61,516 nt of DNA, taken from positions 1 through 61,516 of the forward strand of contig SVEE01000013.1 of assembly GCA_015057525.1 (NCBI GenBank), written 5' to 3'. The translations under genes were made by a program, and so were the position numbers. Shown here in pieces: positions 1 through 61,516 of this stretch (within the stretch, counting starts at the first letter, position 1; the number at the start of each line of letters is the position of its first letter). The notes under the pieces were generated by a model. That model ran no database searches. It was not told where the DNA came from and saw only the letters and a list, made by a program, of their open reading frames with translations. Source of the DNA: Lachnospiraceae bacterium. Its GTDB lineage: Bacteria; Bacillota; Clostridia; Lachnospirales; Lachnospiraceae.

Positions 1-2
1 AC

Positions 3-665
3 AATTTGGAAACAGGTGCGGTGCGTTCTAATGAAAGTATTGAAACAAGTGCGGTTTCTAGTTTGAAGCGTACCAAAAAGAAAATCTATGAATATGCGTT
101 TGCAAATGATTGGAGTGGTGGTTGGTTCTTCACAATCACTTTTGACCCTGAACAAGTAGATAGTTTTAACTATGAAGAATGTTATAATCGTGTCTATCAA
201 TTCTTAAAGAATGTGAAAGACCAGAACCCAGATTTCAAATATTTATTTGTTCCAGAGTTACACAAAAGCAAACGCTGGCACTTTCATGGTATTGGTGTAA
301 ATTGTGACAAGTTGAAATTTGAAAATAGTGGCATTGTTAAAAATGGGAAAGAAATCTATAACATCAATAAGCGTAGTTTCAAATATGGTTTCACTACCGC
401 CACCAAAATAGAAAGCACCGAAAAAGTGAGCAACTACATCACAAAGTACATAACCAAAGAACTAATTACCATGTTAAAAGGACAACATCGCTATTTATAC
501 AGCAAGAACCTAGCCAAGCCACAAAGTGAAACACTATTTGAAGAAGATTTAAAATTTATGGAGATGCTTCTTTCCAAGAATAAAGACCTTGTGAAGATAA
601 AAAAGGTAAAAGATGAAGAGAGTGGAATTGAAACCACATATATCACGATTAAGAAAACAGAATAA
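3..665 (+). CDS. HUH rolling-circle replication initiator (5' end outside window)
   Basis: The reading frame is open to the left edge, so the first residues are probably missing; the first possible start inside is TTG at 6. The protein has the layout of HUH endonucleases that nick DNA to start rolling-circle replication: an early motif with FFTITFDP (about residues 39-46), the metal-binding HUH motif RWHFHG (His92 and His94), and a YITKYITKE segment with Tyr144 and Tyr148, one of which would be the nucleophile. Such proteins occur in small plasmids, integrated elements and single-stranded DNA phages. The neighbouring direct repeats and tRNA-like end at 1650-1746 fit an integrated element whose remainder lies left of the window. 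The family call is firm; the kind of element is inferred. Confidence 0.72.
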   Translation, partial: NLETGAVRSNESIETSAVSSLKRTKKKIYEYAFANDWSGGWFFTITFDPEQVDSFNYEECYNRVYQFLKNVKDQNPDFKYLFVPELHKSKRWHFHGIGVNCDKLKFENSGIVKNGKEIYNINKRSFKYGFTTATKIESTEKVSNYITKYITKELITMLKGQHRYLYSKNLAKPQSETLFEEDLKFMEMLLSKNKDLVKIKKVKDEESGIETTYITIKKTE

Positions 666-733
666 AATTTGATTGCTCATGTCAAGAAGAATGATTATAA
701 TGATATCTGGAATAAAGTTTGTGGAGGTCTATT

Positions 734-1633
734 ATGAAAAAAGTGCTTGTAACTGGTGGAACAGTATTTGTAAGCAGATATATTGCAGAATATTATGTTG
801 CACAAAATTATGATGTGTATGTACTTAATAGAAACAGTAGAGAACAGTCCAAAGGTGTAACGCTTATCCAAGCAGACAGACACAATCTTGGAGAAATACT
901 TAAAGAATTTGATTTTGATGTTGTTATTGATACAGCTTATAATTCCGATGATGTTGAATTATTGCTTAATGCACTTGGAAGTTATAAAAATTATATTTTA
1001 ATTAGTTCAAGTGCGGTATATCCAGAATATGCTCCACAACCTTTTGAAGAAAATGAAACATTAGGAATAAACAAATATTGGGGTAAATATGGAACAGATA
1101 AAATAGAAGCAGAAAATACTTTATTAAAAAGAAACCCTAATGCGTATGTATTAAGACCGCCATATTTATATGGTCAAATGAATAATGTTTATAGAGAAGC
1201 ATTTGTTTTTGATTGTGCATTAGCAAGTAGAAAATTTTACTTGCCTAAAAATGGAGATATGAAATTACAGTTTTTTCATATAAATGATTTGTGTAGATTT
1301 ATAGATGTAATTTTGGACAAAAAACCTTCACAGCATATTTTTAATGTAGGAAACGAGATTGCTATATCTGTTAGGGAATGGGTTGAATTTTGTTATGAAG
1401 TTACAGGTAATGAAGTAAGTTTTGTTAATGTATATGATGATATTGAACAAAGAAATTATTTTAGTTTCTATAATTATGAATATTATCTTGATGTTTCTAA
1501 ACAAGAGGAGTTAATGCCAGAAACAAAGCCACTTTATGAAGGATTAAAAGAAGCATTTGAATGGTATAAAGATAATACAGATAAGGTTAATAAAAAACCA
1601 TTTTTTGATTATATTGATAAAAATTTGCCTTAA
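734..1633 (+). CDS. NAD-dependent epimerase/dehydratase (extended SDR family)
   Basis: About 299 residues. The N-terminus carries a Rossmann motif (VLVTGGTVFVSRYIAE), there is a Ser-rich strand LISSSAVYP in the catalytic Ser position, and YGTDK provides the YxxxK catalytic pair. These are the hallmarks of extended short-chain dehydrogenases that act on nucleotide sugars or similar substrates; the substrate cannot be told from sequence. The start is ATG 734, preceded by GGAGG at 723-727; an in-frame TTG at 719 has no ribosome site. It lies between the HUH initiator and the presumed attachment site, so it is probably cargo of the integrated element. Confidence 0.7.
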   Translation: MKKVLVTGGTVFVSRYIAEYYVAQNYDVYVLNRNSREQSKGVTLIQADRHNLGEILKEFDFDVVIDTAYNSDDVELLLNALGSYKNYILISSSAVYPEYAPQPFEENETLGINKYWGKYGTDKIEAENTLLKRNPNAYVLRPPYLYGQMNNVYREAFVFDCALASRKFYLPKNGDMKLQFFHINDLCRFIDVILDKKPSQHIFNVGNEIAISVREWVEFCYEVTGNEVSFVNVYDDIEQRNYFSFYNYEYYLDVSKQEELMPETKPLYEGLKEAFEWYKDNTDKVNKKPFFDYIDKNLP

Positions 1634-1649
1634 AAGGTCAGCGGAAGTT

Positions 1650-1671
1650 TTGTTACACTTTTGTTACACTT
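1650..1671 (+). repeat. Tandem 11-bp direct repeats, possible integrase arm sites
   Basis: Two adjacent perfect copies of TTGTTACACTT (1650-1660 and 1661-1671) lie about 55 bases inside the tRNA-like end at 1727-1746. Tyrosine recombinases of integrative elements bind short direct repeats of this size near the attachment core. The repeats are seen directly; their role is inferred from position. Confidence 0.5.
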
Positions 1672-1726
1672 GAAGATGATGTGCTGAAAAGCCCCTTTCT
1701 ATCGTGTTTTTTTAGGTACAAATTCA

Positions 1727-1746
1727 TTCAAGTCCCATCTCCCGCA
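1727..1746 (+). other. tRNA-Leu-like 3' end, probable attachment-site remnant
   Basis: The sequence reads as the 3' part of a tRNA: T-loop TTCAAGT, T-stem strand CCCAT, acceptor strand CTCCCGC and discriminator A, as in bacterial tRNA-Leu. There is no upstream T-stem partner (ATGGG expected, AATTCA-like sequence found), so this is not an intact tRNA. CCA is not encoded. Integrases that target tRNA 3' ends leave exactly such a fragment at one end of the element. The tRNA-Leu assignment is moderately secure, the attachment role inferred. Confidence 0.5.
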
Positions 1747-1760
1747 TGCATGAAACAAAG

Positions 1761-1787
1761 AAACAGGTCATAAAGACCTGTTTTTTT
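1761..1787 (+). terminator. Rho-independent terminator
   Basis: AAACAGGTC (1761-1769) pairs with GACCTGTTT (1775-1783) around a 5-base loop and runs into a T tract. It sits 15 bases after the tRNA-like end, where a tRNA gene's own terminator would be. Confidence 0.8.
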
Positions 1788-1808
1788 GTTTATGACGAGG
1801 AGCGTCCC

Positions 1809-1827
1809 TTGAACCCATCTTCCGCAT
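1809..1827 (+). other. Second tRNA-Leu-like 3' end fragment
   Basis: CCCATCTTCCGCA (1814-1826) matches the first fragment (CCCATCTCCCGCA, 1734-1746) at 12 of 13 positions and corresponds to T-stem, acceptor strand and discriminator of a tRNA-Leu beginning GCGGAAG. The T-loop before it is not preserved. It may mark an earlier insertion at the same target, or it may be the remains of a deleted tRNA gene. Confidence 0.35.
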
Positions 1828-1840
1828 TGAGGATGGAAGA

Positions 1841-1867
1841 AAGTAAGTAAATAGACTTGCTTTTTTG
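1841..1867 (+). terminator. Rho-independent terminator
   Basis: AAGTAAGT (1841-1848) pairs with ACTTGCTT (1855-1862, one G-T pair) and is followed by T residues. It follows the second tRNA-like fragment, mirroring the fragment-plus-terminator order at 1727-1787. Confidence 0.6.
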
Positions 1868-1946
1868 TAATAAACCTTAAAATCGCAGTATGCAAAAGGG
1901 TATAAAGTATGTTAGTATAAAATAAATGATGTTAAGGAGGAATGCT

Positions 1947-3854
1947 ATGAATCACGTGAATTTATCATATGACTATATTGCGGCATTCTTTTTATTTATG
2001 CTTTTAATGTGGTACTTTTTTGAAAAGAAGGTTCCTCTACGAAGCTATAGATATTTTGCTTATGTTTTGATAACTGCCTTTGGGGCTACGGTTCTTGAAA
2101 TTTTAACATACAAGTTTTCGGAACCTGGGGTACTTATTCCATACAATGTAACTTATGTTTGCTTGTCTGTACAAATGATTTTCATACATTCATTCTTTGC
2201 TTGCCTTGCTAATTATTTGCTTAGTTTGGCAGGGATTGATAGTTATAAAAACTTTAAACTTAAATTGTTGTTTATTGGCTCATGGACAACTATTGTAGTT
2301 GTTTGTGGACTTAACATTATTTTTAAGTGGGCGGCCAATCTTATAGATGGAGTATACTCTATAAAAGGTGTTGGTTTTCTTTTGTACGCAATTGATGCGG
2401 TTATGGTTTTTATCATGGGATGGGTTCTTGTCACAAAAAGACGTAATTTTAGATTCCTTAGAAAAACAATAGCACTGTTTTTGTTTGTTTGTGCCATAAT
2501 AGCCGGTATTGCACAGGAATTAAATTTTGCACCTATGCTTGACCTTGCTATAACTATATTTTGCTTTGTTTTATATTTGTTTGGTCAAGGTCCTGAGGTG
2601 GATGTTGACAGACTTACAGGACAGTTTAGCCGAAGATTTTTTGATACATATATTAAGGATAAATTTGCTTTAAATAAGCCTTTTTCTTTGATTGTTCTTA
2701 ATTTAGACGATTTTAAATTTATTAATCAAAGCTATGGTGTTTCTGTGGGAGATATGTTGTTGCAACAGGTGGGGGCATATCTTGAAAATAATTATTCAAC
2801 ATATACCGTTTTTCATTATGGAGCAGACCAATTTTGTATAGTGATTGATAAGGATGTTAGTCGCGCAAATGATATTGCCAGTGATATATACAAACGCTTT
2901 TTCCATCCATGGGTGCTTGAAAAGATTGAAATAACATTGACATCTACTATGTGTGTAATTGATTGTCCTCAAGATGCTGATAATTCAGAGACTCTTGTTG
3001 AAATTATCGATTATACAATGGACATGGCTAAGAGCATAAATAAGGGAAGGATTATATTTGCCGCAGACATTGATTTGGAGAAGAGCCATGCTTCAAAGAA
3101 GGTTGAAAGAGCAGTTAAGGATGCAATTGCATCAGGAAATATAATGGTGTATTACCAGCCGATTTATTCTGTAGAAAAGAAGAAATACAATTCTGCAGAG
3201 GCTTTGGCACGACTTTATGATGAAAAGCTTGGGTGGATTTCGCCTGATACATTTATTTCAATTGCGGAGAAGAAGGGACTTATAATTGAGCTTGGTGAAA
3301 TAGTTTTACATAACGTATGTGATTTTATTGCAAGCAACAATATATCAAAGTTAGGTATTGATTACATAGAGATTAATGTTAGCTCTTTACAGCTTATGCA
3401 GAAGGGGTTTGCAGATAAGGTTATGGACATTATGGGTCAGTACAACATAGATTCTTCCCAAATTAATATAGAGATTACAGAAACAGCCATGATGACATCC
3501 TTCTCGGCTGTGAGCGATAATTTGGCCAAGTTGGTTGAAAATAACATTGCCATATCCTTAGATGATTATGGCTCAGGCTATTCTAACATTAGTTATATAA
3601 ATAAAATGCCTTTTAAGTTTATAAAGATAGATAAGGATATTATTCAGGCATCCTTTAAAGAACGAAAAGCTCGTATAACTTTGGAACACACAATTAAGAT
3701 GCTTAACGCCTTGGAGCTTGCTATAATAGCTGAAGGTGTTGAAACCTTGGAGATGAAAGATGAACTAGTTAAGTATGGATGCCAATATATGCAGGGGTGG
3801 TATTATTCTAAAGCTTTGCCTAAAGAAGAGTTTATCCAATTGATTAATGGCTAG
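1947..3854 (+). CDS. Membrane GGDEF-EAL protein, predicted c-di-GMP phosphodiesterase
   Basis: About 635 residues. The first ~215 form roughly seven hydrophobic helices. A diguanylate-cyclase domain follows, but its active-site motif is YGADQF instead of GG[D/E]EF, so synthesis of c-di-GMP is unlikely. The C-terminal EAL domain keeps the metal and catalytic set: AEALAR (Glu about 418), EINVSS, EITET, DDYGSGYS, IKIDK, AEGVET and QGWYYS. The prediction is an active phosphodiesterase that may use the degenerate GGDEF as a nucleotide sensor. AAGGAGG at 1934-1940 sets ATG 1947 as start over 1926 and 1929. A polysaccharide polymerase/ligase-like gene starts 25 bases downstream. Confidence 0.88.
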   Translation: MNHVNLSYDYIAAFFLFMLLMWYFFEKKVPLRSYRYFAYVLITAFGATVLEILTYKFSEPGVLIPYNVTYVCLSVQMIFIHSFFACLANYLLSLAGIDSYKNFKLKLLFIGSWTTIVVVCGLNIIFKWAANLIDGVYSIKGVGFLLYAIDAVMVFIMGWVLVTKRRNFRFLRKTIALFLFVCAIIAGIAQELNFAPMLDLAITIFCFVLYLFGQGPEVDVDRLTGQFSRRFFDTYIKDKFALNKPFSLIVLNLDDFKFINQSYGVSVGDMLLQQVGAYLENNYSTYTVFHYGADQFCIVIDKDVSRANDIASDIYKRFFHPWVLEKIEITLTSTMCVIDCPQDADNSETLVEIIDYTMDMAKSINKGRIIFAADIDLEKSHASKKVERAVKDAIASGNIMVYYQPIYSVEKKKYNSAEALARLYDEKLGWISPDTFISIAEKKGLIIELGEIVLHNVCDFIASNNISKLGIDYIEINVSSLQLMQKGFADKVMDIMGQYNIDSSQINIEITETAMMTSFSAVSDNLAKLVENNIAISLDDYGSGYSNISYINKMPFKFIKIDKDIIQASFKERKARITLEHTIKMLNALELAIIAEGVETLEMKDELVKYGCQYMQGWYYSKALPKEEFIQLING

Positions 3855-3879
3855 AATATTATCTTTGTAGGAGCAGAAT

Positions 3880-5463
3880 ATGGAAAATTCTAAAAAAAAT
3901 TTAAAAACTTACAATAAATATATGAGTGGAATTCGTATATGTGATTGGATGCTTTTTTTGTATTTAGTTGCAGTCCTTGGAGTATTTCCTTGGTTTTTAC
4001 ATGATGCATACTTTGATATTACAATAACAAAATACAAGTTTATTATAACAGCTACATTTTCCTATATTATTTTGTTTGTCATGGCGTATGTTATAGAAAC
4101 CCTTATATGCTATGCCCTTACAAATAATTTTAAGGATACATATATAAATAGTGTGGAAGTAAAAAAAAGTTGGAAAAGACCTGGATTTTGGGCAGTTGCA
4201 TTTATGCTAGCTAACATATTTGCCTACATTGTGTCTGTTGACCAGACAAGCTCCATGACTGGTTCAAAAGGCAGATATATGGGATGTATGATGTATGTTT
4301 TGATGTGCATCATGTTTTTGATGGTAAGTAGTAGAGCATTTTTAAATGCTGTTTTGTTGATTATTTTTGGTTGCGCCACATTTTTTTCATATTTTGTTGC
4401 TATAATGCAACATGCAGGCAATGATTTTATGGGTTATAAGGAAGGCATATCTCATAAAAGCTATTATATTTTCACATCTACATTTGGAAATATAAATATA
4501 TTTGCCAGCTTTATTAGCATTAGCCTGCCGATTTTTTTGGCACTTTATATATTTAGTAAAAAATTAATATGGAAGATTCCGTCAGCGATTCTTGTTATTT
4601 CAGGTGGAATGTGTCTTATTATTTCAAACAGTGACAGCGTTTATCTTGGAGTAGGTGCGGCATTTATTCTTTTGTTTTTTATTTCATATTACAATGGACA
4701 GTTTACATCATTTGTAGAAGCAGTTTTTATGATGGCCATAGGCAATCTATTGGTTGTTATCATGAGAATGACGGTGGAGTGCGAGTATGATAAAAACAGA
4801 GGTGGTGTAGCAGAGGTAATAGACAAACCTTCTGTAGCAGTTGCCATGGTTGTTATGATAGTGCTTGTATATGTGGCCGTTCTTATAGGGAAGAAAAAAC
4901 TTGGTGATAAGCTTGAGTTATTAAACAAGAAAAAGGTTATTTTGACCATGTCTATAATAATGGTTGTTGCCTTTGTTTTAGTAATTGTGTATGGAAATAT
5001 TAAAAAGATTTCTCTTTTTACATTTGATTATGAATGGGGAACCTACAGAGGATATATTTGGATAAAATGTATGGAGCTTTTTGAGGAAGCACCATTAACT
5101 AATAAGTTATTTGGTTATGGTAATGAAACTTTGAAGATGCTGACAACTACTAATTTTTATGAGGAAATGATAGATGTTACAGGTAAAACCTATGACAATG
5201 CTCACAATGAAGTATTGCAGTATCTTGTTACAACAGGTTTAGTTGGGGCATTATCTTACATAGGAATGTTTTTATCAAGCGTTGTATATATAATAAAAAA
5301 TGCTAAGAAAAACGCTATAGCATATGCCTGTGGTGCGTCCATAGTTGGATATTTTGTTCAAGGATTAATCAATGTTAATCAACCTATTACCACACCATAT
5401 TTCTTTGTTATAATGGCAATGGGTGTGGGATATGTAAGATATATGAAAAAAGCAGAATCTTAG
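3880..5463 (+). CDS. O-antigen ligase/polymerase-like membrane protein
   Basis: 527 residues, mostly hydrophobic, with about twelve membrane spans. The C-terminal half has the Wzy_C/O-antigen ligase pattern: a large loop with YGNETL, then NAHNEVLQYLVTTGLVG (the DNxHNxxLQ-type motif, about residues 445-465). These enzymes join or polymerise lipid-linked glycans on the outer face of the membrane; in a Gram-positive cell the likely product is a wall or capsular polysaccharide. GTAGGAG precedes the ATG. It follows the EAL protein by 25 bases, so glycan export may be tied to c-di-GMP (inference). Confidence 0.75.
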   Translation: MENSKKNLKTYNKYMSGIRICDWMLFLYLVAVLGVFPWFLHDAYFDITITKYKFIITATFSYIILFVMAYVIETLICYALTNNFKDTYINSVEVKKSWKRPGFWAVAFMLANIFAYIVSVDQTSSMTGSKGRYMGCMMYVLMCIMFLMVSSRAFLNAVLLIIFGCATFFSYFVAIMQHAGNDFMGYKEGISHKSYYIFTSTFGNINIFASFISISLPIFLALYIFSKKLIWKIPSAILVISGGMCLIISNSDSVYLGVGAAFILLFFISYYNGQFTSFVEAVFMMAIGNLLVVIMRMTVECEYDKNRGGVAEVIDKPSVAVAMVVMIVLVYVAVLIGKKKLGDKLELLNKKKVILTMSIIMVVAFVLVIVYGNIKKISLFTFDYEWGTYRGYIWIKCMELFEEAPLTNKLFGYGNETLKMLTTTNFYEEMIDVTGKTYDNAHNEVLQYLVTTGLVGALSYIGMFLSSVVYIIKNAKKNAIAYACGASIVGYFVQGLINVNQPITTPYFFVIMAMGVGYVRYMKKAES

Positions 5464-5492
5464 TGTCAAAAGGTTAGAGATGGGGATTTTAA

Positions 5493-6659
5493 ATGAGGGA
5501 GTTTCTTGTTAAAAAATTCATAAAGAATTATGAACAGATAGATGATAGCAAGGTTAGAGAACAGTATGGTGTATTAAGCTCAATTGTTGGTATATTTTGT
5601 AATATTATTCTTTTTGTACTGAAGTTTATAATTGGTACTATGGCAAACTCAATTGCAATAATTTCAGATGGTTTCAATAATTTGTCAGATTGTGCCAGCT
5701 GTATAGTAACCTTGTTTGGGTACAAGATGGCGGCAAAACCAGCTGACAAAGATCATCCTTTTGGTCATGGTAGAATGGAATATCTTACTTCATTGGTCAT
5801 AGCTGTTGTAATATTATTTGTTGGTGTGGAGCTTCTAAAAGGGTCATGGGCTAAGATTTGGCAACCGGAGCAGGTGGAATTTTCTGTTGTTGCAGTGTGT
5901 TCGGTTGTAATTTCAGTATTAATAAAAGTCTGGATGGGATTTTTTAATCGTAATCTTGGCAAAAAAATCAATTCAACTGTTATGCTTGCCACATCAAAGG
6001 ATAGTTTTAATGATGTTTTAGCTACATCGGCAACCTTGATTGCTCTTGTTGCAGCGTTGTTCACAGATGCGCCAATAGATGGAATTATAGGTATTGTTGT
6101 GTCTGTATTTATTTTGATATCTGGTTATGGTATTATCAAAGAGACTGTTGACCAGCTGTTGGGACAGCCAGCTGATCCAAATCTGGTAAATGACATAAAA
6201 AATATGGTTGAGGAAACTGATGTGGCCATTGGAATGCATGATTTAATTATTCACAGTTATGGTCCAGGAAAACTTATAGGCAGCGTTCACGTTGAGGTTG
6301 ATGGCAAGGGTGATATTATGGAGATTCATGACGCCATTGACGAGCTTGAAAGAAATATATATGATGAACTTAATGTGATGATTACTATACACATGGATCC
6401 TGTAGAAACTGATAATGAGGAAATAAATAAGTGCAAAGCATTATTAGAAAAAATTCTATGTGAGATTGATAGCAATCTGTCCATGCATGATTTTAGAATT
6501 GTAAGTGGTCCAAGTCATACAAATTTAATTTTTGATATAGTGATACCATATGAATGTAAACTTTCGGAGAAATTTATCAAAGAAGAAATAGACCGTAGGT
6601 TGAAAAATTGTGATAAAGCATACTATACTGTGATTACTTTTGATAAGAACTTCTGCTAA
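5493..6659 (+). CDS. Cation diffusion facilitator (CDF) family exporter
   Basis: 388 residues. Membrane helices run through the first ~215 residues; the metal sites SDGFNNLSD (helix 2) and DHPFGHGRMEY are present, as is the third conserved DSFNDVLAT segment (helix 5). The C-terminal cytoplasmic domain (IHDAIDELE and following) is the usual dimerisation fold. CDF proteins exchange Zn, Mn, Fe or related divalent ions for protons; the metal is not predictable here. It is 29 bases downstream of the previous gene and probably co-transcribed. Confidence 0.9.
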   Translation: MREFLVKKFIKNYEQIDDSKVREQYGVLSSIVGIFCNIILFVLKFIIGTMANSIAIISDGFNNLSDCASCIVTLFGYKMAAKPADKDHPFGHGRMEYLTSLVIAVVILFVGVELLKGSWAKIWQPEQVEFSVVAVCSVVISVLIKVWMGFFNRNLGKKINSTVMLATSKDSFNDVLATSATLIALVAALFTDAPIDGIIGIVVSVFILISGYGIIKETVDQLLGQPADPNLVNDIKNMVEETDVAIGMHDLIIHSYGPGKLIGSVHVEVDGKGDIMEIHDAIDELERNIYDELNVMITIHMDPVETDNEEINKCKALLEKILCEIDSNLSMHDFRIVSGPSHTNLIFDIVIPYECKLSEKFIKEEIDRRLKNCDKAYYTVITFDKNFC

Positions 6660-6703
6660 GGTAGAAGATATTATAAACACAATGGATGAAATGGGGGTAA
6701 AAA

Positions 6704-8200
6704 ATGGATAATAACAATTTAAAACCAAAATCAATTGGTGGGGTTTCTTTTAATGAAGAACCTGCGGCACAGCAATCATATCAATCATATCAATCATATC
6801 AACCAAGCTACCAAAGTGGTGGGAATATGGGGCAGAGTTCATCTCAACCACCTCAGAGGGATAACAAATGGATAATAATGTGTATTTCTTTGGCTGTAGC
6901 TGTTGTGATTCTTTTAATTGTACTTATTGTCGTGATTGCAAATAAGGATGATTCCTCTGACGACAAAAAGGATGATGATGAGATTGAAACAACTGCGGAT
7001 GACGATGATGATGACGATGATGATACAGAAGACGATACAGAAGACGACACAGAGGAAGTTACAACAGAAGTAACAACTGAGGCTAATACAGAGGTTCCAA
7101 GTGATATTGGATTTGAGTATGTTCAGCCTACAGAGTTTAGTGGTCAGTGGACTGATTTTCAGGTTTCTATCAATGGAACATTCTATCAGTTCCCATTCCC
7201 ATATTCTGTTTTAGAAGCTAATGGATGGAATATAGATTATACTCCAGATGATGTTGCTTCAGCTGGTAATATTTATGTATATGCTAAAAGTCCTGTTAGT
7301 GATTACGAATTTACTTTCTATGTGACAAATCCACATTCAACAATTCAGCCGGTAGAGGCTTGTTTTGTAACTGGTTTTGAGGTTGATGAAGATTGTACAC
7401 AGGATGTGATTATGCTTTCTGATAATATTACATTCCTTTCGTCAAATAAGGATGCTTTCCTTGAAGATTTTGGTGCTCCTGATTATGCAGGTGAGTACGA
7501 TGATGGCTCGACTTATATTGATTATTCAACTGATGATTTTGATGGTTATATGGATATAACCTTTAATACTGATGGCGTGTTCTCGTGTCTTTATATGGAT
7601 AATTGTGCGTTGCCAGAAGGTGTAGTTATATCTCAGGATATTTCAACAGAGGCACCTGATATTAATGCAACTTATGTGGCTCCAACTGGCCCATCAACAG
7701 ACATTGGAGATAGCATAATAACTGTAGATGGTGACTATTATAAGTTACCTTGTCCTGTTTCTGAATTCACAAAGAATGGATGGGAAATCGAATCCATGAC
7801 AGAAGAGACATTGACAGGTGGTTCTATGACATACAGTGCTTTTGAACGCGATGGCGAGAAATTTTTCTGCATGATTAGAAATTTCACTGATAATACTATT
7901 TTTACTTATAATGGTATGGTGACATTGATTGATTGTGTTGAAGGCTATTGCGATGGAATTGAAATTGTATTCCCTGGTAACATTAAGATAGGTGATTTGG
8001 GTAGTGATTTCGAGGCATTATATGGTCATATGGAGAATTATTCATGTGATAAGGATGATGAGTTCGAGGACTTGTCATATAATGTATACTTCCCATTGGA
8101 TGATAATTATTACCAGAATATATATATTTGGGTAGACTGTGATTATGATACAGGTGTCATAACGGATTACTCATATGAGTATGAGGGTTCACCATTTTAA
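6704..8200 (+). CDS. Membrane-anchored acidic protein with two repeated extracytoplasmic domains
   Basis: 498 residues. The N-terminus is rich in Gln, Ser and Tyr with a tandem YQS repeat (about residues 24-34). A single hydrophobic helix (about 56-80) follows, then an Asp/Glu/Thr-rich spacer (about 83-130), and then two related domains. Domain 1 begins near WTDFQVSINGTFYQFPFPYS..NGW and domain 2 near DSIITVDGDYYKLPCPVS..NGW, so they arose by duplication. I do not recognise a catalytic motif. The arrangement suggests a cytoplasmic tail, one span and a surface-exposed module. GGGGG at 6694-6698 precedes the ATG. It closes the run of same-strand genes starting at 1947. Confidence 0.7.
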   Translation: MDNNNLKPKSIGGVSFNEEPAAQQSYQSYQSYQPSYQSGGNMGQSSSQPPQRDNKWIIMCISLAVAVVILLIVLIVVIANKDDSSDDKKDDDEIETTADDDDDDDDDTEDDTEDDTEEVTTEVTTEANTEVPSDIGFEYVQPTEFSGQWTDFQVSINGTFYQFPFPYSVLEANGWNIDYTPDDVASAGNIYVYAKSPVSDYEFTFYVTNPHSTIQPVEACFVTGFEVDEDCTQDVIMLSDNITFLSSNKDAFLEDFGAPDYAGEYDDGSTYIDYSTDDFDGYMDITFNTDGVFSCLYMDNCALPEGVVISQDISTEAPDINATYVAPTGPSTDIGDSIITVDGDYYKLPCPVSEFTKNGWEIESMTEETLTGGSMTYSAFERDGEKFFCMIRNFTDNTIFTYNGMVTLIDCVEGYCDGIEIVFPGNIKIGDLGSDFEALYGHMENYSCDKDDEFEDLSYNVYFPLDDNYYQNIYIWVDCDYDTGVITDYSYEYEGSPF

Positions 8201-8223
8201 TCCATAAAAAATGCAAATTATTA

Positions 8224-8252
8224 TGGACAAAAATTGATTTATCAATTATAAT
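8224..8252 (+). promoter_or_regulatory. Promoter of the tyrS T-box leader
   Basis: TGGACA (8224-8229), 17-base spacer, TATAAT (8247-8252). A perfect inverted repeat AATTGAT-TT-ATCAATT (8232-8247) fills the spacer and could bind a repressor. Confidence 0.7.
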
Positions 8253-8267
8253 CCTTGTTATATGAAA

Positions 8268-8532
8268 AAGGCTATGAAAAGAACAAGTAGCTTGTAATAT
8301 ACTGTCACAGAAAGTTGCCGGTTGATGAGAGGCGCGGTAAGGGTTACATGTGAATACATCTTGGAGCTTCACTCTGAATCAAGTAGGAGATGACGTAGTG
8401 GCACACGTTATAGTGCCTGAGTATTTGCTTATCAGATACTTGCTAAGGCAGCTGTTGTGAGATAGCTGTGAATTAAGGTGGTAACACGGAGATACATCTT
8501 CGTCCTTAGAAATAGGGACGAAGATTTTTTTG
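8268..8532 (+). promoter_or_regulatory. T-box leader, tyrosine-specific, with terminator
   Basis: A tRNA-sensing leader controlling tyrS. The T-box proper AAGGTGGTAACACGG is at 8475-8489. The specifier is TAC (Tyr) at 8355-8357, in the usual GTGAA-NNN context on the 3' side of stem I. The T-box TGGT would pair with ACCA, as expected for tRNA-Tyr with discriminator A. The intrinsic terminator is ATCTTCGTCC (8496-8505) pairing with GGGACGAAGAT (8515-8525) plus T residues. Uncharged tRNA-Tyr should favour the antiterminator and read-through. Confidence 0.93.
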
Positions 8533-8574
8533 TTCTAAATTAGTCCCATATAATTTAAGTTTGGAGGAAAGATT

Positions 8575-9798
8575 ATGAAACTTTATGACGAGTTAGTAGC
8601 CAGAGGTCTTATCGCTCAGGTTACAAATGAAGAAGAAATTAGCAAATTGATTAACGAGGGAAAGGCAACATTTTATATTGGATTTGACCCAACAGCAGAC
8701 AGCTTACATGTTGGTCACTTTATGGCACTTTGTCTTATGAAGAGACTTCAGATGGGTGGAAATAAGCCTATTGCTCTTATTGGTGGTGGTACAGCTATGA
8801 TTGGCGACCCTTCAGGAAGAACTGATATGAGACAGATGATGACTAAAGAAACTATTCAGCACAACGTTGATTGCTTCAAGGTTCAGATGAGTAAGTTTAT
8901 AGACTTCTCTGATGACAAGGCCCTTCTTGTAAATAATGCAGACTGGCTTCTTGATCTTAATTATGTAGATGTACTTCGTGAGGTTGGTGCACACTTTTCT
9001 GTTAACAGAATGCTTACAGCTGAGTGCTACAAGCAGAGAATGGAGAAGGGTTTAAGCTTCCTTGAGTTTAACTACATGATTATGCAGAGCTACGACTTCT
9101 ACGCATTATTCCAGAAGTATGGATGTAACCTTCAGTTTGGCGGAGATGACCAGTGGTCAAATATGCTTGGTGGTACAGAGCTTATCAGACGTAAGCTTGG
9201 TAAGGATGCTCATGCAATGACTATTACACTTCTTCTTAACTCAGAAGGCAAGAAGATGGGTAAGACTCAGAAGGGTGCAGTATGGCTTGATCCTAATAAG
9301 ACAACTCCGTTCGAATTCTTCCAGTACTGGAGAAATGTGGCAGATGCAGATGTTATAAAATGTCTTAAGATGCTCACATTCCTTCCTCTTGAGCAGATTC
9401 AGGAGATGGAAAAATACGAGGGTAGCGAGCTTAATAAAGCTAAGGAAGTACTTGCATATGAGCTTACTACACTTGTTCATGGTGAAGAAGAGGGTAAGAA
9501 GGCTCTTGAGGCTGCTCGTGCTCTTTTCTCAAGTGGTAATGCTGAAAATATGCCAACAGCAGATATTACTGCTGAGGATTTAAAGGATGGCGTTATAGAT
9601 GCGATTTCTCTTCTTGTTAAATCTGGTCTTGTTACTTCAAGAAGTGAGGGAAGAAGAGCTATAGAGCAGGGTGGTGTTACTGTAAATGGTGAAAAGGTAA
9701 CAGATATTGCAACATCTTATGCACCAGAAGCATTTGCTGATGAGTTTGTTTTAAAACGCGGTAAGAAGAACTTCCGCAAAATAAATTTTGTAGGTTAA
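8575..9798 (+). CDS. tyrS: Tyrosyl-tRNA synthetase
   Basis: 407 residues, the normal bacterial length. It charges tRNA-Tyr with tyrosine. Visible class I signatures are the HIGH-type HVGHF (about residues 46-50) and the KMSKS-type KMGKT (about 226-230); the tyrosine pocket segment includes YDFYALF and FGGDDQWSN. The C-terminal ~65 residues are an S4 RNA-binding domain ([18 protein letters not shown]). GGAGGA sets the ATG. It is transcribed alone from the tyrosine T-box leader and ends in a strong terminator at 9807-9843. Confidence 0.97.
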
Positions 9799-9806
9799 AA
9801 AATATA

Positions 9807-9843
9807 AAATACGCTGGTAATTAATGTGCCAGCGTATTTTTTT
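9807..9843 (+). terminator. Rho-independent terminator after tyrS
   Basis: AAAATACGCTGG pairs with CCAGCGTATTTT around an 11-base loop, followed by T residues. Confidence 0.9.
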
Positions 9844-9893
9844 ATTGCCTATATAATATATTAAATAATAAAAGAAGTTTTTGCGGTGGTGCT

Positions 9894-10685
9894 ATGTCAA
9901 AATATGTAACATTTCCAGAATTAAACAAGAAGAATATAGGTTTTTTGAAGGTGCTTATTGGACTTCTTGTTATATTTACTATGGTGCTTTTTGTTGGTGA
10001 GAATATAGCTGATGTAAAAGCTATAATGGGAGAGAATTATGCAGATTCACTGCCTATATATTCGGTGGAAACGGAAGAAAAAGTTGTGAGTCTCACCTTT
10101 GATGCAGCTTGGGGCGATGAAGACTTAGATGAAATATTATCTATATTAGATAACCATAATTGTAAGGCTACATTTTTTGTTACTGGAGATTGGGCAACCA
10201 GATATCCTGATGCCATAGAAAAGATATATAAGCAGGGTCATGACTTAGGAAATCATGGAGCAAATCACAAGCATATGACCATGCTAAGTCAGGATGAAAT
10301 GACGGAAGAAATAAAGGATTGTCACAATATAATAAAGGCCATGACAGGGATAGATATGGATTTGTTTAGGGCACCATATGGGGATTATAATGAGAATGTG
10401 GTTTTAACAGCTAAATTAAGTGGATATTATACTATTCAATGGGATGTGGACAGCTTGGATTGGAAGGATTATGGAGTGGATTCCATTGTTAATACTGTGT
10501 GTGCACATAAGAATTTGAGAAGCGGTTCCATAATACTACTTCACAATGGCTCAAAATATACAGCAAGTGCTTTGGACGCATTATTAACTAATTTGGAAGG
10601 ACAGGGATATTCCTTCGTTCCCGTGTCACAGCTTATTTATAAAGATGATTACAGTGTTGACCATACTGGTAGACAATTTAAATAA
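9894..10685 (+). CDS. Polysaccharide deacetylase (CE4), membrane-anchored
   Basis: 263 residues. One hydrophobic helix (about 20-40) anchors an extracytoplasmic NodB-homology domain. The CE4 motifs are complete: FDAAWGDED (catalytic and metal Asp), HGANHKHM (metal His pair), RAPYGDYN, DVDSLDW and LLHNGS. Such enzymes remove N-acetyl groups from peptidoglycan or other amino-sugar polymers. The short form with one N-terminal helix and the FDAAWG start of the domain resemble the sporulation protein PdaB, but I cannot fix the substrate. It follows the tyrS terminator and appears monocistronic; the ribosome site (GGTGGT) is weak. Confidence 0.86.
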   Translation: MSKYVTFPELNKKNIGFLKVLIGLLVIFTMVLFVGENIADVKAIMGENYADSLPIYSVETEEKVVSLTFDAAWGDEDLDEILSILDNHNCKATFFVTGDWATRYPDAIEKIYKQGHDLGNHGANHKHMTMLSQDEMTEEIKDCHNIIKAMTGIDMDLFRAPYGDYNENVVLTAKLSGYYTIQWDVDSLDWKDYGVDSIVNTVCAHKNLRSGSIILLHNGSKYTASALDALLTNLEGQGYSFVPVSQLIYKDDYSVDHTGRQFK

Positions 10686-10770
10686 CATGCATTATTTATG
10701 AAATCTGCTTGTCTTTTTACTATGACGTGTTTTATACTGTAAGTATAAAAAATACTGGCAGGTGAATCTT

Positions 10771-12162
10771 ATGAATAAGATTATAAATACATTTAAATAT
10801 GGCGATGGAAAGGTTAAAGCAGTTTTATCCCTGGCGTTCTTGACAGGGATTGCTTCAATAGTACTTTTTATTGCTACATTTATTACAGGACAGATGCTTT
10901 TGTTTTTCTGTGGAGTTTTAGGGGTTTTTGTAACAATTTCCCTTGCTCAGACATTTGGTATATATGAGGAGGAAAAACCAACTGAGATACCACCGGAATA
11001 TGCAAAAGCACCTAAGAAAGCTTCAGGTTTTAAAGCTTCAAACAGCAAAAACGAAGATGAATATGTGGATGAGCTAGATGCAGAGTATATGGCTATTGAA
11101 CAGGAACAAAGACAACTTCCAAAGATGAGACAGCCACAGGATTATGATAAGGTTGTAGAGGAGGAAATGCTTGCTAGACAGATGGAGGAAGCAAGATATT
11201 CTTTCGATGAAGAAGCACCAGAGGCAGAAGCCGAAGAGGTTATAATAGAGGACAAGAAAAAGAAAAAAGAAAAGAAGAAAAAACAAAAAATTAAAAAACA
11301 AAAAGAAACCAAAGAAGAAAAAGTCCAAGAGGATAGCGAAGATTTATTTGAAGCGAAAGATGACTTTGAAGAGATAAATATTATGGATATGGTTTCTGAC
11401 AATAAGCAGGAAGATGAATTGGCGGAAGAAACGGAAGAAAGTCATATTCCTACAGAGGAAGTCATAGTTTCTTATGACAAGAAAAAGATTAAGAAGACTA
11501 TGCACAGATATAAGGTTAAGAGAGACCACAGAATGGCTCTTGTTGATAGATGTGATAAACTTAATATCCATCAGACACCTGCTTATATATGGGTGGCAGA
11601 TAATAAGTTTCATATGCTGTTAATAGAAAAGGAGCCAAGATATTTAACATTCCCTATATATAATCTTACACAGATTACATATCTTAAAAAACAGCCATCC
11701 AACCCAGATGTGGATTATGCTTTGCTTAAAAATAACAGTATTATGGCGGAACTATTTAAACCATATCTGCCAAACTATGCACATAGTACAGTGGTAGATG
11801 ATTTGACAGCCTATAAAAATCTGTATGGTATAGGACCAGGAATATATTTTACAAATCATTCTGCAAGACATTTATTTGATTTATTAGGCTCAGAGTTTAT
11901 AGTTGAGGATAAGGTTACAACATCCAATAAGGTCAACTATTATTTCAAGGATGCATATAAGGCGAATATTCTTCTTAGAGATGAAATAATTGATGCTAAT
12001 GGATATGCAGATAAGATTTCCGACATATTAGAAGGTATGGCAATGTCAACAATAAGTCATAATGAGTTTCAGGATACTCTTAATTTGATGATAAAAAACA
12101 AATTAATTACTCAGGAATTTGCCATGTACTATATGGACATGAGGAATAAAAAACAACCATAA
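10771..12162 (+). CDS. Membrane protein with charged linker, unknown function
   Basis: 463 residues. Two hydrophobic helices (about 15-55) are followed by a long charged spacer: Glu-rich, then an almost pure Lys/Glu stretch near residues 160-180, then acidic again. The last ~220 residues look globular and begin around KKTMHRYKVKRDHRMALVDRC. Placing the C-terminal domain in the cytoplasm fits the highly basic spacer. I do not recognise the family. An in-frame GTG at 10762 exists, but AGGTG at 10760-10764 is better placed for ATG 10771. A perfect 12-bp inverted repeat follows at 12183-12220. Confidence 0.6.
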   Translation: MNKIINTFKYGDGKVKAVLSLAFLTGIASIVLFIATFITGQMLLFFCGVLGVFVTISLAQTFGIYEEEKPTEIPPEYAKAPKKASGFKASNSKNEDEYVDELDAEYMAIEQEQRQLPKMRQPQDYDKVVEEEMLARQMEEARYSFDEEAPEAEAEEVIIEDKKKKKEKKKKQKIKKQKETKEEKVQEDSEDLFEAKDDFEEINIMDMVSDNKQEDELAEETEESHIPTEEVIVSYDKKKIKKTMHRYKVKRDHRMALVDRCDKLNIHQTPAYIWVADNKFHMLLIEKEPRYLTFPIYNLTQITYLKKQPSNPDVDYALLKNNSIMAELFKPYLPNYAHSTVVDDLTAYKNLYGIGPGIYFTNHSARHLFDLLGSEFIVEDKVTTSNKVNYYFKDAYKANILLRDEIIDANGYADKISDILEGMAMSTISHNEFQDTLNLMIKNKLITQEFAMYYMDMRNKKQP

Positions 12163-12182
12163 TATACATACTAAAAATGTAT

Positions 12183-12220
12183 TAACATATCCGTTGCATA
12201 ATGGTGCGACGGATATGTTA
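12183..12220. repeat. 12-bp perfect inverted repeat upstream of ldhA
   Basis: TAACATATCCGT (12183-12194) and ACGGATATGTTA (12209-12220) form a hairpin with a 14-base loop. No T tract follows, so it is a poor terminator; it lies 30 bases before the ldhA start and could be an operator or a stabilising 3' hairpin of the preceding gene. Confidence 0.6.
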
Positions 12221-12250
12221 CATTAAAATACAATATAAAGGAGAGTTAAT

Positions 12251-13273
12251 ATGAAAATTGCGTTTTATGACACAAAGCCTTACGACAAAATATGGTTTGA
12301 GCCTATCGCCAAGGAAAAAGGCTTTGAAATATTATTTTTGGAAGAAAAATTAAATGTTCATACTGCCAGCTTCGCTAAGGATTGTGATGCAGTATGTATT
12401 TTTGTAAATGATTGTGCAGATAAGAAAACGATTGATGAGTTAGCAAAGACAAGTGTAAAGGGTATATTGCTTAGATGTGCAGGCTTTAATAATGTTGACG
12501 TTAAGGCAGCAGAGGCTAGCAACATAGCAGTTATGCGTGTTCCCAGTTACTCGCCTAGAGCAGTTGCTGAGTACGCCTTGGGCCTCCTTCTTACGGTAAA
12601 TAGAAAGATACACAGAGCCTACGTAAGGACAAGAGATTTCAACTATAGTATAAATGGATTAATGGGTATGGATTTGTGCAATAAAACTATAGGTATTGTA
12701 GGAACAGGTAAAATAGGTCAGGCTATGATGTCTATTATCCGTGGTCTTGATATGAAGGTGCTATTATATGACCCATATCCTATTAAGGAACTTATAGAAA
12801 AACAGGAATCAGCAATCAAGAAGTGGGGAGAAAATATGGAGTATGTCACATTGGATGTGCTTCTTGCAAAGTCTGATGTCATTAGTCTTCATTGTCCACT
12901 TTCAAAATCAACTCATCATATGATTAACAAAGAGAGCATAAGTATGATGAAGGATAATGTTATTTTGATTAATACTTCAAGAGGTGGTTTGATAAATACT
13001 CAGGATTTACTTGATGCTCTTGCTGATAAAAAGTTTGCTGGTGTGGGTCTTGATGTATATGAAGAGGAAGATGCTTACTTCTTTGAGGATATGTCAGATG
13101 AACTTATCACAGATGATGATTTGGTTAGACTCACATCATACAGAAATGTTATTTTAACATCTCACCAAGCTTTTTTCACTCAGGAGGCTATGCACGAGAT
13201 TGCTAAGATTACCTTAGAGAATGCAGAACAGCTGAAAAATGGGGAAAATTTAGAAAATTTAGTTACTATTTAA
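12251..13273 (+). CDS. ldhA: D-lactate dehydrogenase (2-hydroxyacid dehydrogenase)
   Basis: 340 residues. It reduces pyruvate to D-lactate with NADH in fermentation. Long stretches read like the LdhA family: AVCIFVND, LRCAGFNNVD, RVPSYSPRAVAEYALG and RKIHRAYVRTRDFN. The NAD motif GIVGTGKIG is at about residues 151-159, the catalytic Arg in INTSRGG, the Glu near YEEED, and the catalytic His in SHQAFFT. An insertion of about fifteen residues (ELIEKQESAIKKWGE) follows the Rossmann strand, compared with the usual family length of ~330. AAGGAGAG precedes the ATG. Confidence 0.92.
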   Translation: MKIAFYDTKPYDKIWFEPIAKEKGFEILFLEEKLNVHTASFAKDCDAVCIFVNDCADKKTIDELAKTSVKGILLRCAGFNNVDVKAAEASNIAVMRVPSYSPRAVAEYALGLLLTVNRKIHRAYVRTRDFNYSINGLMGMDLCNKTIGIVGTGKIGQAMMSIIRGLDMKVLLYDPYPIKELIEKQESAIKKWGENMEYVTLDVLLAKSDVISLHCPLSKSTHHMINKESISMMKDNVILINTSRGGLINTQDLLDALADKKFAGVGLDVYEEEDAYFFEDMSDELITDDDLVRLTSYRNVILTSHQAFFTQEAMHEIAKITLENAEQLKNGENLENLVTI

Positions 13274-13382
13274 AATAACTTAATAATATTAAGCAAAACA
13301 GTGTATTTTTTGACTTGCCTTTTCTTTCGAATTAAGTTATTTTAATTGTTGTGTAAAAAAAGAGAAGAAAAGGAAGAATTTT

Positions 13383-15488
13383 ATGGATATTTCAGCGGAA
13401 ATGCTTGGCGAAAGAGCCTTTAGCGAAGCAACAATGAGGGCGAGACTTCCCAAAGCAGTTTTTAAGGAATTAAAAAAGACGATAGATTATGGTGCACCAC
13501 TTGATACTTCTATTGCAGATTCGGTGGCAATTGCCATGAGAGAGTGGGCTAAGGAGTTAGGTGCTACACATTATACACATTGGTTCCATCCACTTACTAA
13601 TGGAACAGCAGAGAAACATGATTCTTTTATGGATCCTGTAGGTGACGGTACATTTATCACAGAGTTCACAGGTAAGGAGCTTATTAAAGCTGAGCCTGAC
13701 GGTTCATCATTCCCTTCGGGAGGTCTTCGTGATACATGCGCAGCTAGAGGATATACAGTATGGGATTGTACTTCACCAGCCTTCGTTAAGGATATACCTG
13801 ATGGTTGTAAGGTTCTTTGTATACCTACAATTTTTATATCATATACAGGTGAGTCCCTTGACTTTAAGACACCTTTACTTCGTTCAATGGATGTAGTAGG
13901 TGAGCAGGCACTTAGAATACTAAAATTATTTGGTAAGACACCTGTTAAGGTTACAGCTACCGTTGGACCAGAACAGGAATATTTCCTTGTTAATAAAGAA
14001 AAATATGAGAAGCGACTTGACCTTAAGATTACAGGAAGAACACTTTTTGGTGCCCAGCCACCTAAGGGTCAGGAGATGGATGACCAGTATTTTGCTGTAG
14101 TTAAGGATAAAGTATCGCACTTTATGAAGGAATTAAATAGAGACCTATGGGCATATGGAATACCTGCTAAGACTCAGCATAATGAGGGTGCTCCTGCACA
14201 GCATGAGATAGCTCCTATTTTTGGTAACAGTAATATTGCTTGTGACCAGAACCAGATTCTCATGGATACATTAAAGAGGGTTGCGGCAAGAACAGGATTT
14301 GCCTGTCTTGTACACGAGAAGCCTTTCGTAGGTGTTAATGGTTCCGGTAAGCATAACAACTGGTCTCTTGTTACATCTGACGGTGAGAAGCTTATTGACC
14401 CAGGCAAGGAAAATATTGAGAACAATCTTCAGTTCCAGATATTCTTAGCGGCAATACTTGCAGCTGTAGATGATCACGCTGAGCTTCTCAGACTTTCAGC
14501 ATCTTGTCCAGGTAATGATCACAGACTTGGTGCTCATGAGGCTCCACCAGCGATTATATCAGTATATCTTGGTGACCAGCTTGATGATATAGTTAATCAG
14601 ATAATAGAAAATGGTGAGGCAACTACAAGTCTTCAGCGTAAGATGTACAGGGCAGGAAGTCTTGTTATTCCAACATTTAAGATGGATGCCACAGATAGAA
14701 ATAGAACATCACCATTTGCCTTCACAGGTAATAGATTTGAGTTTAGAATGGTTGGCGCAACACAGTCAATCAGTATGCCACAGTTTACAATCAACACAAT
14801 TGTTGCAAGTAAGCTTAGTGATATGGCAGATATACTTGAGAAGTCAGAGAATTTCGAAGAGGATGCCAAGAAACTTGTGGCAGAGATGCTTAGAAAGCAT
14901 CAGAGAATTATATTCAATGGTAATGGATATTCTGATGAATGGGTTAAGGAAGCTGAAAGAAGAGGACTTCCTAACATTAAGCGTATGGTAGATGCAATTC
15001 CATATCTCACTACAGATAAAACAGTAGAGCTTTTTGAGAGATTTGGAGTATTGAATAGAAGAGAGCTTGAGGCGAGAGCAATTGTTATGTATGAAAATTA
15101 TGCCAAGACTATTAATGTGGAGGCACGTACAATGCTTGAGATGGTCAACAGACAGATTATGCCTGTGGTTATGGACTATGAAACTAAGCTTGCAGAGGGT
15201 CTTGTAGCACTTAAGTCACTTGGAGTATCAGGTAGTGCACAGTCTCAGATAATCAATGATATAGATTCAAGACTTGGAGAACTCAAAGTAGCTATAAAAG
15301 AGCTTGAAACAAGACTTGAAAAAGCAGAACAATATAAGAACGACCCTAAGGCATGGGCTCACTATTACTATGATGAGATATTCTCATATTTTGATACAGT
15401 GAGAAAACCAGTAGATGAGCTTGAAACCATGGTTGGCTCAGATGTATGGCCACTTCCTACATACGAGGAGTTACTCTTCGAACAATAA
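13383..15488 (+). CDS. glnN: Glutamine synthetase type III (GlnN)
   Basis: 701 residues, the size of the large type III enzymes and far above the ~440-470 of types I and II. It makes glutamine from glutamate, ammonia and ATP in the cytoplasm. Recognisable segments are ATVGPEQEYFL (catalytic Glu), GAPAQHEIAP, GVNGSGKHNNWSL, CPGNDHRLGAHEAPPA and FTGNRFEFRMVGATQS. The C-terminal ~150 residues are a helical extension typical of the family. AAGGAAG precedes the ATG. It is flanked by intergenic DNA on the left and a strong terminator at 15503-15534, so it is probably a single-gene unit. Confidence 0.95.
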   Translation: MDISAEMLGERAFSEATMRARLPKAVFKELKKTIDYGAPLDTSIADSVAIAMREWAKELGATHYTHWFHPLTNGTAEKHDSFMDPVGDGTFITEFTGKELIKAEPDGSSFPSGGLRDTCAARGYTVWDCTSPAFVKDIPDGCKVLCIPTIFISYTGESLDFKTPLLRSMDVVGEQALRILKLFGKTPVKVTATVGPEQEYFLVNKEKYEKRLDLKITGRTLFGAQPPKGQEMDDQYFAVVKDKVSHFMKELNRDLWAYGIPAKTQHNEGAPAQHEIAPIFGNSNIACDQNQILMDTLKRVAARTGFACLVHEKPFVGVNGSGKHNNWSLVTSDGEKLIDPGKENIENNLQFQIFLAAILAAVDDHAELLRLSASCPGNDHRLGAHEAPPAIISVYLGDQLDDIVNQIIENGEATTSLQRKMYRAGSLVIPTFKMDATDRNRTSPFAFTGNRFEFRMVGATQSISMPQFTINTIVASKLSDMADILEKSENFEEDAKKLVAEMLRKHQRIIFNGNGYSDEWVKEAERRGLPNIKRMVDAIPYLTTDKTVELFERFGVLNRRELEARAIVMYENYAKTINVEARTMLEMVNRQIMPVVMDYETKLAEGLVALKSLGVSGSAQSQIINDIDSRLGELKVAIKELETRLEKAEQYKNDPKAWAHYYYDEIFSYFDTVRKPVDELETMVGSDVWPLPTYEELLFEQ

Positions 15489-15502
15489 ATATAATAATGC
15501 TG

Positions 15503-15534
15503 AAAAGGCACAGAATTATTCTGTGCCTTTTGTT
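15503..15534 (+). terminator. Rho-independent terminator after glnN
   Basis: AAAAGGCACAGAA (15503-15515) pairs with TTCTGTGCCTTTT (15519-15531). The stem is 13 perfect pairs, followed by a short T-rich stretch. Confidence 0.88.
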
Positions 15535-15541
15535 ATATAAT

Positions 15542-15795
15542 ATGGTGTCAAACGTGTGATATATAATACAGTATGGCAACATGCATAATATTTGACATAA
15601 CATGCAAACATTTTGTACTGCGTTTTTAGCGACTGACGAAATCCACCAGTTACTAAGACTTAGGCGCGAAGGCATTCCTGAGCGTCTTAGTCGCAGTTAT
15701 GGGTAGTTCGGCAGCGCGTTGCAGTTAGTTTGCAGTTATGTCAAATATTATGCATGTTGCCATACTGTATTAAAATGTTACACGTTTGACACCAT
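15542..15795. mobile_element. 254-bp palindromic MITE-like element
   Basis: The left arm 15542-15609 and the right arm 15728-15795 are 68-nt inverted repeats that differ only in one short AT-rich patch and two single-base indels. Both begin ATGGTGTCAAACGTGT and share TAATACAGTATGGCAACA and the sequence following it. The 118-bp core is richer in GC than its surroundings and contains nested pairings: GCGACT with AGTCGC, and ACTAAGAC (15652-15659) with GTCTTAGT (15684-15691). It also has three copies of GCAGTTA. It encodes no protein. Length, terminal repeats and lack of coding capacity fit a miniature inverted-repeat transposable element; I see no convincing target duplication. The rest of the gap up to topB at 15894 holds nothing I can name. 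Confidence 0.72.
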
Positions 15796-15893
15796 ACATA
15801 TTATAAAAAGTAATACTTGTATAAATGCTATGTGGTTTTTTTTAGGATATTATGGTATAGTTAAGGGTAGATTTTTGATTCGGAGGATTAACC

Positions 15894-17927
15894 TTGAAGA
15901 ATTTATATATAGCGGAAAAACCGAGTGTTGCTAGAGAGTTTGCCAAGGCACTTGGGGTTAAGGACGCAGATAAAGCAGGTACAAAGGATGGATATATAGA
16001 AACTGCAGATTCCATTATGACATGGTGCGTTGGTCACCTTGTCACTATGAGTTATCCAGATGCATATGATGCTAATCTCAAGAGATGGAGCATGGAAACT
16101 ATTCCATTTGTGCCTACAGAATATAAATATGAGATTATTGATGCAGCGAGCAGACAGTTTAATGTAGTTAAAAAGCTACTTAACAGAGATGATGTTGGCT
16201 GTATTTATGTGTGCACCGACTCGGGACGAGAGGGAGAATACATATATAGACTTGTAGACCAGATGGCGCAGGTTAGTAAGGACAAGGAAAAACGCCGTGT
16301 GTGGATAGACTCACAGACAGAGGAAGAAATTTTAAGAGGAATAAGAGAGGCTAAAGAGCTTTCTGCTTATGATAATCTTAGTGACTCTGCTTATCTTAGA
16401 GCTCAGGAAGATTATCTTATGGGTATTAATTTTTCTCGAGCTCTTACTCTTAAGTATAGTCAGACAGTTAAGAACTATCTTAAAACAGATAAGTGTGTTA
16501 TAGCTGTTGGTCGTGTTATGACCTGTGTTCTTGGTATGATAGTTAAAAGAGAAAGGGAAATAAGAGAGTTTGTACCAACACCTTTTTATAGAGTTATTGC
16601 ATCTCTTGATGGATTTGATGCAGAGTGGAAGGCTGTAGAATCCTCGGCGTATTTTCAATCGCCACTACTTTATAAGGAAAATGGCTTTAAGAAAGAGGAG
16701 ACGGCAAAACATCTTATTGAACAGCTTAGCATAGATAAACCTATAGAATTTAAGGTTGCAAAGGTTGAGAAAAAAATAGAGAAAAAAGCACCACCAATGC
16801 TTTACAACCTAGCAGAATTACAGAATGATTGTTCAAGGCTTTTTAAGATAAGTCCATCAGATACATTGAAGATTGTTCAGGAACTTTATGAGAAGAAGCT
16901 TCTTACATACCCTAGAACAGATGCCAGAGTTTTATCTACAGCGGTAGCAAAAGAAATATACAAAAATATTAGTGGACTTAAAAAATATGCGCCTCTTGCT
17001 GGTTTTGCGGACAACATTATTGCCCAGGGTGGTTACAAGGGTATTGCTAAGTCAAAATATGTTAATGATAAGCAAATAACAGACCACTATGCGATTATTC
17101 CTACAGGACAGGGATTTGGTGCATTAAACAGTGTGTCAGATACTGCCAAGGGCGTATATGATATAGTGGCTAAAAGATTCTTAAGCATTTTTTATCCTGC
17201 AGCACAGTATGAGAAGGTTTCTCTTATATTGACAAGATCTATTACAGCTGATGGAAGTGAGGAAGGCAACACAACTGAGGTATCTAAAGCCTATGATGAA
17301 AGCTTTTTTGCTAATTTCAAGAGGCTTAAATCACCAGGATATATGCAAATATCAGGAATTCCAGGTGGGGACAAAAAGGGTGAGGATGAGAAGCTTTCCC
17401 CAGAGATGTTGGAGAGTTTAGGTAATCTGAAAAAAGGACAGATTTTACCTGTTAATTCATTAGATATCAAAGAAGGTGAAACAACACCTCCTAAGAGATA
17501 TTCTTCTGGTACACTTATTCTTGCCATGGAAAATGCTGGACAGCTTATAGAGGATGAGGAGCTTAGAAGCCAGATAAAGGGTAGTGGTATAGGTACGAGT
17601 GCAACAAGAGATAGTATTATTACCAAGCTTGTTACCAACAAATATATTGCTCTCAACAAAAAGACCCAGATTGTTACTCCTACATTTTTAGGAGAAATCA
17701 TTTATGACGTGGTATATTACTCTATTAATAATCTTCTCAGAGCAGAGATGACAGCAAGCTGGGAGAAGGGACTTACAGGAGTAGCTGATGGAAGTATTTC
17801 CAAGGAAGAGTATACTGAGAAAATGAACAGCTTTGTAATAAGCAATACAGAGCTTGTTAAGAAGCTTGATAATCAATATAAAATAACCTATATATTTGAT
17901 AAGGTAAGACCATTTTATAAAAAATAA
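15894..17927 (+). CDS. topB: DNA topoisomerase III
   Basis: 677 residues. It is a type IA topoisomerase that passes and unlinks single strands, in recombination intermediates and sometimes in mobile elements. The Toprim domain opens with LYIAEKPSVA (catalytic Glu8) and continues with CTDSGREGEYIYR. The active-site tyrosine is Tyr339 in LLTYPRTD. IGTSATRDSIITKL is the conserved segment near the C-terminus. No zinc ribbon is present. The start is TTG at 15894, supported by GGAGG at 15882-15886; no ATG lies near. It stands alone between the palindromic element and a short gap to the next gene. Confidence 0.94.
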   Translation: MKNLYIAEKPSVAREFAKALGVKDADKAGTKDGYIETADSIMTWCVGHLVTMSYPDAYDANLKRWSMETIPFVPTEYKYEIIDAASRQFNVVKKLLNRDDVGCIYVCTDSGREGEYIYRLVDQMAQVSKDKEKRRVWIDSQTEEEILRGIREAKELSAYDNLSDSAYLRAQEDYLMGINFSRALTLKYSQTVKNYLKTDKCVIAVGRVMTCVLGMIVKREREIREFVPTPFYRVIASLDGFDAEWKAVESSAYFQSPLLYKENGFKKEETAKHLIEQLSIDKPIEFKVAKVEKKIEKKAPPMLYNLAELQNDCSRLFKISPSDTLKIVQELYEKKLLTYPRTDARVLSTAVAKEIYKNISGLKKYAPLAGFADNIIAQGGYKGIAKSKYVNDKQITDHYAIIPTGQGFGALNSVSDTAKGVYDIVAKRFLSIFYPAAQYEKVSLILTRSITADGSEEGNTTEVSKAYDESFFANFKRLKSPGYMQISGIPGGDKKGEDEKLSPEMLESLGNLKKGQILPVNSLDIKEGETTPPKRYSSGTLILAMENAGQLIEDEELRSQIKGSGIGTSATRDSIITKLVTNKYIALNKKTQIVTPTFLGEIIYDVVYYSINNLLRAEMTASWEKGLTGVADGSISKEEYTEKMNSFVISNTELVKKLDNQYKITYIFDKVRPFYKK

Positions 17928-17946
17928 TATTTAAGGAGAAAAAATC

Positions 17947-18636
17947 ATGTCAAATGTAACAGAAATCAATATAAAAAACATGTATTCCCTTGAGCACACA
18001 GCAGCTAAGGAATATCTTGAAAAGCTTACATATCCATGGGAGGCTCTTCCACACATCAAGGATTATATTCTTGAAATTGGAAAGGGACTTTCTTGTGAGG
18101 AATACAATCAGATATCAGAAAATGTTTGGATACATAAGACTGCTAAGGTGTTTGATTCTGCTTATATTGCAGGTCCTACTATAATTGGTCCTGATACAGA
18201 AGTAAGGCAGTGTGCATTTATAAGAGGCAATGCTCTTGTGGGTGCTGGATGTGTAATTGGTAACTCTACTGAATTAAAAAACGTAATTATCTTTGATAAT
18301 GTTCAGGTTCCACATTACAACTATGTTGGAGACTCCGTACTTGGTTATAAGTCTCATATGGGTGCAGGTTCCATAACATCAAATGTAAAGAGTGATAAGA
18401 CATTAGTTCATGTAAAAGGAAAATCTTATGATGGACAGGAATTTGATTTAGAGACAGGACTTAAGAAGTTTGGAGCTATGCTTGGAGACAATGTAGAGGT
18501 AGGATGTAATTCAGTTCTAAATCCAGGAACTGTGGTAGGTTCAAACAGTAATATTTATCCTTTATCGCCAGTAAGAGGATATGTGCCATCAAACAGCATA
18601 TATAAGACTGGTGGAGTTATAGCAAATAAGGAATAA
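17947..18636 (+). CDS. Left-handed beta-helix protein, GlmU C-terminal-like
   Basis: 229 residues. From about residue 65 the sequence follows the hexapeptide repeat pattern of left-handed parallel beta helices (for example WIHKTAKV, AYIAGPTIIG, ALVGAGCVIG, MLGDNVEVG, VLNPGTVVG). These resemble the acetyltransferase half of GlmU and related nucleotide-sugar acyltransferases. The first ~60 residues lack a nucleotidyltransferase domain, so it is not a complete GlmU. An acyl- or sugar-transferase role in envelope metabolism is likely but unproven. AAGGAG precedes the ATG; it starts 19 bases after topB. Confidence 0.75.
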   Translation: MSNVTEINIKNMYSLEHTAAKEYLEKLTYPWEALPHIKDYILEIGKGLSCEEYNQISENVWIHKTAKVFDSAYIAGPTIIGPDTEVRQCAFIRGNALVGAGCVIGNSTELKNVIIFDNVQVPHYNYVGDSVLGYKSHMGAGSITSNVKSDKTLVHVKGKSYDGQEFDLETGLKKFGAMLGDNVEVGCNSVLNPGTVVGSNSNIYPLSPVRGYVPSNSIYKTGGVIANKE

Positions 18637-18644
18637 TTTTTTAT

Positions 18645-18706
18645 AAATATGAATATACAACTTATAAACCTGTGTAGAGTTTATAAGAGTATATTCATAT
18701 TTTTTT
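18645..18706 (+). terminator. Long hairpin terminator between convergent genes
   Basis: AAATATGAATATAC pairs with GTATATTCATATTT, and inside it CTTATAAAC pairs with GTTTATAAG, around a 9-base loop. A T tract follows on the plus strand. It separates the plus-strand gene ending at 18636 from the minus-strand gene ending at 18716. Confidence 0.85.
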
Positions 18707-18715
18707 GAAATAAAT

Positions 18716-19189
18716 TTAGTTAACACCTGAGTTTAAGGCTTCTTGTATAGCGTTGAGTATAATTATGGTGGTGTATTGATTATCTTGGGAATATGTTAGT
18801 TGGTCTAATGTGGTAACAGTGCTTATCTGAGCATTTATTTCTGCAAGTGAAGGTTGGATGAGAGGATACATAGCTGTAACAGTTTCATCAAGGTTATAAA
18901 TATCCACGTGAGAAATAACACCTTCGTCTACAGTGACAGTGAGCTCTAATGTGGAGCCACCTAAGTTTAAGCCAGTTGAATATACTCCAGGCTTATATGT
19001 AGAAATTGTTTGTTGTACTTCTTCTGTTCCTGTACTTGTTCCAGTTGTTTTATCTGCCTCCTGCTCCGATTTTTTCGGAGAGAACATATAAAAAAGAAGC
19101 AGCACAAGCAGGACGCTTAGTATAATAAATATGCCTGTGTAGATTAGCTCTTTGGATTTCAAGACAATGATTTTGGTTTTTGATGACAT
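18716..19189 (-). CDS. Membrane-anchored FMN-bind-like protein
   Basis: About 157 residues. A short basic start (MSSKTKIIVLKSKEL) precedes one hydrophobic helix (about 17-36), a Thr/Ser/Glu-rich spacer and a domain with the pattern YKPGVYSTGLNLGGSTLELTV followed by VDEGVISHVDIYNLDE. This is the shape of FMN-binding domains found in Rnf/Nqr subunits and their lipoprotein relatives, where a Thr/Ser can carry flavin. The usual S(G/A)AT-type attachment motif is not evident, so flavin binding is uncertain. GAGGAG seven bases upstream sets ATG at 19189. The gene is divergent from addB. Confidence 0.62.
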   Translation of the reverse strand: MSSKTKIIVLKSKELIYTGIFIILSVLLVLLLFYMFSPKKSEQEADKTTGTSTGTEEVQQTISTYKPGVYSTGLNLGGSTLELTVTVDEGVISHVDIYNLDETVTAMYPLIQPSLAEINAQISTVTTLDQLTYSQDNQYTTIIILNAIQEALNSGVN

Positions 19190-19330
19190 GTTTAAGCTCC
19201 TCAATAAGATTATTACAATATATTCTTGTTGGGGAGTTTTTATGTTAGACAAATTTTATTTTACAAAATCCGTTTATCTGTACATTAAAATAATGTATAA
19301 TTGAACAAGAACATTACGTGGAGGTTTACT

Positions 19331-22300
19331 ATGTCATTACAGTTTGTCCTTGGCTCTTCGGGAGCGGGAAAATCACATTACATATATGATAAGGTTATTC
19401 AGGAATCTATGAAGAATCCAAAGACAAATTATATTTTGTTGGTTCCAGAGCAGTATTCCATGGCGTTGCAAAAAAAGATGGTAAAGCTACATCCTTATGG
19501 TGGAACTATGAATATTGATGTTATTGGATTTAACCGTCTTGCATATAGAGTTTTTGATGAACTCAACTATCATCCAAAGAAGGTTTTGGAGGATTTTGGT
19601 AAGACCATGCTTATTAGACAGGTAGCTGGAAGTGTTAGAAAGGAATTATCTGTATATGATACATGTCTTGACAAATCAGGGTTTATAGATGAGGTAAAAT
19701 CTCTTATGTCAGAAATGTATCAGTATGATATTTTCAAAGATAAATTAGAACAGGTTGTTGAAGATTTAAAAAGTAAGGATGGCAGTCAGACTTTGTACGA
19801 AAAACTGAAGGACATGCTTACTATTTTTCGTGCTTTTGAAGCTAGGATTGAGGAAGAGTATATTGTTGCAGAGCAAATAACAGGTATTCTGGCAGATATG
19901 ATAGAAAGCTCAAAGCTTATAGAAAATAGTGTTATTGTTTTAGATGGATTTACTGGATTCACACCTATCCAGATGAAGCTAGTTTCAAAGCTTATGAAAT
20001 ATGCAAAGAAGGTTTATGCCGTTTTAACCATGGATAAGCAGTATTACAGCAGAAGTAGTATTAAGGAGCATGAGCTGTTTTATCTTACCCATGAGACAAG
20101 GGAATCTCTAAGGCAGGCGGCACATGATAATGACGTATTTATTGACAATGATGTTTTTATAGAGGTTTCTGATAATTCAAGATGGACTAATAAGGGCTTA
20201 AAGCATCTAGAAAAAAATATTTTCAGATATCCCTATGATAAGTATGAGGATACATTGTGGGGGCTTAGTATTGAAGCCTATGACAATCCGAGAAATGAAC
20301 TTAGAGGTATTTCCTATGAAATAAAACGTCTTGTTATGGAGGAGGGCTATAGATATAGAGATATAGCTGTTATTACCGGAAACCTTGAGGGGGCTCAGTT
20401 TCATGTTAAGCAGGTTATGGATGACTATGAGATACCTTACTTTCTTGATGCCAACATACCTGTCAAGAATAATCCTTACATAGATTGTTTGGAGCATGCT
20501 TTGAATGTGGTTAAGGATGATTTTTCTTATGATAGCGTTTTTGCGTTTCTTAAATCAGGGATTATAGAAGAACTAACATGGGATGAAATAGAAAAAATAG
20601 AGAATTTTATATTAAAATCTGGTGTTAGAGGACTCAAATATTGGAATCAAACCTGGGAGAATGAATTCGAAGAAACAAGAAGTATCTTCATGGAAATAAT
20701 TTTGCCGTTTTATGATGCAATCAGCGGACAGGGTGCGTCTATTAATGACTATGTTGATGCAGTTAAGCTTTTGATGGAAAGATTGTCTTATAAAGATAAA
20801 ATGGAAGAGGGACTATATGACAAATTAATTCTTCTTCTGGATAAGATGTCTGAGATAATGGGAGATGAGATTGTAGAAAAAGAGGAATTCGGGGAGCTGA
20901 TGAATATAGGACTCAAGGATATATCTCTCGGAAGAATTCCAGGCACACTAGATATGGTTATTGTAGGAGACATCACAAGAACCAGACTTGATGATATTAA
21001 GGTTCTTTTTGTTATGGGTGTTAATGATGGAATAATACCTAAGAAGACACAAGGGGCACAAATAATAAATGACAGAGAAAAAGATATACTGCAGGAAATG
21101 GGCTTTTCTATGGCACCAACAGATAAGAAAAATTCCTTTATTGAACAGTTTTACCTTTATCTTAATATGACTAAGCCATCAGACAGATTGTGTATATCTT
21201 ATACAGCTCTTGGCAATGACAATGAGCCTATGCGTCCGTCATATCTTATTAACAGAATTAAAAATATATTCCCTCAGCTTGAAGAAAAGAAGATGGGAGA
21301 GGATGCAATAGAGGCTGCAACTCTCAAGTCAGGTAAAGAGGTTTTGATATCTGGAATGCAGGAGTTTATGTCAGGTGACATGAGTAACTTTGCCCGCACT
21401 ATAGCTATGTACAAATATTATTTCCAAAAGGGCGAGGATGATTTCTTGGATTTTGTTATTTCTGCCATGAAGTATGACAACTTACCAAATAATCTTTCTA
21501 AGGATGTTGCAGATTTAATAAAGCTTAGACTTATGTCTCAGTCGGTTTCTAGATTAGAAAAATATGCTGGCTGTGCATATTCATATTTCTTACAGTATAC
21601 TCTTGGTCTTAGGGAGAGAAGTGTTAAGGCATTAGACAATAGAAATATTGGAAATATTCTCCACTCTGCAATGGAAAGACTGTATAGACATGTTCATGAT
21701 AATTTAAACAATGACTGGTCAGCTATTTCATCAAGTGAAAGAGATGAACTCATCACTGGATTTGTTAACTATGCCTTTGAAAATGAATATTCAGGTCAAA
21801 TCATAGAAGAGGGCCGATATGATTACATCAAAAATATGCTCGTAAGAATAGGAAAAAGAACAGCTAAGGCTCTGTGTAATATAAGTGCATCTACTAATTT
21901 AAAGCCTGAATTTTTCGAGCATAGATTCCATAAAAATGTTTATGTTGAAAACGGTGATTTCGATATGAAACTTACAGGAATAGTAGATAGAGGAGATGTA
22001 TATTATTCAGATGAAGATAAATCTCTTAAACTTAGAATTATTGATTACAAATCAGGTAGTAATGAGTTCAAAATAAATCAGTTGTATGAGGGATTACAGC
22101 TACAGCTTTCTGTTTATATGAGTATTATGCTTGAGCTTGCTAAGGATAAGTATTCAGGCAAGGGAGAGTATGACGTAGTTCCAGAGGGAATGTATTATTA
22201 CCAGATGAAGGATCCTTACATTGAGGCTGTAAATATTGATGATGCTGAGAAAAAGAGAGACAAGGAATTAAAGTTAAAAGGTCTTGAAAATACAGATAAA

Positions 22301-22555
22301 GAAACTTTTGATGCTGTAATTGAGTATGCTATGCATAAAGCTAAAAACCTTGCCACAGAGATTGTAGAAGGTAATATTAGCAAAAATCCTGTGGTTAAGG
22401 ATAAGGGTAGCGTGTGTGATTACTGTATATATTCAGATGTTTGTAGGTTTGATGCAAAGTATGGAAAGAACAAGTATCACTATCTAAGATACAAGGACAG
22501 CGAAAAGGAAGCTGTTATGACCAAAATAAAAGAAGAACTGGGAGGAAAAAGCTAA
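19331..22555 (+). CDS. addB: AddB, helicase/nuclease subunit of AddAB
   Basis: 1074 residues. With AddA it forms the Gram-positive counterpart of RecBCD, resecting double-strand breaks for RecA loading. The N-terminal Walker A GSSGAGKS is at about residues 8-15. The C-terminal nuclease segment includes IVDRGD and IIDYKSGS, and the iron-sulphur cluster cysteines are seen in GCAYS near residue 755 and CDYCIYSDVC near 1040. TGGAGG precedes ATG 19331; an upstream TTG at 19301 lacks a site. Its stop overlaps the addA start by one base, so the two are translationally coupled. Confidence 0.94.
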   Translation: MSLQFVLGSSGAGKSHYIYDKVIQESMKNPKTNYILLVPEQYSMALQKKMVKLHPYGGTMNIDVIGFNRLAYRVFDELNYHPKKVLEDFGKTMLIRQVAGSVRKELSVYDTCLDKSGFIDEVKSLMSEMYQYDIFKDKLEQVVEDLKSKDGSQTLYEKLKDMLTIFRAFEARIEEEYIVAEQITGILADMIESSKLIENSVIVLDGFTGFTPIQMKLVSKLMKYAKKVYAVLTMDKQYYSRSSIKEHELFYLTHETRESLRQAAHDNDVFIDNDVFIEVSDNSRWTNKGLKHLEKNIFRYPYDKYEDTLWGLSIEAYDNPRNELRGISYEIKRLVMEEGYRYRDIAVITGNLEGAQFHVKQVMDDYEIPYFLDANIPVKNNPYIDCLEHALNVVKDDFSYDSVFAFLKSGIIEELTWDEIEKIENFILKSGVRGLKYWNQTWENEFEETRSIFMEIILPFYDAISGQGASINDYVDAVKLLMERLSYKDKMEEGLYDKLILLLDKMSEIMGDEIVEKEEFGELMNIGLKDISLGRIPGTLDMVIVGDITRTRLDDIKVLFVMGVNDGIIPKKTQGAQIINDREKDILQEMGFSMAPTDKKNSFIEQFYLYLNMTKPSDRLCISYTALGNDNEPMRPSYLINRIKNIFPQLEEKKMGEDAIEAATLKSGKEVLISGMQEFMSGDMSNFARTIAMYKYYFQKGEDDFLDFVISAMKYDNLPNNLSKDVADLIKLRLMSQSVSRLEKYAGCAYSYFLQYTLGLRERSVKALDNRNIGNILHSAMERLYRHVHDNLNNDWSAISSSERDELITGFVNYAFENEYSGQIIEEGRYDYIKNMLVRIGKRTAKALCNISASTNLKPEFFEHRFHKNVYVENGDFDMKLTGIVDRGDVYYSDEDKSLKLRIIDYKSGSNEFKINQLYEGLQLQLSVYMSIMLELAKDKYSGKGEYDVVPEGMYYYQMKDPYIEAVNIDDAEKKRDKELKLKGLENTDKETFDAVIEYAMHKAKNLATEIVEGNISKNPVVKDKGSVCDYCIYSDVCRFDAKYGKNKYHYLRYKDSEKEAVMTKIKEELGGKS

Positions 22556-25500
22556 TGGCAGAATTGAAGCTTACTGCAGAACAAAAACGCATAAGAGATT
22601 TAAGAAATTCTAATATTTTGGTTTCAGCTGCTGCAGGCTCTGGAAAGACTGCCGTGTTGGTAGAAAGAATTATATCCCAGATAATGGATAAGGATAATCC
22701 TAAGGATGTTGATAGGTTTTTGGTTGTAACATTTACAAAGGCGGCAGCAGCTCAGATGAGGGAGAAAATATCTAACAAGATTTCAGCTTTGTTAGAGGAA
22801 AAGCCAGACGACCAACATCTGATTAAGCAGATTACGCTTTTAAATAGAGCAGATATTACCACTATAGACAGCTTTTGTCTTAAGATTGTAAAAGAAAATT
22901 TCAGTACCCTGGATATTGATTCATCATTTTCAATTGGTGATAGTGGAATGATGGAGTTAATGAAGAGCGATGTTATTGATGCTTTGTTTGAAAAAAAATA
23001 TAAAGAAGCAGTGGCTATAAAAAAAGAGGTAAGCTTCTTTGATTTGGTGGATATTTTCTGCAACGACAAAGAAGATACACATTTGAAGGATGAAATATTA
23101 AAGGTATATAATGTGGCATCAAGCTATCCTATGCCACATAAGTGGTTAATTAATGCTAAGGAAGCTCTTCAGGTGAAAGAGGAAGCGGATGTTTTAATGC
23201 TTCCTTGGTTAAGTAGGGTATGTGAAATAATAAAAAATAAAGCTGGTGCTGCTATTGGACAGGTTAAAATCGCAAGAGAGGTATGTATGCTCTCGGGTGG
23301 ACCTGATAAGAATATTGAAATTGCTGATGATGACGAAAGACAGTTTAATAATATTTTAGAGGCGGACTCCTATGAGGCTTTGCAAAATGCTTTGGATATA
23401 AAATTCGCCAGATTAAAGGTGTGCAAGGGAGATGCATACAATGAAGAGTATGTGGAAGAATTTAAGACTCTGAGAAATGCGTACAAAAATATTGCTAAAG
23501 AGCTTGCAAACTTTAAGGTGTCAGCACAGGATATTGATGAACAACTCCAGCATATGAGTAAATACTTAATACCTCTCATTGAACTTGTGGAAGAGTTCAG
23601 CTGTGAATTTATGAAGATGAAAAAAGCAAGACGTCTTATGGAATTTGCAGATATAGAACATATGGCATATGAGCTGGTATGTAAGGGATATGATGAAAAT
23701 AATCAGGCTATTCCAACGGCTATAGGTGAAAGCATTGCTGAAAGATATGATGAAATATATATTGATGAATATCAGGACAGTAATTATTTACAAGAGGATA
23801 TTCTTACAGCGGTGTCAGGAATAAGCAAGGGAATTTATAATATGTTTATGGTTGGTGATGTAAAGCAAAGCATATACAAATTCCGAATGGCGAGACCAGA
23901 TTTATTTATTAAAAAATATGATAGATTTTCAGAGGATGGTAATGAGGTTAAAATTGAGCTTAAGAATAATTTCCGTTCTAGAAAAATGGTTCTTGATACA
24001 GCCAATTTCTTTTTCTATCAGTTGATGGGAAAAGATTTAGGTGGAATTATGTATGATGATAAAATAGCTCTTGTTGCATCTGATAAGTATAAGGAATATG
24101 ATACTCTTGTTGATGATGACAAAATAAGGGCTACTTTGGAGTCAAAAACTGAGATACTCATAGCTGAGGCTAAAATCTCTGAGGAAGGTCAAGATGAATC
24201 TTTGACTGACGAACAAAAAAACATGGCAAAGCTTCAGCTTGAGGCAGCCATGATATCAGATAGAATAAAGAAACTGGTATCTAATGATAATCCACAGTAT
24301 GTATATGATGAGAACAAAAAGAAATTTAGAAAAGCACAGTACAAGGATATTGTAATACTTTCAAGAAGTATAAAGGGCTTTGGAGATATTGTGTTTAACA
24401 CACTTATGGCTGATGGTATTCCGGCTTATATTGAGGACCCTAAGGGATATTTTGATGCTACGGAGATAAAGGTTATTTTATCATTTTTATCTATAATTGA
24501 TAATTCATACCAGGATATTCCGTTGGCAGCAGTCTTGCTATCTCCTATGGCAGGGCTAAATGAGAACCATTTGGCTGTTATCTGTAATTATGTCACAAAG
24601 AATTATAAGGACAAGCTTACAGTTTACGAGCAATGCCAGCTTTACTGTGAGGAATTTGATGATGACATAGCCCGTAAGTTAAAAAAGTTTATGGGTATAC
24701 TTGATGAGTTAAAAGAAATCAAGGCTAATATATCTATATCTGAGCTTATATGGAAGATGCTTGATATGACAGGCTATTATTTGTATGCATCTGCGATGCC
24801 ACAGGGAAATAAAAGAAAGGCTAACATTAACATGCTTTTGGAAAAGGCAACTGCCTTCGAAAATGGTGCATATAAAGGTTTGTTTAATTTCTTGAGATAC
24901 ATTGAAAGAATGAAGATAAATGATGTGGATTTTGGCGAGGCAAATATTTTATCTGATGACGACGATGTGGTGCGTATAATCAGTATGCATAAAAGTAAAG
25001 GCCTTGAGTATCCTATTGTTTTTGTTAGTGGTCTAGGCAGACAATTCAATTCTCAGGATGTTAAAAACAACTTGATTGTTCACAGTGATTATTATCTGGC
25101 ATCAATGTTGATGGATAATGAAAACAGAATTAAGAAAAATTCTTTGATACGAGAGTGCTTTAAAAATATTATAAAGACGGAAAGTATTTCTGAAGAGTTT
25201 AGAGTTTTATATGTTGCCATGACAAGAGCCAAAGAAAAAATGATTCTCACAGGTTGCGAAAATGATATAGATAAGATTTATAAATCCATGGAGAGTGTTA
25301 GTTCCTGTACAGATGATTTGTTGCCATATGATATAAGGCTTAATCAAAAAAGCTTTATGCGATGGATTATGGCGGCTACATTGAGAGAAAATCTAGTTGT
25401 TGGCAATGTAAGATGCGAAGATGTTATAGAAAAAAGAGTATTTTCATATGAAGATATAGTTTCTTCTATGGGAGAAAAAGCTGTATCTAAAGGAATGGAT

Positions 25501-26316
25501 ATTGAGGATATTAAGAGCAAAGCCACTTTGGAGGATGGATTATTGTATGAGGTTTTGAAAAATACCTTTGATTACAAATATCCATATGAAGAGTTAACAA
25601 AGATAAAGAGCAAAATGTCTATTTCTGAGATAAAGAGAATGAAGGCTCATGATGGAGTAGAATATGAAATTATAGAGGAAAGCCAGCTTAAACAGATTGA
25701 GAAAGTCAGCGAAGATATTATCAAAAAGGATAAGGGAAAGCTTTCCGGTTCAGAGAGGGGTACAATAGTTCATAAGTTTATGGAACTACTTCCTTTTAAG
25801 AATTTCAAAGCTTATGTATCTGATGGTAAAATAGATTATAATGGAATAAGAGACTACATTAAATCTTTAAGAGATGAGATGTTGGCTAATAATATATTTG
25901 ACCAAAGGCAGATTCAGGCTATTGATGATTATAAAATATGTAAAATGCTCACCTCTAATCTTGGGTTAAAAATGATAGATGCAGATGCAAGAGAAGAATT
26001 ATTTAAGGAACAACAATTTTCTATTGGTATTCCTGTAACTGAAATATATACAGATATATTTTGCGATACTGATGCAAATGCAAGAAAAGAGGATGATGTA
26101 GTAATTGTTCAAGGTATTATTGATGCTTATTTTTATGACGGGGAACAAATAGTACTTATGGACTATAAGACAGATTTTACTACGGAGGAGAAGCTGGTTG
26201 GAATGTATAAAGCCCAGCTTGACTATTATGGCATGACTTTGGAGAAACTGACAAATAAAAAGGTGTCGGATAGGATAATATATTCTTTCCATTTAAATAC
26301 TGAAATAAAATTATAA
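22555..26316 (+). CDS. addA: AddA, helicase/nuclease subunit of AddAB
   Basis: 1253 residues, the full family size. It is a UvrD-type 3'-5' helicase fused to a RecB-family nuclease. The Walker A is AAAGSGKTA (about 26-34), the DExx box is IDEYQDSN (about 402-409), motif IV is KNNFRSR, and motif V/VI segments HKSKGLEYPIVF and RVLYVAMTRAKEK are present. The nuclease motif VLMDYKTDF lies near residue 1200. GGAGG inside the end of addB serves as its ribosome site. No frameshift or truncation is evident. Confidence 0.96.
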   Translation: MAELKLTAEQKRIRDLRNSNILVSAAAGSGKTAVLVERIISQIMDKDNPKDVDRFLVVTFTKAAAAQMREKISNKISALLEEKPDDQHLIKQITLLNRADITTIDSFCLKIVKENFSTLDIDSSFSIGDSGMMELMKSDVIDALFEKKYKEAVAIKKEVSFFDLVDIFCNDKEDTHLKDEILKVYNVASSYPMPHKWLINAKEALQVKEEADVLMLPWLSRVCEIIKNKAGAAIGQVKIAREVCMLSGGPDKNIEIADDDERQFNNILEADSYEALQNALDIKFARLKVCKGDAYNEEYVEEFKTLRNAYKNIAKELANFKVSAQDIDEQLQHMSKYLIPLIELVEEFSCEFMKMKKARRLMEFADIEHMAYELVCKGYDENNQAIPTAIGESIAERYDEIYIDEYQDSNYLQEDILTAVSGISKGIYNMFMVGDVKQSIYKFRMARPDLFIKKYDRFSEDGNEVKIELKNNFRSRKMVLDTANFFFYQLMGKDLGGIMYDDKIALVASDKYKEYDTLVDDDKIRATLESKTEILIAEAKISEEGQDESLTDEQKNMAKLQLEAAMISDRIKKLVSNDNPQYVYDENKKKFRKAQYKDIVILSRSIKGFGDIVFNTLMADGIPAYIEDPKGYFDATEIKVILSFLSIIDNSYQDIPLAAVLLSPMAGLNENHLAVICNYVTKNYKDKLTVYEQCQLYCEEFDDDIARKLKKFMGILDELKEIKANISISELIWKMLDMTGYYLYASAMPQGNKRKANINMLLEKATAFENGAYKGLFNFLRYIERMKINDVDFGEANILSDDDDVVRIISMHKSKGLEYPIVFVSGLGRQFNSQDVKNNLIVHSDYYLASMLMDNENRIKKNSLIRECFKNIIKTESISEEFRVLYVAMTRAKEKMILTGCENDIDKIYKSMESVSSCTDDLLPYDIRLNQKSFMRWIMAATLRENLVVGNVRCEDVIEKRVFSYEDIVSSMGEKAVSKGMDIEDIKSKATLEDGLLYEVLKNTFDYKYPYEELTKIKSKMSISEIKRMKAHDGVEYEIIEESQLKQIEKVSEDIIKKDKGKLSGSERGTIVHKFMELLPFKNFKAYVSDGKIDYNGIRDYIKSLRDEMLANNIFDQRQIQAIDDYKICKMLTSNLGLKMIDADAREELFKEQQFSIGIPVTEIYTDIFCDTDANARKEDDVVIVQGIIDAYFYDGEQIVLMDYKTDFTTEEKLVGMYKAQLDYYGMTLEKLTNKKVSDRIIYSFHLNTEIKL

Positions 26317-26407
26317 ATCTATTTTATTATAAGCATTGATATAATCGAAAAGATATATTAAAATAAGCAAATGTCAGTTTTGAAATAATGTAGAAAGGAA
26401 GATTTTT

Positions 26408-26902
26408 ATGTCAAGAACTGAAAAAGAAACAGAAGGATTAACTTTGCTTGGTAATCAGAAGGTACAGTATCCATCAGATTATTCGTATGATTTGCTTGAG
26501 ACTTTTGTAAACAAGCATCAGGATAATGATTATTTTGTTAAATTTAATTGTCCTGAATTTACAAGTCTTTGTCCTATAACAGGACAGCCTGATTTTGCAA
26601 CTATATACATTTCCTATGTGCCAGATGTTCTTATGGTTGAGAGTAAGTCATTGAAATTATATTTATTTAGTTTTAGAAATCATGGAGACTTTCATGAGGA
26701 TTGTGTAAATATTATCATGAAGGATTTAATTAAGCTTATGTCTCCAAAATATATTGAGGTTTGGGGTAAATTTACACCAAGAGGAGGTATTTCCATTGAT
26801 CCGTATTGCAATTATGGTAAGCCAGGAACAGCTTGGGAGAAGGTTGCTTTTGACAGATTGGCTAATCATGATATGTATCCGGAGAAGGTGGATAACAGAT
26901 AA
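26408..26902 (+). CDS. queF: 7-cyano-7-deazaguanine reductase (QueF)
   Basis: 164 residues, the short unimodular form. It reduces preQ0 to preQ1 with NADPH on the way to queuosine in tRNA. The active-site Cys is in [10 protein letters not shown], the QueF signature with Glu is [21 protein letters not shown], and the C-terminal [11 protein letters not shown] is conserved. A TGATATAAT extended -10 box lies upstream at 26337-26345, but no clear -35 and no preQ1 riboswitch is visible in the 91-base gap. It precedes folC by two bases. The other queuosine genes are not in the window. Confidence 0.95.
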
Positions 26903-26904
26903 TT

Positions 26905-28269
26905 ATGAATTATAATGAAGCGGTGAAATATGTTTGTGACATTCCTAAGTTTGGGGTAACCGTTGATGGAAGAAATAAATCTGGTAATGATAATCTTTCC
27001 TATGTTATGGAAAAATTAGGAAATCCACATCAGAAGATAAAATCAATCCATATAGCGGGCACAAATGGTAAGGGATCTACAGCACAGTTTGTCAGCGGAA
27101 TACTTAATGCATCAGGTTATAAAACTGGTATTTTTACATCGCCACATCTTGTAAAAATAAACGAGCGTATAGCAATCAATTATATTGATAGAGAAGAAAG
27201 CATCCTAATAAAAGATATGATTTCTGATGATGATTTTACAGAATGTTTTAACAAGGTATTACATGCTGTAGAGGAGTCTGTTAAGGAAGAGAAGATGCAT
27301 CTTTCTTTCTTTGAATTTGTGTTTGCTATGGCAGCAGTGTATTTTGCAGAAAAAAAACCGGATTATGTAATATATGAGACTGGTCTTGGCGGCAGGCTGG
27401 ATGCTACCAATATAATTAATCCGGAGATAACAGCAATTACATCTATAGGGTTTGATCACACGGCATATCTTGGTAATACTATTGAAGAGATTGCGGGAGA
27501 AAAGGCTGGAATTATTAAGGCTAACGTGCCTGTTGTTTTTAACACAGGTGACATAGATGCTGACTATGTAATTGAAAGGGTAGCAACAAAGCTTCAGGCA
27601 GAAGCAATAAATGTCGCAAAAAACAGATATATAATAAACGAAATAACAGATAAAACCATTGATTTTTCAATACACAATAGTTATTATAAATACGATAATC
27701 TTATTATTAATACCAAGGCTTCTTATCAGGTAGATAACGCAACTACGGCAGTTGTTCTTTGCAATAAGCTTCTTCAGAAGAAAGAGGGCATTGATGAGAA
27801 TATAGTAAGAGAAGGGTTAGAGCTTTTTTCTTGGCCGGGACGCATGGAGCGAATCCATGACAATGTAATACTTGATGGAGCTCACAATGTTGACGCTATT
27901 AATAGATTTATTGAAAGTGTTGAACTTGGTTATACAGAATCAGGTAAAATTAATCTTCTTTTTGCGGTTGCAGGAGATAAGGATTATGAGCCTATGATTC
28001 AGTTGTTGTGTGAGAAACTGCCACTTAATAAGGTGTATATTACATCTATAAACTCTATGCGAGGTATTTCCTCTGAGTATATTGCAGCTTTGTTTAAACT
28101 GTATTTAAGTAAAAACAGAGAGCAGGGCAGTTACAGTGTTGAAAGCAACGATGATATAAAAGCTATATATGAACAGGCCTATGGTGCGGTTAAATATACG
28201 CAGGATATGCTTTTTTGTGTCGGCTCGCTCTATCTTATTGGAAGTATTAAGGAGATAGATAAGGGTTGA
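26905..28269 (+). CDS. folC: Folylpolyglutamate/dihydrofolate synthase
   Basis: 454 residues. It adds glutamate to folates (and possibly to dihydropteroate). The P-loop is HIAGTNGKGST (about residues 50-60), followed by TSPHLVKINERI, YETGLGGRLDATN, GFDHTAYLGNTIEEIAGEKAGI and the C-terminal ILDGAHN. All belong to the Mur-ligase-like FolC family. It starts two bases after queF with only a weak ribosome site, so it probably relies on coupling. Confidence 0.94.
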   Translation: MNYNEAVKYVCDIPKFGVTVDGRNKSGNDNLSYVMEKLGNPHQKIKSIHIAGTNGKGSTAQFVSGILNASGYKTGIFTSPHLVKINERIAINYIDREESILIKDMISDDDFTECFNKVLHAVEESVKEEKMHLSFFEFVFAMAAVYFAEKKPDYVIYETGLGGRLDATNIINPEITAITSIGFDHTAYLGNTIEEIAGEKAGIIKANVPVVFNTGDIDADYVIERVATKLQAEAINVAKNRYIINEITDKTIDFSIHNSYYKYDNLIINTKASYQVDNATTAVVLCNKLLQKKEGIDENIVREGLELFSWPGRMERIHDNVILDGAHNVDAINRFIESVELGYTESGKINLLFAVAGDKDYEPMIQLLCEKLPLNKVYITSINSMRGISSEYIAALFKLYLSKNREQGSYSVESNDDIKAIYEQAYGAVKYTQDMLFCVGSLYLIGSIKEIDKG

Positions 28270-28282
28270 TAAGGAGGATAAA

Positions 28283-28462
28283 ATGATTAATTTCGAAGAA
28301 GAACTTAAGAGGTTTCAACCTATTCCAGAAGTGAATCAGGCTGAGGAAGCAATATACAACAATGATTTGCGTGACATAAGTGATATTGTGATGCAGGTTT
28401 CAGAAGAAATAAGAGCTTCCTATGAGCAAAATCAAAAAACAGCAGGAAGGATGTTAAGATAG
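28283..28462 (+). CDS. Small 59-residue helical protein, unknown
   Basis: ATG 28283 has an ideal AAGGAGG-type site at 28271-28277 and the frame stays open to TAG 28460. The 59-residue product (MINFEEELKRFQP start) is charged, predicted mostly helical, and has no membrane segment. It fills the gap between folC (14 bases upstream) and the next gene (one base downstream), which supports it being real and co-transcribed. No function can be assigned. Confidence 0.7.
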   Translation: MINFEEELKRFQPIPEVNQAEEAIYNNDLRDISDIVMQVSEEIRASYEQNQKTAGRMLR

Positions 28463-28463
28463 T

Positions 28464-29597
28464 ATGGCAACAAAAAGACCGGTGCTGTGCCCTAATTGTG
28501 GAGCTCAGATTAGAAAAACTGGATATTGTTCTGCCTGCTATATGCATATAGGTGTAGTCAGAAAAGCATTTAATACTTCGGACTATTACTATAATGTTGC
28601 TTATGATAAAGCTGTTGCGAGAGATTTATCAGGTGCAATAGAGTCTCTAAAAACTTCTCTTCGATATAACAAGAAAAATGTTATGTCTCGTAACCTTTTA
28701 GGGCTTATTTACTATGAGATGGGCGAGGTTGTTATGGCTCTTAGTCAGTGGGTTATGAGTGTAAATTATCAGTCCACCAACAATCTGGCATCTAGATATT
28801 TAAAGGAATTAAGGCAGGACCCTGCAGGACTTGCTGAAGTTGACATATTAGCTAAAAAATTTAATATGTCTCTTGCTTACGCACAGTCAGAGGATTACGA
28901 CTTAGCTGTTCTTCAGCTAAAAAGTACATTGGCATCAAATCCTCATTTTGTTAAAGGCTATTTATTGCTCGCTCTTATATATATTCATTGTGATAACTAT
29001 GAGAAGGCAAGAAAGACTCTTCGACGTGTTCTTAAAATAGACAAGGCAAATCCTCTGGCCATACATTATCTTCATGATATGGGTGACAGTGATGAAAATA
29101 TCATCCAGATGCGTATGGAATCTGTGGAAGGCGATGGACTTTTGGATGAAGAGTACACTGAGGAAATTGCTGTTACTAAAGAGAAGACTTATTCAGGCAA
29201 TGGATTCACGTCTTTAATTAGAGATATAATGGATAAGACTAAGGGTACAACTGTTAAAACAGGAGAGTTTGGTGAGGTTGGTTTCTTTAAATATTCAGGA
29301 ATGTATGTGATAGTAGGTCTTGTTCTTGGAATATTATTATTGTTCTTTGTTGTTATGCCATCTAAGGAAAGACAACTTAAGGAAGAGAATGACCAACTCA
29401 TAAAAACATACAGTGAGGAACTTGCTCAGAAAAATACAACTATTGAGACCTTGAATAGTCAGCTTAATCAGCTTACACAGCAGATTTATAATATGTCTAT
29501 TTCGGATAGTGGGGAAGGTAATCCTCTTCCTGATTACACCGGTGTGCAGCATGGAATGTCTGATGAAGATATACAGAACTTGATAGATAACGAGTAA
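28464..29597 (+). CDS. Zinc-ribbon/TPR membrane protein
   Basis: 377 residues. The N-terminus has a four-cysteine ribbon, CPNCG and CSACY (about residues 9-26). Tetratricopeptide repeats follow in two blocks (about 40-110 and 130-195), with helices such as LLGLIYYEMGEVVMALSQW and LLLALIYIHCDNYEKARKTL. One membrane span lies at about 275-295, then a coiled-coil segment and an acidic tail. The design suggests a scaffold that gathers partners at the membrane from the cytoplasmic side. The start follows the small gene by one base; a terminator follows at 29635-29670. Confidence 0.72.
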   Translation: MATKRPVLCPNCGAQIRKTGYCSACYMHIGVVRKAFNTSDYYYNVAYDKAVARDLSGAIESLKTSLRYNKKNVMSRNLLGLIYYEMGEVVMALSQWVMSVNYQSTNNLASRYLKELRQDPAGLAEVDILAKKFNMSLAYAQSEDYDLAVLQLKSTLASNPHFVKGYLLLALIYIHCDNYEKARKTLRRVLKIDKANPLAIHYLHDMGDSDENIIQMRMESVEGDGLLDEEYTEEIAVTKEKTYSGNGFTSLIRDIMDKTKGTTVKTGEFGEVGFFKYSGMYVIVGLVLGILLLFFVVMPSKERQLKEENDQLIKTYSEELAQKNTTIETLNSQLNQLTQQIYNMSISDSGEGNPLPDYTGVQHGMSDEDIQNLIDNE

Positions 29598-29634
29598 TCT
29601 TGTGATATATACAGGATTATAGGTGAATACACAT

Positions 29635-29670
29635 AAGAAAGCGAAACGAAATTGTTTCGCTTTCTTTTTT
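29635..29670 (+). terminator. Rho-independent terminator before spoIIAA
   Basis: AAGAAAGCGAAAC (29635-29647) pairs perfectly with GTTTCGCTTTCTT (29654-29666) and runs into T residues. Only about 30 bases separate it from the spoIIAA start. Confidence 0.92.
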
Positions 29671-29701
29671 GCTTTTATTGGTTAAAAAAAGGAGGTTGAC
29701 T

Positions 29702-30055
29702 ATGAAAAAATATGAAGTGAGTGATGGGGTGATGATTTACTATCTACCCCAGGAATTGGATCATTATGCAGCAGAAAAAATGAAGAAGAAAACAGATCAT
29801 ATATTTGATGAGGAAGAAATAAAGGTTCTTATTTTTGATTTTGGAAAAACTTTGTTTATGGACAGTTCGGGAATAGGACTTCTCACGGGCAGATTCAGAA
29901 AGGTTCATGACAAAGGCGGAATGGTATATGTGCTTAATGTAAACAATACAATAGATAAGGTTCTTAATATGTCGGGTATATACAGAATAATAAGTAAGTG
30001 TGATACAAAAGATGACATTATAAATGAAATGATAAAGGGAGGCTACTATGAATAA
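29702..30055 (+). CDS. spoIIAA: Anti-sigma-F factor antagonist SpoIIAA
   Basis: 117 residues, STAS fold. When unphosphorylated it binds SpoIIAB and frees sigma-F in the forespore. The phosphorylation serine is in FMDSSGIGLLTGR (about residues 54-66), exactly as in the family. AAAGGAGG sets ATG 29702; an upstream TTG at 29669 falls in the terminator. Its end overlaps spoIIAB by eight bases. Confidence 0.96.
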   Translation: MKKYEVSDGVMIYYLPQELDHYAAEKMKKKTDHIFDEEEIKVLIFDFGKTLFMDSSGIGLLTGRFRKVHDKGGMVYVLNVNNTIDKVLNMSGIYRIISKCDTKDDIINEMIKGGYYE

Positions 30056-30491
30056 TACTAACGAAATGACAGTTGAATTTAAAAGCATAGCTCAAAATGA
30101 GGGGTTTGCACGTATGGTTATAGCTGCATTTATGACAAGTACAAATCCTACACTTGAGGAGGTTTCAGATGTTAAGACTGCAGTCTCTGAGGCGGTTACC
30201 AATTCTATAATCCACGGATATGAGGGTGGGGAAGGACTGATAAAAATAAATGCAAAGATAGAAAACAGAACTTTGTACATAGAGGTTGTGGATAGAGGCT
30301 GTGGGATAGAAAACGTATCACGTGCTATGGAACCCTTGTTTACCACAAAGCCAGATGAGGATAGATCAGGAATGGGGTTTTCTTTTATGGAAGCTTTTAT
30401 GAAAGAAATTCAGGTTGAATCAGAACCTGGTAAGGGAACGACAGTAAAAATGTGGAAGGAGATAGGTGTTAATAAACATCAATTTGAATAA
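30048..30491 (+). CDS. spoIIAB: Anti-sigma-F factor and kinase SpoIIAB
   Basis: 147 residues, GHKL ATPase fold. It holds sigma-F inactive and phosphorylates SpoIIAA. The N box is SEAVTNSIIHGYEGG, the G1 box VVDRGCGIEN and the G2 region DRSGMGFSFMEAF, all intact. Overlap of eight bases with spoIIAA and one base with sigF indicates tight translational coupling, the standard spoIIA arrangement. Confidence 0.97.
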   Translation: MNNTNEMTVEFKSIAQNEGFARMVIAAFMTSTNPTLEEVSDVKTAVSEAVTNSIIHGYEGGEGLIKINAKIENRTLYIEVVDRGCGIENVSRAMEPLFTTKPDEDRSGMGFSFMEAFMKEIQVESEPGKGTTVKMWKEIGVNKHQFE

Positions 30492-31225
30492 TGAATGAAG
30501 TGGAACTATTTGAACTTGCGAAAAAAGGGGACAAGGCAGCAAAAGAAAAAATAGTTTCAGACAACACAGGATTGGTGTGGAGTATAGCCAGAAGGTTTAT
30601 TGGAAGAGGATATGATTTGGAGGAAATATATCAAATTGGATGTATAGGATTACTTAAAGCTATTGATAGATTTGATGATGCTTATGAAGTGAAGTTTTCT
30701 ACTTACGCAGTCCCTCTTATATCAGGGGAAATAAAACGTTTTTTGCGTGATAACGGAATGATTAAGGTGTCAAGAATTTTAAAACAAAACGGATATGTAA
30801 TAAGTCAGGCGAGAGAAAAGCTTTCTTTAATATTTGGAAGAGAAGCGACTATCCACGAGCTTTCGAAAGAAACAGGGCTATGTGTTGAAGAAATTGTTAT
30901 GGCTACAGAGGCTAATAGAGAAATTGAGTCGATTTACCAAACGGTATATGGACATGATGGTAATGAAATGTACCTTATGGACAAGATAGAAGACGAATAT
31001 GAGTCAGAGTATATGGCAGAAAGCCTCATTAACAGACTTATGATTGAACAGGCTATGGCGGGGCTGGATGAACGGCAACATAAGTTAATTGAAATGAGAT
31101 ATTTTCAAAACAAGACTCAATCAGAGGTGGCAGCTACATTAGGCCTTAGTCAAGTTCAGGTTAGCAGGCTGGAAAAGAAGCTACTTAATTTGATGAGAAA
31201 TAATATTGACAAGAAATCGAACTAG
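30491..31225 (+). CDS. sigF: RNA polymerase sigma-F factor
   Basis: 244 residues, SigF/SigG class. It directs the first forespore-specific transcription. Region 2 is visible as NTGLVWSIARRF, EEIYQIGCIGLLKAIDRFD and FSTYAVPLISGEIKRFLRDNG; region 4 as LIEMRYFQNKTQSEVAATLGLSQVQVSRLEKK. The ATG overlaps the spoIIAB stop (TAATG). The first conserved helix, which contacts SpoIIAB, is present. Confidence 0.95.
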   Translation: MNEVELFELAKKGDKAAKEKIVSDNTGLVWSIARRFIGRGYDLEEIYQIGCIGLLKAIDRFDDAYEVKFSTYAVPLISGEIKRFLRDNGMIKVSRILKQNGYVISQAREKLSLIFGREATIHELSKETGLCVEEIVMATEANREIESIYQTVYGHDGNEMYLMDKIEDEYESEYMAESLINRLMIEQAMAGLDERQHKLIEMRYFQNKTQSEVAATLGLSQVQVSRLEKKLLNLMRNNIDKKSN

Positions 31226-31290
31226 TAGTACAATAAGCGATAGTATAGTGTAAATTATATAATGCTAGTAGAATAACTAAACTACTAGTA
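31221..31290. promoter_or_regulatory. Repeated CTAGTAG/CTACTAG half-sites, candidate TetR operator
   Basis: ACTAGTAGTAC at 31221-31231 recurs as CTAGTAG (31265-31271) facing CTACTAG (31282-31288) across ten bases. The inverted pair has the geometry of a TetR-family operator and lies just before a tetR gene. Autorepression is inferred. Confidence 0.5.
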
Positions 31291-31337
31291 CGATGAATAA
31301 ACTTATAGTATTAAACTGTTTATGTGTTGAGGTTTTT

Positions 31338-31964
31338 ATGGGTTCACGTAAAAAAGAGGCTTTGGAACAGTTTAATCGTGACAATATTTTGTCTGCCGCT
31401 AAGGAACTGTTTGAGATTAAAGGCGTAGAGAAGACTACTATGGATGATATAGCGGAGTTGGCAGATTATAGTAAGTCCACGATTTACGTATATTTCAAAA
31501 GCAAAGAAGATATTTACAATTCCATAGTGCGTGAATACATAGATGTATTAACTGGGGAGCTGGAATTATGTATGGGCGATGATAAAGACTTTGAAACCAG
31601 TTATTACAATCTGTGTGAATGTCTTGTTGGCTTTGAAGAAAAATATCCCAAATATTATGCCAGTTTGATGGGCGAGGAGAAGACTACTAACAGTAGAAAG
31701 AAGCTGGATAAGAGTACGAAGGATATAAGTGCAGAGCTTAATGTTCTCATAGAGAAGCTACTTAAGAAGGGCCTAAAGTGTAACGCGTTAAGGCAAGATT
31801 TAGAGTTAAGGCCTACAGTGTTATACATTTGGTCGGCCATAAGTGGAATTATACAGGTTGCAGATAGGAAAAAGGATGTTTTGGATGACCGGCTTAAGAT
31901 GAACAAAGAAGAATACCTAAGATATTCCTTCAGAACGTTTTATGAATCGTTGGTGGGGAGGTAA
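31338..31964 (+). CDS. TetR-family transcriptional regulator
   Basis: 208 residues. The N-terminal helix-turn-helix reads AAKELFEIKGVEKTTMDDIAELADYSKSTIYVYFKSKEDIY, a complete TetR_N domain; the remainder is the variable ligand and dimer domain. TGAGG at 31328-31332 supports ATG 31338; an ATG at 31293 sits inside the repeated half-sites. Five bases separate it from the next gene and that gene overlaps a third, so the three form one unit that it may control. Confidence 0.88.
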   Translation: MGSRKKEALEQFNRDNILSAAKELFEIKGVEKTTMDDIAELADYSKSTIYVYFKSKEDIYNSIVREYIDVLTGELELCMGDDKDFETSYYNLCECLVGFEEKYPKYYASLMGEEKTTNSRKKLDKSTKDISAELNVLIEKLLKKGLKCNALRQDLELRPTVLYIWSAISGIIQVADRKKDVLDDRLKMNKEEYLRYSFRTFYESLVGR

Positions 31965-31969
31965 CAGGA

Positions 31970-32695
31970 TTGGTCAGAAATGAATATAAAAAAGATATAG
32001 TTGCATCGGGGCAAAATTATCTCTTTTATGTATCTGACATGGAGGAACTTCCAGGCTCTGGACATTTTAGAAAAATGGACGCTGGAAGAGAGATTGCATC
32101 TCATATATGTAAAGGACTGGATAATTGTACGGTCAAAAAATACACAGAATATGATAGGGAAGTTTTAGAAGCAGAGAGTATAGGAATTGTTTTCCCTATG
32201 CACAGATGGGGAGTATCCTTAGCAGTTTATTCTTTTGTTAAGAATATGCGAATCAAACCAGGAGCATATGTATATGCTGTTGTGGTAGGTGAGAGTATGT
32301 CGGTAGGTGTTACTGCTACAGTAGTTAAACGCAATGAGATACTTACTCAGTTCAAACGTATATTTGAAACAAAGGGTGTAAATAGCGAGTCGAATATATA
32401 TATAAGATGTATTGACTACGCAAGAGCAACCGATTGCACAGAAGAGTATCTAAGGTTAGAGAAAAATCCACGTAAGAATATAGAGTCTATCATGTCGGGA
32501 CTTATGTATTATTCTCTTGATAGTATTAAACAGGGTTATAGAAGTACTTCTGATGAGGATTTTGAATCCAGCAAATTAAAGAAGCTTACAATAGAGCTAC
32601 CAGTAGAGAAAAAAGTTGAAAGAACAATAAAACTCAATAATGTATTTCTTGATGAGGAAGTTCTTTCGGGAGTGAGATTATGCCGGGTTATATAA
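31970..32695 (+). CDS. Flavodoxin-like protein with degenerate FMN loop
   Basis: 241 residues. The middle portion (GIVFPMHRWGVSLAVYSFVKNM, then YVYAVVVGESMSVG) follows the flavodoxin half of EFR1-type flavodoxin-ferredoxin proteins. The N-terminal phosphate loop, normally SGTGNS or similar, reads YVSDMEELPGSGHFRK here, so FMN binding may be lost or altered. There is no C-terminal ferredoxin cysteine motif. TTG 31970 is the start, supported by GGGGAGG at 31955-31961. The end overlaps the following gene by 16 bases. Confidence 0.6.
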   Translation: MVRNEYKKDIVASGQNYLFYVSDMEELPGSGHFRKMDAGREIASHICKGLDNCTVKKYTEYDREVLEAESIGIVFPMHRWGVSLAVYSFVKNMRIKPGAYVYAVVVGESMSVGVTATVVKRNEILTQFKRIFETKGVNSESNIYIRCIDYARATDCTEEYLRLEKNPRKNIESIMSGLMYYSLDSIKQGYRSTSDEDFESSKLKKLTIELPVEKKVERTIKLNNVFLDEEVLSGVRLCRVI

Positions 32696-33369
32696 TGCAT
32701 TTGGCTACAGCTAAAATGATTTTAGAAAAAAATAATATAACTGACGATGCTTATGTGAATTTGTTTTTACTTGGAAATATATATCCAGATGTTAAACAGG
32801 GAAATGATAAGAAAGCAACTCATTTTTGGACAGATGAAATGTTTCTTAGATTTGACAGAAGACCGGATGTTAAAAGATTTAAAGAAAAATATAGTGCTAG
32901 ATTCAATGAACCTTTTATATATGGATATTTCTGTCACTTGTATTTGGATGCTATGTACATGGAACGCTATTGGGATAAACATTTTAGCTTTTATGATGAG
33001 TCTATGAATAAGACAGTGGGCTATAACGATGTAAAATATATCAAGGTTGTAGATAAGGGACAAACATATAGTAGAAGTGAGTTTTTTTCTTCTAAATACT
33101 ATTATGGTGATTACGATAGGATGAATGCATACTTTGTCAATAAATACAAGATAATAAGTCCCCATGTTTATGGTGCTTGTTATGAGGATGTATCAGAAGC
33201 TTTAAGAAGTATGGATGAAGTTTATTTTGATGATGCGTGTGATGTACTTGATTCTATGATTAATAAAATACAATCCTTGAAGCAGGAATATGTTTCGACT
33301 ACAATTTTAGATTTGAAGGAGATAGAAGAGCTAATCGAAAATGTATCTTCAGAACTCTCTTTTTATTAA
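32680..33369 (+). CDS. Zinc-dependent phospholipase C-like protein
   Basis: 229 residues. The start PGYIMHLATAKMI, the NIYPDVKQGNDKKATHF segment and FCHLYLDAMY supply His and Asp residues spaced as in the zinc-dependent phospholipase C/HD-like hydrolase family. No signal peptide is present, so the substrate is probably intracellular. It overlaps the flavodoxin-like gene by 16 bases. Family placement is moderate; activity is unknown. Confidence 0.6.
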   Translation: MPGYIMHLATAKMILEKNNITDDAYVNLFLLGNIYPDVKQGNDKKATHFWTDEMFLRFDRRPDVKRFKEKYSARFNEPFIYGYFCHLYLDAMYMERYWDKHFSFYDESMNKTVGYNDVKYIKVVDKGQTYSRSEFFSSKYYYGDYDRMNAYFVNKYKIISPHVYGACYEDVSEALRSMDEVYFDDACDVLDSMINKIQSLKQEYVSTTILDLKEIEELIENVSSELSFY

Positions 33370-33374
33370 TATAT

Positions 33375-33416
33375 ATGGCGGTGTCCCGGACTTTTATGGC
33401 ACCGCCATTATTATTT
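33375..33416 (+). terminator. Probable terminator hairpin
   Basis: ATGGCGGTG (33375-33383) pairs with CACCGCCAT (33400-33408) around a 16-base loop, followed by an imperfect T-rich stretch. Confidence 0.65.
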
Positions 33417-33536
33417 TGTAATAATGCATTATTTTGATGAAAATAATGTGATTTGTTCGTAAATTAGTGGAAAATATTTCGTTGTTGTGTTAAGGTATAC
33501 ATGTTAAAAATTTAAAGATTTTCTAGGAGATAAATA

Positions 33537-35087
33537 ATGATATTAGGTGTATCGAATTTAAGTCATGGTTTTGGTGACAGAGCCATTTTTAATAATGTAT
33601 CATTTAGACTTTTAAAGGGAGAGCATATAGGCCTTATTGGTGCCAATGGGGAAGGTAAATCTACCTTCATGAATATTGTTACAGGCAAGCTTATGCCAGA
33701 TGAGGGCACAGTAGAATGGGCGAAGAATGTAAGAGTTGGTTACCTTGATCAGCATACAGTGCTTAAGCAGGGTATGACAATTGGTGATGTTCTTAGGTCT
33801 GCATTTGAATATTTATTCAAGATGGAGGCAAGAATAAATGAGATATGTGATTTGTTGGGGAGCGCTTCAGAGGATGAAATGGAGGCTCTTATGGAGGAAC
33901 TGGGAACTCTTCAGGATATACTTACCAACAATGATTTCTATGTAATTGATTCAAAGGTGGAAGAAGTAGCAAGAGCATTTGATTTGTTAGCACTTGGTCT
34001 TGAACAGGATGTTACGGAACTTTCTGGCGGTCAAAGAACCAAGGTGCTTCTTGCTAAGCTACTTTTAGAAAAACCAGATATTTTATTGCTTGATGAGCCG
34101 ACAAACTATTTGGACGCCCATCATATTGAATGGCTCAGAAGATATCTTCAGGAATATGAAAATGCATTTATACTTATTTCTCATGACATTCCGTTTTTGA
34201 ATAGTGTTGTGAATCTTATTTATCATATGGAAAATCAGGAACTTAACAGATATGTCGGTGACTATGATAAGTTCCTTGAGGTTCATGAAATGAAGAAACA
34301 ACAGCTTGAGGCAGCATACAAGAAGCAGCAAAAGGAAATCGACGATTTGAAAGATTTTGTTGCAAGAAATAAGGCCAGAGTTGCTACTAGAAATATGGCA
34401 ATGTCTCGCCAGAAAAAACTTGATAAGATGGATGTTATCGAACTTGCCAAGGAGAAACCAAAGCCAGAGTTTAACTTTATCAATGCAAGAGCTACAGGAA
34501 AGGTTATATTTGAGACAGATGATTTGGTTCTTGGCTATGAAGGGAAGGCTTTGTCTAAGCCTATCAACCTTCGTATGGAAAGAGGAGAAAAGATTGCAAT
34601 AGTAGGAACTAATGGTATTGGTAAAACAACATTCCTTAAAAGTGTTTTGGGTCTTATCCCAGCCATATCAGGAAGAGCTAATTTGGGGGATTATTTAAGT
34701 ATAGGATATTTTGAGCAGGAGATTGAAGGGTCAAACAATACTTGTATCCAGGAAATATGGGAGGAGTTTCCTTCTTATACCCAGTATGAGGTTAGAAGCG
34801 CCCTTGCAAAATGTGGACTAACAACAAAGCATATTGAAAGTTTGGTCAAGGTACTTTCTGGTGGTGAACAGGCAAAAGTGAGATTATGTAAACTGATTAA
34901 TAGAGAGACAAATATTCTTTTGCTTGATGAGCCTACTAATCACTTGGATGTAGATGCCAAGGATGAGTTAAAACGTGCTTTAAAAGAGTACAAGGGTGGA
35001 GTTTTAATAGTGTGTCATGAGCCTGAATTTTATGAGGGACTGGTAGATAAGGTGTGGAATTTGGAGGATTTTTCACTTCTTGTGTAA
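33537..35087 (+). CDS. ABC-F family ATPase
   Basis: 516 residues with two nucleotide-binding domains and no membrane segments. Domain 1 has GANGEGKST, LSGGQRTK and LLLDEPTNYLD; domain 2 has GTNGIGKTT, LSGGEQAK and LLLDEPTNHLD. The linker between them (about residues 240-310) is charged and helical, as expected for ABC-F proteins that act in the ribosomal E site. It may be a housekeeping translation factor of the YkpA/YbiT kind; whether it also protects against antibiotics cannot be told. AGGAG precedes the ATG. Confidence 0.92.
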   Translation: MILGVSNLSHGFGDRAIFNNVSFRLLKGEHIGLIGANGEGKSTFMNIVTGKLMPDEGTVEWAKNVRVGYLDQHTVLKQGMTIGDVLRSAFEYLFKMEARINEICDLLGSASEDEMEALMEELGTLQDILTNNDFYVIDSKVEEVARAFDLLALGLEQDVTELSGGQRTKVLLAKLLLEKPDILLLDEPTNYLDAHHIEWLRRYLQEYENAFILISHDIPFLNSVVNLIYHMENQELNRYVGDYDKFLEVHEMKKQQLEAAYKKQQKEIDDLKDFVARNKARVATRNMAMSRQKKLDKMDVIELAKEKPKPEFNFINARATGKVIFETDDLVLGYEGKALSKPINLRMERGEKIAIVGTNGIGKTTFLKSVLGLIPAISGRANLGDYLSIGYFEQEIEGSNNTCIQEIWEEFPSYTQYEVRSALAKCGLTTKHIESLVKVLSGGEQAKVRLCKLINRETNILLLDEPTNHLDVDAKDELKRALKEYKGGVLIVCHEPEFYEGLVDKVWNLEDFSLLV

Positions 35088-35124
35088 TTTAAGGAAATCT
35101 TAATGTATACATTTTTTGGTATAC

Positions 35125-35153
35125 TTGTATTTGACTATTATATTTGATATAAT
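35125..35153 (+). promoter_or_regulatory. Promoter of the penicillin-binding protein gene
   Basis: TTGTAT (35125-35130), 17-base spacer, extended -10 TGATATAAT ending at 35153. It lies 45 bases before the start codon. Confidence 0.68.
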
Positions 35154-35198
35154 GATTAATTGGATAGAAATTTTTGTTAATTTAAGGGAGGTAGCTCC

Positions 35199-38108
35199 AT
35201 GGGCTTTTCAAAGCAGGAAACAATCAAGAAACAAAAACAGCTTGTTTCCAAATCGCAACGAAATAAAAGAAAAATATTAGTAAACGCATTTAAAATCCTG
35301 TTGGTATGTCTGGTTACGGTGGTTATTGCCTGTGCCGGAATAGGATTTGGTATGATAAAGGGTATACTCGATAATGCTCCTGATGTTAATCAGATTAACA
35401 TTATGCCTAAGGGTTTTAAGACGGTAATATATGATCAGGATGGCAACGAGCTTATGGAGGTTGCTACCATAGATTCTAACCGTGTGTATGTTTACTATGA
35501 TGAAATACCAGAGAATTTTGTCAACGCATTTGTTGCCATAGAGGACGAGCGTTTCTGGACTCACAATGGTATTGATGTTAAAGGTATATTCCGAGCTGCA
35601 ATCAAGGGTGTCGCAAGTGGTAACTTCGATGAGGGTGCCAGTACACTTACACAGCAGCTTATTAAGAACCACGTATTTAATGTTGGTCTTAACGAGGTTA
35701 CATTCCTTGACAGACTTGAGAGAAAGATTCAGGAACAGTATTTGGCTCTTGAACTTGAAACTATGTATACTAAGGAACAGATTGTTGAGTATTATTTGAA
35801 TACTATATATCTTGGTAGAGGTGTTCATGGTATACAGGCGGCATCAGAGAAGTATTTTGGTAAGGATATGACTCAGCTTACAATCTCTGAAATAGCTGTT
35901 ATTGCGGGTGTTACACAGAATCCTAGCCGTTATGATCCGGTTGTTAATCCAGAGGAAAATGCAAAACGTAGAGAGATGGTTTTGGATAAGATGCTGGAGC
36001 TTGATTATATTACTCAGCAGCAGTATGATGCGGCAATGGAAGATGATGTTTATGCAAGAATTGAGGCAGAGTATGAAATTCAGGTTGCTGAGGATGATGT
36101 TAATACCTACTATGAAGATGCGATTCTCAATGCATTAGTAGATGATTTCATGGAACTTTACGGATGTACTAAGGAAGAAGCTTCAACACTTATATTTACA
36201 GGTGGATATTCAGTATATTCCGTTCAGGATGAAGAAATTCAGGCTATATGTGATGATGTAATTAACGACCCAGATTACCTTAATGATTCAGCAAAGGTAG
36301 GACTTGACTATGATTTAACAATACTGGATAGTGATGGTGAAACCACTATTAATTATAGTATTGGTCATCTTCTTATGTATTATAGAGAACAAACGGGTAA
36401 CTCTAAGTACAATAACATATATCCTAATGAAGATGCGGCAAGAGCAGCTGCTGATGAGTTTAAAGAAGCAATGCTTAATGAAACGGATGGCACCTATATT
36501 GATGAAAGATTTACTGTATCACCACAGCCGCAGTTCTCATTTGTAATTATGGATCAGGAAACAGGCTACGTTAAGGCTATTGTAGGTGGACGTGGAGAGA
36601 AGACAACAAGCAGAAGTTTCAATAGAGCGACGGATTCTCCAAGACAGCCAGGTTCTACATTCAAGATTGTAGCTGCATATTTACCATATATTGATTCTAA
36701 TCTAGGTGGACTTGCATCTCCATTTAAGGATGAGGAATATCGTTATGCCAACGGTGGTCTTGTATGGAACTGGTGGGGTAGCAAGTACAAAGGTTATGTA
36801 ACAGTACGAGAAGCTATTGCACAGTCCATGAACGTTATTGCAGTTAAGACAATAACGGCAGTAACAACAGATGTAGCATATGAATATTTGATAGATTTAG
36901 GATTTACTACAATTGTTGACCAAAGAGTAGAATCTGATGGTTCTGTCTATACAGATAAAACACAGTCCACAGCCCTTGGTGGTCTTACAGATGGTGTAAC
37001 TAACCTGGAAATAACAGCGGCATATGCAGCTATTGCTAACGGTGGTGTGTATACTAAACCAGTATTTTATTCAAAGGTTATTGACCATGATGGCAATGTT
37101 GTTATTGACAATACTACTCCTACAACACGTATTGTTATGCAGCCTACAACATCGTGGCAGTTGCTTGACGCAATGCGTTCAGTTGTTAACAGTGGTACAG
37201 GTACTGCTTGTAGAATGAAAACAGGAATAACATGTGCAGGAAAGACAGGAACAACATCTAATAACTATGACTTATGGTTCTGTGGAATGACTCCATACTA
37301 CACTGCATCTATTTGGATGGGATATGACTCTAACGTAGATATGGGTAGTTCAACTCCTCACAAGTATATGTGGAGAGATATAATGGATCAGGTGGCCATA
37401 CTTGAGAACCATGATGCATCAGTATATTTTGAACGTCCAGAGGGAATAACTGGTATTACACTTTGTAAGATTTCTGGTAAGCTTCCAGATGAGGGATGTC
37501 CAACATGTAATGACTATATTGCATCTAATGCAATACCTGGAACAAAATGTACAGGCCATGAAACTGTTGAGATTTGTTTGGATTCAGGCAAGGTAGCAAC
37601 AGATACATGTGTGAACAAGATTGAGCTTGTAGTAGATATTAATAGTAACACACATAAGAATGAGTTTGTAGACGCGCCTGAAGGAATTGTATACACTGAG
37701 GAAGTATGTCCACTTCATCCTCAGGGAGGTATGTTATATACTATTAGTACGTCGGCTGGAAATGGCGGAACGATTTCTCCATCTCTTACAGCTAGACAGG
37801 GTTCTAACGTAACAATATATATTACTCCGTATGCAGGATATAGAGTAAAGGATGTTCTTATAAATGGACAGAGCTATGGTTCGATTACAGAGTTTACATT
37901 CTCTAATATTGGAGGTAATGCGACGGTTGTTGCAACCTTCGAATTCGTAGGCTCAGGAGGGGGAGGTCAGCAACCAACAACAGCGGCTCCGACAACAGCA
38001 GCTCCGACAACGGCGGCTCCGACAACGGAAACACCGCCAACAGAAACACCGCCGACAGAAACACCGCCGACGGAAACGCCTCCGACGGAGACTCCACCAA
38101 CTCAATAA
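35199..38108 (+). CDS. Class A penicillin-binding protein with repeat tail
   Basis: 969 residues. A membrane span (about 29-52) precedes a GT51 glycosyltransferase (catalytic Glu115 in EDERFWTH, then STLTQQLIKN) and a transpeptidase domain with Ser486 in STFK, SMN and KTGTT (about 682-686). It polymerises and cross-links peptidoglycan outside the membrane. After the catalytic part come a cysteine-containing segment (CPTCND, CTGH), a ~70-residue beta domain (ISTSAGNGGTISPS to VVATFEF) and a Thr/Pro tail made of APTTA and PPTET repeats. AGGGAGG precedes the ATG. The tail is unlike the compact ends of standard PBP1. Confidence 0.94.
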   Translation: MGFSKQETIKKQKQLVSKSQRNKRKILVNAFKILLVCLVTVVIACAGIGFGMIKGILDNAPDVNQINIMPKGFKTVIYDQDGNELMEVATIDSNRVYVYYDEIPENFVNAFVAIEDERFWTHNGIDVKGIFRAAIKGVASGNFDEGASTLTQQLIKNHVFNVGLNEVTFLDRLERKIQEQYLALELETMYTKEQIVEYYLNTIYLGRGVHGIQAASEKYFGKDMTQLTISEIAVIAGVTQNPSRYDPVVNPEENAKRREMVLDKMLELDYITQQQYDAAMEDDVYARIEAEYEIQVAEDDVNTYYEDAILNALVDDFMELYGCTKEEASTLIFTGGYSVYSVQDEEIQAICDDVINDPDYLNDSAKVGLDYDLTILDSDGETTINYSIGHLLMYYREQTGNSKYNNIYPNEDAARAAADEFKEAMLNETDGTYIDERFTVSPQPQFSFVIMDQETGYVKAIVGGRGEKTTSRSFNRATDSPRQPGSTFKIVAAYLPYIDSNLGGLASPFKDEEYRYANGGLVWNWWGSKYKGYVTVREAIAQSMNVIAVKTITAVTTDVAYEYLIDLGFTTIVDQRVESDGSVYTDKTQSTALGGLTDGVTNLEITAAYAAIANGGVYTKPVFYSKVIDHDGNVVIDNTTPTTRIVMQPTTSWQLLDAMRSVVNSGTGTACRMKTGITCAGKTGTTSNNYDLWFCGMTPYYTASIWMGYDSNVDMGSSTPHKYMWRDIMDQVAILENHDASVYFERPEGITGITLCKISGKLPDEGCPTCNDYIASNAIPGTKCTGHETVEICLDSGKVATDTCVNKIELVVDINSNTHKNEFVDAPEGIVYTEEVCPLHPQGGMLYTISTSAGNGGTISPSLTARQGSNVTIYITPYAGYRVKDVLINGQSYGSITEFTFSNIGGNATVVATFEFVGSGGGGQQPTTAAPTTAAPTTAAPTTETPPTETPPTETPPTETPPTETPPTQ
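37977..38103 (+). repeat. Tandem repeats encoding the PBP tail
   Basis: About three 15-base units encoding APTTA are followed by about five 15-base units encoding PPTET. Such in-frame arrays can change length by slippage. Confidence 0.85.
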
Positions 38109-38114
38109 AAATAT

Positions 38115-38149
38115 AATCCCGTGTAACTATATGTTACGCGGGATTTTTT
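38115..38149. terminator. Bidirectional terminator between PBP gene and spoVA
   Basis: AATCCCGTGTAAC pairs with GTTACGCGGGATT. T residues follow on the plus strand and a T-rich stretch follows on the minus strand, so it can end both converging units. Confidence 0.85.
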
Positions 38150-38162
38150 GATTAAGAGAATA

Positions 38163-38522
38163 TTAATTTTTTGTCATCTTAGGAGAGAAAATTAAAGATG
38201 CTATATATGAAAAAATAAGTGCTGCCGAAGTTCCCACAGCGGCCATTTTAAAACCACCTCGGAATAAACCTAAAAAACCATCCTCTAACACAGCTTCTTT
38301 AATTCCCTTCCATAGATTATATCCAAAACCAGTCAATGGAACTGATGCCCCGGCACCTGCAAAATCTAAAAATGGTCCATATATGCCAACGGCTCCTAAG
38401 ATAGCACCTAAGCAAACTAGTATTACCATAACGCGGCCAGGCATAAGCTTTGTGTTATCCATAAGAATTTGAGCTAAAACACATAGGATACCACCTATTA
38501 TAAATGCTTTTAAATAGTCCAT
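38163..38522 (-). CDS. spoVAE: Stage V sporulation protein AE
   Basis: 119 residues with about three or four hydrophobic helices (AFIIGGILCVLAQILMD opening). It is homologous to SpoVAC and is part of the SpoVA channel that moves Ca-dipicolinate across the spore inner membrane. AAAGGAG precedes the start. It is the last gene of the operon here; no spoVAF follows before the terminator. Confidence 0.93.
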   Translation of the reverse strand: MDYLKAFIIGGILCVLAQILMDNTKLMPGRVMVILVCLGAILGAVGIYGPFLDFAGAGASVPLTGFGYNLWKGIKEAVLEDGFLGLFRGGFKMAAVGTSAALIFSYIASLIFSPKMTKN

Positions 38523-38539
38523 ATAAAAACTCCTTTTTG

Positions 38540-39571
38540 TTATATTTGTTCAATTACAACAGCGTGAGCTGTTCCTGGAATAGTTTGACCTTCGTTGTAA
38601 CTTACGGTTGAAAGAAGCGCTCCTGTTGGAACGAATAATATTTTGTGCCATTTTTTTGAATTGATGTTTTGCAAGATATATCCTGCCAGGGTTACAGCAG
38701 AACAACCACATCCACTTCCACCACTATGAGTATCTTGAGCTTCACAATCAAAAATTTTTACCCCGCAATCCATGTGTTGTTTTGATATATCTATTTTGTT
38801 GTCTTTTAATAATTTTATTAATATTTCTGAACCAACCTTACCTAAATCACCTGTAATTATTTTATCAAAATCATCGGGCTTACATTCAAGGTCTTCCAAA
38901 GCCTGAAAAATAACATCTGCCGCAGCAGGTGCCATGCATGCTCCCATATTCATGCTATCCCTTACACCGTAATCTACAATTTTTCCTGTTGTGATTGATG
39001 TGATATGAGGATATTGGTTCATGGGCTGTTCCTTGCTTGTGGCAGATACAATAAATGCACCACTACCGGTTACTGTCCAGGTGGCACTTAGAGGTCGTTG
39101 ATTACCATACTCTAAAGGAAAACGGAATTGCTTTTCTGCACTACCATAATGGCTACTTGTTACTGCAATTACATTCTTGGCATAGCCCGCGGCAACTGTC
39201 ATGGCTGCAAGACTTAATGATTCTCCGCAGGTTGAACATGCTCCATATAGTCCAAACACTGGTATATCGAAATCCTTAACACCGAAGGTTGTACCGATAA
39301 GCTGTCCTAATAAATCGCCACCGAAGATATAACGTATATCTTCTTTGGTTAAACCTGATTTTGTGATTGCAGTTTGTACAGCTCTTCGAACCATTTCAGA
39401 TTCTCCAAGCTCCCAGGAATCTTGTCCGAAGGTTGGGTCTTGCTCTATTTGGTCAAAATAAGAGGAGAGGGGACCTTCACCTTCCATTTGACCAACAATA
39501 GATGCACTGCTTAAAATTGCCGGTGGATTATTGAATTTGATGCTTTGTTTACCTATGATTTCTTTGTTCAT
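38540..39571 (-). CDS. spoVAD: Stage V sporulation protein AD
   Basis: 343 residues, thiolase-like fold. SpoVAD binds dipicolinic acid on the spore membrane. Family segments are FGLYGACSTCGESLSLAAMTVAAGYA, SSHYGSAEKQFRFPLEYGNQRP, ITGDLGKVGSE and HSGGSGCGCSAVTLAGYI. AAGGAG precedes the start. Gaps of 17 and 10 bases to its neighbours show it is co-transcribed. Confidence 0.97.
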   Translation of the reverse strand: MNKEIIGKQSIKFNNPPAILSSASIVGQMEGEGPLSSYFDQIEQDPTFGQDSWELGESEMVRRAVQTAITKSGLTKEDIRYIFGGDLLGQLIGTTFGVKDFDIPVFGLYGACSTCGESLSLAAMTVAAGYAKNVIAVTSSHYGSAEKQFRFPLEYGNQRPLSATWTVTGSGAFIVSATSKEQPMNQYPHITSITTGKIVDYGVRDSMNMGACMAPAAADVIFQALEDLECKPDDFDKIITGDLGKVGSEILIKLLKDNKIDISKQHMDCGVKIFDCEAQDTHSGGSGCGCSAVTLAGYILQNINSKKWHKILFVPTGALLSTVSYNEGQTIPGTAHAVVIEQI

Positions 39572-39581
39572 ATAAAACTCC

Positions 39582-40043
39582 TTATATTATATTAATGCTA
39601 AGCAAAAACCAATAAATTAGTCCTAGAATCCAACTAGTTAGGATTCCAAATAAAATAACAGGTCCGGCAATGGTGAAAATTTTAACACCTTTTCCAAAAA
39701 CCTCTCCTTCTTTTTGGTATTCAATAGTTGGGGCAGCGACAGAATTGGCAAAGCCTGTTATAGGAACAAGAGCGCCAGCACCACCGAATTTTGCGATTTT
39801 TTTGTATAAATTAAGACCAGTTAATAAAACACTACAAAGTATTAAAATTATAGATGTATAACTGCTTGCGTCATCTTTGTTAAAATCATAGTTGGATACG
39901 AGTAAATTGTTTATAAATTGTCCAAATGTACATATTAAACCACCTATAAGAAAAGCGTTTACACAATTTTTAAAGCAACTGTGTTTTGGGGTTACTGCCT
40001 CCACATACTTGTTGTATTCTTCATCGTTTTGAGTTGTATTCAT
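39582..40043 (-). CDS. spoVAC: Stage V sporulation protein AC
   Basis: 153 residues with four predicted membrane helices. The N-terminus (YNKYVEAVTPKHSCFKNCVNAFLIGGLICTFGQ) is diagnostic. SpoVAC is the mechanosensitive channel component for dipicolinate. AAGGAAGG precedes the start. It is central in the five-gene minus-strand operon. Confidence 0.96.
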   Translation of the reverse strand: MNTTQNDEEYNKYVEAVTPKHSCFKNCVNAFLIGGLICTFGQFINNLLVSNYDFNKDDASSYTSIILILCSVLLTGLNLYKKIAKFGGAGALVPITGFANSVAAPTIEYQKEGEVFGKGVKIFTIAGPVILFGILTSWILGLIYWFLLSINII

Positions 40044-40058
40044 ATATAATCACCTTCC

Positions 40059-40472
40059 TTAAAAATATATTAGCTGTAGTGCCGAACCAAGAGCCTTGCC
40101 CAATGATGCGGCAATAAGAATATATGGTAATCCTTTTCGAAGCTTAAATCTTCGTGACAGGATGGGAAACACCTTTAGAGTTTCAGCTAAGGCTCCTGCA
40201 AGACAACCTGTAAATATACCTCCCATAAGACTAAATATGAAAAGTCCAAGTAGTCCTAAGGGGATACTTATATCTAAAAGCCATATAATGTTTCCTAAAG
40301 TTACACCAATGATAATACAATTTTCGATTCCTCTGTAATGTTTGACGGCTTTGTATTTTTCTGATAGTCGTTCAAAAACTCCTAAAAGAGTGATGAATGC
40401 CACATATCCTGCGGCAATTGCTCCACCTGCGCATCCACAAAATAACATATAAAGACTTGTTCTAATCCACAT
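40059..40472 (-). CDS. spoVAB: Stage V sporulation protein AB
   Basis: 137 residues with about four hydrophobic helices. It has the SpoVAB pattern: opening GCAGGAIAAGYVAFITLLGVFERL, middle CIIIGVTLGNII, and KGLPYILIAASLGKALGS near the end. It overlaps the end of spoVAA by 11 bases. Its presence together with spoVAA marks the full five-gene type of spoVA operon. Confidence 0.92.
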   Translation of the reverse strand: MWIRTSLYMLFCGCAGGAIAAGYVAFITLLGVFERLSEKYKAVKHYRGIENCIIIGVTLGNIIWLLDISIPLGLLGLFIFSLMGGIFTGCLAGALAETLKVFPILSRRFKLRKGLPYILIAASLGKALGSALQLIYF

Positions 40473-41103
40473 CTATGGTTTTGTCCTTTCTGCTGCTATC
40501 AACAACTATACATTTGTTTACATCCTGCTCGTACAACCTCATTTGAACCTGAAGTGGTGTTGGGTCATCAGTTTTTTTGTTGTTAATTCCATGATTAAAA
40601 AATATTATCATGCCTATGCAGAGTCCAACTGAATATGCAAGAATTCCGAGAAGAGGTCCAATCTGTCCCGTGGTATTTGTTTGACCTGTAAATATAGTGT
40701 AAAGGTCTAACATAAGATTTTTGATGCCTGCGTCTCCGTTGTAGGACATAATGGAAAAGGCTGTTCCGAAGAAAGCAAGTAGTAATAGTGCAAAGGCCTT
40801 TATTTTTCCTGTTAATTTTTTTGTATAACTTAGATTTCTGTAATATACAATGGTTTCAGGGGAACCTATGGCTTCAACAGAAATCTCGGGATATTTTTTG
40901 CCAATTAATTCAATCAATTTTAAGACGGTTATAACTGCCTGATCCTGCTCAGTATCATTAAATGTGATTACAGGAAGACTTGAAACAGTGTTTTGTATGT
41001 TTCTGTCGCTACATAAAACTTTGGCTATATCTTTTATAGTTACCTTTCTGGATGGAACCATGGTACTTTGCCCAAGTGAAATATAAATAGTGGTATTGCA
41101 CAT
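40462..41103 (-). CDS. spoVAA: Stage V sporulation protein AA
   Basis: 213 residues. A soluble N-terminal part (TIYISLGQ, VTIKDIAKV, EAIGSPETIVYYR) is followed by two hydrophobic helices (about 105-120 and 155-175). It is the first gene of the spoVA operon. AAAGG lies before the ATG at 41103, and a candidate sigma-G promoter lies upstream. Confidence 0.9.
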   Translation of the reverse strand: MCNTTIYISLGQSTMVPSRKVTIKDIAKVLCSDRNIQNTVSSLPVITFNDTEQDQAVITVLKLIELIGKKYPEISVEAIGSPETIVYYRNLSYTKKLTGKIKAFALLLLAFFGTAFSIMSYNGDAGIKNLMLDLYTIFTGQTNTTGQIGPLLGILAYSVGLCIGMIIFFNHGINNKKTDDPTPLQVQMRLYEQDVNKCIVVDSSRKDKTIDVD

Positions 41104-41132
41104 AGTAATATTCTGCCTTTACAATTTTTTAA

Positions 41133-41161
41133 TAGTATTACAAATTATTGATAATTTATTC
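41133..41161 (-). promoter_or_regulatory. Candidate sigma-G promoter of spoVA
   Basis: On the minus strand GAATA (41161-41157), a 17-base spacer, then AATACTA (41139-41133). Sigma-G promoters in Bacilli have GHATR and CATWHTA at this spacing, so only the first base of the -10 differs. The known regulation of spoVA by sigma-G supports the reading. Confidence 0.5.
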
Positions 41162-41251
41162 TCTATTATTGGGTTTCAAATTCTTGTGTGATAAGGCAAA
41201 ACATGGTAATATATAGTGGAGTATGTTTATGGATTAATAGGAGAGAATAAC

Positions 41252-41794
41252 ATGGGTTTAACAGAGATTAGAAAAGAGATAAATCTTATAGACGACAACA
41301 TGAAAAAATCGTTTGATAACAGACTAAATTGTTCTCTTGAAGTTGCTAAAGTTAAGATGCAGGATAATGATGATATATATAAACCTGCTAGAGAGATAGA
41401 AATTTGTGAAAGATTTTCTGGTGAAGAAAGTTATCTTTTATTCATAAAAAAGGTTATGCAAATTAGCCGAAAATTCCAGTACAAAACATTTATTGACAAT
41501 AATAAAATCCATGAGGATTTTGAAAAATATATGAATGAACACTACAGCAGTGTTTTTTCTAAGGGAGGAATACTTGATATAAACTTGGAAGCAGACCCAA
41601 ACTCCCTAGAAGGTTTAAATACTCATGATATTTTATCTGTAATAGCGGATACTAAGCTTAGTATACTTAAGCTTGATATGGATGGAACATCCAACAGGTT
41701 AAAGGTATCCTTAGATGTTCCTGATGATGAGGAAGCAAAAAAAGAAGCAAAGATACTTACATACATGTTGTATAAAGAAACTATTAGAAGATAA
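41252..41794 (+). CDS. Chorismate mutase-like (AroQ) protein with C-terminal extension
   Basis: 180 residues. The first ~85 match the AroQ helical fold: LTEIRKEINLIDDNM, NRLNCSLEVAKVKM and YKPAREIEI keep the Arg, Arg, Lys and Arg-Glu catalytic positions. The remaining ~95 residues have no clear relatives that I know. AroQ converts chorismate to prephenate, but a monofunctional enzyme is normally ~90 residues. AGGAGAG at 41239-41245 sets ATG 41252. It starts 15 bases before pyrC and may be in the same transcript. Confidence 0.65.
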   Translation: MGLTEIRKEINLIDDNMKKSFDNRLNCSLEVAKVKMQDNDDIYKPAREIEICERFSGEESYLLFIKKVMQISRKFQYKTFIDNNKIHEDFEKYMNEHYSSVFSKGGILDINLEADPNSLEGLNTHDILSVIADTKLSILKLDMDGTSNRLKVSLDVPDDEEAKKEAKILTYMLYKETIRR

Positions 41795-41809
41795 ATAAAA
41801 GGAGGAATT

Positions 41810-43102
41810 ATGGTTATATTAAATGGTCATGTGTTAGACCCCGAAACAGATTTGCACGAATTGGCAGATGTAGAAGTGTGTCAGGATAGAATAAAAAAGA
41901 TATATGTAAAGAGTAAAGGTGAAGCTTACGTAGCTTCTGGTGATGAGGATGTTATAGATGCACAGGGTAAATATGTAATGCCTGGTTTTATTGATTTACA
42001 TGTGCATTTTAGAGACCCGGGCTTCACCTATAAGGAGGATATATGTACAGGTTCTAAGTCTGCAGCAGCAGGTGGTGTAACTACTGTATGTACTATGCCA
42101 AATACTAAGCCTGTTGTAGATTCAGTGGAGACTTTAACTGAAATTTATAAAAAAGCTGATGAAGAAGCTATTGTAAGAGTAAAACAGCTTTCTGCAATCA
42201 CAAAGGGTATGAATAACGAAGAACTTGTAGATATGAAGGCTATGCACCAGGCCGGAGCAGTTGCTTTTTCTGAAGATGGTAAGAGTGTAATGGACATTAA
42301 TCTTTATCGCGAGGCTATGAAGCAGGCTGCAGAGCTTGGGGCGATTGTTATGGCTCATTGTGAGGATAAGAATTTAGTTGGTAAGGGTGTTTTAAATGAA
42401 GGTGTTGCTTCTGAGAAATACAATGTGCCAGGTATTCCTAATTCTGTAGAGGATGTAATTACAGCTAGAGATATTTTTCTTGCTCATGAAGCAGGAACAA
42501 AGCTTCATCTGTGTCATTGCTCTACTAAGGGTACTGTCGAGCTTATGCGTATGGCAAAGAGACTTGGGGCAAATGTTACAGCAGAGGTTTGTCCGCACCA
42601 TTTTACTCTTACAGACGCAGATATCACATCTGCAGATAGCAACTACAAAATGAATCCACCACTTAGAACAGAGGAAGATGTAAGGGCATTGATAGAAGGT
42701 CTTGTAGATGGAACAATGGATGTTATATCAACAGACCATGCTCCACATTCGGATGAGGAGAAGGCTAAATATTTTGACGAGGCTCCTTTTGGAATAGTGG
42801 GACTTGAAACATCTGCTGCACTTACTTATACAGCTCTTGTTGATACAGGCCTTATGGATATTATGGATATGGCTAAGAAGATGAGCTACAATCCGGCAAA
42901 GGTACTTGGAATAGAGAATGATTTCGGCAAGATTACAGAGGGAGCTAAGGCTGATTTGGTATTGTTCGATGCAAATAATGAATGGGAGGTTGATTCCTCA
43001 AAATTCTTTTCAAAGGGACATAATACACCATATAACGGCAAGGTGCTTAAGGGAAGAGTTACCCATACCTTTGTTGATGGTAAGCTTGTTTACCAACTGT
43101 AA
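41810..43102 (+). CDS. pyrC: Dihydroorotase
   Basis: 430 residues, class I type. It closes carbamoyl-aspartate to dihydroorotate in pyrimidine synthesis. Metal ligands are in DLHVHFRDPG (about residues 58-67), MAHCED, LCHCSTKGTVE and the C-terminal STDHAPHSDEEK. AAAGGAGG precedes the ATG. It leads the pyrC-pyrF-pyrK-pyrD group. Confidence 0.96.
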   Translation: MVILNGHVLDPETDLHELADVEVCQDRIKKIYVKSKGEAYVASGDEDVIDAQGKYVMPGFIDLHVHFRDPGFTYKEDICTGSKSAAAGGVTTVCTMPNTKPVVDSVETLTEIYKKADEEAIVRVKQLSAITKGMNNEELVDMKAMHQAGAVAFSEDGKSVMDINLYREAMKQAAELGAIVMAHCEDKNLVGKGVLNEGVASEKYNVPGIPNSVEDVITARDIFLAHEAGTKLHLCHCSTKGTVELMRMAKRLGANVTAEVCPHHFTLTDADITSADSNYKMNPPLRTEEDVRALIEGLVDGTMDVISTDHAPHSDEEKAKYFDEAPFGIVGLETSAALTYTALVDTGLMDIMDMAKKMSYNPAKVLGIENDFGKITEGAKADLVLFDANNEWEVDSSKFFSKGHNTPYNGKVLKGRVTHTFVDGKLVYQL

Positions 43103-43110
43103 TTTACATT

Positions 43111-43128
43111 AAACTAGACAAAATAAAA
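43111..43128 (+). repeat. 18-bp intercistronic repeat, copy 1
   Basis: AAACTAGACAAAATAAAA lies just after the pyrC stop. It matches the copy after pyrF (44089-44106) at 17 of 18 positions. Confidence 0.6.
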
Positions 43129-43161
43129 AACATAAATATTTAATAGATGGAGGACTAAAAA

Positions 43162-44088
43162 ATGATTAACACACTTATTAAGAAAATTCAGGAGACAAAC
43201 GCACCAATAGTAGTAGGACTTGACCCTATGATGAATTATATTCCTAAGCATATTCAGGATGCTGCATTTGCTGAATATGGAGAAACTTTAAAGGGAGCTG
43301 CAGAGGCAATATGGGTATATAACAAGGGTATTATAGATGCAACATATGACCTTATTCCTGCAGTAAAACCACAGATTGCTATGTATGAACAGTTTGGTAT
43401 AGAGGGTCTTATTGCATTCCACAAAACTTGTGCATATGCAAAAGAAAAAGGCTTAGTTGTTATTGGTGATATTAAGAGAGGCGATATTGGTTCAACATCA
43501 ACTGCATACGCAGTAGGTCATTTGGGACAGGTTCAGGTTGGTAGCAAGAAATATTCTGGCTTTGATGAGGATTTTGTTACTGTTAACCCATATCTTGGAA
43601 CAGATGGAGTTAAGCCTTTTGTGGATGTATGTAAGGAAGAAAATAAGGGTATTTTCGTTCTTGTTAAGACTTCAAATCCTTCATCTGGTGAGTTCCAGGA
43701 TCAGCTTGTTGACGGAAGACCACTTTATGAACTTGTAGCTGAAAAGGTAGTTGAGTGGGGTGATGAGTGTATGGGTGATAAGTACAGTAATGTGGGATGC
43801 GTTGTTGGAGCTACATATCCTGAGATGGGTAAGGTTCTTCGTAAGCTTATGCCTAACACTTATATTCTTGTACCTGGCTATGGAGCACAGGGTGGTAAGG
43901 CAGAGGATTTAGTTCATTACTTCAACGAAGATGGACTTGGTGCTATTGTTAACTCGTCAAGAGGTATCATTGCTGCATATAAGCAGGAAAAATATGCTGA
44001 GTTTGGTGAGGAAAGATATGCTGAAGCCAGCCGTCAGGCAGTAATAGACATGATTGAAGATATAAATGGTGCTTTAGCTAACAAGTAA
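43162..44088 (+). CDS. pyrF: Orotidine 5'-phosphate decarboxylase
   Basis: 308 residues, the longer PyrF type. It converts OMP to UMP. The catalytic DIKRGDIGSTSTAYA array (Asp-Lys-x-x-Asp) is intact near residue 97, GLDPMMNY opens the barrel, and VPGYGAQGGKAED is the phosphate-binding segment. GGAGG lies ten bases before the ATG. Copies of one 18-bp sequence flank it on both sides. Confidence 0.95.
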   Translation: MINTLIKKIQETNAPIVVGLDPMMNYIPKHIQDAAFAEYGETLKGAAEAIWVYNKGIIDATYDLIPAVKPQIAMYEQFGIEGLIAFHKTCAYAKEKGLVVIGDIKRGDIGSTSTAYAVGHLGQVQVGSKKYSGFDEDFVTVNPYLGTDGVKPFVDVCKEENKGIFVLVKTSNPSSGEFQDQLVDGRPLYELVAEKVVEWGDECMGDKYSNVGCVVGATYPEMGKVLRKLMPNTYILVPGYGAQGGKAEDLVHYFNEDGLGAIVNSSRGIIAAYKQEKYAEFGEERYAEASRQAVIDMIEDINGALANK

Positions 44089-44106
44089 AAACTAGTCAAA
44101 ATAAAA
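44089..44106 (+). repeat. 18-bp intercistronic repeat, copy 2
   Basis: AAACTAGTCAAAATAAAA follows the pyrF stop directly. One mismatch to the copy before pyrF. Confidence 0.6.
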
Positions 44107-44127
44107 TATAAAAATGAGGGATTGTAT

Positions 44128-44892
44128 ATGGGCAAAATAAAAATGAAAGCTAATATAATCAGACAGGAGATGATAGGAACAGACATTTTCTCTATGATTA
44201 TTGAGGCGAAGGATATTGCAGTTCAGGCAAAGCCAGGACAGTTTGTAGACCTTTATTCGTCAGATGGAAGTAAGCTTCTTCCAAGACCTATAAGTTTATG
44301 TGAGATTGACAAAGAGGCAGGTACATTAAGACTTGTATATAGAGTAGCTGGCAAGGGTACATTGGAGTTTTCGAAGCTTACATCTGAACATTCAATAGAT
44401 GTTTTAGGTCCTCTTGGCAATGGATTTAATTTAGAAGATGGGAAAGCAATTCTTATCGGTGGAGGTATTGGTATTCCTCCTATGTTACAGCTTGCTAAGG
44501 AACTTAATTGTGAGAAATCTATTGTATTAGGTTATAGAGATGAAGAGTTTTTAGTCTCAGAATTCAAACCATATGGTGAAGTATATATGTCAAGCGATAA
44601 TGGTGCTTTCGGTGTAAAAGGTACTGTTATGGATGCAATAAAGGAATATGGTATTGAGGGAACTCACATTTATGCATGTGGGCCAACTCCTATGCTTCGT
44701 GCAATTCAGCAATATGCACTGGAGAATGGAATAAGAGCACAGCTTTCTCTTGAGGAAAGAATGGCTTGTGGTGTGGGCGCATGTCTTGCATGTGTTTGCA
44801 AATCAAAGGAAATAGATGACCACTCAAAGGTACATAATAAGAGAGTATGCAAGGATGGTCCTGTATTTTACGCTGAGGAGGTGGAGTTATAA
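44128..44892 (+). CDS. pyrK: Dihydroorotate dehydrogenase B, electron-transfer subunit
   Basis: 254 residues. It passes electrons from dihydroorotate oxidation to NAD through FAD and a [2Fe-2S] cluster. The FAD motif RPISLCEI, the NAD-binding segment GGGIGIPPML and the cluster cysteines CGVGACLACVC with a later RVCKDGP are all present. GAGGG at 44116-44120 places the start at ATG 44128; ATG 44143 is possible but has no site. It overlaps pyrD by one base. Confidence 0.95.
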   Translation: MGKIKMKANIIRQEMIGTDIFSMIIEAKDIAVQAKPGQFVDLYSSDGSKLLPRPISLCEIDKEAGTLRLVYRVAGKGTLEFSKLTSEHSIDVLGPLGNGFNLEDGKAILIGGGIGIPPMLQLAKELNCEKSIVLGYRDEEFLVSEFKPYGEVYMSSDNGAFGVKGTVMDAIKEYGIEGTHIYACGPTPMLRAIQQYALENGIRAQLSLEERMACGVGACLACVCKSKEIDDHSKVHNKRVCKDGPVFYAEEVEL

Positions 44893-45794
44893 TGAATACT
44901 AAGGTTAATATAGCTGGTGTTGAGCTAAAAAATCCTATAACTGTTGCCTCAGGAACATTTGGTTCAGGAATGGAATACGATGAATTTGTTAATCTTGATT
45001 TGCTTGGAGCTGTTACAACAAAGGGTGTAGCAAATGTTCCATGGCCAGGTAATCCAACTCCACGTATAGCAGAGACATACGGTGGAATGATGAATGCTAT
45101 TGGACTTCAGAATCCTGGAATAAATACATTTATTGAAAGAGATATTCCTTTCCTCAAAACTAAGGACACTAAGATTATTGTAAATGTGTGTGGAAAGAGC
45201 ACAGAGGATTACTTAGAGGTTGTTGAAAGATTAGGGGATACTGACATAGACCTTATGGAGATTAATGTTTCATGTCCTAATGTTAAGGAAGGTGGAATTG
45301 CATTTGGTCAGGATCCAAAGGCACTTTATGAAATAACTAAGGCAATAAAAGCTAAGGCAAAGCAGCCTATCATTATGAAACTCAGTCCTAATGTTACAGA
45401 TATAACAGAAATGGCTAAAGCAGCTGAGGCAGCTGGTACAGATGCCCTTTCTCTTATCAATACATTAACAGGTATGAAAATAGATGTTAATCGTCGTACC
45501 TTTGCAGTTGCCAACAAGACGGCGGGAGTTTCAGGACCTGCTATTAAGCCTATTGCAGTTCGTATGGTATATCAGGTGGCAAATGCAGTTAAGCTTCCTA
45601 TTATTGGAATGGGAGGAGTTATGTGTGCAGAGGACGCTTTGGAATTTATTATGGCGGGAGCGTCTGCTGTGGCAGTGGGAACAGCTAATTTCCACAATCC
45701 TTATGCTACAACTGAAATCATTAAGGGCATTGAGGATTATATGATTAAGAATAATGTTGAAGATATTAACCAGCTTATAGGCTGCGTTAAATAA
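44892..45794 (+). CDS. pyrD: Dihydroorotate dehydrogenase B, catalytic subunit
   Basis: 300 residues, class 1B. It oxidises dihydroorotate to orotate with FMN. Typical segments are NPITVASGTFGSG, NAIGLQNPGI, NVSCPNVKEGG (catalytic Cys), MKLSPNVTDI, SGPAIKPIAVRMVYQV and GMGGVMCAEDALEFIMAGASAVAVGTA. The ATG overlaps the pyrK stop. pyrK and pyrD together show the NAD-linked heterotetramer. Confidence 0.97.
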   Translation: MNTKVNIAGVELKNPITVASGTFGSGMEYDEFVNLDLLGAVTTKGVANVPWPGNPTPRIAETYGGMMNAIGLQNPGINTFIERDIPFLKTKDTKIIVNVCGKSTEDYLEVVERLGDTDIDLMEINVSCPNVKEGGIAFGQDPKALYEITKAIKAKAKQPIIMKLSPNVTDITEMAKAAEAAGTDALSLINTLTGMKIDVNRRTFAVANKTAGVSGPAIKPIAVRMVYQVANAVKLPIIGMGGVMCAEDALEFIMAGASAVAVGTANFHNPYATTEIIKGIEDYMIKNNVEDINQLIGCVK

Positions 45795-45809
45795 AAGTCA
45801 GGAATTTTT

Positions 45810-46124
45810 ATGGGCATATTTAAGAAGAGAAGATATTATTTTACCGATTCATCCTTTGCATCGGACACTATAATTTCATATGTGTTAGGTGGAATAGCGT
45901 TGGCTATAGAATTGACAGGGATAATTGTATCTATCGCCACCAAAGGTAATGTTCCCTTAATATTTGGAACCTTGTATGTGTGTGCCATGGTGCTTGCACT
46001 TGTAGGCGAGATATTCGCCTATCTTGGAAACAAGGCACAGGAAGGTGGAGTTAAAGGGAAAAGAATATCTATTATACTCAACATAGTTGCGTTATTGCTA
46101 CCAATATTGATTATTTTTGTATAA
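45810..46124 (+). CDS. Small membrane protein, DUF6142-like
   Basis: 104 residues with three or four hydrophobic helices. The start FKKRRYYFTDSSFASDTIISYVLGGIAL and a GKRISIILNIVALLLPI ending are typical of short Clostridia membrane proteins grouped as DUF6142 (recalled, not searched). It follows pyrD by 15 bases. Function unknown. Confidence 0.65.
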   Translation: MGIFKKRRYYFTDSSFASDTIISYVLGGIALAIELTGIIVSIATKGNVPLIFGTLYVCAMVLALVGEIFAYLGNKAQEGGVKGKRISIILNIVALLLPILIIFV

Positions 46125-46155
46125 GTTTTAAGAATATAAAAAGAGAGCGACAGAT

Positions 46156-46746
46156 ATGAATGAAAGACTAAAACAACAGATGGAATTCATTTTAGAGGTA
46201 GACAAGCTTAAAAAGATAGGAAGACAAAGCTATCTTTCAGATGCATCTAGAAAGGAAAATGATGCGGAGCACAGCTGGCACCTTGCACTTATGGCCGTAC
46301 TTTTGTCGGAGTATGCCAATGAAAATGTGGATGTGCTTAAGGTTGTTACCATGGTGCTTATACACGATATAGTGGAAATAGATGCAGGTGATACATATGC
46401 CTATGATGCAGCTGGTAACGAGAGCAAACGCCAGAGAGAAGAAGCTGCGGCAGACAGAATTTTTAATATTTTGCCAAAGGAACAGGCTGAAAAAATGAGA
46501 GCCCTGTGGGAAGAGTTTGAAGAATGTAATACTTCGGAGGCAAGGTTTGCCAGAGCTCTCGACAATGTGCAACCGGTTATGCTGAATGATGCTACAGATG
46601 GCAAGGCGTGGAGGGAGCATGAGGTAGAACTTAATCAGGTTCAAAAAAGAAATGAAAAGACGAAAACAGGCTCACAAGAATTGTGGGAATATGTAACTAA
46701 TCTTTTTTATGAAAATGTAAAAAAGGGAAATATAATAGATAAGTAA
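46156..46746 (+). CDS. HD-domain hydrolase, 5'-deoxynucleotidase-like
   Basis: 196 residues. The HD motif set is complete: AEHSWHLALMA (first His), VLIHDIVEIDAGD (His-Asp pair) and a later ALDNVQPVML (Asp). This is the YfbR/HDDC2 pattern of nucleoside monophosphate phosphatases. The position between pyrimidine genes and deoB-pdp supports a nucleotide salvage or balancing role. Confidence 0.82.
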   Translation: MNERLKQQMEFILEVDKLKKIGRQSYLSDASRKENDAEHSWHLALMAVLLSEYANENVDVLKVVTMVLIHDIVEIDAGDTYAYDAAGNESKRQREEAAADRIFNILPKEQAEKMRALWEEFEECNTSEARFARALDNVQPVMLNDATDGKAWREHEVELNQVQKRNEKTKTGSQELWEYVTNLFYENVKKGNIIDK

Positions 46747-46773
46747 TAAAATTTATTTATCCGGAGGCAGTAA

Positions 46774-48852
46774 ATGGAGTTTTTGGAAACTGATGTATGC
46801 GAAAGAATAGAGCTTTCGTTGGAACGTATAGAAGAAATAAAGGAAGAAGATTTTACTCTTGCAAAGAGTAATCCTATGTTTTCAAATATAAAGGATTACT
46901 TTGACAAAGTGTCAGATTTTATTCTCTATGTATACGATGTTATGAATATCAAAAATAATCAGGATTTATCTCTTGATATCCTTGAGAATATAAATCTAAA
47001 ACTTTATGAGGACATTCTTGGGGATAATTATGACATAAGCTATGGTAATCCAGATTATGCAGTGTCAAGTCTTGGTGAAGAATACGGAGCAATTTTAAGC
47101 TTTTTATATACAGAGATAAGAAGTATTATCTCTTATGCGTACGAAGGTAAAAAACTTCTTGTTGCCGCAACTATGGAGCTTTTTTTAGAGATATATAATA
47201 TGTTTTCTTCAGGAGAGAAGCCTAACATAAAATATATAAAAGAAGCTATTTATTATCATATGTATGATTATGCAGATGTACTTGTGGCAGATAGAATATT
47301 AGAAACTATAAGTCCTGAGTATACATTTGCAACAGATATAATTATGAATAGTGATTTAGAGGATTTAAGATACCTCTATTCCTATGGTGAATATATTGGT
47401 GATAATGAGATAAGAACAGCTAAGTTTCTTAACAAATTACCGGAATCCGAGGTTAAAGCCATGGCTGCGACCTATGTTAATGGTTTTATCAAGGGCTTTG
47501 AAACAATGAGAATTGATTTAAAGCCGAAGAAGACTGTTAACATTCGCTATTCTATAGGGCAGGAGAGAATGGTTAAGTATGCTATAGACATGTTTAGGTC
47601 AAATGGTTTGGAGCCTATAATATTCAGATATCCTGTAAGTAGAATAAACAGAAAGCTTACAATTAGAACTGGATATGTTGCTACCCCTGCTAACAAGCAG
47701 TATGAGTACGATCACAGAATGGATGAAGCTATATTTTATGACAGAGCCTTCATGGAGAGAAAGCTGGAGGTTATTGCAGACACCTATGAGAAGAATAAAG
47801 AACTTGCTATTACCTATGCGGGTCCTGCTGTTATAGAAACATTTGGAGAAAATCCATTTAATCCAATCATAAAAGAAAGCACAATAAAACTAAGTGACAA
47901 ACAACAGAAAATGTCTGTTGAGTATACTGGTAAATCAGCTGAAATCACCAATAAATATATACCTAGAGATAAGTATAGCTTTACAATTATCGCTTATCCT
48001 ATTCCTGAAATTGGAGACAACTTTGAAGAAATATTTGCTGAAATTGTAAAGGTAAATACTTTGGATAATGAGCTTTACAAGAGCATACAGCAAAGTATTA
48101 TAGATGAACTTGACAAGGCCACCTATGTTCATGTGGTGGGAAAGGCTCATAATAAAACAGATATAAAGGTTGTTCTTCATCATATTAATCAAGACAAAGA
48201 AACTAATTTTGAAAATTGTCTTGCTGATGTGAATATACCTGTAGGAGAGGTTTTTACATCTCCGGTTTTAACAGGCACAGATGGTGTCCTTAATGTTAGT
48301 CATGTTTATTTGAACGAGCTTAAATATACTGACTTATTTATAGAATTTGAAAACGGAAAAATTAAATCTTATTCTTGTAAAAATTTTGATGATGAGGATA
48401 AGAATAAGGCCTTTATTAAAGAAAATCTTATGTTTAATCATGAGACCTTGCCTATAGGAGAGTTTGCTATAGGTACTAATACAACAGCCTATGTTATGGC
48501 TCACAAATATGATATTTTATATAAACTGCCTATTCTCATAGTTGAAAAAATGGGACCTCATTTTGCGGTAGGTGATACATGCTATAGCTATAGCGAGGAT
48601 AGCAGATTGTACAATCCAGATGGCAAGGAAATTGTGGCTAAAGATAACGAATGCTCTCTTCTTAGAAAATCTGAAAATCAGGAAGAAAAATCAAAGGCGT
48701 ATTTTAATTGTCATACAGATATCACCATTCCGTATGAGGAAATTGGTGGAATATATTCAGTTCATTCAGATGGTACTAAAGTCGCAATTATAGAAAATGG
48801 AAGATTCGTTCTTTCGGGAACAGAGAAGCTTAATGAACCATTTACAAGTTAA
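46774..48852 (+). CDS. M29-like aminopeptidase with N-terminal extension
   Basis: 692 residues, against ~370-410 for ordinary M29 enzymes. From about residue 270 it follows aminopeptidase T/AmpS. The metal ligands appear as GEVFTSP (Glu), IGEFAIGTN (Glu), KMGPHFAVGDTCY (His) and FNCHTDI (His and Asp). The first ~260 residues are helical and acidic and I know no match for them. GGAGG sets the ATG. A protein of this kind is a metallo-aminopeptidase releasing N-terminal residues in the cytoplasm; the extension may add specificity or oligomerisation. Confidence 0.75.
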   Translation: MEFLETDVCERIELSLERIEEIKEEDFTLAKSNPMFSNIKDYFDKVSDFILYVYDVMNIKNNQDLSLDILENINLKLYEDILGDNYDISYGNPDYAVSSLGEEYGAILSFLYTEIRSIISYAYEGKKLLVAATMELFLEIYNMFSSGEKPNIKYIKEAIYYHMYDYADVLVADRILETISPEYTFATDIIMNSDLEDLRYLYSYGEYIGDNEIRTAKFLNKLPESEVKAMAATYVNGFIKGFETMRIDLKPKKTVNIRYSIGQERMVKYAIDMFRSNGLEPIIFRYPVSRINRKLTIRTGYVATPANKQYEYDHRMDEAIFYDRAFMERKLEVIADTYEKNKELAITYAGPAVIETFGENPFNPIIKESTIKLSDKQQKMSVEYTGKSAEITNKYIPRDKYSFTIIAYPIPEIGDNFEEIFAEIVKVNTLDNELYKSIQQSIIDELDKATYVHVVGKAHNKTDIKVVLHHINQDKETNFENCLADVNIPVGEVFTSPVLTGTDGVLNVSHVYLNELKYTDLFIEFENGKIKSYSCKNFDDEDKNKAFIKENLMFNHETLPIGEFAIGTNTTAYVMAHKYDILYKLPILIVEKMGPHFAVGDTCYSYSEDSRLYNPDGKEIVAKDNECSLLRKSENQEEKSKAYFNCHTDITIPYEEIGGIYSVHSDGTKVAIIENGRFVLSGTEKLNEPFTS

Positions 48853-48874
48853 TATTAAATTTAGGAGGAAATAA

Positions 48875-49732
48875 ATGAGTACAAAAAAGATGTCTACCGT
48901 TATATCGGATAACTTACCGGTATATGAAGAGAAAACAAAAATCCCCTTTGGCAGACACCTGATTTTAGGAATGTTGGCAGGTGCATTTATTGCTATAGGT
49001 GCATCAAGCAGTATGGCAGCAATCTATAATATTACTGATCCAGGTCTTGCTAAGGTACTTGCAGGTGCAATATTCCCTGTTGGACTTATTTTTGTAGTAA
49101 TGATAGGTGGTGAGCTTTTCACTGGTAACTGTCTTCTTATGTTTGGTATATTGGAAAAGCGTGTCAAAAAAAGAAGAGTAACGGCTGCGCTTACAGGAGT
49201 TTTCTTTGCAAATATGTTAGGTGCGCTTTTGATAGTGATTTTAGTAAATCAATGTGGCCAACTTGATTTTGGTGGTGGAGCATTAGGAGCAACTGTAATA
49301 CAGACTGCATATAATAAACTTAATATACCTTTTGGAAGAGCATTATGCTCTGGAATTTTATGTAACATATTAGTTTGTCTTGCGGTGCTTATGGCAGGTA
49401 CAGCCCATGATGTTATTGGCAAGATTTTTGCTATATTTTTTCCTATACTTGCATTTGTTATAGGTGGATATGAGCACTGTGTTGCCAATATGTATTACAT
49501 ACCCGCAGGGCTTCTTGCCAAGGAGAATGAGGCATATTATCAAGCCGCAATTGATATGGGAATGACAGCTGCTCAGATTGAATCTATGAGTATAAAGGGC
49601 TATGTTTTAGATAATCTTGTGCCTGTAACAATTGGAAATATAATTGGTGGTATGTTCCTTGTAGCACTTCCACTTTATTTCGTAAGTAAGCAGGCTATAA
49701 AAGCGGAAGCGAAACAAAAGCATTTTAAATAA
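48875..49732 (+). CDS. Formate/nitrite transporter (FNT) family channel
   Basis: 285 residues with six membrane helices. FNT features are GGELFTGNC (Omega loop) and GYEHCVANMYYIPAGL, with the central His. These pentameric channels pass formate, nitrite or related small anions. Nothing here identifies the ion. TAGGAGG precedes the ATG. Confidence 0.92.
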   Translation: MSTKKMSTVISDNLPVYEEKTKIPFGRHLILGMLAGAFIAIGASSSMAAIYNITDPGLAKVLAGAIFPVGLIFVVMIGGELFTGNCLLMFGILEKRVKKRRVTAALTGVFFANMLGALLIVILVNQCGQLDFGGGALGATVIQTAYNKLNIPFGRALCSGILCNILVCLAVLMAGTAHDVIGKIFAIFFPILAFVIGGYEHCVANMYYIPAGLLAKENEAYYQAAIDMGMTAAQIESMSIKGYVLDNLVPVTIGNIIGGMFLVALPLYFVSKQAIKAEAKQKHFK

Positions 49733-49782
49733 AGATGTTGTAACTATAGATGTTGTGCATACTGCATGAAAGGTGGGATGTT

Positions 49783-50970
49783 ATGGCTAAAAGAGTTATT
49801 TGGATTGTGCTAGATAGTGTTGGTGCAGGGTATTTGCCTGATGCAGACAAATTTGGAGATATGGGCTCTGACACTATAGGGCATATACTTGACAACTATC
49901 CGGACACAAAAATACCTAATATGAGAAGACTTGGTTTAGGTAAAATATCTGGAACATCATTTTATGACAAAGAAGAACCTAAGGCTATAGGTTGCTATGG
50001 AAAATCAAAGGAAATGTCTTGCGGTAAAGATACTACTACAGGACATTGGGAAATGATAGGTATATATACTAAGAATCCCTTCCCAACATATCCAGATGGG
50101 TTTCCAGATGAAATTATAGACAGGTTTATAGAAGAAACTGGATGTGGTGGTATTTATGGAAATAAGGTTGCATCTGGAGTGACTATTATTGAAGAATACG
50201 GCGAAGAACACATGGAAACAGGATATCCTATTGTTTATACATCTGCGGATTCGGTTTATCAGATAGCTGCATCCGAGGAGAAGGTGGGACTTGATAATCT
50301 GTACAATATGTGTCGAGTAGCAAGAAATATGCTTCAGGGTGAACACGGAGTGGGAAGAGTTATAGCCAGACCTTTTGTAAGAAAAGGAGACGGTTTTGAA
50401 AGAACCTCTAACAGAAGAGATTATGCCTTATCACCCTCTGAAAATAACATCTTAAATCGTATTAAAAATGCGGGTCTTACTGTTGCAGCTGTAGGTAAGA
50501 TAAGCGATATATTTAATGGTGTTGGAATATCCTGTGAGGTTCATACAACCAGCAATGCAGATGGGATGCTAAAGACAGAGGAATATATGAAGTCTGTCGA
50601 CAGTGGACTTATATTTACTAATCTTGTAGATTTTGATATGAAGTTTGGCCACAGAAGAGATGTTCTTGGATATAAGAATGCATTAGAAGAATTTGATTTG
50701 TGGTTAGGAAACTTTATGGAAACTCTTACAGATGAAGATTTGCTTGTGATAAATGCTGATCACGGATGCGACCCAACCTATAAAGGAACTGATCATACAA
50801 GAGAGCATGTGCCTGTTCTCATATATGGAAAGAATATTAAACAAGATGTTGATTTGGGTACTCTGGAGTCCTTTGCTGATATAGGAAAAACCATAGAGGA
50901 TTACCTTCTTGGAGAGACTTATAAAGAGGATGGGAACATAGGTAAAAGCTTTTTGGCTAGTATAGTCTAG
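49783..50970 (+). CDS. deoB: Phosphopentomutase
   Basis: 395 residues. It interconverts (deoxy)ribose 1- and 5-phosphate in nucleoside breakdown. The metal and phosphate sites are visible in LDSVGAGYLPDADKFGD, DTTTGHWEM (phospho-Thr region) and NADHGCDPTYKGTDHTREHVP. The GGTGGGA site supports ATG 49783; an upstream TTG at 49750 has no site. pdp follows by 27 bases, giving a deoxyribonucleoside salvage pair. Confidence 0.95.
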   Translation: MAKRVIWIVLDSVGAGYLPDADKFGDMGSDTIGHILDNYPDTKIPNMRRLGLGKISGTSFYDKEEPKAIGCYGKSKEMSCGKDTTTGHWEMIGIYTKNPFPTYPDGFPDEIIDRFIEETGCGGIYGNKVASGVTIIEEYGEEHMETGYPIVYTSADSVYQIAASEEKVGLDNLYNMCRVARNMLQGEHGVGRVIARPFVRKGDGFERTSNRRDYALSPSENNILNRIKNAGLTVAAVGKISDIFNGVGISCEVHTTSNADGMLKTEEYMKSVDSGLIFTNLVDFDMKFGHRRDVLGYKNALEEFDLWLGNFMETLTDEDLLVINADHGCDPTYKGTDHTREHVPVLIYGKNIKQDVDLGTLESFADIGKTIEDYLLGETYKEDGNIGKSFLASIV

Positions 50971-50997
50971 CTTAATCAGAAAGGCCTGGTGGCATAT

Positions 50998-52362
50998 ATG
51001 AGAATGTACGATTTGATTATGAAAAAAAGAAACGGAGGAGCTCATACAGAGGAGGAAATCCGTTTTATAGTTGAAGGATTTACAAAAGGTGAAATACCGG
51101 ATTACCAGATGTCTGCATGGCTTATGGCCGTGTACTACAATGGTATGACCAAGGAGGAAACTACGCAGCTCACTATATCCATGGCTGACAGTGGTGACCG
51201 TCTTGATTTATCCGCCATAGAAGGAATAAAGGTTGATAAGCACAGTACAGGTGGTGTTGGTGATAAGACAACCTTTATTGTGGCTCCTATCCTTGCATCT
51301 CTTGGAGTTCCTATAGCTAAAATGAGTGGAAGAGGTTTGGGGCATACAGGAGGAACCATAGATAAGCTTGAGAGTATAGATGGTTTTAATGTATCAATTC
51401 CAGAAGATGAATTTATTAATAATGTAAATTCCATAAAACTTTCTTTGGTTGGACAAACAGGAAATCTGGCACCTGCTGATAAGAAAATATATGCTCTTAG
51501 AGATGTTACTGCTACGGTTGATAGCCTTCCTCTTATTGCATCAAGCATTATGAGCAAGAAGCTTGCAGCGGGAGCAGATGTAATAGTTCTCGATGTAAAA
51601 TGTGGCTCAGGAGCATTTATGAAGAATCCTGATGACGCAAAGGCTTTGGCTAAAACCATGGTAGATATTGGAAATATGGCAGGTAGAAAAACATATGCTA
51701 TTATTACTGATATGAACGAGCCTCTTGGATGTAAGGTTGGAAATGCTTTAGAGGTTGTTGAAGCTGTACAGGTTTTAGGAATAAAGAATGTACAAAGTGT
51801 GTTGGATATTAAACAAGGTTTATTAGAAGATGATAACTTTGGATATGGAATAAAAAGACTCCTAGAAGTGTCTTTATATCTGGCTTCATACATGCTTATT
51901 GGCGGTGGGGGAGCAGATGATTTTGAAGAAGCTAAAAGAAAATGTATTGAGGCCATAGAAAGTGGCTTAGCATTAAAAAAACTGGCTGAATTTGTTGAAG
52001 CACAGGGTGGTAATAAGGAATATATTTATGATGTGGACAAACTTCCTAAGGCAAAGTATATTGTTCCGGTTTCATTTGGAAAGGAGGGCTATATTGCCTC
52101 ATGTAATACAAGTGAGGTAGGTATGGTTAGTCTTATACTTGGCGGAGGAAGAGCTACTAAGGAAAGCGAAATCGATTTAGCTGTGGGAATAGATATTAGA
52201 AAACATATTGGGGACAAGGTTTCCTCAGATGAGGTTTTTGCATATATCCATTCAAACAACGAATCTGTTATAGAAGAGGCAAGAAAAAGACTTCTTGGTG
52301 CTTATACCCTCAGTGATAAAAAACAAGCAGCAGAAGCTGTAATTAAAGATGTAATAAAATAA
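50998..52362 (+). CDS. pdp: Pyrimidine-nucleoside phosphorylase
   Basis: 454 residues. It splits uridine or thymidine into base and pentose 1-phosphate, which deoB then handles. Phosphate-binding KHSTGGVGDKTT (about 79-90), SGRGLGHTGGT and KCGSGAFM segments are typical. ATG 50998 follows GGTGG at 50988-50992; the in-frame GTG at 50989 has no better site. Confidence 0.95.
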   Translation: MRMYDLIMKKRNGGAHTEEEIRFIVEGFTKGEIPDYQMSAWLMAVYYNGMTKEETTQLTISMADSGDRLDLSAIEGIKVDKHSTGGVGDKTTFIVAPILASLGVPIAKMSGRGLGHTGGTIDKLESIDGFNVSIPEDEFINNVNSIKLSLVGQTGNLAPADKKIYALRDVTATVDSLPLIASSIMSKKLAAGADVIVLDVKCGSGAFMKNPDDAKALAKTMVDIGNMAGRKTYAIITDMNEPLGCKVGNALEVVEAVQVLGIKNVQSVLDIKQGLLEDDNFGYGIKRLLEVSLYLASYMLIGGGGADDFEEAKRKCIEAIESGLALKKLAEFVEAQGGNKEYIYDVDKLPKAKYIVPVSFGKEGYIASCNTSEVGMVSLILGGGRATKESEIDLAVGIDIRKHIGDKVSSDEVFAYIHSNNESVIEEARKRLLGAYTLSDKKQAAEAVIKDVIK

Positions 52363-52382
52363 ACATAAAGGAAGGTAAGAAA

Positions 52383-52871
52383 ATGAGAGTTGCAATTGTT
52401 ATGGGTTCAACTAGTGATTTACCAAAGATTGAACCAGCTGTGGAAATTTTAAAAGAATATGGAGTAACTGTAGATGTTAGATGTCTTTCAGCGCATCGTG
52501 CTCATGTAGGTCTTTCGGCATTTATTGATGAGGCAAATAAAAATGGAACAGAGGTTATTATTGCTGCGGCAGGTATGGCAGCAGCGTTACCTGGTGTTGT
52601 TGCTTCACAGACAGTTATACCTGTAATAGGTGTGCCTATTTCTGGTTCAGTATTAGATGGCGTAGATGCACTTATGTCTATAGTTCAGATGCCACCTGGA
52701 ATTCCAGTTGCCACAGTTGCCATAAATGGTGGTAAAAATGCAGCATATCTTGCTTTACAGATTATTGGTGTAAAGCATGGGGAGGTAAGAGAAAAGCTTC
52801 TTGCTCACAGAGTTGAGATGGAGGAAGCAGCTATGACTGCAAATGAAGAAGTTATAGCAAAATTTAAATAA
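52383..52871 (+). CDS. purE: N5-CAIR mutase
   Basis: 162 residues, class I PurE. It moves the carboxyl group of N5-CAIR to give CAIR in purine synthesis. The signature MGSTSDLP, the LSAHRAH catalytic segment and AAGMAAALPGVVA are intact. AAGGAAGG precedes the ATG. No purK is adjacent, although N5-CAIR made elsewhere would be needed. Confidence 0.95.
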   Translation: MRVAIVMGSTSDLPKIEPAVEILKEYGVTVDVRCLSAHRAHVGLSAFIDEANKNGTEVIIAAAGMAAALPGVVASQTVIPVIGVPISGSVLDGVDALMSIVQMPPGIPVATVAINGGKNAAYLALQIIGVKHGEVREKLLAHRVEMEEAAMTANEEVIAKFK

Positions 52872-52926
52872 AACATATTTATTATAGTTTTATTCATGTA
52901 ATGACCTAATTTGCATGACAAATCAG

Positions 52927-52975
52927 TTTATCGTCAATTTTTGGAGTTGATGATAAAATGTAAATAATGTATAAT
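52927..52975 (+). promoter_or_regulatory. pspA promoter overlapped by an inverted repeat
   Basis: TTGATG (52947-52952), a 17-base spacer, then TATAAT (52970-52975). TTTATCGTCAA (52927-52937) and TTGATGATAAA (52947-52957), with one G-T pair, form an inverted repeat that covers the -35 box. That position suits a repressor or activator site. Confidence 0.65.
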
Positions 52976-53037
52976 GAAGTCACTTGATGATAATCAAGAA
53001 AGTACATATGTGATTATAATTTAGGAGGTATTTATAA

Positions 53038-53721
53038 ATGGGAATTATTGCAAGATTTAAGGACATTATGGCAGCTAACATCAATGCTCTTCTTGATAAG
53101 GCTGAGGATCCAGAGAAGATGATTGACCAGACTATGCGTAATCTTACTAAGGATTTAGGCGAAGTTAAGAAGGAAACTGCTGCTGTTATGGCTGATGAGA
53201 ACAGATGTAAGAGAGAGTTAGAGGAGTGTAATGCAGAGATTGCTAAGATGCAGACTTATGCAGAGAAGGCTCTTTTAGCTGGCAATGAAGCTGATGCTAT
53301 GAAGTTCCTTGATCAGAAGAATATACTTACAGCTAAGCAGACAAGCTTACAGCAGACTTATGATGTAGCAGCTGCAAACGCTATGAAGATGAGACAGATG
53401 CATGATAAGCTTGTTAAGGACATTAACGAACTTAACTCAAGAAGAGATGCAATCAAGGCTAAGATGAAGGTTGCTAAGACTCAGAACAGACTCAATGAGC
53501 TTAATTCATCTATTACAGATACATCAGGAAGCATCAGTGCTTTCGAACGTATGGAAGCTAAGGCGAATGCAATGCTTGACCAGGCAAATGCAATGACTGA
53601 GCTTAATGGTACAATTGAAGAAGGTAGCGTAGATACTTTGGCAGCTAAGTATGACGCAGCTCCTGACGCAGCAGTACAGAGCGAGTTAGCAGCTCTTAAA
53701 GAGAAGTTAGGACTTCAGTAA
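53038..53721 (+). CDS. pspA: PspA/IM30 family protein
   Basis: 227 residues, almost wholly helical and coiled-coil. The opening GIIARFKDIMAANINALLDKAEDPEKMIDQ is characteristic. PspA/IM30/Vipp1 proteins are ESCRT-III-like and form rods or rings that support the inner membrane under stress. GGAGG precedes the ATG. Its stop touches the pcrA start, so pcrA may depend on this transcript. Confidence 0.95.
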   Translation: MGIIARFKDIMAANINALLDKAEDPEKMIDQTMRNLTKDLGEVKKETAAVMADENRCKRELEECNAEIAKMQTYAEKALLAGNEADAMKFLDQKNILTAKQTSLQQTYDVAAANAMKMRQMHDKLVKDINELNSRRDAIKAKMKVAKTQNRLNELNSSITDTSGSISAFERMEAKANAMLDQANAMTELNGTIEEGSVDTLAAKYDAAPDAAVQSELAALKEKLGLQ

Positions 53722-55989
53722 TTGAAGGGATTAAATGATAAACAACTAGAGGCCTGTTGTTATACCGACGGGCCTCTTCTTATTCTTGCGGGAGCAGGCT
53801 CTGGTAAAACCAGAGTTATAACTCACCGTATTGCGTATCTCATAGATGAATTGTCAGTTAATCCATATAACATTTTGGCAATTACATTTACCAATAAAGC
53901 TGCCAAGGAGATGCGAGAGAGAGTAGATAACATAGTTGGATTTGGTGCAGAGAGTGTTTGGGTAAGCACATTCCATTCTATGTGCGTTAGAATTTTAAGA
54001 AAACATATTGAGTGTCTTGGTGGAACCAAGGACTTTACTATTTATGATACGGATGAGCAGAAGGTAGTTATAAGAGAAGTACTCAAATATTTAAGTTTAG
54101 ACCCTAAGTTATATCCTGAGAAGGCAATGCTTGCAGCTATTTCAAAAGCTAAAGAAGAGTACATGTCACCGGATGATTACGAAAAGGTTAATGCCACAAG
54201 CTTTCGTGACCAGCAGATAGCCAAGGTATATAGGGAGTATCAAAAAAGACTGAGGAGTAATAATGCGTTTGATTTTGATGACCTTATTTATCAGACTATT
54301 TTTTTATTTGAGACAAATCCTGATGTTTTAGCCGAGTATCAGGAGAGATTTAAATATATAATGGTGGATGAGTATCAGGATACTAACCATACTCAGTTTG
54401 TTCTTGTAAAAATGCTTGCATCAAAATATAGAAATCTTTGTGTTGTTGGTGATGACGACCAAAGTATATATAAATTTAGAGGAGCAAACATTTATAATAT
54501 CCTTAATTTTGAACAGGAATATCCTGATGCTAAGGTTGTAAAGCTGGAGCAGAATTATCGTTCAACAGCTAATATCCTTAATGCTGCAAACGGTGTCATA
54601 GCTAACAACGAGGGAAGAAAAGATAAAACTCTTTGGACTAATCAGGAAGACGGAGAACTCATTAAGTTTACCAAGTATAGTGACGAGTACGATGAGGGAA
54701 GGGGTATTGTATCTAAGATTAAGTCAATTCACAGAGAAAATGTAAGCTTTGATGATATTGCAATTCTCTATAGAACTAATGCTCAGTCCAGAGTTATAGA
54801 AGAAAAACTTATATACGAAAATATTCCATACAAAATATATGGTGGGCTTAACTTTTATTCACGTAAAGAGGTTAAGGATGTTGTTTCTTACTTAAAGGCA
54901 CTTGCTAATCCTAGTGATGATCAGGCAATCAAGCGTATTATTAATGTTCCTAAAAGAGGAATAGGTGATACATCTATTAATAAGGTGACTGATTTCGCTA
55001 GTGATAATGATATGAATTTTTATGATGCACTTCTTGATATTGAGGAAGTTCCAGGTATGGCAAGAGCTGCTGATAAAATAAAAGGTTTCACAGATTTAAT
55101 GGAAAGCTTTAGGGCTATGGTTTCTAACCCGGAATATATGTTATCTGAGATTTATGATGCTATATTAGACAAGACAGGATACATGGAGCAGCTAGTGACA
55201 GAAGGCACAGACGAGGCCAAGGCTCGTATTGAAAACATCAATGAACTTAAGAATAAGATTGTTATGTATGAGGAGGAAGCAGAGAATCCTAATCTTACAG
55301 AACTCCTTGAAGATATTGCTCTTGTAGCAGACACTGATGAGGAAGAAGAAGGTCCAAGTGCCAAGGTTACTCTTATGACCCTTCATAGTGCTAAAGGTCT
55401 TGAATTCCCATATGTATTTATGTGTGGTATGGAAGAAGGCCTTTTCCCTAGTAATATGTCCCTTAATTCAGAGGATCCAGATGCTGTAGAAGAGGAGAGA
55501 AGACTCTGTTATGTAGGTATAACAAGAGCTATGAAGGTTCTTTATATGTCTGCAGCAACTCAAAGAATGGTTCACGGAACAACTAACTATTCGGATATAT
55601 CAAGATTTATCAAGGAAATTCCTAAGCATTATCTTGAGACAGAGGGTGTGATGGTATCTGCGCAGCCTAAAAAGGTTACAGGTGGCTTTAGCAATATTGG
55701 TTACGGTAGACCGAAGATGGCACAGAGTGATTATGCTAAAAATAATCCATACGCAAAAGCTACAAGTTCTAATCCATCGGCTAATCCAGGTTTTGGCAAA
55801 GCTTTCCCAATGGGAGGGGGAGCCTCATCTGATTACGCTGTTGGTGATGTGGTAAAGCATTTAAAATTTGGTAAGGGCACAGTAGTTAATGTTGTTCCGG
55901 CAGGAAGTGACAAGGAAATAACTGTTGATTTTGAGCGAGTAGGCGAGAAGAAAATGTTTGCTTCCTTGGTAAAAATGAAAAAACTGTAA
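53722..55989 (+). CDS. pcrA: ATP-dependent DNA helicase PcrA
   Basis: 755 residues, UvrD/PcrA type. It is a 3'-5' helicase in repair and plasmid replication. Walker A GAGSGKTR (about 24-31), VDEYQDTNHTQ, QNYRST, TLHSAKGLEFPYVF and YVGITRAMKVL are all in order. The C-terminal ~45 residues (VGDVVKHLKFGKGTVV onward) are the PcrA RNA-polymerase-binding Tudor-like tail. The TTG start adjoins the pspA stop; no nearby ATG preserves the N-terminal motif. Confidence 0.95.
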   Translation: MKGLNDKQLEACCYTDGPLLILAGAGSGKTRVITHRIAYLIDELSVNPYNILAITFTNKAAKEMRERVDNIVGFGAESVWVSTFHSMCVRILRKHIECLGGTKDFTIYDTDEQKVVIREVLKYLSLDPKLYPEKAMLAAISKAKEEYMSPDDYEKVNATSFRDQQIAKVYREYQKRLRSNNAFDFDDLIYQTIFLFETNPDVLAEYQERFKYIMVDEYQDTNHTQFVLVKMLASKYRNLCVVGDDDQSIYKFRGANIYNILNFEQEYPDAKVVKLEQNYRSTANILNAANGVIANNEGRKDKTLWTNQEDGELIKFTKYSDEYDEGRGIVSKIKSIHRENVSFDDIAILYRTNAQSRVIEEKLIYENIPYKIYGGLNFYSRKEVKDVVSYLKALANPSDDQAIKRIINVPKRGIGDTSINKVTDFASDNDMNFYDALLDIEEVPGMARAADKIKGFTDLMESFRAMVSNPEYMLSEIYDAILDKTGYMEQLVTEGTDEAKARIENINELKNKIVMYEEEAENPNLTELLEDIALVADTDEEEEGPSAKVTLMTLHSAKGLEFPYVFMCGMEEGLFPSNMSLNSEDPDAVEEERRLCYVGITRAMKVLYMSAATQRMVHGTTNYSDISRFIKEIPKHYLETEGVMVSAQPKKVTGGFSNIGYGRPKMAQSDYAKNNPYAKATSSNPSANPGFGKAFPMGGGASSDYAVGDVVKHLKFGKGTVVNVVPAGSDKEITVDFERVGEKKMFASLVKMKKL

Positions 55990-56092
55990 AAAAAACTACA
56001 TTGCTGTGGAAAAATAATCGAACATATGATATACTATATCCACATTATTTAATGTAATTTACATGACTATGTATGAAAGGGTGGTACGTAAT

Positions 56093-56338
56093 ATGAAAAA
56101 AGTTGATGAAGTAACATTAATTCAGGAAGACGAGTGCGTAGCAGAAGCTAAAAATGCATTTTTGTCAGTAGCTCTTATAGTTGGTATACTTACAATTATT
56201 GTTGGTATCTGCGTAGCAGTATATAAGTATCTCACACCTGATTATCTTGATGATTTCGATGATTATGATGATGACTTTGATGACAGCTTCTTTGATGAAG
56301 ATGATGACGTTGAAGCAGAAGATAAGAAGGACGAGTAG
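56093..56338 (+). CDS. Small membrane protein with acidic tail
   Basis: 81 residues. A short charged start, one hydrophobic helix (about 22-44), then a tail of almost only Asp, Glu, Phe and Tyr. GGGTGG precedes ATG 56093; an upstream ATG at 56063 is weaker. Function unknown. A terminator follows 24 bases later. Confidence 0.62.
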   Translation: MKKVDEVTLIQEDECVAEAKNAFLSVALIVGILTIIVGICVAVYKYLTPDYLDDFDDYDDDFDDSFFDEDDDVEAEDKKDE

Positions 56339-56361
56339 TCTTGTTTTACCTTTAAATTTAT

Positions 56362-56396
56362 ATCCACAACACTAATTTAGTGTTGTGGATTTTTTT
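56362..56396 (+). terminator. Rho-independent terminator
   Basis: ATCCACAACACT pairs perfectly with AGTGTTGTGGAT around a 4-base loop and is followed by T residues. Confidence 0.93.
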
Positions 56397-56401
56397 AGTG
56401 A

Positions 56402-58105
56402 AAAAATATTGTTATAGATTTATTTACCATATTAATTAGTATAAGCGGTGCAACTGCAACAGATGACAGTACAGATTTTGATAAAAAATTCAAAATTGAA
56501 AACAAGAGAATGCCATTTGACAACAGGTTAGAGCTTACAAAAGAATTTATTAACCAGGGAAATGAGAGTATAACTGGTACAGAATATACAGAACTTATTG
56601 AAGATGTTGAATTTGATATGTTTGACAGTGATGACAATAAGATTTCTGGCTTTGAATATAATCAGACCAGTAGTACATGGGTTATAGAACATCTTGAACC
56701 AGGTGAATATACAATCAAAGAGACTTCATACCCAGATGGTTATGTACCAGCAGGAGATGTTAAGGTAGTGGTTACTAAGACGGCTCCTGGAGAGACTGAA
56801 ATAACCGCAAGCTATCAGGGAAGCTTGTTAGAAGATATGACAGTTTCTCAAGATAGTGCTAATATGGCTGAAATAGCAATAACTCTTAAGAACCATCAGA
56901 CAGTAGATAACTATTTTGCTATTGATAAGAAATACATGGATGCTTTTGGCAACGAAATTGCAGATTCCACAGAGCTTGCAACATTGGTTGCTGATACAGA
57001 ATTTGTTTACAGAGCATCAAATGCTACAACACAAACACCTATTCCTTATGATGAAACTACTGGCATGTATGTTTTAGAGGATTTGCAGACTGGAACATAT
57101 ATTATAACAGAAACAGCACCTGCAGATTTTGTAGTGCTTGCTCAAATTGAGCTTGAAGTTGCAACAGATGGAAGTATTAGTGTTACTTACGACGGCGATG
57201 CAAATGATATATCAGTTGCAAATGATCCAACTAAGGCAAATGCAACAGTACTTACAGCTTACAACTACCATAAGAGTACTAATGTAAACATTGGTAAGTA
57301 TGACATTGTAAGTGGAGATGAACTTCCAGGCGCAGTTCTTACTATTACAGATGAGGATGGAAATGTAATAGATAAGTGGACTTCCTCAACAGGTGTTCAT
57401 AAGATTTCTCTTGATTTGTTTGAAGCAGGAGAAGAGTATGTATTAACAGAAATAACTGCTCCATTTGGATACGAGATAGCAGAAAGTATTACATTTAAGT
57501 TGGATATCTATGGTAATGTATATGTTCTTGGTGAAGATGGCACATTTAAGATAGTAGATGACAACACAGTATCTATGTTTGATGCACATCGCTTTGTAAA
57601 TATTACAAAGGTAGATATTACAAACGATAAAGAACTTCCAGGCGCAGAACTTATTGTTAAGGATGAAGATGGAAATGTGATTGATACGTGGATATCTACT
57701 ACAGATAAACATCCAATCTCTATGAGCTTATTTGAACCTAACAAGGAATATACTTTAACAGAGGTTACTGCTCCTAATGGATATGAAATAGCTGAGACTA
57801 TTACATTTAAATTAGATGAATCAGGAAATATTTATATTAAGGGTGAGGATGGTAACTTTACTAAGCTTACTGACGACAGTATTGTTATGAAGGATGCGCC
57901 GGTAGATAATTCAGTGCCAGAAGATGAGCCTGAACCGGAACCAACACCAGGGCCTGAGCCAACACCGGAACCACCTACAGATACATCATCGAGTGTAACA
58001 GATTCACCAGATACTGGTGATAATACAATGTTATTATTAATGATGGTATTAATGGTAATGTCCATTGGGGCAATGATGTTCTTTAGAAAGAAAAAATATA
58101 ATTAA
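56402..58105 (+). pseudogene. 5'-truncated Cna-B repeat surface protein with sortase-type tail
   Basis: The frame opens directly after the terminator of the preceding gene, without a start codon, ribosome site or signal peptide; the first ATG is at 56510. The product carries three or four Cna-B/SpaA-like beta domains with motifs such as EPGEYTIKETSYPDGY, LQTGTYIITETAP and EYVLTEITAPFGYEIAE. Before 56510 the frame still reads like the end of a further repeat. The end has a Pro/Glu linker, SPDTGDN (LPxTG-like), a hydrophobic helix and FRKKKYN, the sortase cell-wall signal. Such proteins are pilins or adhesins outside the cell. Loss of the first part suggests a decayed gene; an unusual short form starting at 56510 is the alternative. 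Confidence 0.7.
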
Positions 58106-58112
58106 TAAAAAG

Positions 58113-58144
58113 AAAAGGGTACTTCGTAATGAAGTGCCCTTTTT
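58113..58144 (+). terminator. Rho-independent terminator after the surface protein
   Basis: AAAAGGGTACTTC pairs with GAAGTGCCCTTTT around GTAAT, and T residues continue. Confidence 0.88.
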
Positions 58145-58184
58145 GATGTTGATGTGAGTTTCAAAAAAAGCTAAATAAAAAAAC

Positions 58185-58213
58185 TTGACATTTGAAAAAA
58201 ATGGTTCTATAAT
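58185..58213 (+). promoter_or_regulatory. Consensus promoter of the trpB T-box leader
   Basis: TTGACA (58185-58190), a 17-base spacer, TATAAT (58208-58213): a perfect housekeeping promoter. Confidence 0.93.
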
Positions 58214-58224
58214 CCAAGTCAATT

Positions 58225-58536
58225 TAATATATTATATAAACCGATGAAGCGGAGATAACGGCAATGATGCCTTTACAGAGAGCCTGTGGTGCTGAGAAGC
58301 AGGTGAGAAACAAGTTGTCAAATGGACCGCTGAGGGCGCAGTCAAAAGTGATTAGATGCACCTAGTATTCTGCGACGTGTGGGCATACGTTAGTTGTCGG
58401 GGATATGTTGGTATCCTGCTAAGCGTACAGCAGCATAGCTGTAAATCAAGGTGGCACCGCGGATTGTGTGTACTTTTGTTTAAGTATCGTATTCGTCCTT
58501 GACAGATTCTATTATTCTGTCAAGGACGTTTTTTTA
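58225..58536 (+). promoter_or_regulatory. T-box leader, tryptophan-specific, with terminator
   Basis: The T-box AAGGTGGCACCGCGG is at 58448-58462. The specifier is TGG (Trp) at 58323-58325, followed by ACC-GCTGAG. The T-box TGGC would pair with GCCA, matching tRNA-Trp with discriminator G. The terminator GTCCTTGACAGA (58495-58506) pairs with TCTGTCAAGGAC (58516-58527) and ends in T residues. Uncharged tRNA-Trp should allow read-through into the downstream leader peptide and trpB. Confidence 0.94.
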
Positions 58537-58579
58537 TGTTTCTTTGATAAAAAAATTGATTTATCAGGAGGTGTTAAGC

Positions 58580-58618
58580 ATGGTGCGAAAATTGTGGTGG
58601 CGCTTATGCGCGAGATAA
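58580..58618 (+). CDS. Trp-Trp leader peptide (12 codons)
   Basis: ATG 58580 opens a 12-residue frame, MVRKLWWRLCAR, ending in TAA 58616-58618. AGGAGGTG at 58567-58574 is a near-perfect Shine-Dalgarno, stronger than that of most genes here. Residues 6 and 7 are tandem Trp codons. A TGATAAA/TTTATCA hairpin (58545-58566) lies directly before the site and a GCGC-TTAT-GCGC hairpin (58600-58611) covers the codons after Trp. A Trp-codon leader peptide downstream of a tRNA-Trp T-box resembles rtpLP of the Bacillus subtilis anti-TRAP operon. The peptide is too short for a homology test, so the call rests on context. Confidence 0.7.
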   Translation: MVRKLWWRLCAR

Positions 58619-58658
58619 TATATGCAAAACAAAAAATTAGAATATGGAGGATAATACT

Positions 58659-59879
58659 ATGATGTATAATAATATTGATTTTGATACTTACTTTAAAAAC
58701 TATCCGGATGCGAAAGGATATTTTGGAAAATATGGTGGTTCTTATATCCCACCGGAATTACAGATAGCTATGAATGAAATTAGTGAGGCATATCAGACAA
58801 TTTGTAAGTCAAGACAGTTTATATGTGAACTGAGGCGTATTCGTAAGGAGTTCCAGGGCAGACCTACGCCGATTTCTCATCTGGCTAGACTATCAGATAA
58901 GATTGGGACAGGAGTTCAACTTTATGTAAAACGAGAGGATTTGAACCACACTGGTGCGCATAAACTCAATCATTGTATGGGAGAAGTGCTGCTTGCTAAA
59001 TACATGGGTAAGAAAAAGGTTATCGCAGAGACTGGAGCAGGTCAGCACGGTGTTGCGTTAGCAACAGCTGCAGCATATTTTGGATTGGAATGTGACATCT
59101 ATATGGGAGCTGTAGATATAAAAAAACAGGCACCTAATGTAGCGAGAATGAAAATACTTGGTGCCAGAGTAATAGAGGTTACGGATGGATTGCAGAGCCT
59201 CAAAGAAGCAGTAGATGCAGCGTTTATGGCATATTGTAAAGAATATAAGGATGCTATCTATTGTATTGGGTCTGTTGTAGGGCCGCATCCGTTCCCTATG
59301 ATGGTAAGAGATTTTCAGAGTGTAGTAGGAATTGAGGCAAGAGAACAGTTCTTAGAAATGACGGGAGAACTACCAGATGCGATTGTTGCCTGTGTGGGTG
59401 GAGGTTCTAATGCAATGGGATTATTTTCGGGATTTTTAAATGATCCTGTTGATATTTATGGGGTTGAGCCACTTGGAAGAGGAACTGCACTCGGTGACCA
59501 TGCAGCAAGCCTTACTTATGGAGAAGAAGGTGTTATGCATGGATTTAACAGTATAATGTTAAAAGATGAAAAAGGGGAGCCAGCACCTGTATATTCCGTG
59601 GCAAGTGGTTTGGATTATCCATCATCAGGGCCGGAACATGCATTTTTACATGATCTTGGTAGAGTAAAATACGATGTGGTAAGTGATGATGAAACTATAG
59701 ATGCTTTCTTTGAACTTTCACGAATGGAAGGCATTATTCCTGCAATTGAAAGTTCTCATGCAGTTGCTTACGGTGTGAAGTTAGCTAAGCAATTGGGTAA
59801 AGGTTCTATTCTTATAAATCTCTCAGGTAGAGGAGATAAGGATATGGATTATATTATTGAAAAATATGGGATAAGATAA
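58659..59879 (+). CDS. trpB: Tryptophan synthase beta chain, stand-alone
   Basis: 406 residues. It joins indole and serine to tryptophan with [15 protein letters not shown] holds the PLP lysine (Lys102), [11 protein letters not shown] the catalytic Glu, and [10 protein letters not shown] the phosphate loop. [12 protein letters not shown] replaces the usual INN..GQALLAK, an unusual set of changes next to the PLP lysine. GGAGG at 58646-58650 favours ATG 58659 over an in-frame ATG at 58644 that has no site of its own. No trpA or other trp gene is adjacent, so the enzyme may salvage free indole. It lies under the T-box and leader peptide. Confidence 0.93.
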
Positions 59880-59910
59880 ATTTTAAGTTTTCTAAATACT
59901 TGAAATTACG

Positions 59911-59941
59911 CTAAAAGCAGAGTTAAGAACTCTGCTTTTAG
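59911..59941 (+). terminator. Rho-independent terminator after trpB
   Basis: CTAAAAGCAGAGTT pairs perfectly with AACTCTGCTTTTAG around AAG-like loop bases. T-rich sequence ends and follows the stem. The following 170 bases hold no other feature I can support. Confidence 0.82.
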
Positions 59942-60115
59942 CATTTTGCACGATATATTTGATAATGAGTTTCTTCCTGTTAAAATGATTGCCTTTAATA
60001 TTAACTTAGATATCTTTTTTTGAAAAAACTATTGAAATTAATTTTTAATTCATTTAGGCTTATTATAGGACGTCCAAATAATATGATTTTTACTGCTTTA
60101 CAGGAGGAAGTTTTG

Positions 60116-61102
60116 ATGAAGAAAGTTTTAGATACTTATTCAAGTAAAAACGATATAAATATAAAACAGATTGTAGCCTATAAAGATAACATACTTGAAA
60201 TTGAAGAGTATAAAGATGGTTTTAAAAAGGACGATACAATGAATGTAATGAGTGTCACAAAATCTGTAACAGCATTGCTGATAGGTATTGCCATTGACCA
60301 AGGTTTGATAAAAAGTGTAGACGACTTTGTGATGGACTATTACAAGGAAACTTACACTCCTAAAAGAGGAGAGCAAACTATATTTAAAGTTACAATTAAA
60401 CATTTGCTTACAATGACAGCGCCCTATAAGGGAAAGAGCGAACCTTGGACAAAGGTTTGCACATCGGAAGATTGGACATTGACAACATTGGATGTTTTGG
60501 GTGGTCGCAAAGGTATCACTAATGAATTCAGATATCATACTCTCGGTGTTCAAATCCTTTTGGGAATTATCAGAATTACAAGTGGTATGAATGTGCTTGA
60601 TTTTGCTAACGAATATCTTTTTAAACCTTTAGGAATTGTACCAAGAAGCAATGCAGGTTGTGAGAGCAAAGAAGACCAGTTTGAGTATTTAATGAATAAA
60701 AATGACCACGGAAAGGTTTGGTTTTTGGACCCGACAGGTATGCCAACTGCAGGTTGGGGATTATCTCTTTCTGCTTATGAAATGGCACAGATAGGTTTGA
60801 TGGTGCTTAATAACGGAGTTTATAATAATACCCGTATTATAAGTGAGAATTGGATTGAAATGATGACAAAATCCTACATATCTACCGATGAGAAATTTGG
60901 AAATCAGGATTATGGTTTTTTGTGGTGGCTTCCTCACAGAACAAGAGAGGTAATTGCCGCTATTGGTGATGGTGGTAATATTATATATGTTGATAGAAAA
61001 AATCAAATTGTAGTAGCCATAACTGCACATTTTAAGCCTATGGTTTTTGACAGAGTAGAATATATTGAAAAAAACATTGTTGAAGCATTAACAGAGAGAT
61101 AA
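60116..61102 (+). CDS. Serine hydrolase, beta-lactamase class C fold
   Basis: 328 residues. The SxxK motif is SVTKSV (about residue 46), as in class C beta-lactamases, DD-peptidases and esterases of Pfam Beta-lactamase. The Tyr motif appears as RYHTLG instead of YxN, and the third motif is GDGGN in place of HxG, so activity is uncertain. There is no signal peptide, which suggests a cytoplasmic enzyme. AGGAGG at 60102-60107 places the start at ATG 60116; an in-frame TTG at 60020 has none. Confidence 0.8.
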   Translation: MKKVLDTYSSKNDINIKQIVAYKDNILEIEEYKDGFKKDDTMNVMSVTKSVTALLIGIAIDQGLIKSVDDFVMDYYKETYTPKRGEQTIFKVTIKHLLTMTAPYKGKSEPWTKVCTSEDWTLTTLDVLGGRKGITNEFRYHTLGVQILLGIIRITSGMNVLDFANEYLFKPLGIVPRSNAGCESKEDQFEYLMNKNDHGKVWFLDPTGMPTAGWGLSLSAYEMAQIGLMVLNNGVYNNTRIISENWIEMMTKSYISTDEKFGNQDYGFLWWLPHRTREVIAAIGDGGNIIYVDRKNQIVVAITAHFKPMVFDRVEYIEKNIVEALTER

Positions 61103-61223
61103 ATTTCAGTCTTACAGAGAGATTGAAAGCAACATAAGATTATATGAAAGATTGGGATATAAAATTTTTAAAGAAGAAGCAGTATCTGAGGAACTGCAAT
61201 TTGTATATTTGGAAAAGTGTTAG
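61092..61223 (+). pseudogene. C-terminal remnant of a GNAT acetyltransferase
   Basis: A frame without any start codon reads IESNIRLYERLGYKIF, then QFVYLEKC and a stop. This is the conserved end of GNAT N-acetyltransferases (the NxxLYxxxGF helix and final strand). It overlaps the end of the serine hydrolase gene by 11 bases. The rest of the gene has been lost, probably by deletion. Confidence 0.7.
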
Positions 61224-61260
61224 GAAGCTTTGGTTTTTTTTGATTGAAAGGATAATGAAA

Positions 61261-61516
61261 ATGTATATATCAGATTACTGTGAAGTGAATTATGAGGAAA
61301 AGTACAATGTGGTTTTGGTGAAGTGGAAAAAGTTTTGTTGTAATCAGGATTATAGGAAACCATTAGAATATGCGTTGGATATTATTAAACAACATGAAAA
61401 TTGTGATTATGTGGCGGATACAAGAAGTGGATTTGAAAATATTCCTGAAGATACTCAATGGGTGGCGGACTACTTTATGCCAATGGCAGTAGAATATGGA
61501 TGTAAATGTATTTATT
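61261..61516 (+). CDS. Hypothetical protein, partial at right edge
   Basis: The frame runs from ATG 61261 (or ATG 61255) past the window edge, with at least 85 residues (MYISDYCEVNYEEKYN start). AAAGGA at 61248-61253 is the ribosome site and spacing favours 61261. The sequence has alternating strands and helices (NVVLVKWKKF, CDYVADTRSGF, VADYFMPMAVEYGCKCIY), which could be a small STAS-like fold. No signal peptide or membrane segment is seen. Function unknown. Confidence 0.6.
   Translation, partial: MYISDYCEVNYEEKYNVVLVKWKKFCCNQDYRKPLEYALDIIKQHENCDYVADTRSGFENIPEDTQWVADYFMPMAVEYGCKCIY

Follow-up and report, generated by a model that had tools for sequence, protein, structure and literature searches.

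The window analysed here (the term is used throughout for the whole stretch of DNA) is 61,516 nt long and comes from a Lachnospiraceae bacterium (assembly GCA_015057525.1, contig SVEE01000013.1, forward strand). At positions 58185–59879 it carries a stand-alone trpB gene preceded by a promoter, a T-box riboswitch with its terminator, and a short leader peptide frame, as follows.

58185..58213, + strand: sigma-70-type promoter, TTGACA-17-TATAAT (12 of 12 consensus positions; consensus match only)
58235..58503, + strand: tRNA-Trp T-box riboswitch (Rfam RF00230, 89.9 bits, E 2.8e-20)
58323–58325, + strand: T-box specifier TGG, with ACC directly 3' (read from the sequence)
58452–58455, + strand: T-box acceptor-pairing bases TGGC (read from the sequence)
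58494..58535, + strand: T-box terminator, a hairpin with a 13-bp stem (58494–58528) followed by 7 T
58566..58573, + strand: Shine-Dalgarno (SD) site of the leader peptide, AGGAGGTG (from the sequence)
58580..58618, + strand: leader peptide ORF, MVRKLWWRLCAR, 12 codons (the leaders of relatives occupy the same place)
58619..58645, + strand: leader–trpB spacer, A-rich and G-poor (from the sequence; terminator not found)
58646..58650, + strand: trpB SD site, GGAGG (from the sequence)
58659..59879, + strand: stand-alone trpB (tryptophan synthase beta), 406 aa (TIGR00263, 522 bits against a cut-off of 392)

The initial annotation had described a promoter, a tRNA-Trp T-box (TGG, TGGC), a terminator, a 12-codon SD-led frame and trpB 40 nt further on, and all of these parts were found to be present. 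The match to RF00230 covers the full length of the model (1–219 of 219) yet scores slightly below the gathering score of 93, and is absent from a scan at the gathering threshold; given a full-length covariance-model match together with a strong terminator (the region 58440–58535 has a fold z-score of -4.3), the element is assigned to the family at a score just under gathering. The TGG specifier and the TGGC acceptor-pairing bases both point to a single tRNA, namely tRNA-Trp with discriminator G, which we take to be the discriminator base of this tRNA. The leader frame begins at ATG 58580, has its Trp codons (TGG TGG) at 58595–58600 and ends with TAA at 58616–58618, leaving 27 nt from its stop to the trpB SD site and 40 nt to the trpB ATG, which is placed at 58659 because of the GGAGG at 58646. 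The leader mini-ORF is not a product of chance: of 20000 dinucleotide shuffles of 58536–58658, 132 produced an SD-led mini-ORF containing a Trp codon, and 5 produced one with WW. As to the surroundings, an LPXTG/NPXTG-anchored surface protein, in part resembling pilus proteins, is encoded directly upstream (56510–58105), and a second T-box (8265–8510, 110.6 bits) precedes a gene resembling those for tyrosyl-tRNA synthetase (8575–9798, named by eye).

The genome to which the window belongs measures 2.35 Mb and is 97.3% complete. The description of trpB as an orphan holds, in that no trpA or other trp gene was seen by eye among the ORFs of the window, and a separate trpB-trpA pair (trpA by eye) lies on another contig; the trpB of this pair scores higher than that of the window (644 as against 522 bits), and the pair has its own Trp T-box and terminator, without a leader. 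The genome also encodes a TrpB2-type gene, at which a T-box motif and a leader were looked for and neither was found. The IGPS (trpC) family gave no match in this 97.3% complete genome, which suggests that indole comes from outside; with its trpB-trpA pair, stand-alone trpB and TrpB2, and no IGPS match, the organism is likely to be an indole salvager, and the stand-alone trpB probably serves this salvage. There are seven T-box matches in the genome, and among the six that were displayed a leader was seen by eye only at the locus considered here. At another of the genome's T-boxes (locus L189, contig C18), 376 nt of long and unexplained sequence separate the T-box core from a threonyl-tRNA-synthetase-like gene (by eye).

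Occurrence of the leader and the genes behind it

Relatives of the locus were collected by protein search, taking the best 80 trpB loci of a larger list (83–94% identity), of which one (L049) lacks upstream sequence, leaving 79. An SD-led Trp mini-ORF stands in the place of the leader in 56 of these 79 best-matching relatives (54 found by scan, and two, L002 and L004, read by hand), under an SD criterion loose enough to admit AAGG or GGTG; 55 of the 56 lie behind a T-box. If a single mismatch is allowed, the T-box core motif is present in 54 of the 56, the others being L020, where the core is a variant one and the T-box was recognised by eye, and L016, which has a leader without a T-box core. 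Neither T-box nor leader was found in 11 of the 79, including one relative (L056) placed in this class since, on its short contig, the motif letters are present and an SD-led frame is absent. Relatives that keep the T-box and trpB and have no Trp frame, which the initial annotation had named as counting against its proposal, do exist, namely ten of the 79 with the T-box core and two more (L019 and L035) with T-box remnants only, so that the leader is common but dispensable. T-boxes were identified with Rfam at the window, at eight relatives and throughout five whole genomes, and elsewhere by motif and by eye.

A strict leader pattern found 25 places in 23 of 391 Clostridia genomes, as against 4 hits for a reversed-pattern control; 17 of these places are distinct leaders with a T-box motif, seven are chance matches and one is a duplicate. 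Fifteen of the 17 have a trpB-type gene in view and the other two are cut by contig ends, while four repeat loci already obtained by protein search (L121 = L065, L130 = L032, L132 = L003, L135 = L002). A looser motif, run over 392 genomes of the taxonomic order to which the window belongs, matched at 30 places in 26 of them; its reversed-pattern control did as well, and three of the 30 places are real leaders. Among further motif hits in 38 leader-bearing genomes, four were inspected, one (L149) being real and three due to chance, and the rest were judged from the matched letters. Within the family of the window, 150 genomes hold a close trpB in 11 cases besides the window's own: one (L173) has both T-box and leader, two (L174 and L175) have the T-box without the leader, and L172 together with seven loci at 72–74% identity have neither. 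In a TrpB tree of 99 rows there are 66 with T-box and leader, 14 with a T-box or remnant only, one with a leader only and 18 with neither, it being remembered that nine of the 67 leader rows were picked by the leader pattern and that one of these is identical to L065. On this tree the gains and losses of T-box and leader were not significantly correlated (five supported independent pairs, median p 0.25).

The arrangement is not confined to trpB. A T-box with a leader also precedes TrpB2-type genes at three loci, two of which (L087 and L149) were found through the leader pattern, the genome of L149 also holding a trpB relative (L001) with a leader of its own; when 30 TrpB2 loci were drawn regardless of leader, 18 had a T-box motif and 17 of those 18 had no leader, the sole exception being the third locus, L254. 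At a further locus (L085) T-box and leader stand before an unclassified, membrane-like protein of 395 aa, followed by an M20-peptidase-like gene (both by eye). The 395-aa protein has no Pfam or NCBIfam match, and no further copies of its gene were found in 196 genomes at E 1e-60; together with the peptidase-like gene it is a candidate uptake system for tryptophan or dipeptides. The T-boxes at all four of these loci were confirmed with Rfam. The T-boxes that accompany leaders also differ among themselves, the specifier region being of the type GTCAAATGGACCGCTGAGG in the window, GTAATATGG in the near relatives L002, L003, L137 and L138, and GAATGGACTTATGAGGG in others; the leader and the type of T-box are therefore not locked together. 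As regards T-boxes for other amino acids, a reading by eye, in which a few rows were misread, covered six of the seven T-box loci in the window's genome together with 20 of 30 loci taken from four other genomes that have 43 T-box matches in all, and behind no such T-box was a leader noticed. Three leaders were present among those 20 loci, all of them at trpB or TrpB2.

The conserved leader motif

A set of 55 leaders (54 relatives and the window) was used to define what is conserved. The initial annotation had drawn attention to tandem Trp codons, which turn out to be the exception: the conserved feature is (L)(L)TKRW(R), with a TKRW context that includes the codon CGA, and most leaders (50 of 55) have a single Trp codon. 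The core [KR]RW is found in 49 of 55 leaders and the longer form [LIVMF][TASCV][KR]RW in 44, the window's copy not being among them, so that conservation at the amino-acid level upstream of a defined codon, as expected of an arrest leader, is a property of the set and not of that copy. TGG is preceded by CGA in 51 of 55 leaders and by some Arg codon in 52, counts made with a finder that was restricted to a set of letter patterns (CGATGG after several codons, and variants) and could miss other Arg codons; a scan needing only an SD site and a Trp codon gave a non-CGA Arg codon before Trp at L001 alone (CGC). In the adjoining trpB genes CGA makes up just 31 of 878 Arg codons, AGA being the commonest (410 of 878). 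After TGG the codon is CGN in 45 of 55 leaders and AGA or AGG in none; in two it is a stop, and in some it encodes another residue.

The manner of this conservation is that of a translated sequence. Up to TGG the information per column is codon-periodic, with 1.06–1.74 bits at second codon positions, and third-position information is low except in the Lys and CGA codons (0.24–0.28 bits at codons -5, -4 and -3, 1.51 bits for CGA), Leu at codon -5 using all six of its synonyms and Thr at codon -3 all four. The TGG columns carry 2.0 bits and the next two bases 1.32 and 1.69, after which values fall to 0.04–0.61. At 50 of the 51 readable leader loci the nearest SD-led start shares its frame with the TGG, the exception being L004, where another upstream start brings the TGG into frame; a 52nd hit in this test, at L049, is not a leader, that locus having been scanned throughout since its upstream sequence is absent. 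Codon-periodic, in-frame conservation that ends after UGG-CG points to a translated leader that matters up to its Trp codon and not beyond. The conserved codons could stem from shared descent, though neighbouring synonymous sites vary. In one relative (L047) the motif is duplicated in tandem, MLLTKRWRSLLTKRWRGLNESEN, upstream of trpB.

These observations bear on two alternatives. The first is that the leader is a by-product, either a translation enhancer or a neutral mini-ORF, that has spread with the T-box by descent and recombination, which would fit the ten of 79 best-matching relatives that keep the T-box core without it; in view of the in-frame codon periodicity, the retention of a rare CGA while synonymous sites around it vary, and the occurrence of the leader beside T-boxes of several types and before different genes, we would give this account hardly any chance. 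The second concerns the nature of the signal. In TnaC and the macrolide leader peptides the ribosome stops with a ligand in its exit tunnel, and the LTKR(W) chain, with the R-W-R context, might likewise stop a ribosome when free tryptophan or indole occupies the tunnel. Conservation of amino acids before W with free third positions would be natural for such an arrest peptide, as would the single Trp codon in 50 of 55 leaders and the Arg after Trp in 45 of 55, which gives an R-W-R of the (R/K)x(R/K) kind, a motif looked at in erythromycin-treated samples in a degradome study (PMC10234816). Against this, W may be followed by a stop (two of 55) or by a residue other than Arg, CGA would be superfluous if the effect were one of the peptide alone, and the linkage to a T-box favours tRNA-Trp as the signal, so that sensing of a free small molecule is rather unlikely.

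How CGA is decoded was considered by way of the tRNA-Arg genes. A pattern search for tRNA-Arg in the window's genome gave no match, and these genes were therefore read in another leader-bearing genome (G789), in which ARAGORN covered all 49 tRNA matches (47 loci opened, two of the genes lying in neighbouring loci). The tRNA-Arg anticodons there are UCU, ACG, CCG and CCU, and since UCG is not among them CGA is presumably decoded through A34 or by inosine wobble. In one study, four CGA codons left lacZ output unlowered in B. subtilis (PMC10454642). A role for CGA as a codon that tunes decoding may nevertheless be envisaged.

The window's own leader keeps the SD site, the place, the K, two Trp codons and the R, and has TTG in place of CGA before the first Trp; the core pattern does not match it. 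Its nearest rows in the TrpB tree (L137, L001, L002, L138 and L003) all have both T-box and leader, and two of these (L001 and L138) also read KRWWR; judged by its sequence, the copy in the window belongs to the (L)TKRW(R) leaders as a divergent member.

Geometry, RNA structure and possible outputs

In the 55 leaders the distance from TGG to the ATG of the gene ranges from 50 to 170 nt (median 69), and that from the leader stop to the same ATG from 15 to 104 nt (median 50). This matters for the most obvious precedent, the anti-TRAP leader of B. subtilis, in which a ribosome terminating at the leader stop blocks the next ribosome site. The proposal that the same happens here, with a ribosome stalled upstream at the Trp codon relieving the block on the adjoining trpB site, has in its favour that the order of parts equals that of the rtpA leader, and that at L002, L004 and L149 the leader frame runs as far as the gene start, an overlap that would allow coupling or occlusion at those loci. 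On the other side, most stops lie beyond the cover of a terminating ribosome, the initial annotation having already remarked on the long distance in the window, and the peptide lacks conservation in its C-terminal part. With a variable stop position and a trpB site that is not sequestered (see below), blocking by a terminating ribosome does not fit, and we regard it as unlikely. The two-tier, anti-TRAP-like logic proposed in the initial annotation is supported in part, namely as regards the T-box, the conserved Trp-codon leader and the common layout, which offers two sites at which Trp-tRNA might be sensed.

The absence of sequestration, likewise anticipated from the window alone, holds on average over 55 loci, where the mean unpaired probability of the trpB ribosome site is 0.464 when the leader is free, 0.487 with a ribosome stalled, 0.503 with one at the stop, and 0.469 for shuffled leader-plus-spacer sequences; sequestration of the site is ruled out as an average property. 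Classical attenuation, in which a stall would switch RNA structures between leader and trpB (by way of site sequestration or a second terminator), could draw on four of the 55 loci (L034, L050, L051 and L068), where placing a ribosome at TGG raises accessibility of the site by more than 0.2. These averages speak against it, as do an unconserved spacer and a window in which no terminator was found from leader to trpB (58619–58658, fold z +0.53) and hence no alternative terminator of the trpL type; such a switch is highly improbable. Two further candidates were rejected. As for pairing of CGAUGGCG with either the T-box or the start of the gene, its best duplexes are no stronger than those of shuffled motifs (-10.84 as against -11.36 kcal/mol). 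A frameshift product is rejected since, of the 55 leaders, no more than 13 (+1 frame after CGA) and 12 (-1 frame) would read on into the gene start, and the mixed phase of TGG to ATG (21, 20 and 14 of the 55) also counts against it.

Rho control provides another conceivable output, since a G-poor leader and spacer might be open to Rho once ribosomes have run off, and a stalled ribosome would shorten the stretch of naked RNA. Pooled over the 55 leaders, the spacers have G 0.08 and C 0.15, to be compared with G 0.161 and C 0.131 at positions -70 to -14 of nine loci without T-box and leader; T-box loci without a leader are intermediate (G 0.126, C 0.152, from only 151 nt pooled). It must be remembered that G-poverty may merely reflect an absence of structure, and that the spacers are short and would be left naked by the very ribosome that stalls, which makes control by Rho very unlikely.

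The geometry itself, that is the distance from TGG to ATG, the variable stop and the unsequestered trpB site, suggests that the signal most likely comes from the ribosome at the Trp codon, and that it spares the trpB site and is independent of any nearby RNA switch. Our preferred reading, to which we would assign a probability of about one half, is that the locus is a two-stage, cis-acting sensor of tryptophanyl-tRNA placed before a stand-alone trpB. In the T-box family, binding of uncharged tRNA lets RNA polymerase pass the terminator, and by its sequence the first stage here would be of this kind, uncharged tRNA-Trp on the T-box giving read-through. In the second stage a ribosome would initiate at the leader behind the terminator and meet UGG within a few codons. 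Were Trp-tRNA scarce, it would halt there, 50 nt or more before trpB begins, leaving the trpB ribosome site free and possibly shielding the newly released message from 5'-3' decay by RNase J, so that trpB would be expressed; were Trp-tRNA ample, ribosomes would run off, and messages that had leaked past the T-box would be short-lived. RNase J is reported to follow ribosomes, and in three Bacilli species decay ends 14 nt upstream of the A-site stall (PMC10234816). This precedent, together with the closeness of the leader start to the T-box terminator hairpin (19–35 nt past it in 33 of 53 measurable loci), is the reason for favouring protection from decay, and by analogy protection of the mRNA by a stalled ribosome appears to be the best-fitting output of the second stage.

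Two structural details of the interval before the leader may be recorded. At five loci (L001, L012, L013, L061 of Massiliimalia timonensis, and L065) the T-box terminator and the SD site of the leader are separated by a second terminator-like hairpin, for example CTCCTTTG...CAAAGGAG followed by a T-run, and at L002 and L138 a similar inverted repeat, seen by eye, contains the leader SD site itself.

It is also possible, if somewhat doubtful, that LTKRW(R) represents a new, portable kind of ribosome-arrest leader, joined by Clostridia to tRNA-Trp T-boxes, in which a rare CGA in the P site, read only by inosine wobble, would sharpen the sensing of Trp-tRNA at UGG, so that one Trp codon would suffice as a second sensor with no RNA switch and with the gene at least 50 nt away. 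If this were true, a wobble codon in the P site would tune a sensor codon in the A site, and a single synonymous codon change should alter regulation; gut bacteria that seemingly cannot make indole would thereby gain fine control over its salvage.

Comparison with known systems

Searches of the literature for T-box and leader peptide together with trpB or tryptophan gave no account of the leader, within a coverage that left out most subscription journals, and a search with the letters of the peptide returned one paper on mass-spectrometry imaging, unrelated by its title. According to a survey of T-boxes from 2008, Dehalococcoides has a trpB-like T-box; the term leader peptide is absent from the accessible part of that survey (PMC2494555). 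The leader is real and conserved, and is undescribed in the literature searched (which is weak evidence of novelty); it varies a known logic of T-box plus leader peptide.

Leaderless Trp T-boxes, such as that of the genome's own trpB-trpA pair (L191) or one before an aminotransferase-like gene (L199, by eye), share with this locus the TGG specifier, the T-box and the terminator, but have no mini-ORF between terminator and gene. The enteric trpL element is a transcription attenuator with Trp codons in a short leader peptide, and this last property is common to both, whereas the stretch that separates leader from gene in the window showed no terminator. With TnaC and ErmCL/ErmDL there is the likeness that nascent residues are conserved just before a defined codon and that conservation is then lost; here, in contrast, the downstream gene lies outside any switching hairpin and the stall is a putative one. 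We know of no sequence likeness between the (L)TKRW(R) leader and TnaC or ErmCL/ErmDL.

The closest parallel is the anti-TRAP gene rtpA of B. subtilis, whose T-box plus leader peptide was reportedly described by Chen and Yanofsky in 2003 and 2004. To our knowledge, a T-box and a leader peptide that sense the same tRNA in tandem are known only from this system, where the leader has three Trp codons. In both cases a tRNA-Trp T-box is followed by a short leader with Trp codons and then by the regulated gene, a layout suited to sensing at the levels of both transcription and translation, and such a leader between T-box and gene is present in the window and in 55 of the 79 best-matching relatives. 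Ribosome stalling that depends on tRNA reportedly regulates translation of the rtpA leader (PMC11255114). The differences lie in the gene, which here is trpB, TrpB2 or a membrane protein and not anti-TRAP; in the codons, there usually being one Trp codon within a fixed TKRW(R) that includes CGA; and in the stop, which is variable (15–104 nt from the gene, 40 nt in the window) and does not lie at the next ribosome site. Among Clostridia the tandem of T-box and leader is found repeatedly at genes for tryptophan synthesis or salvage.
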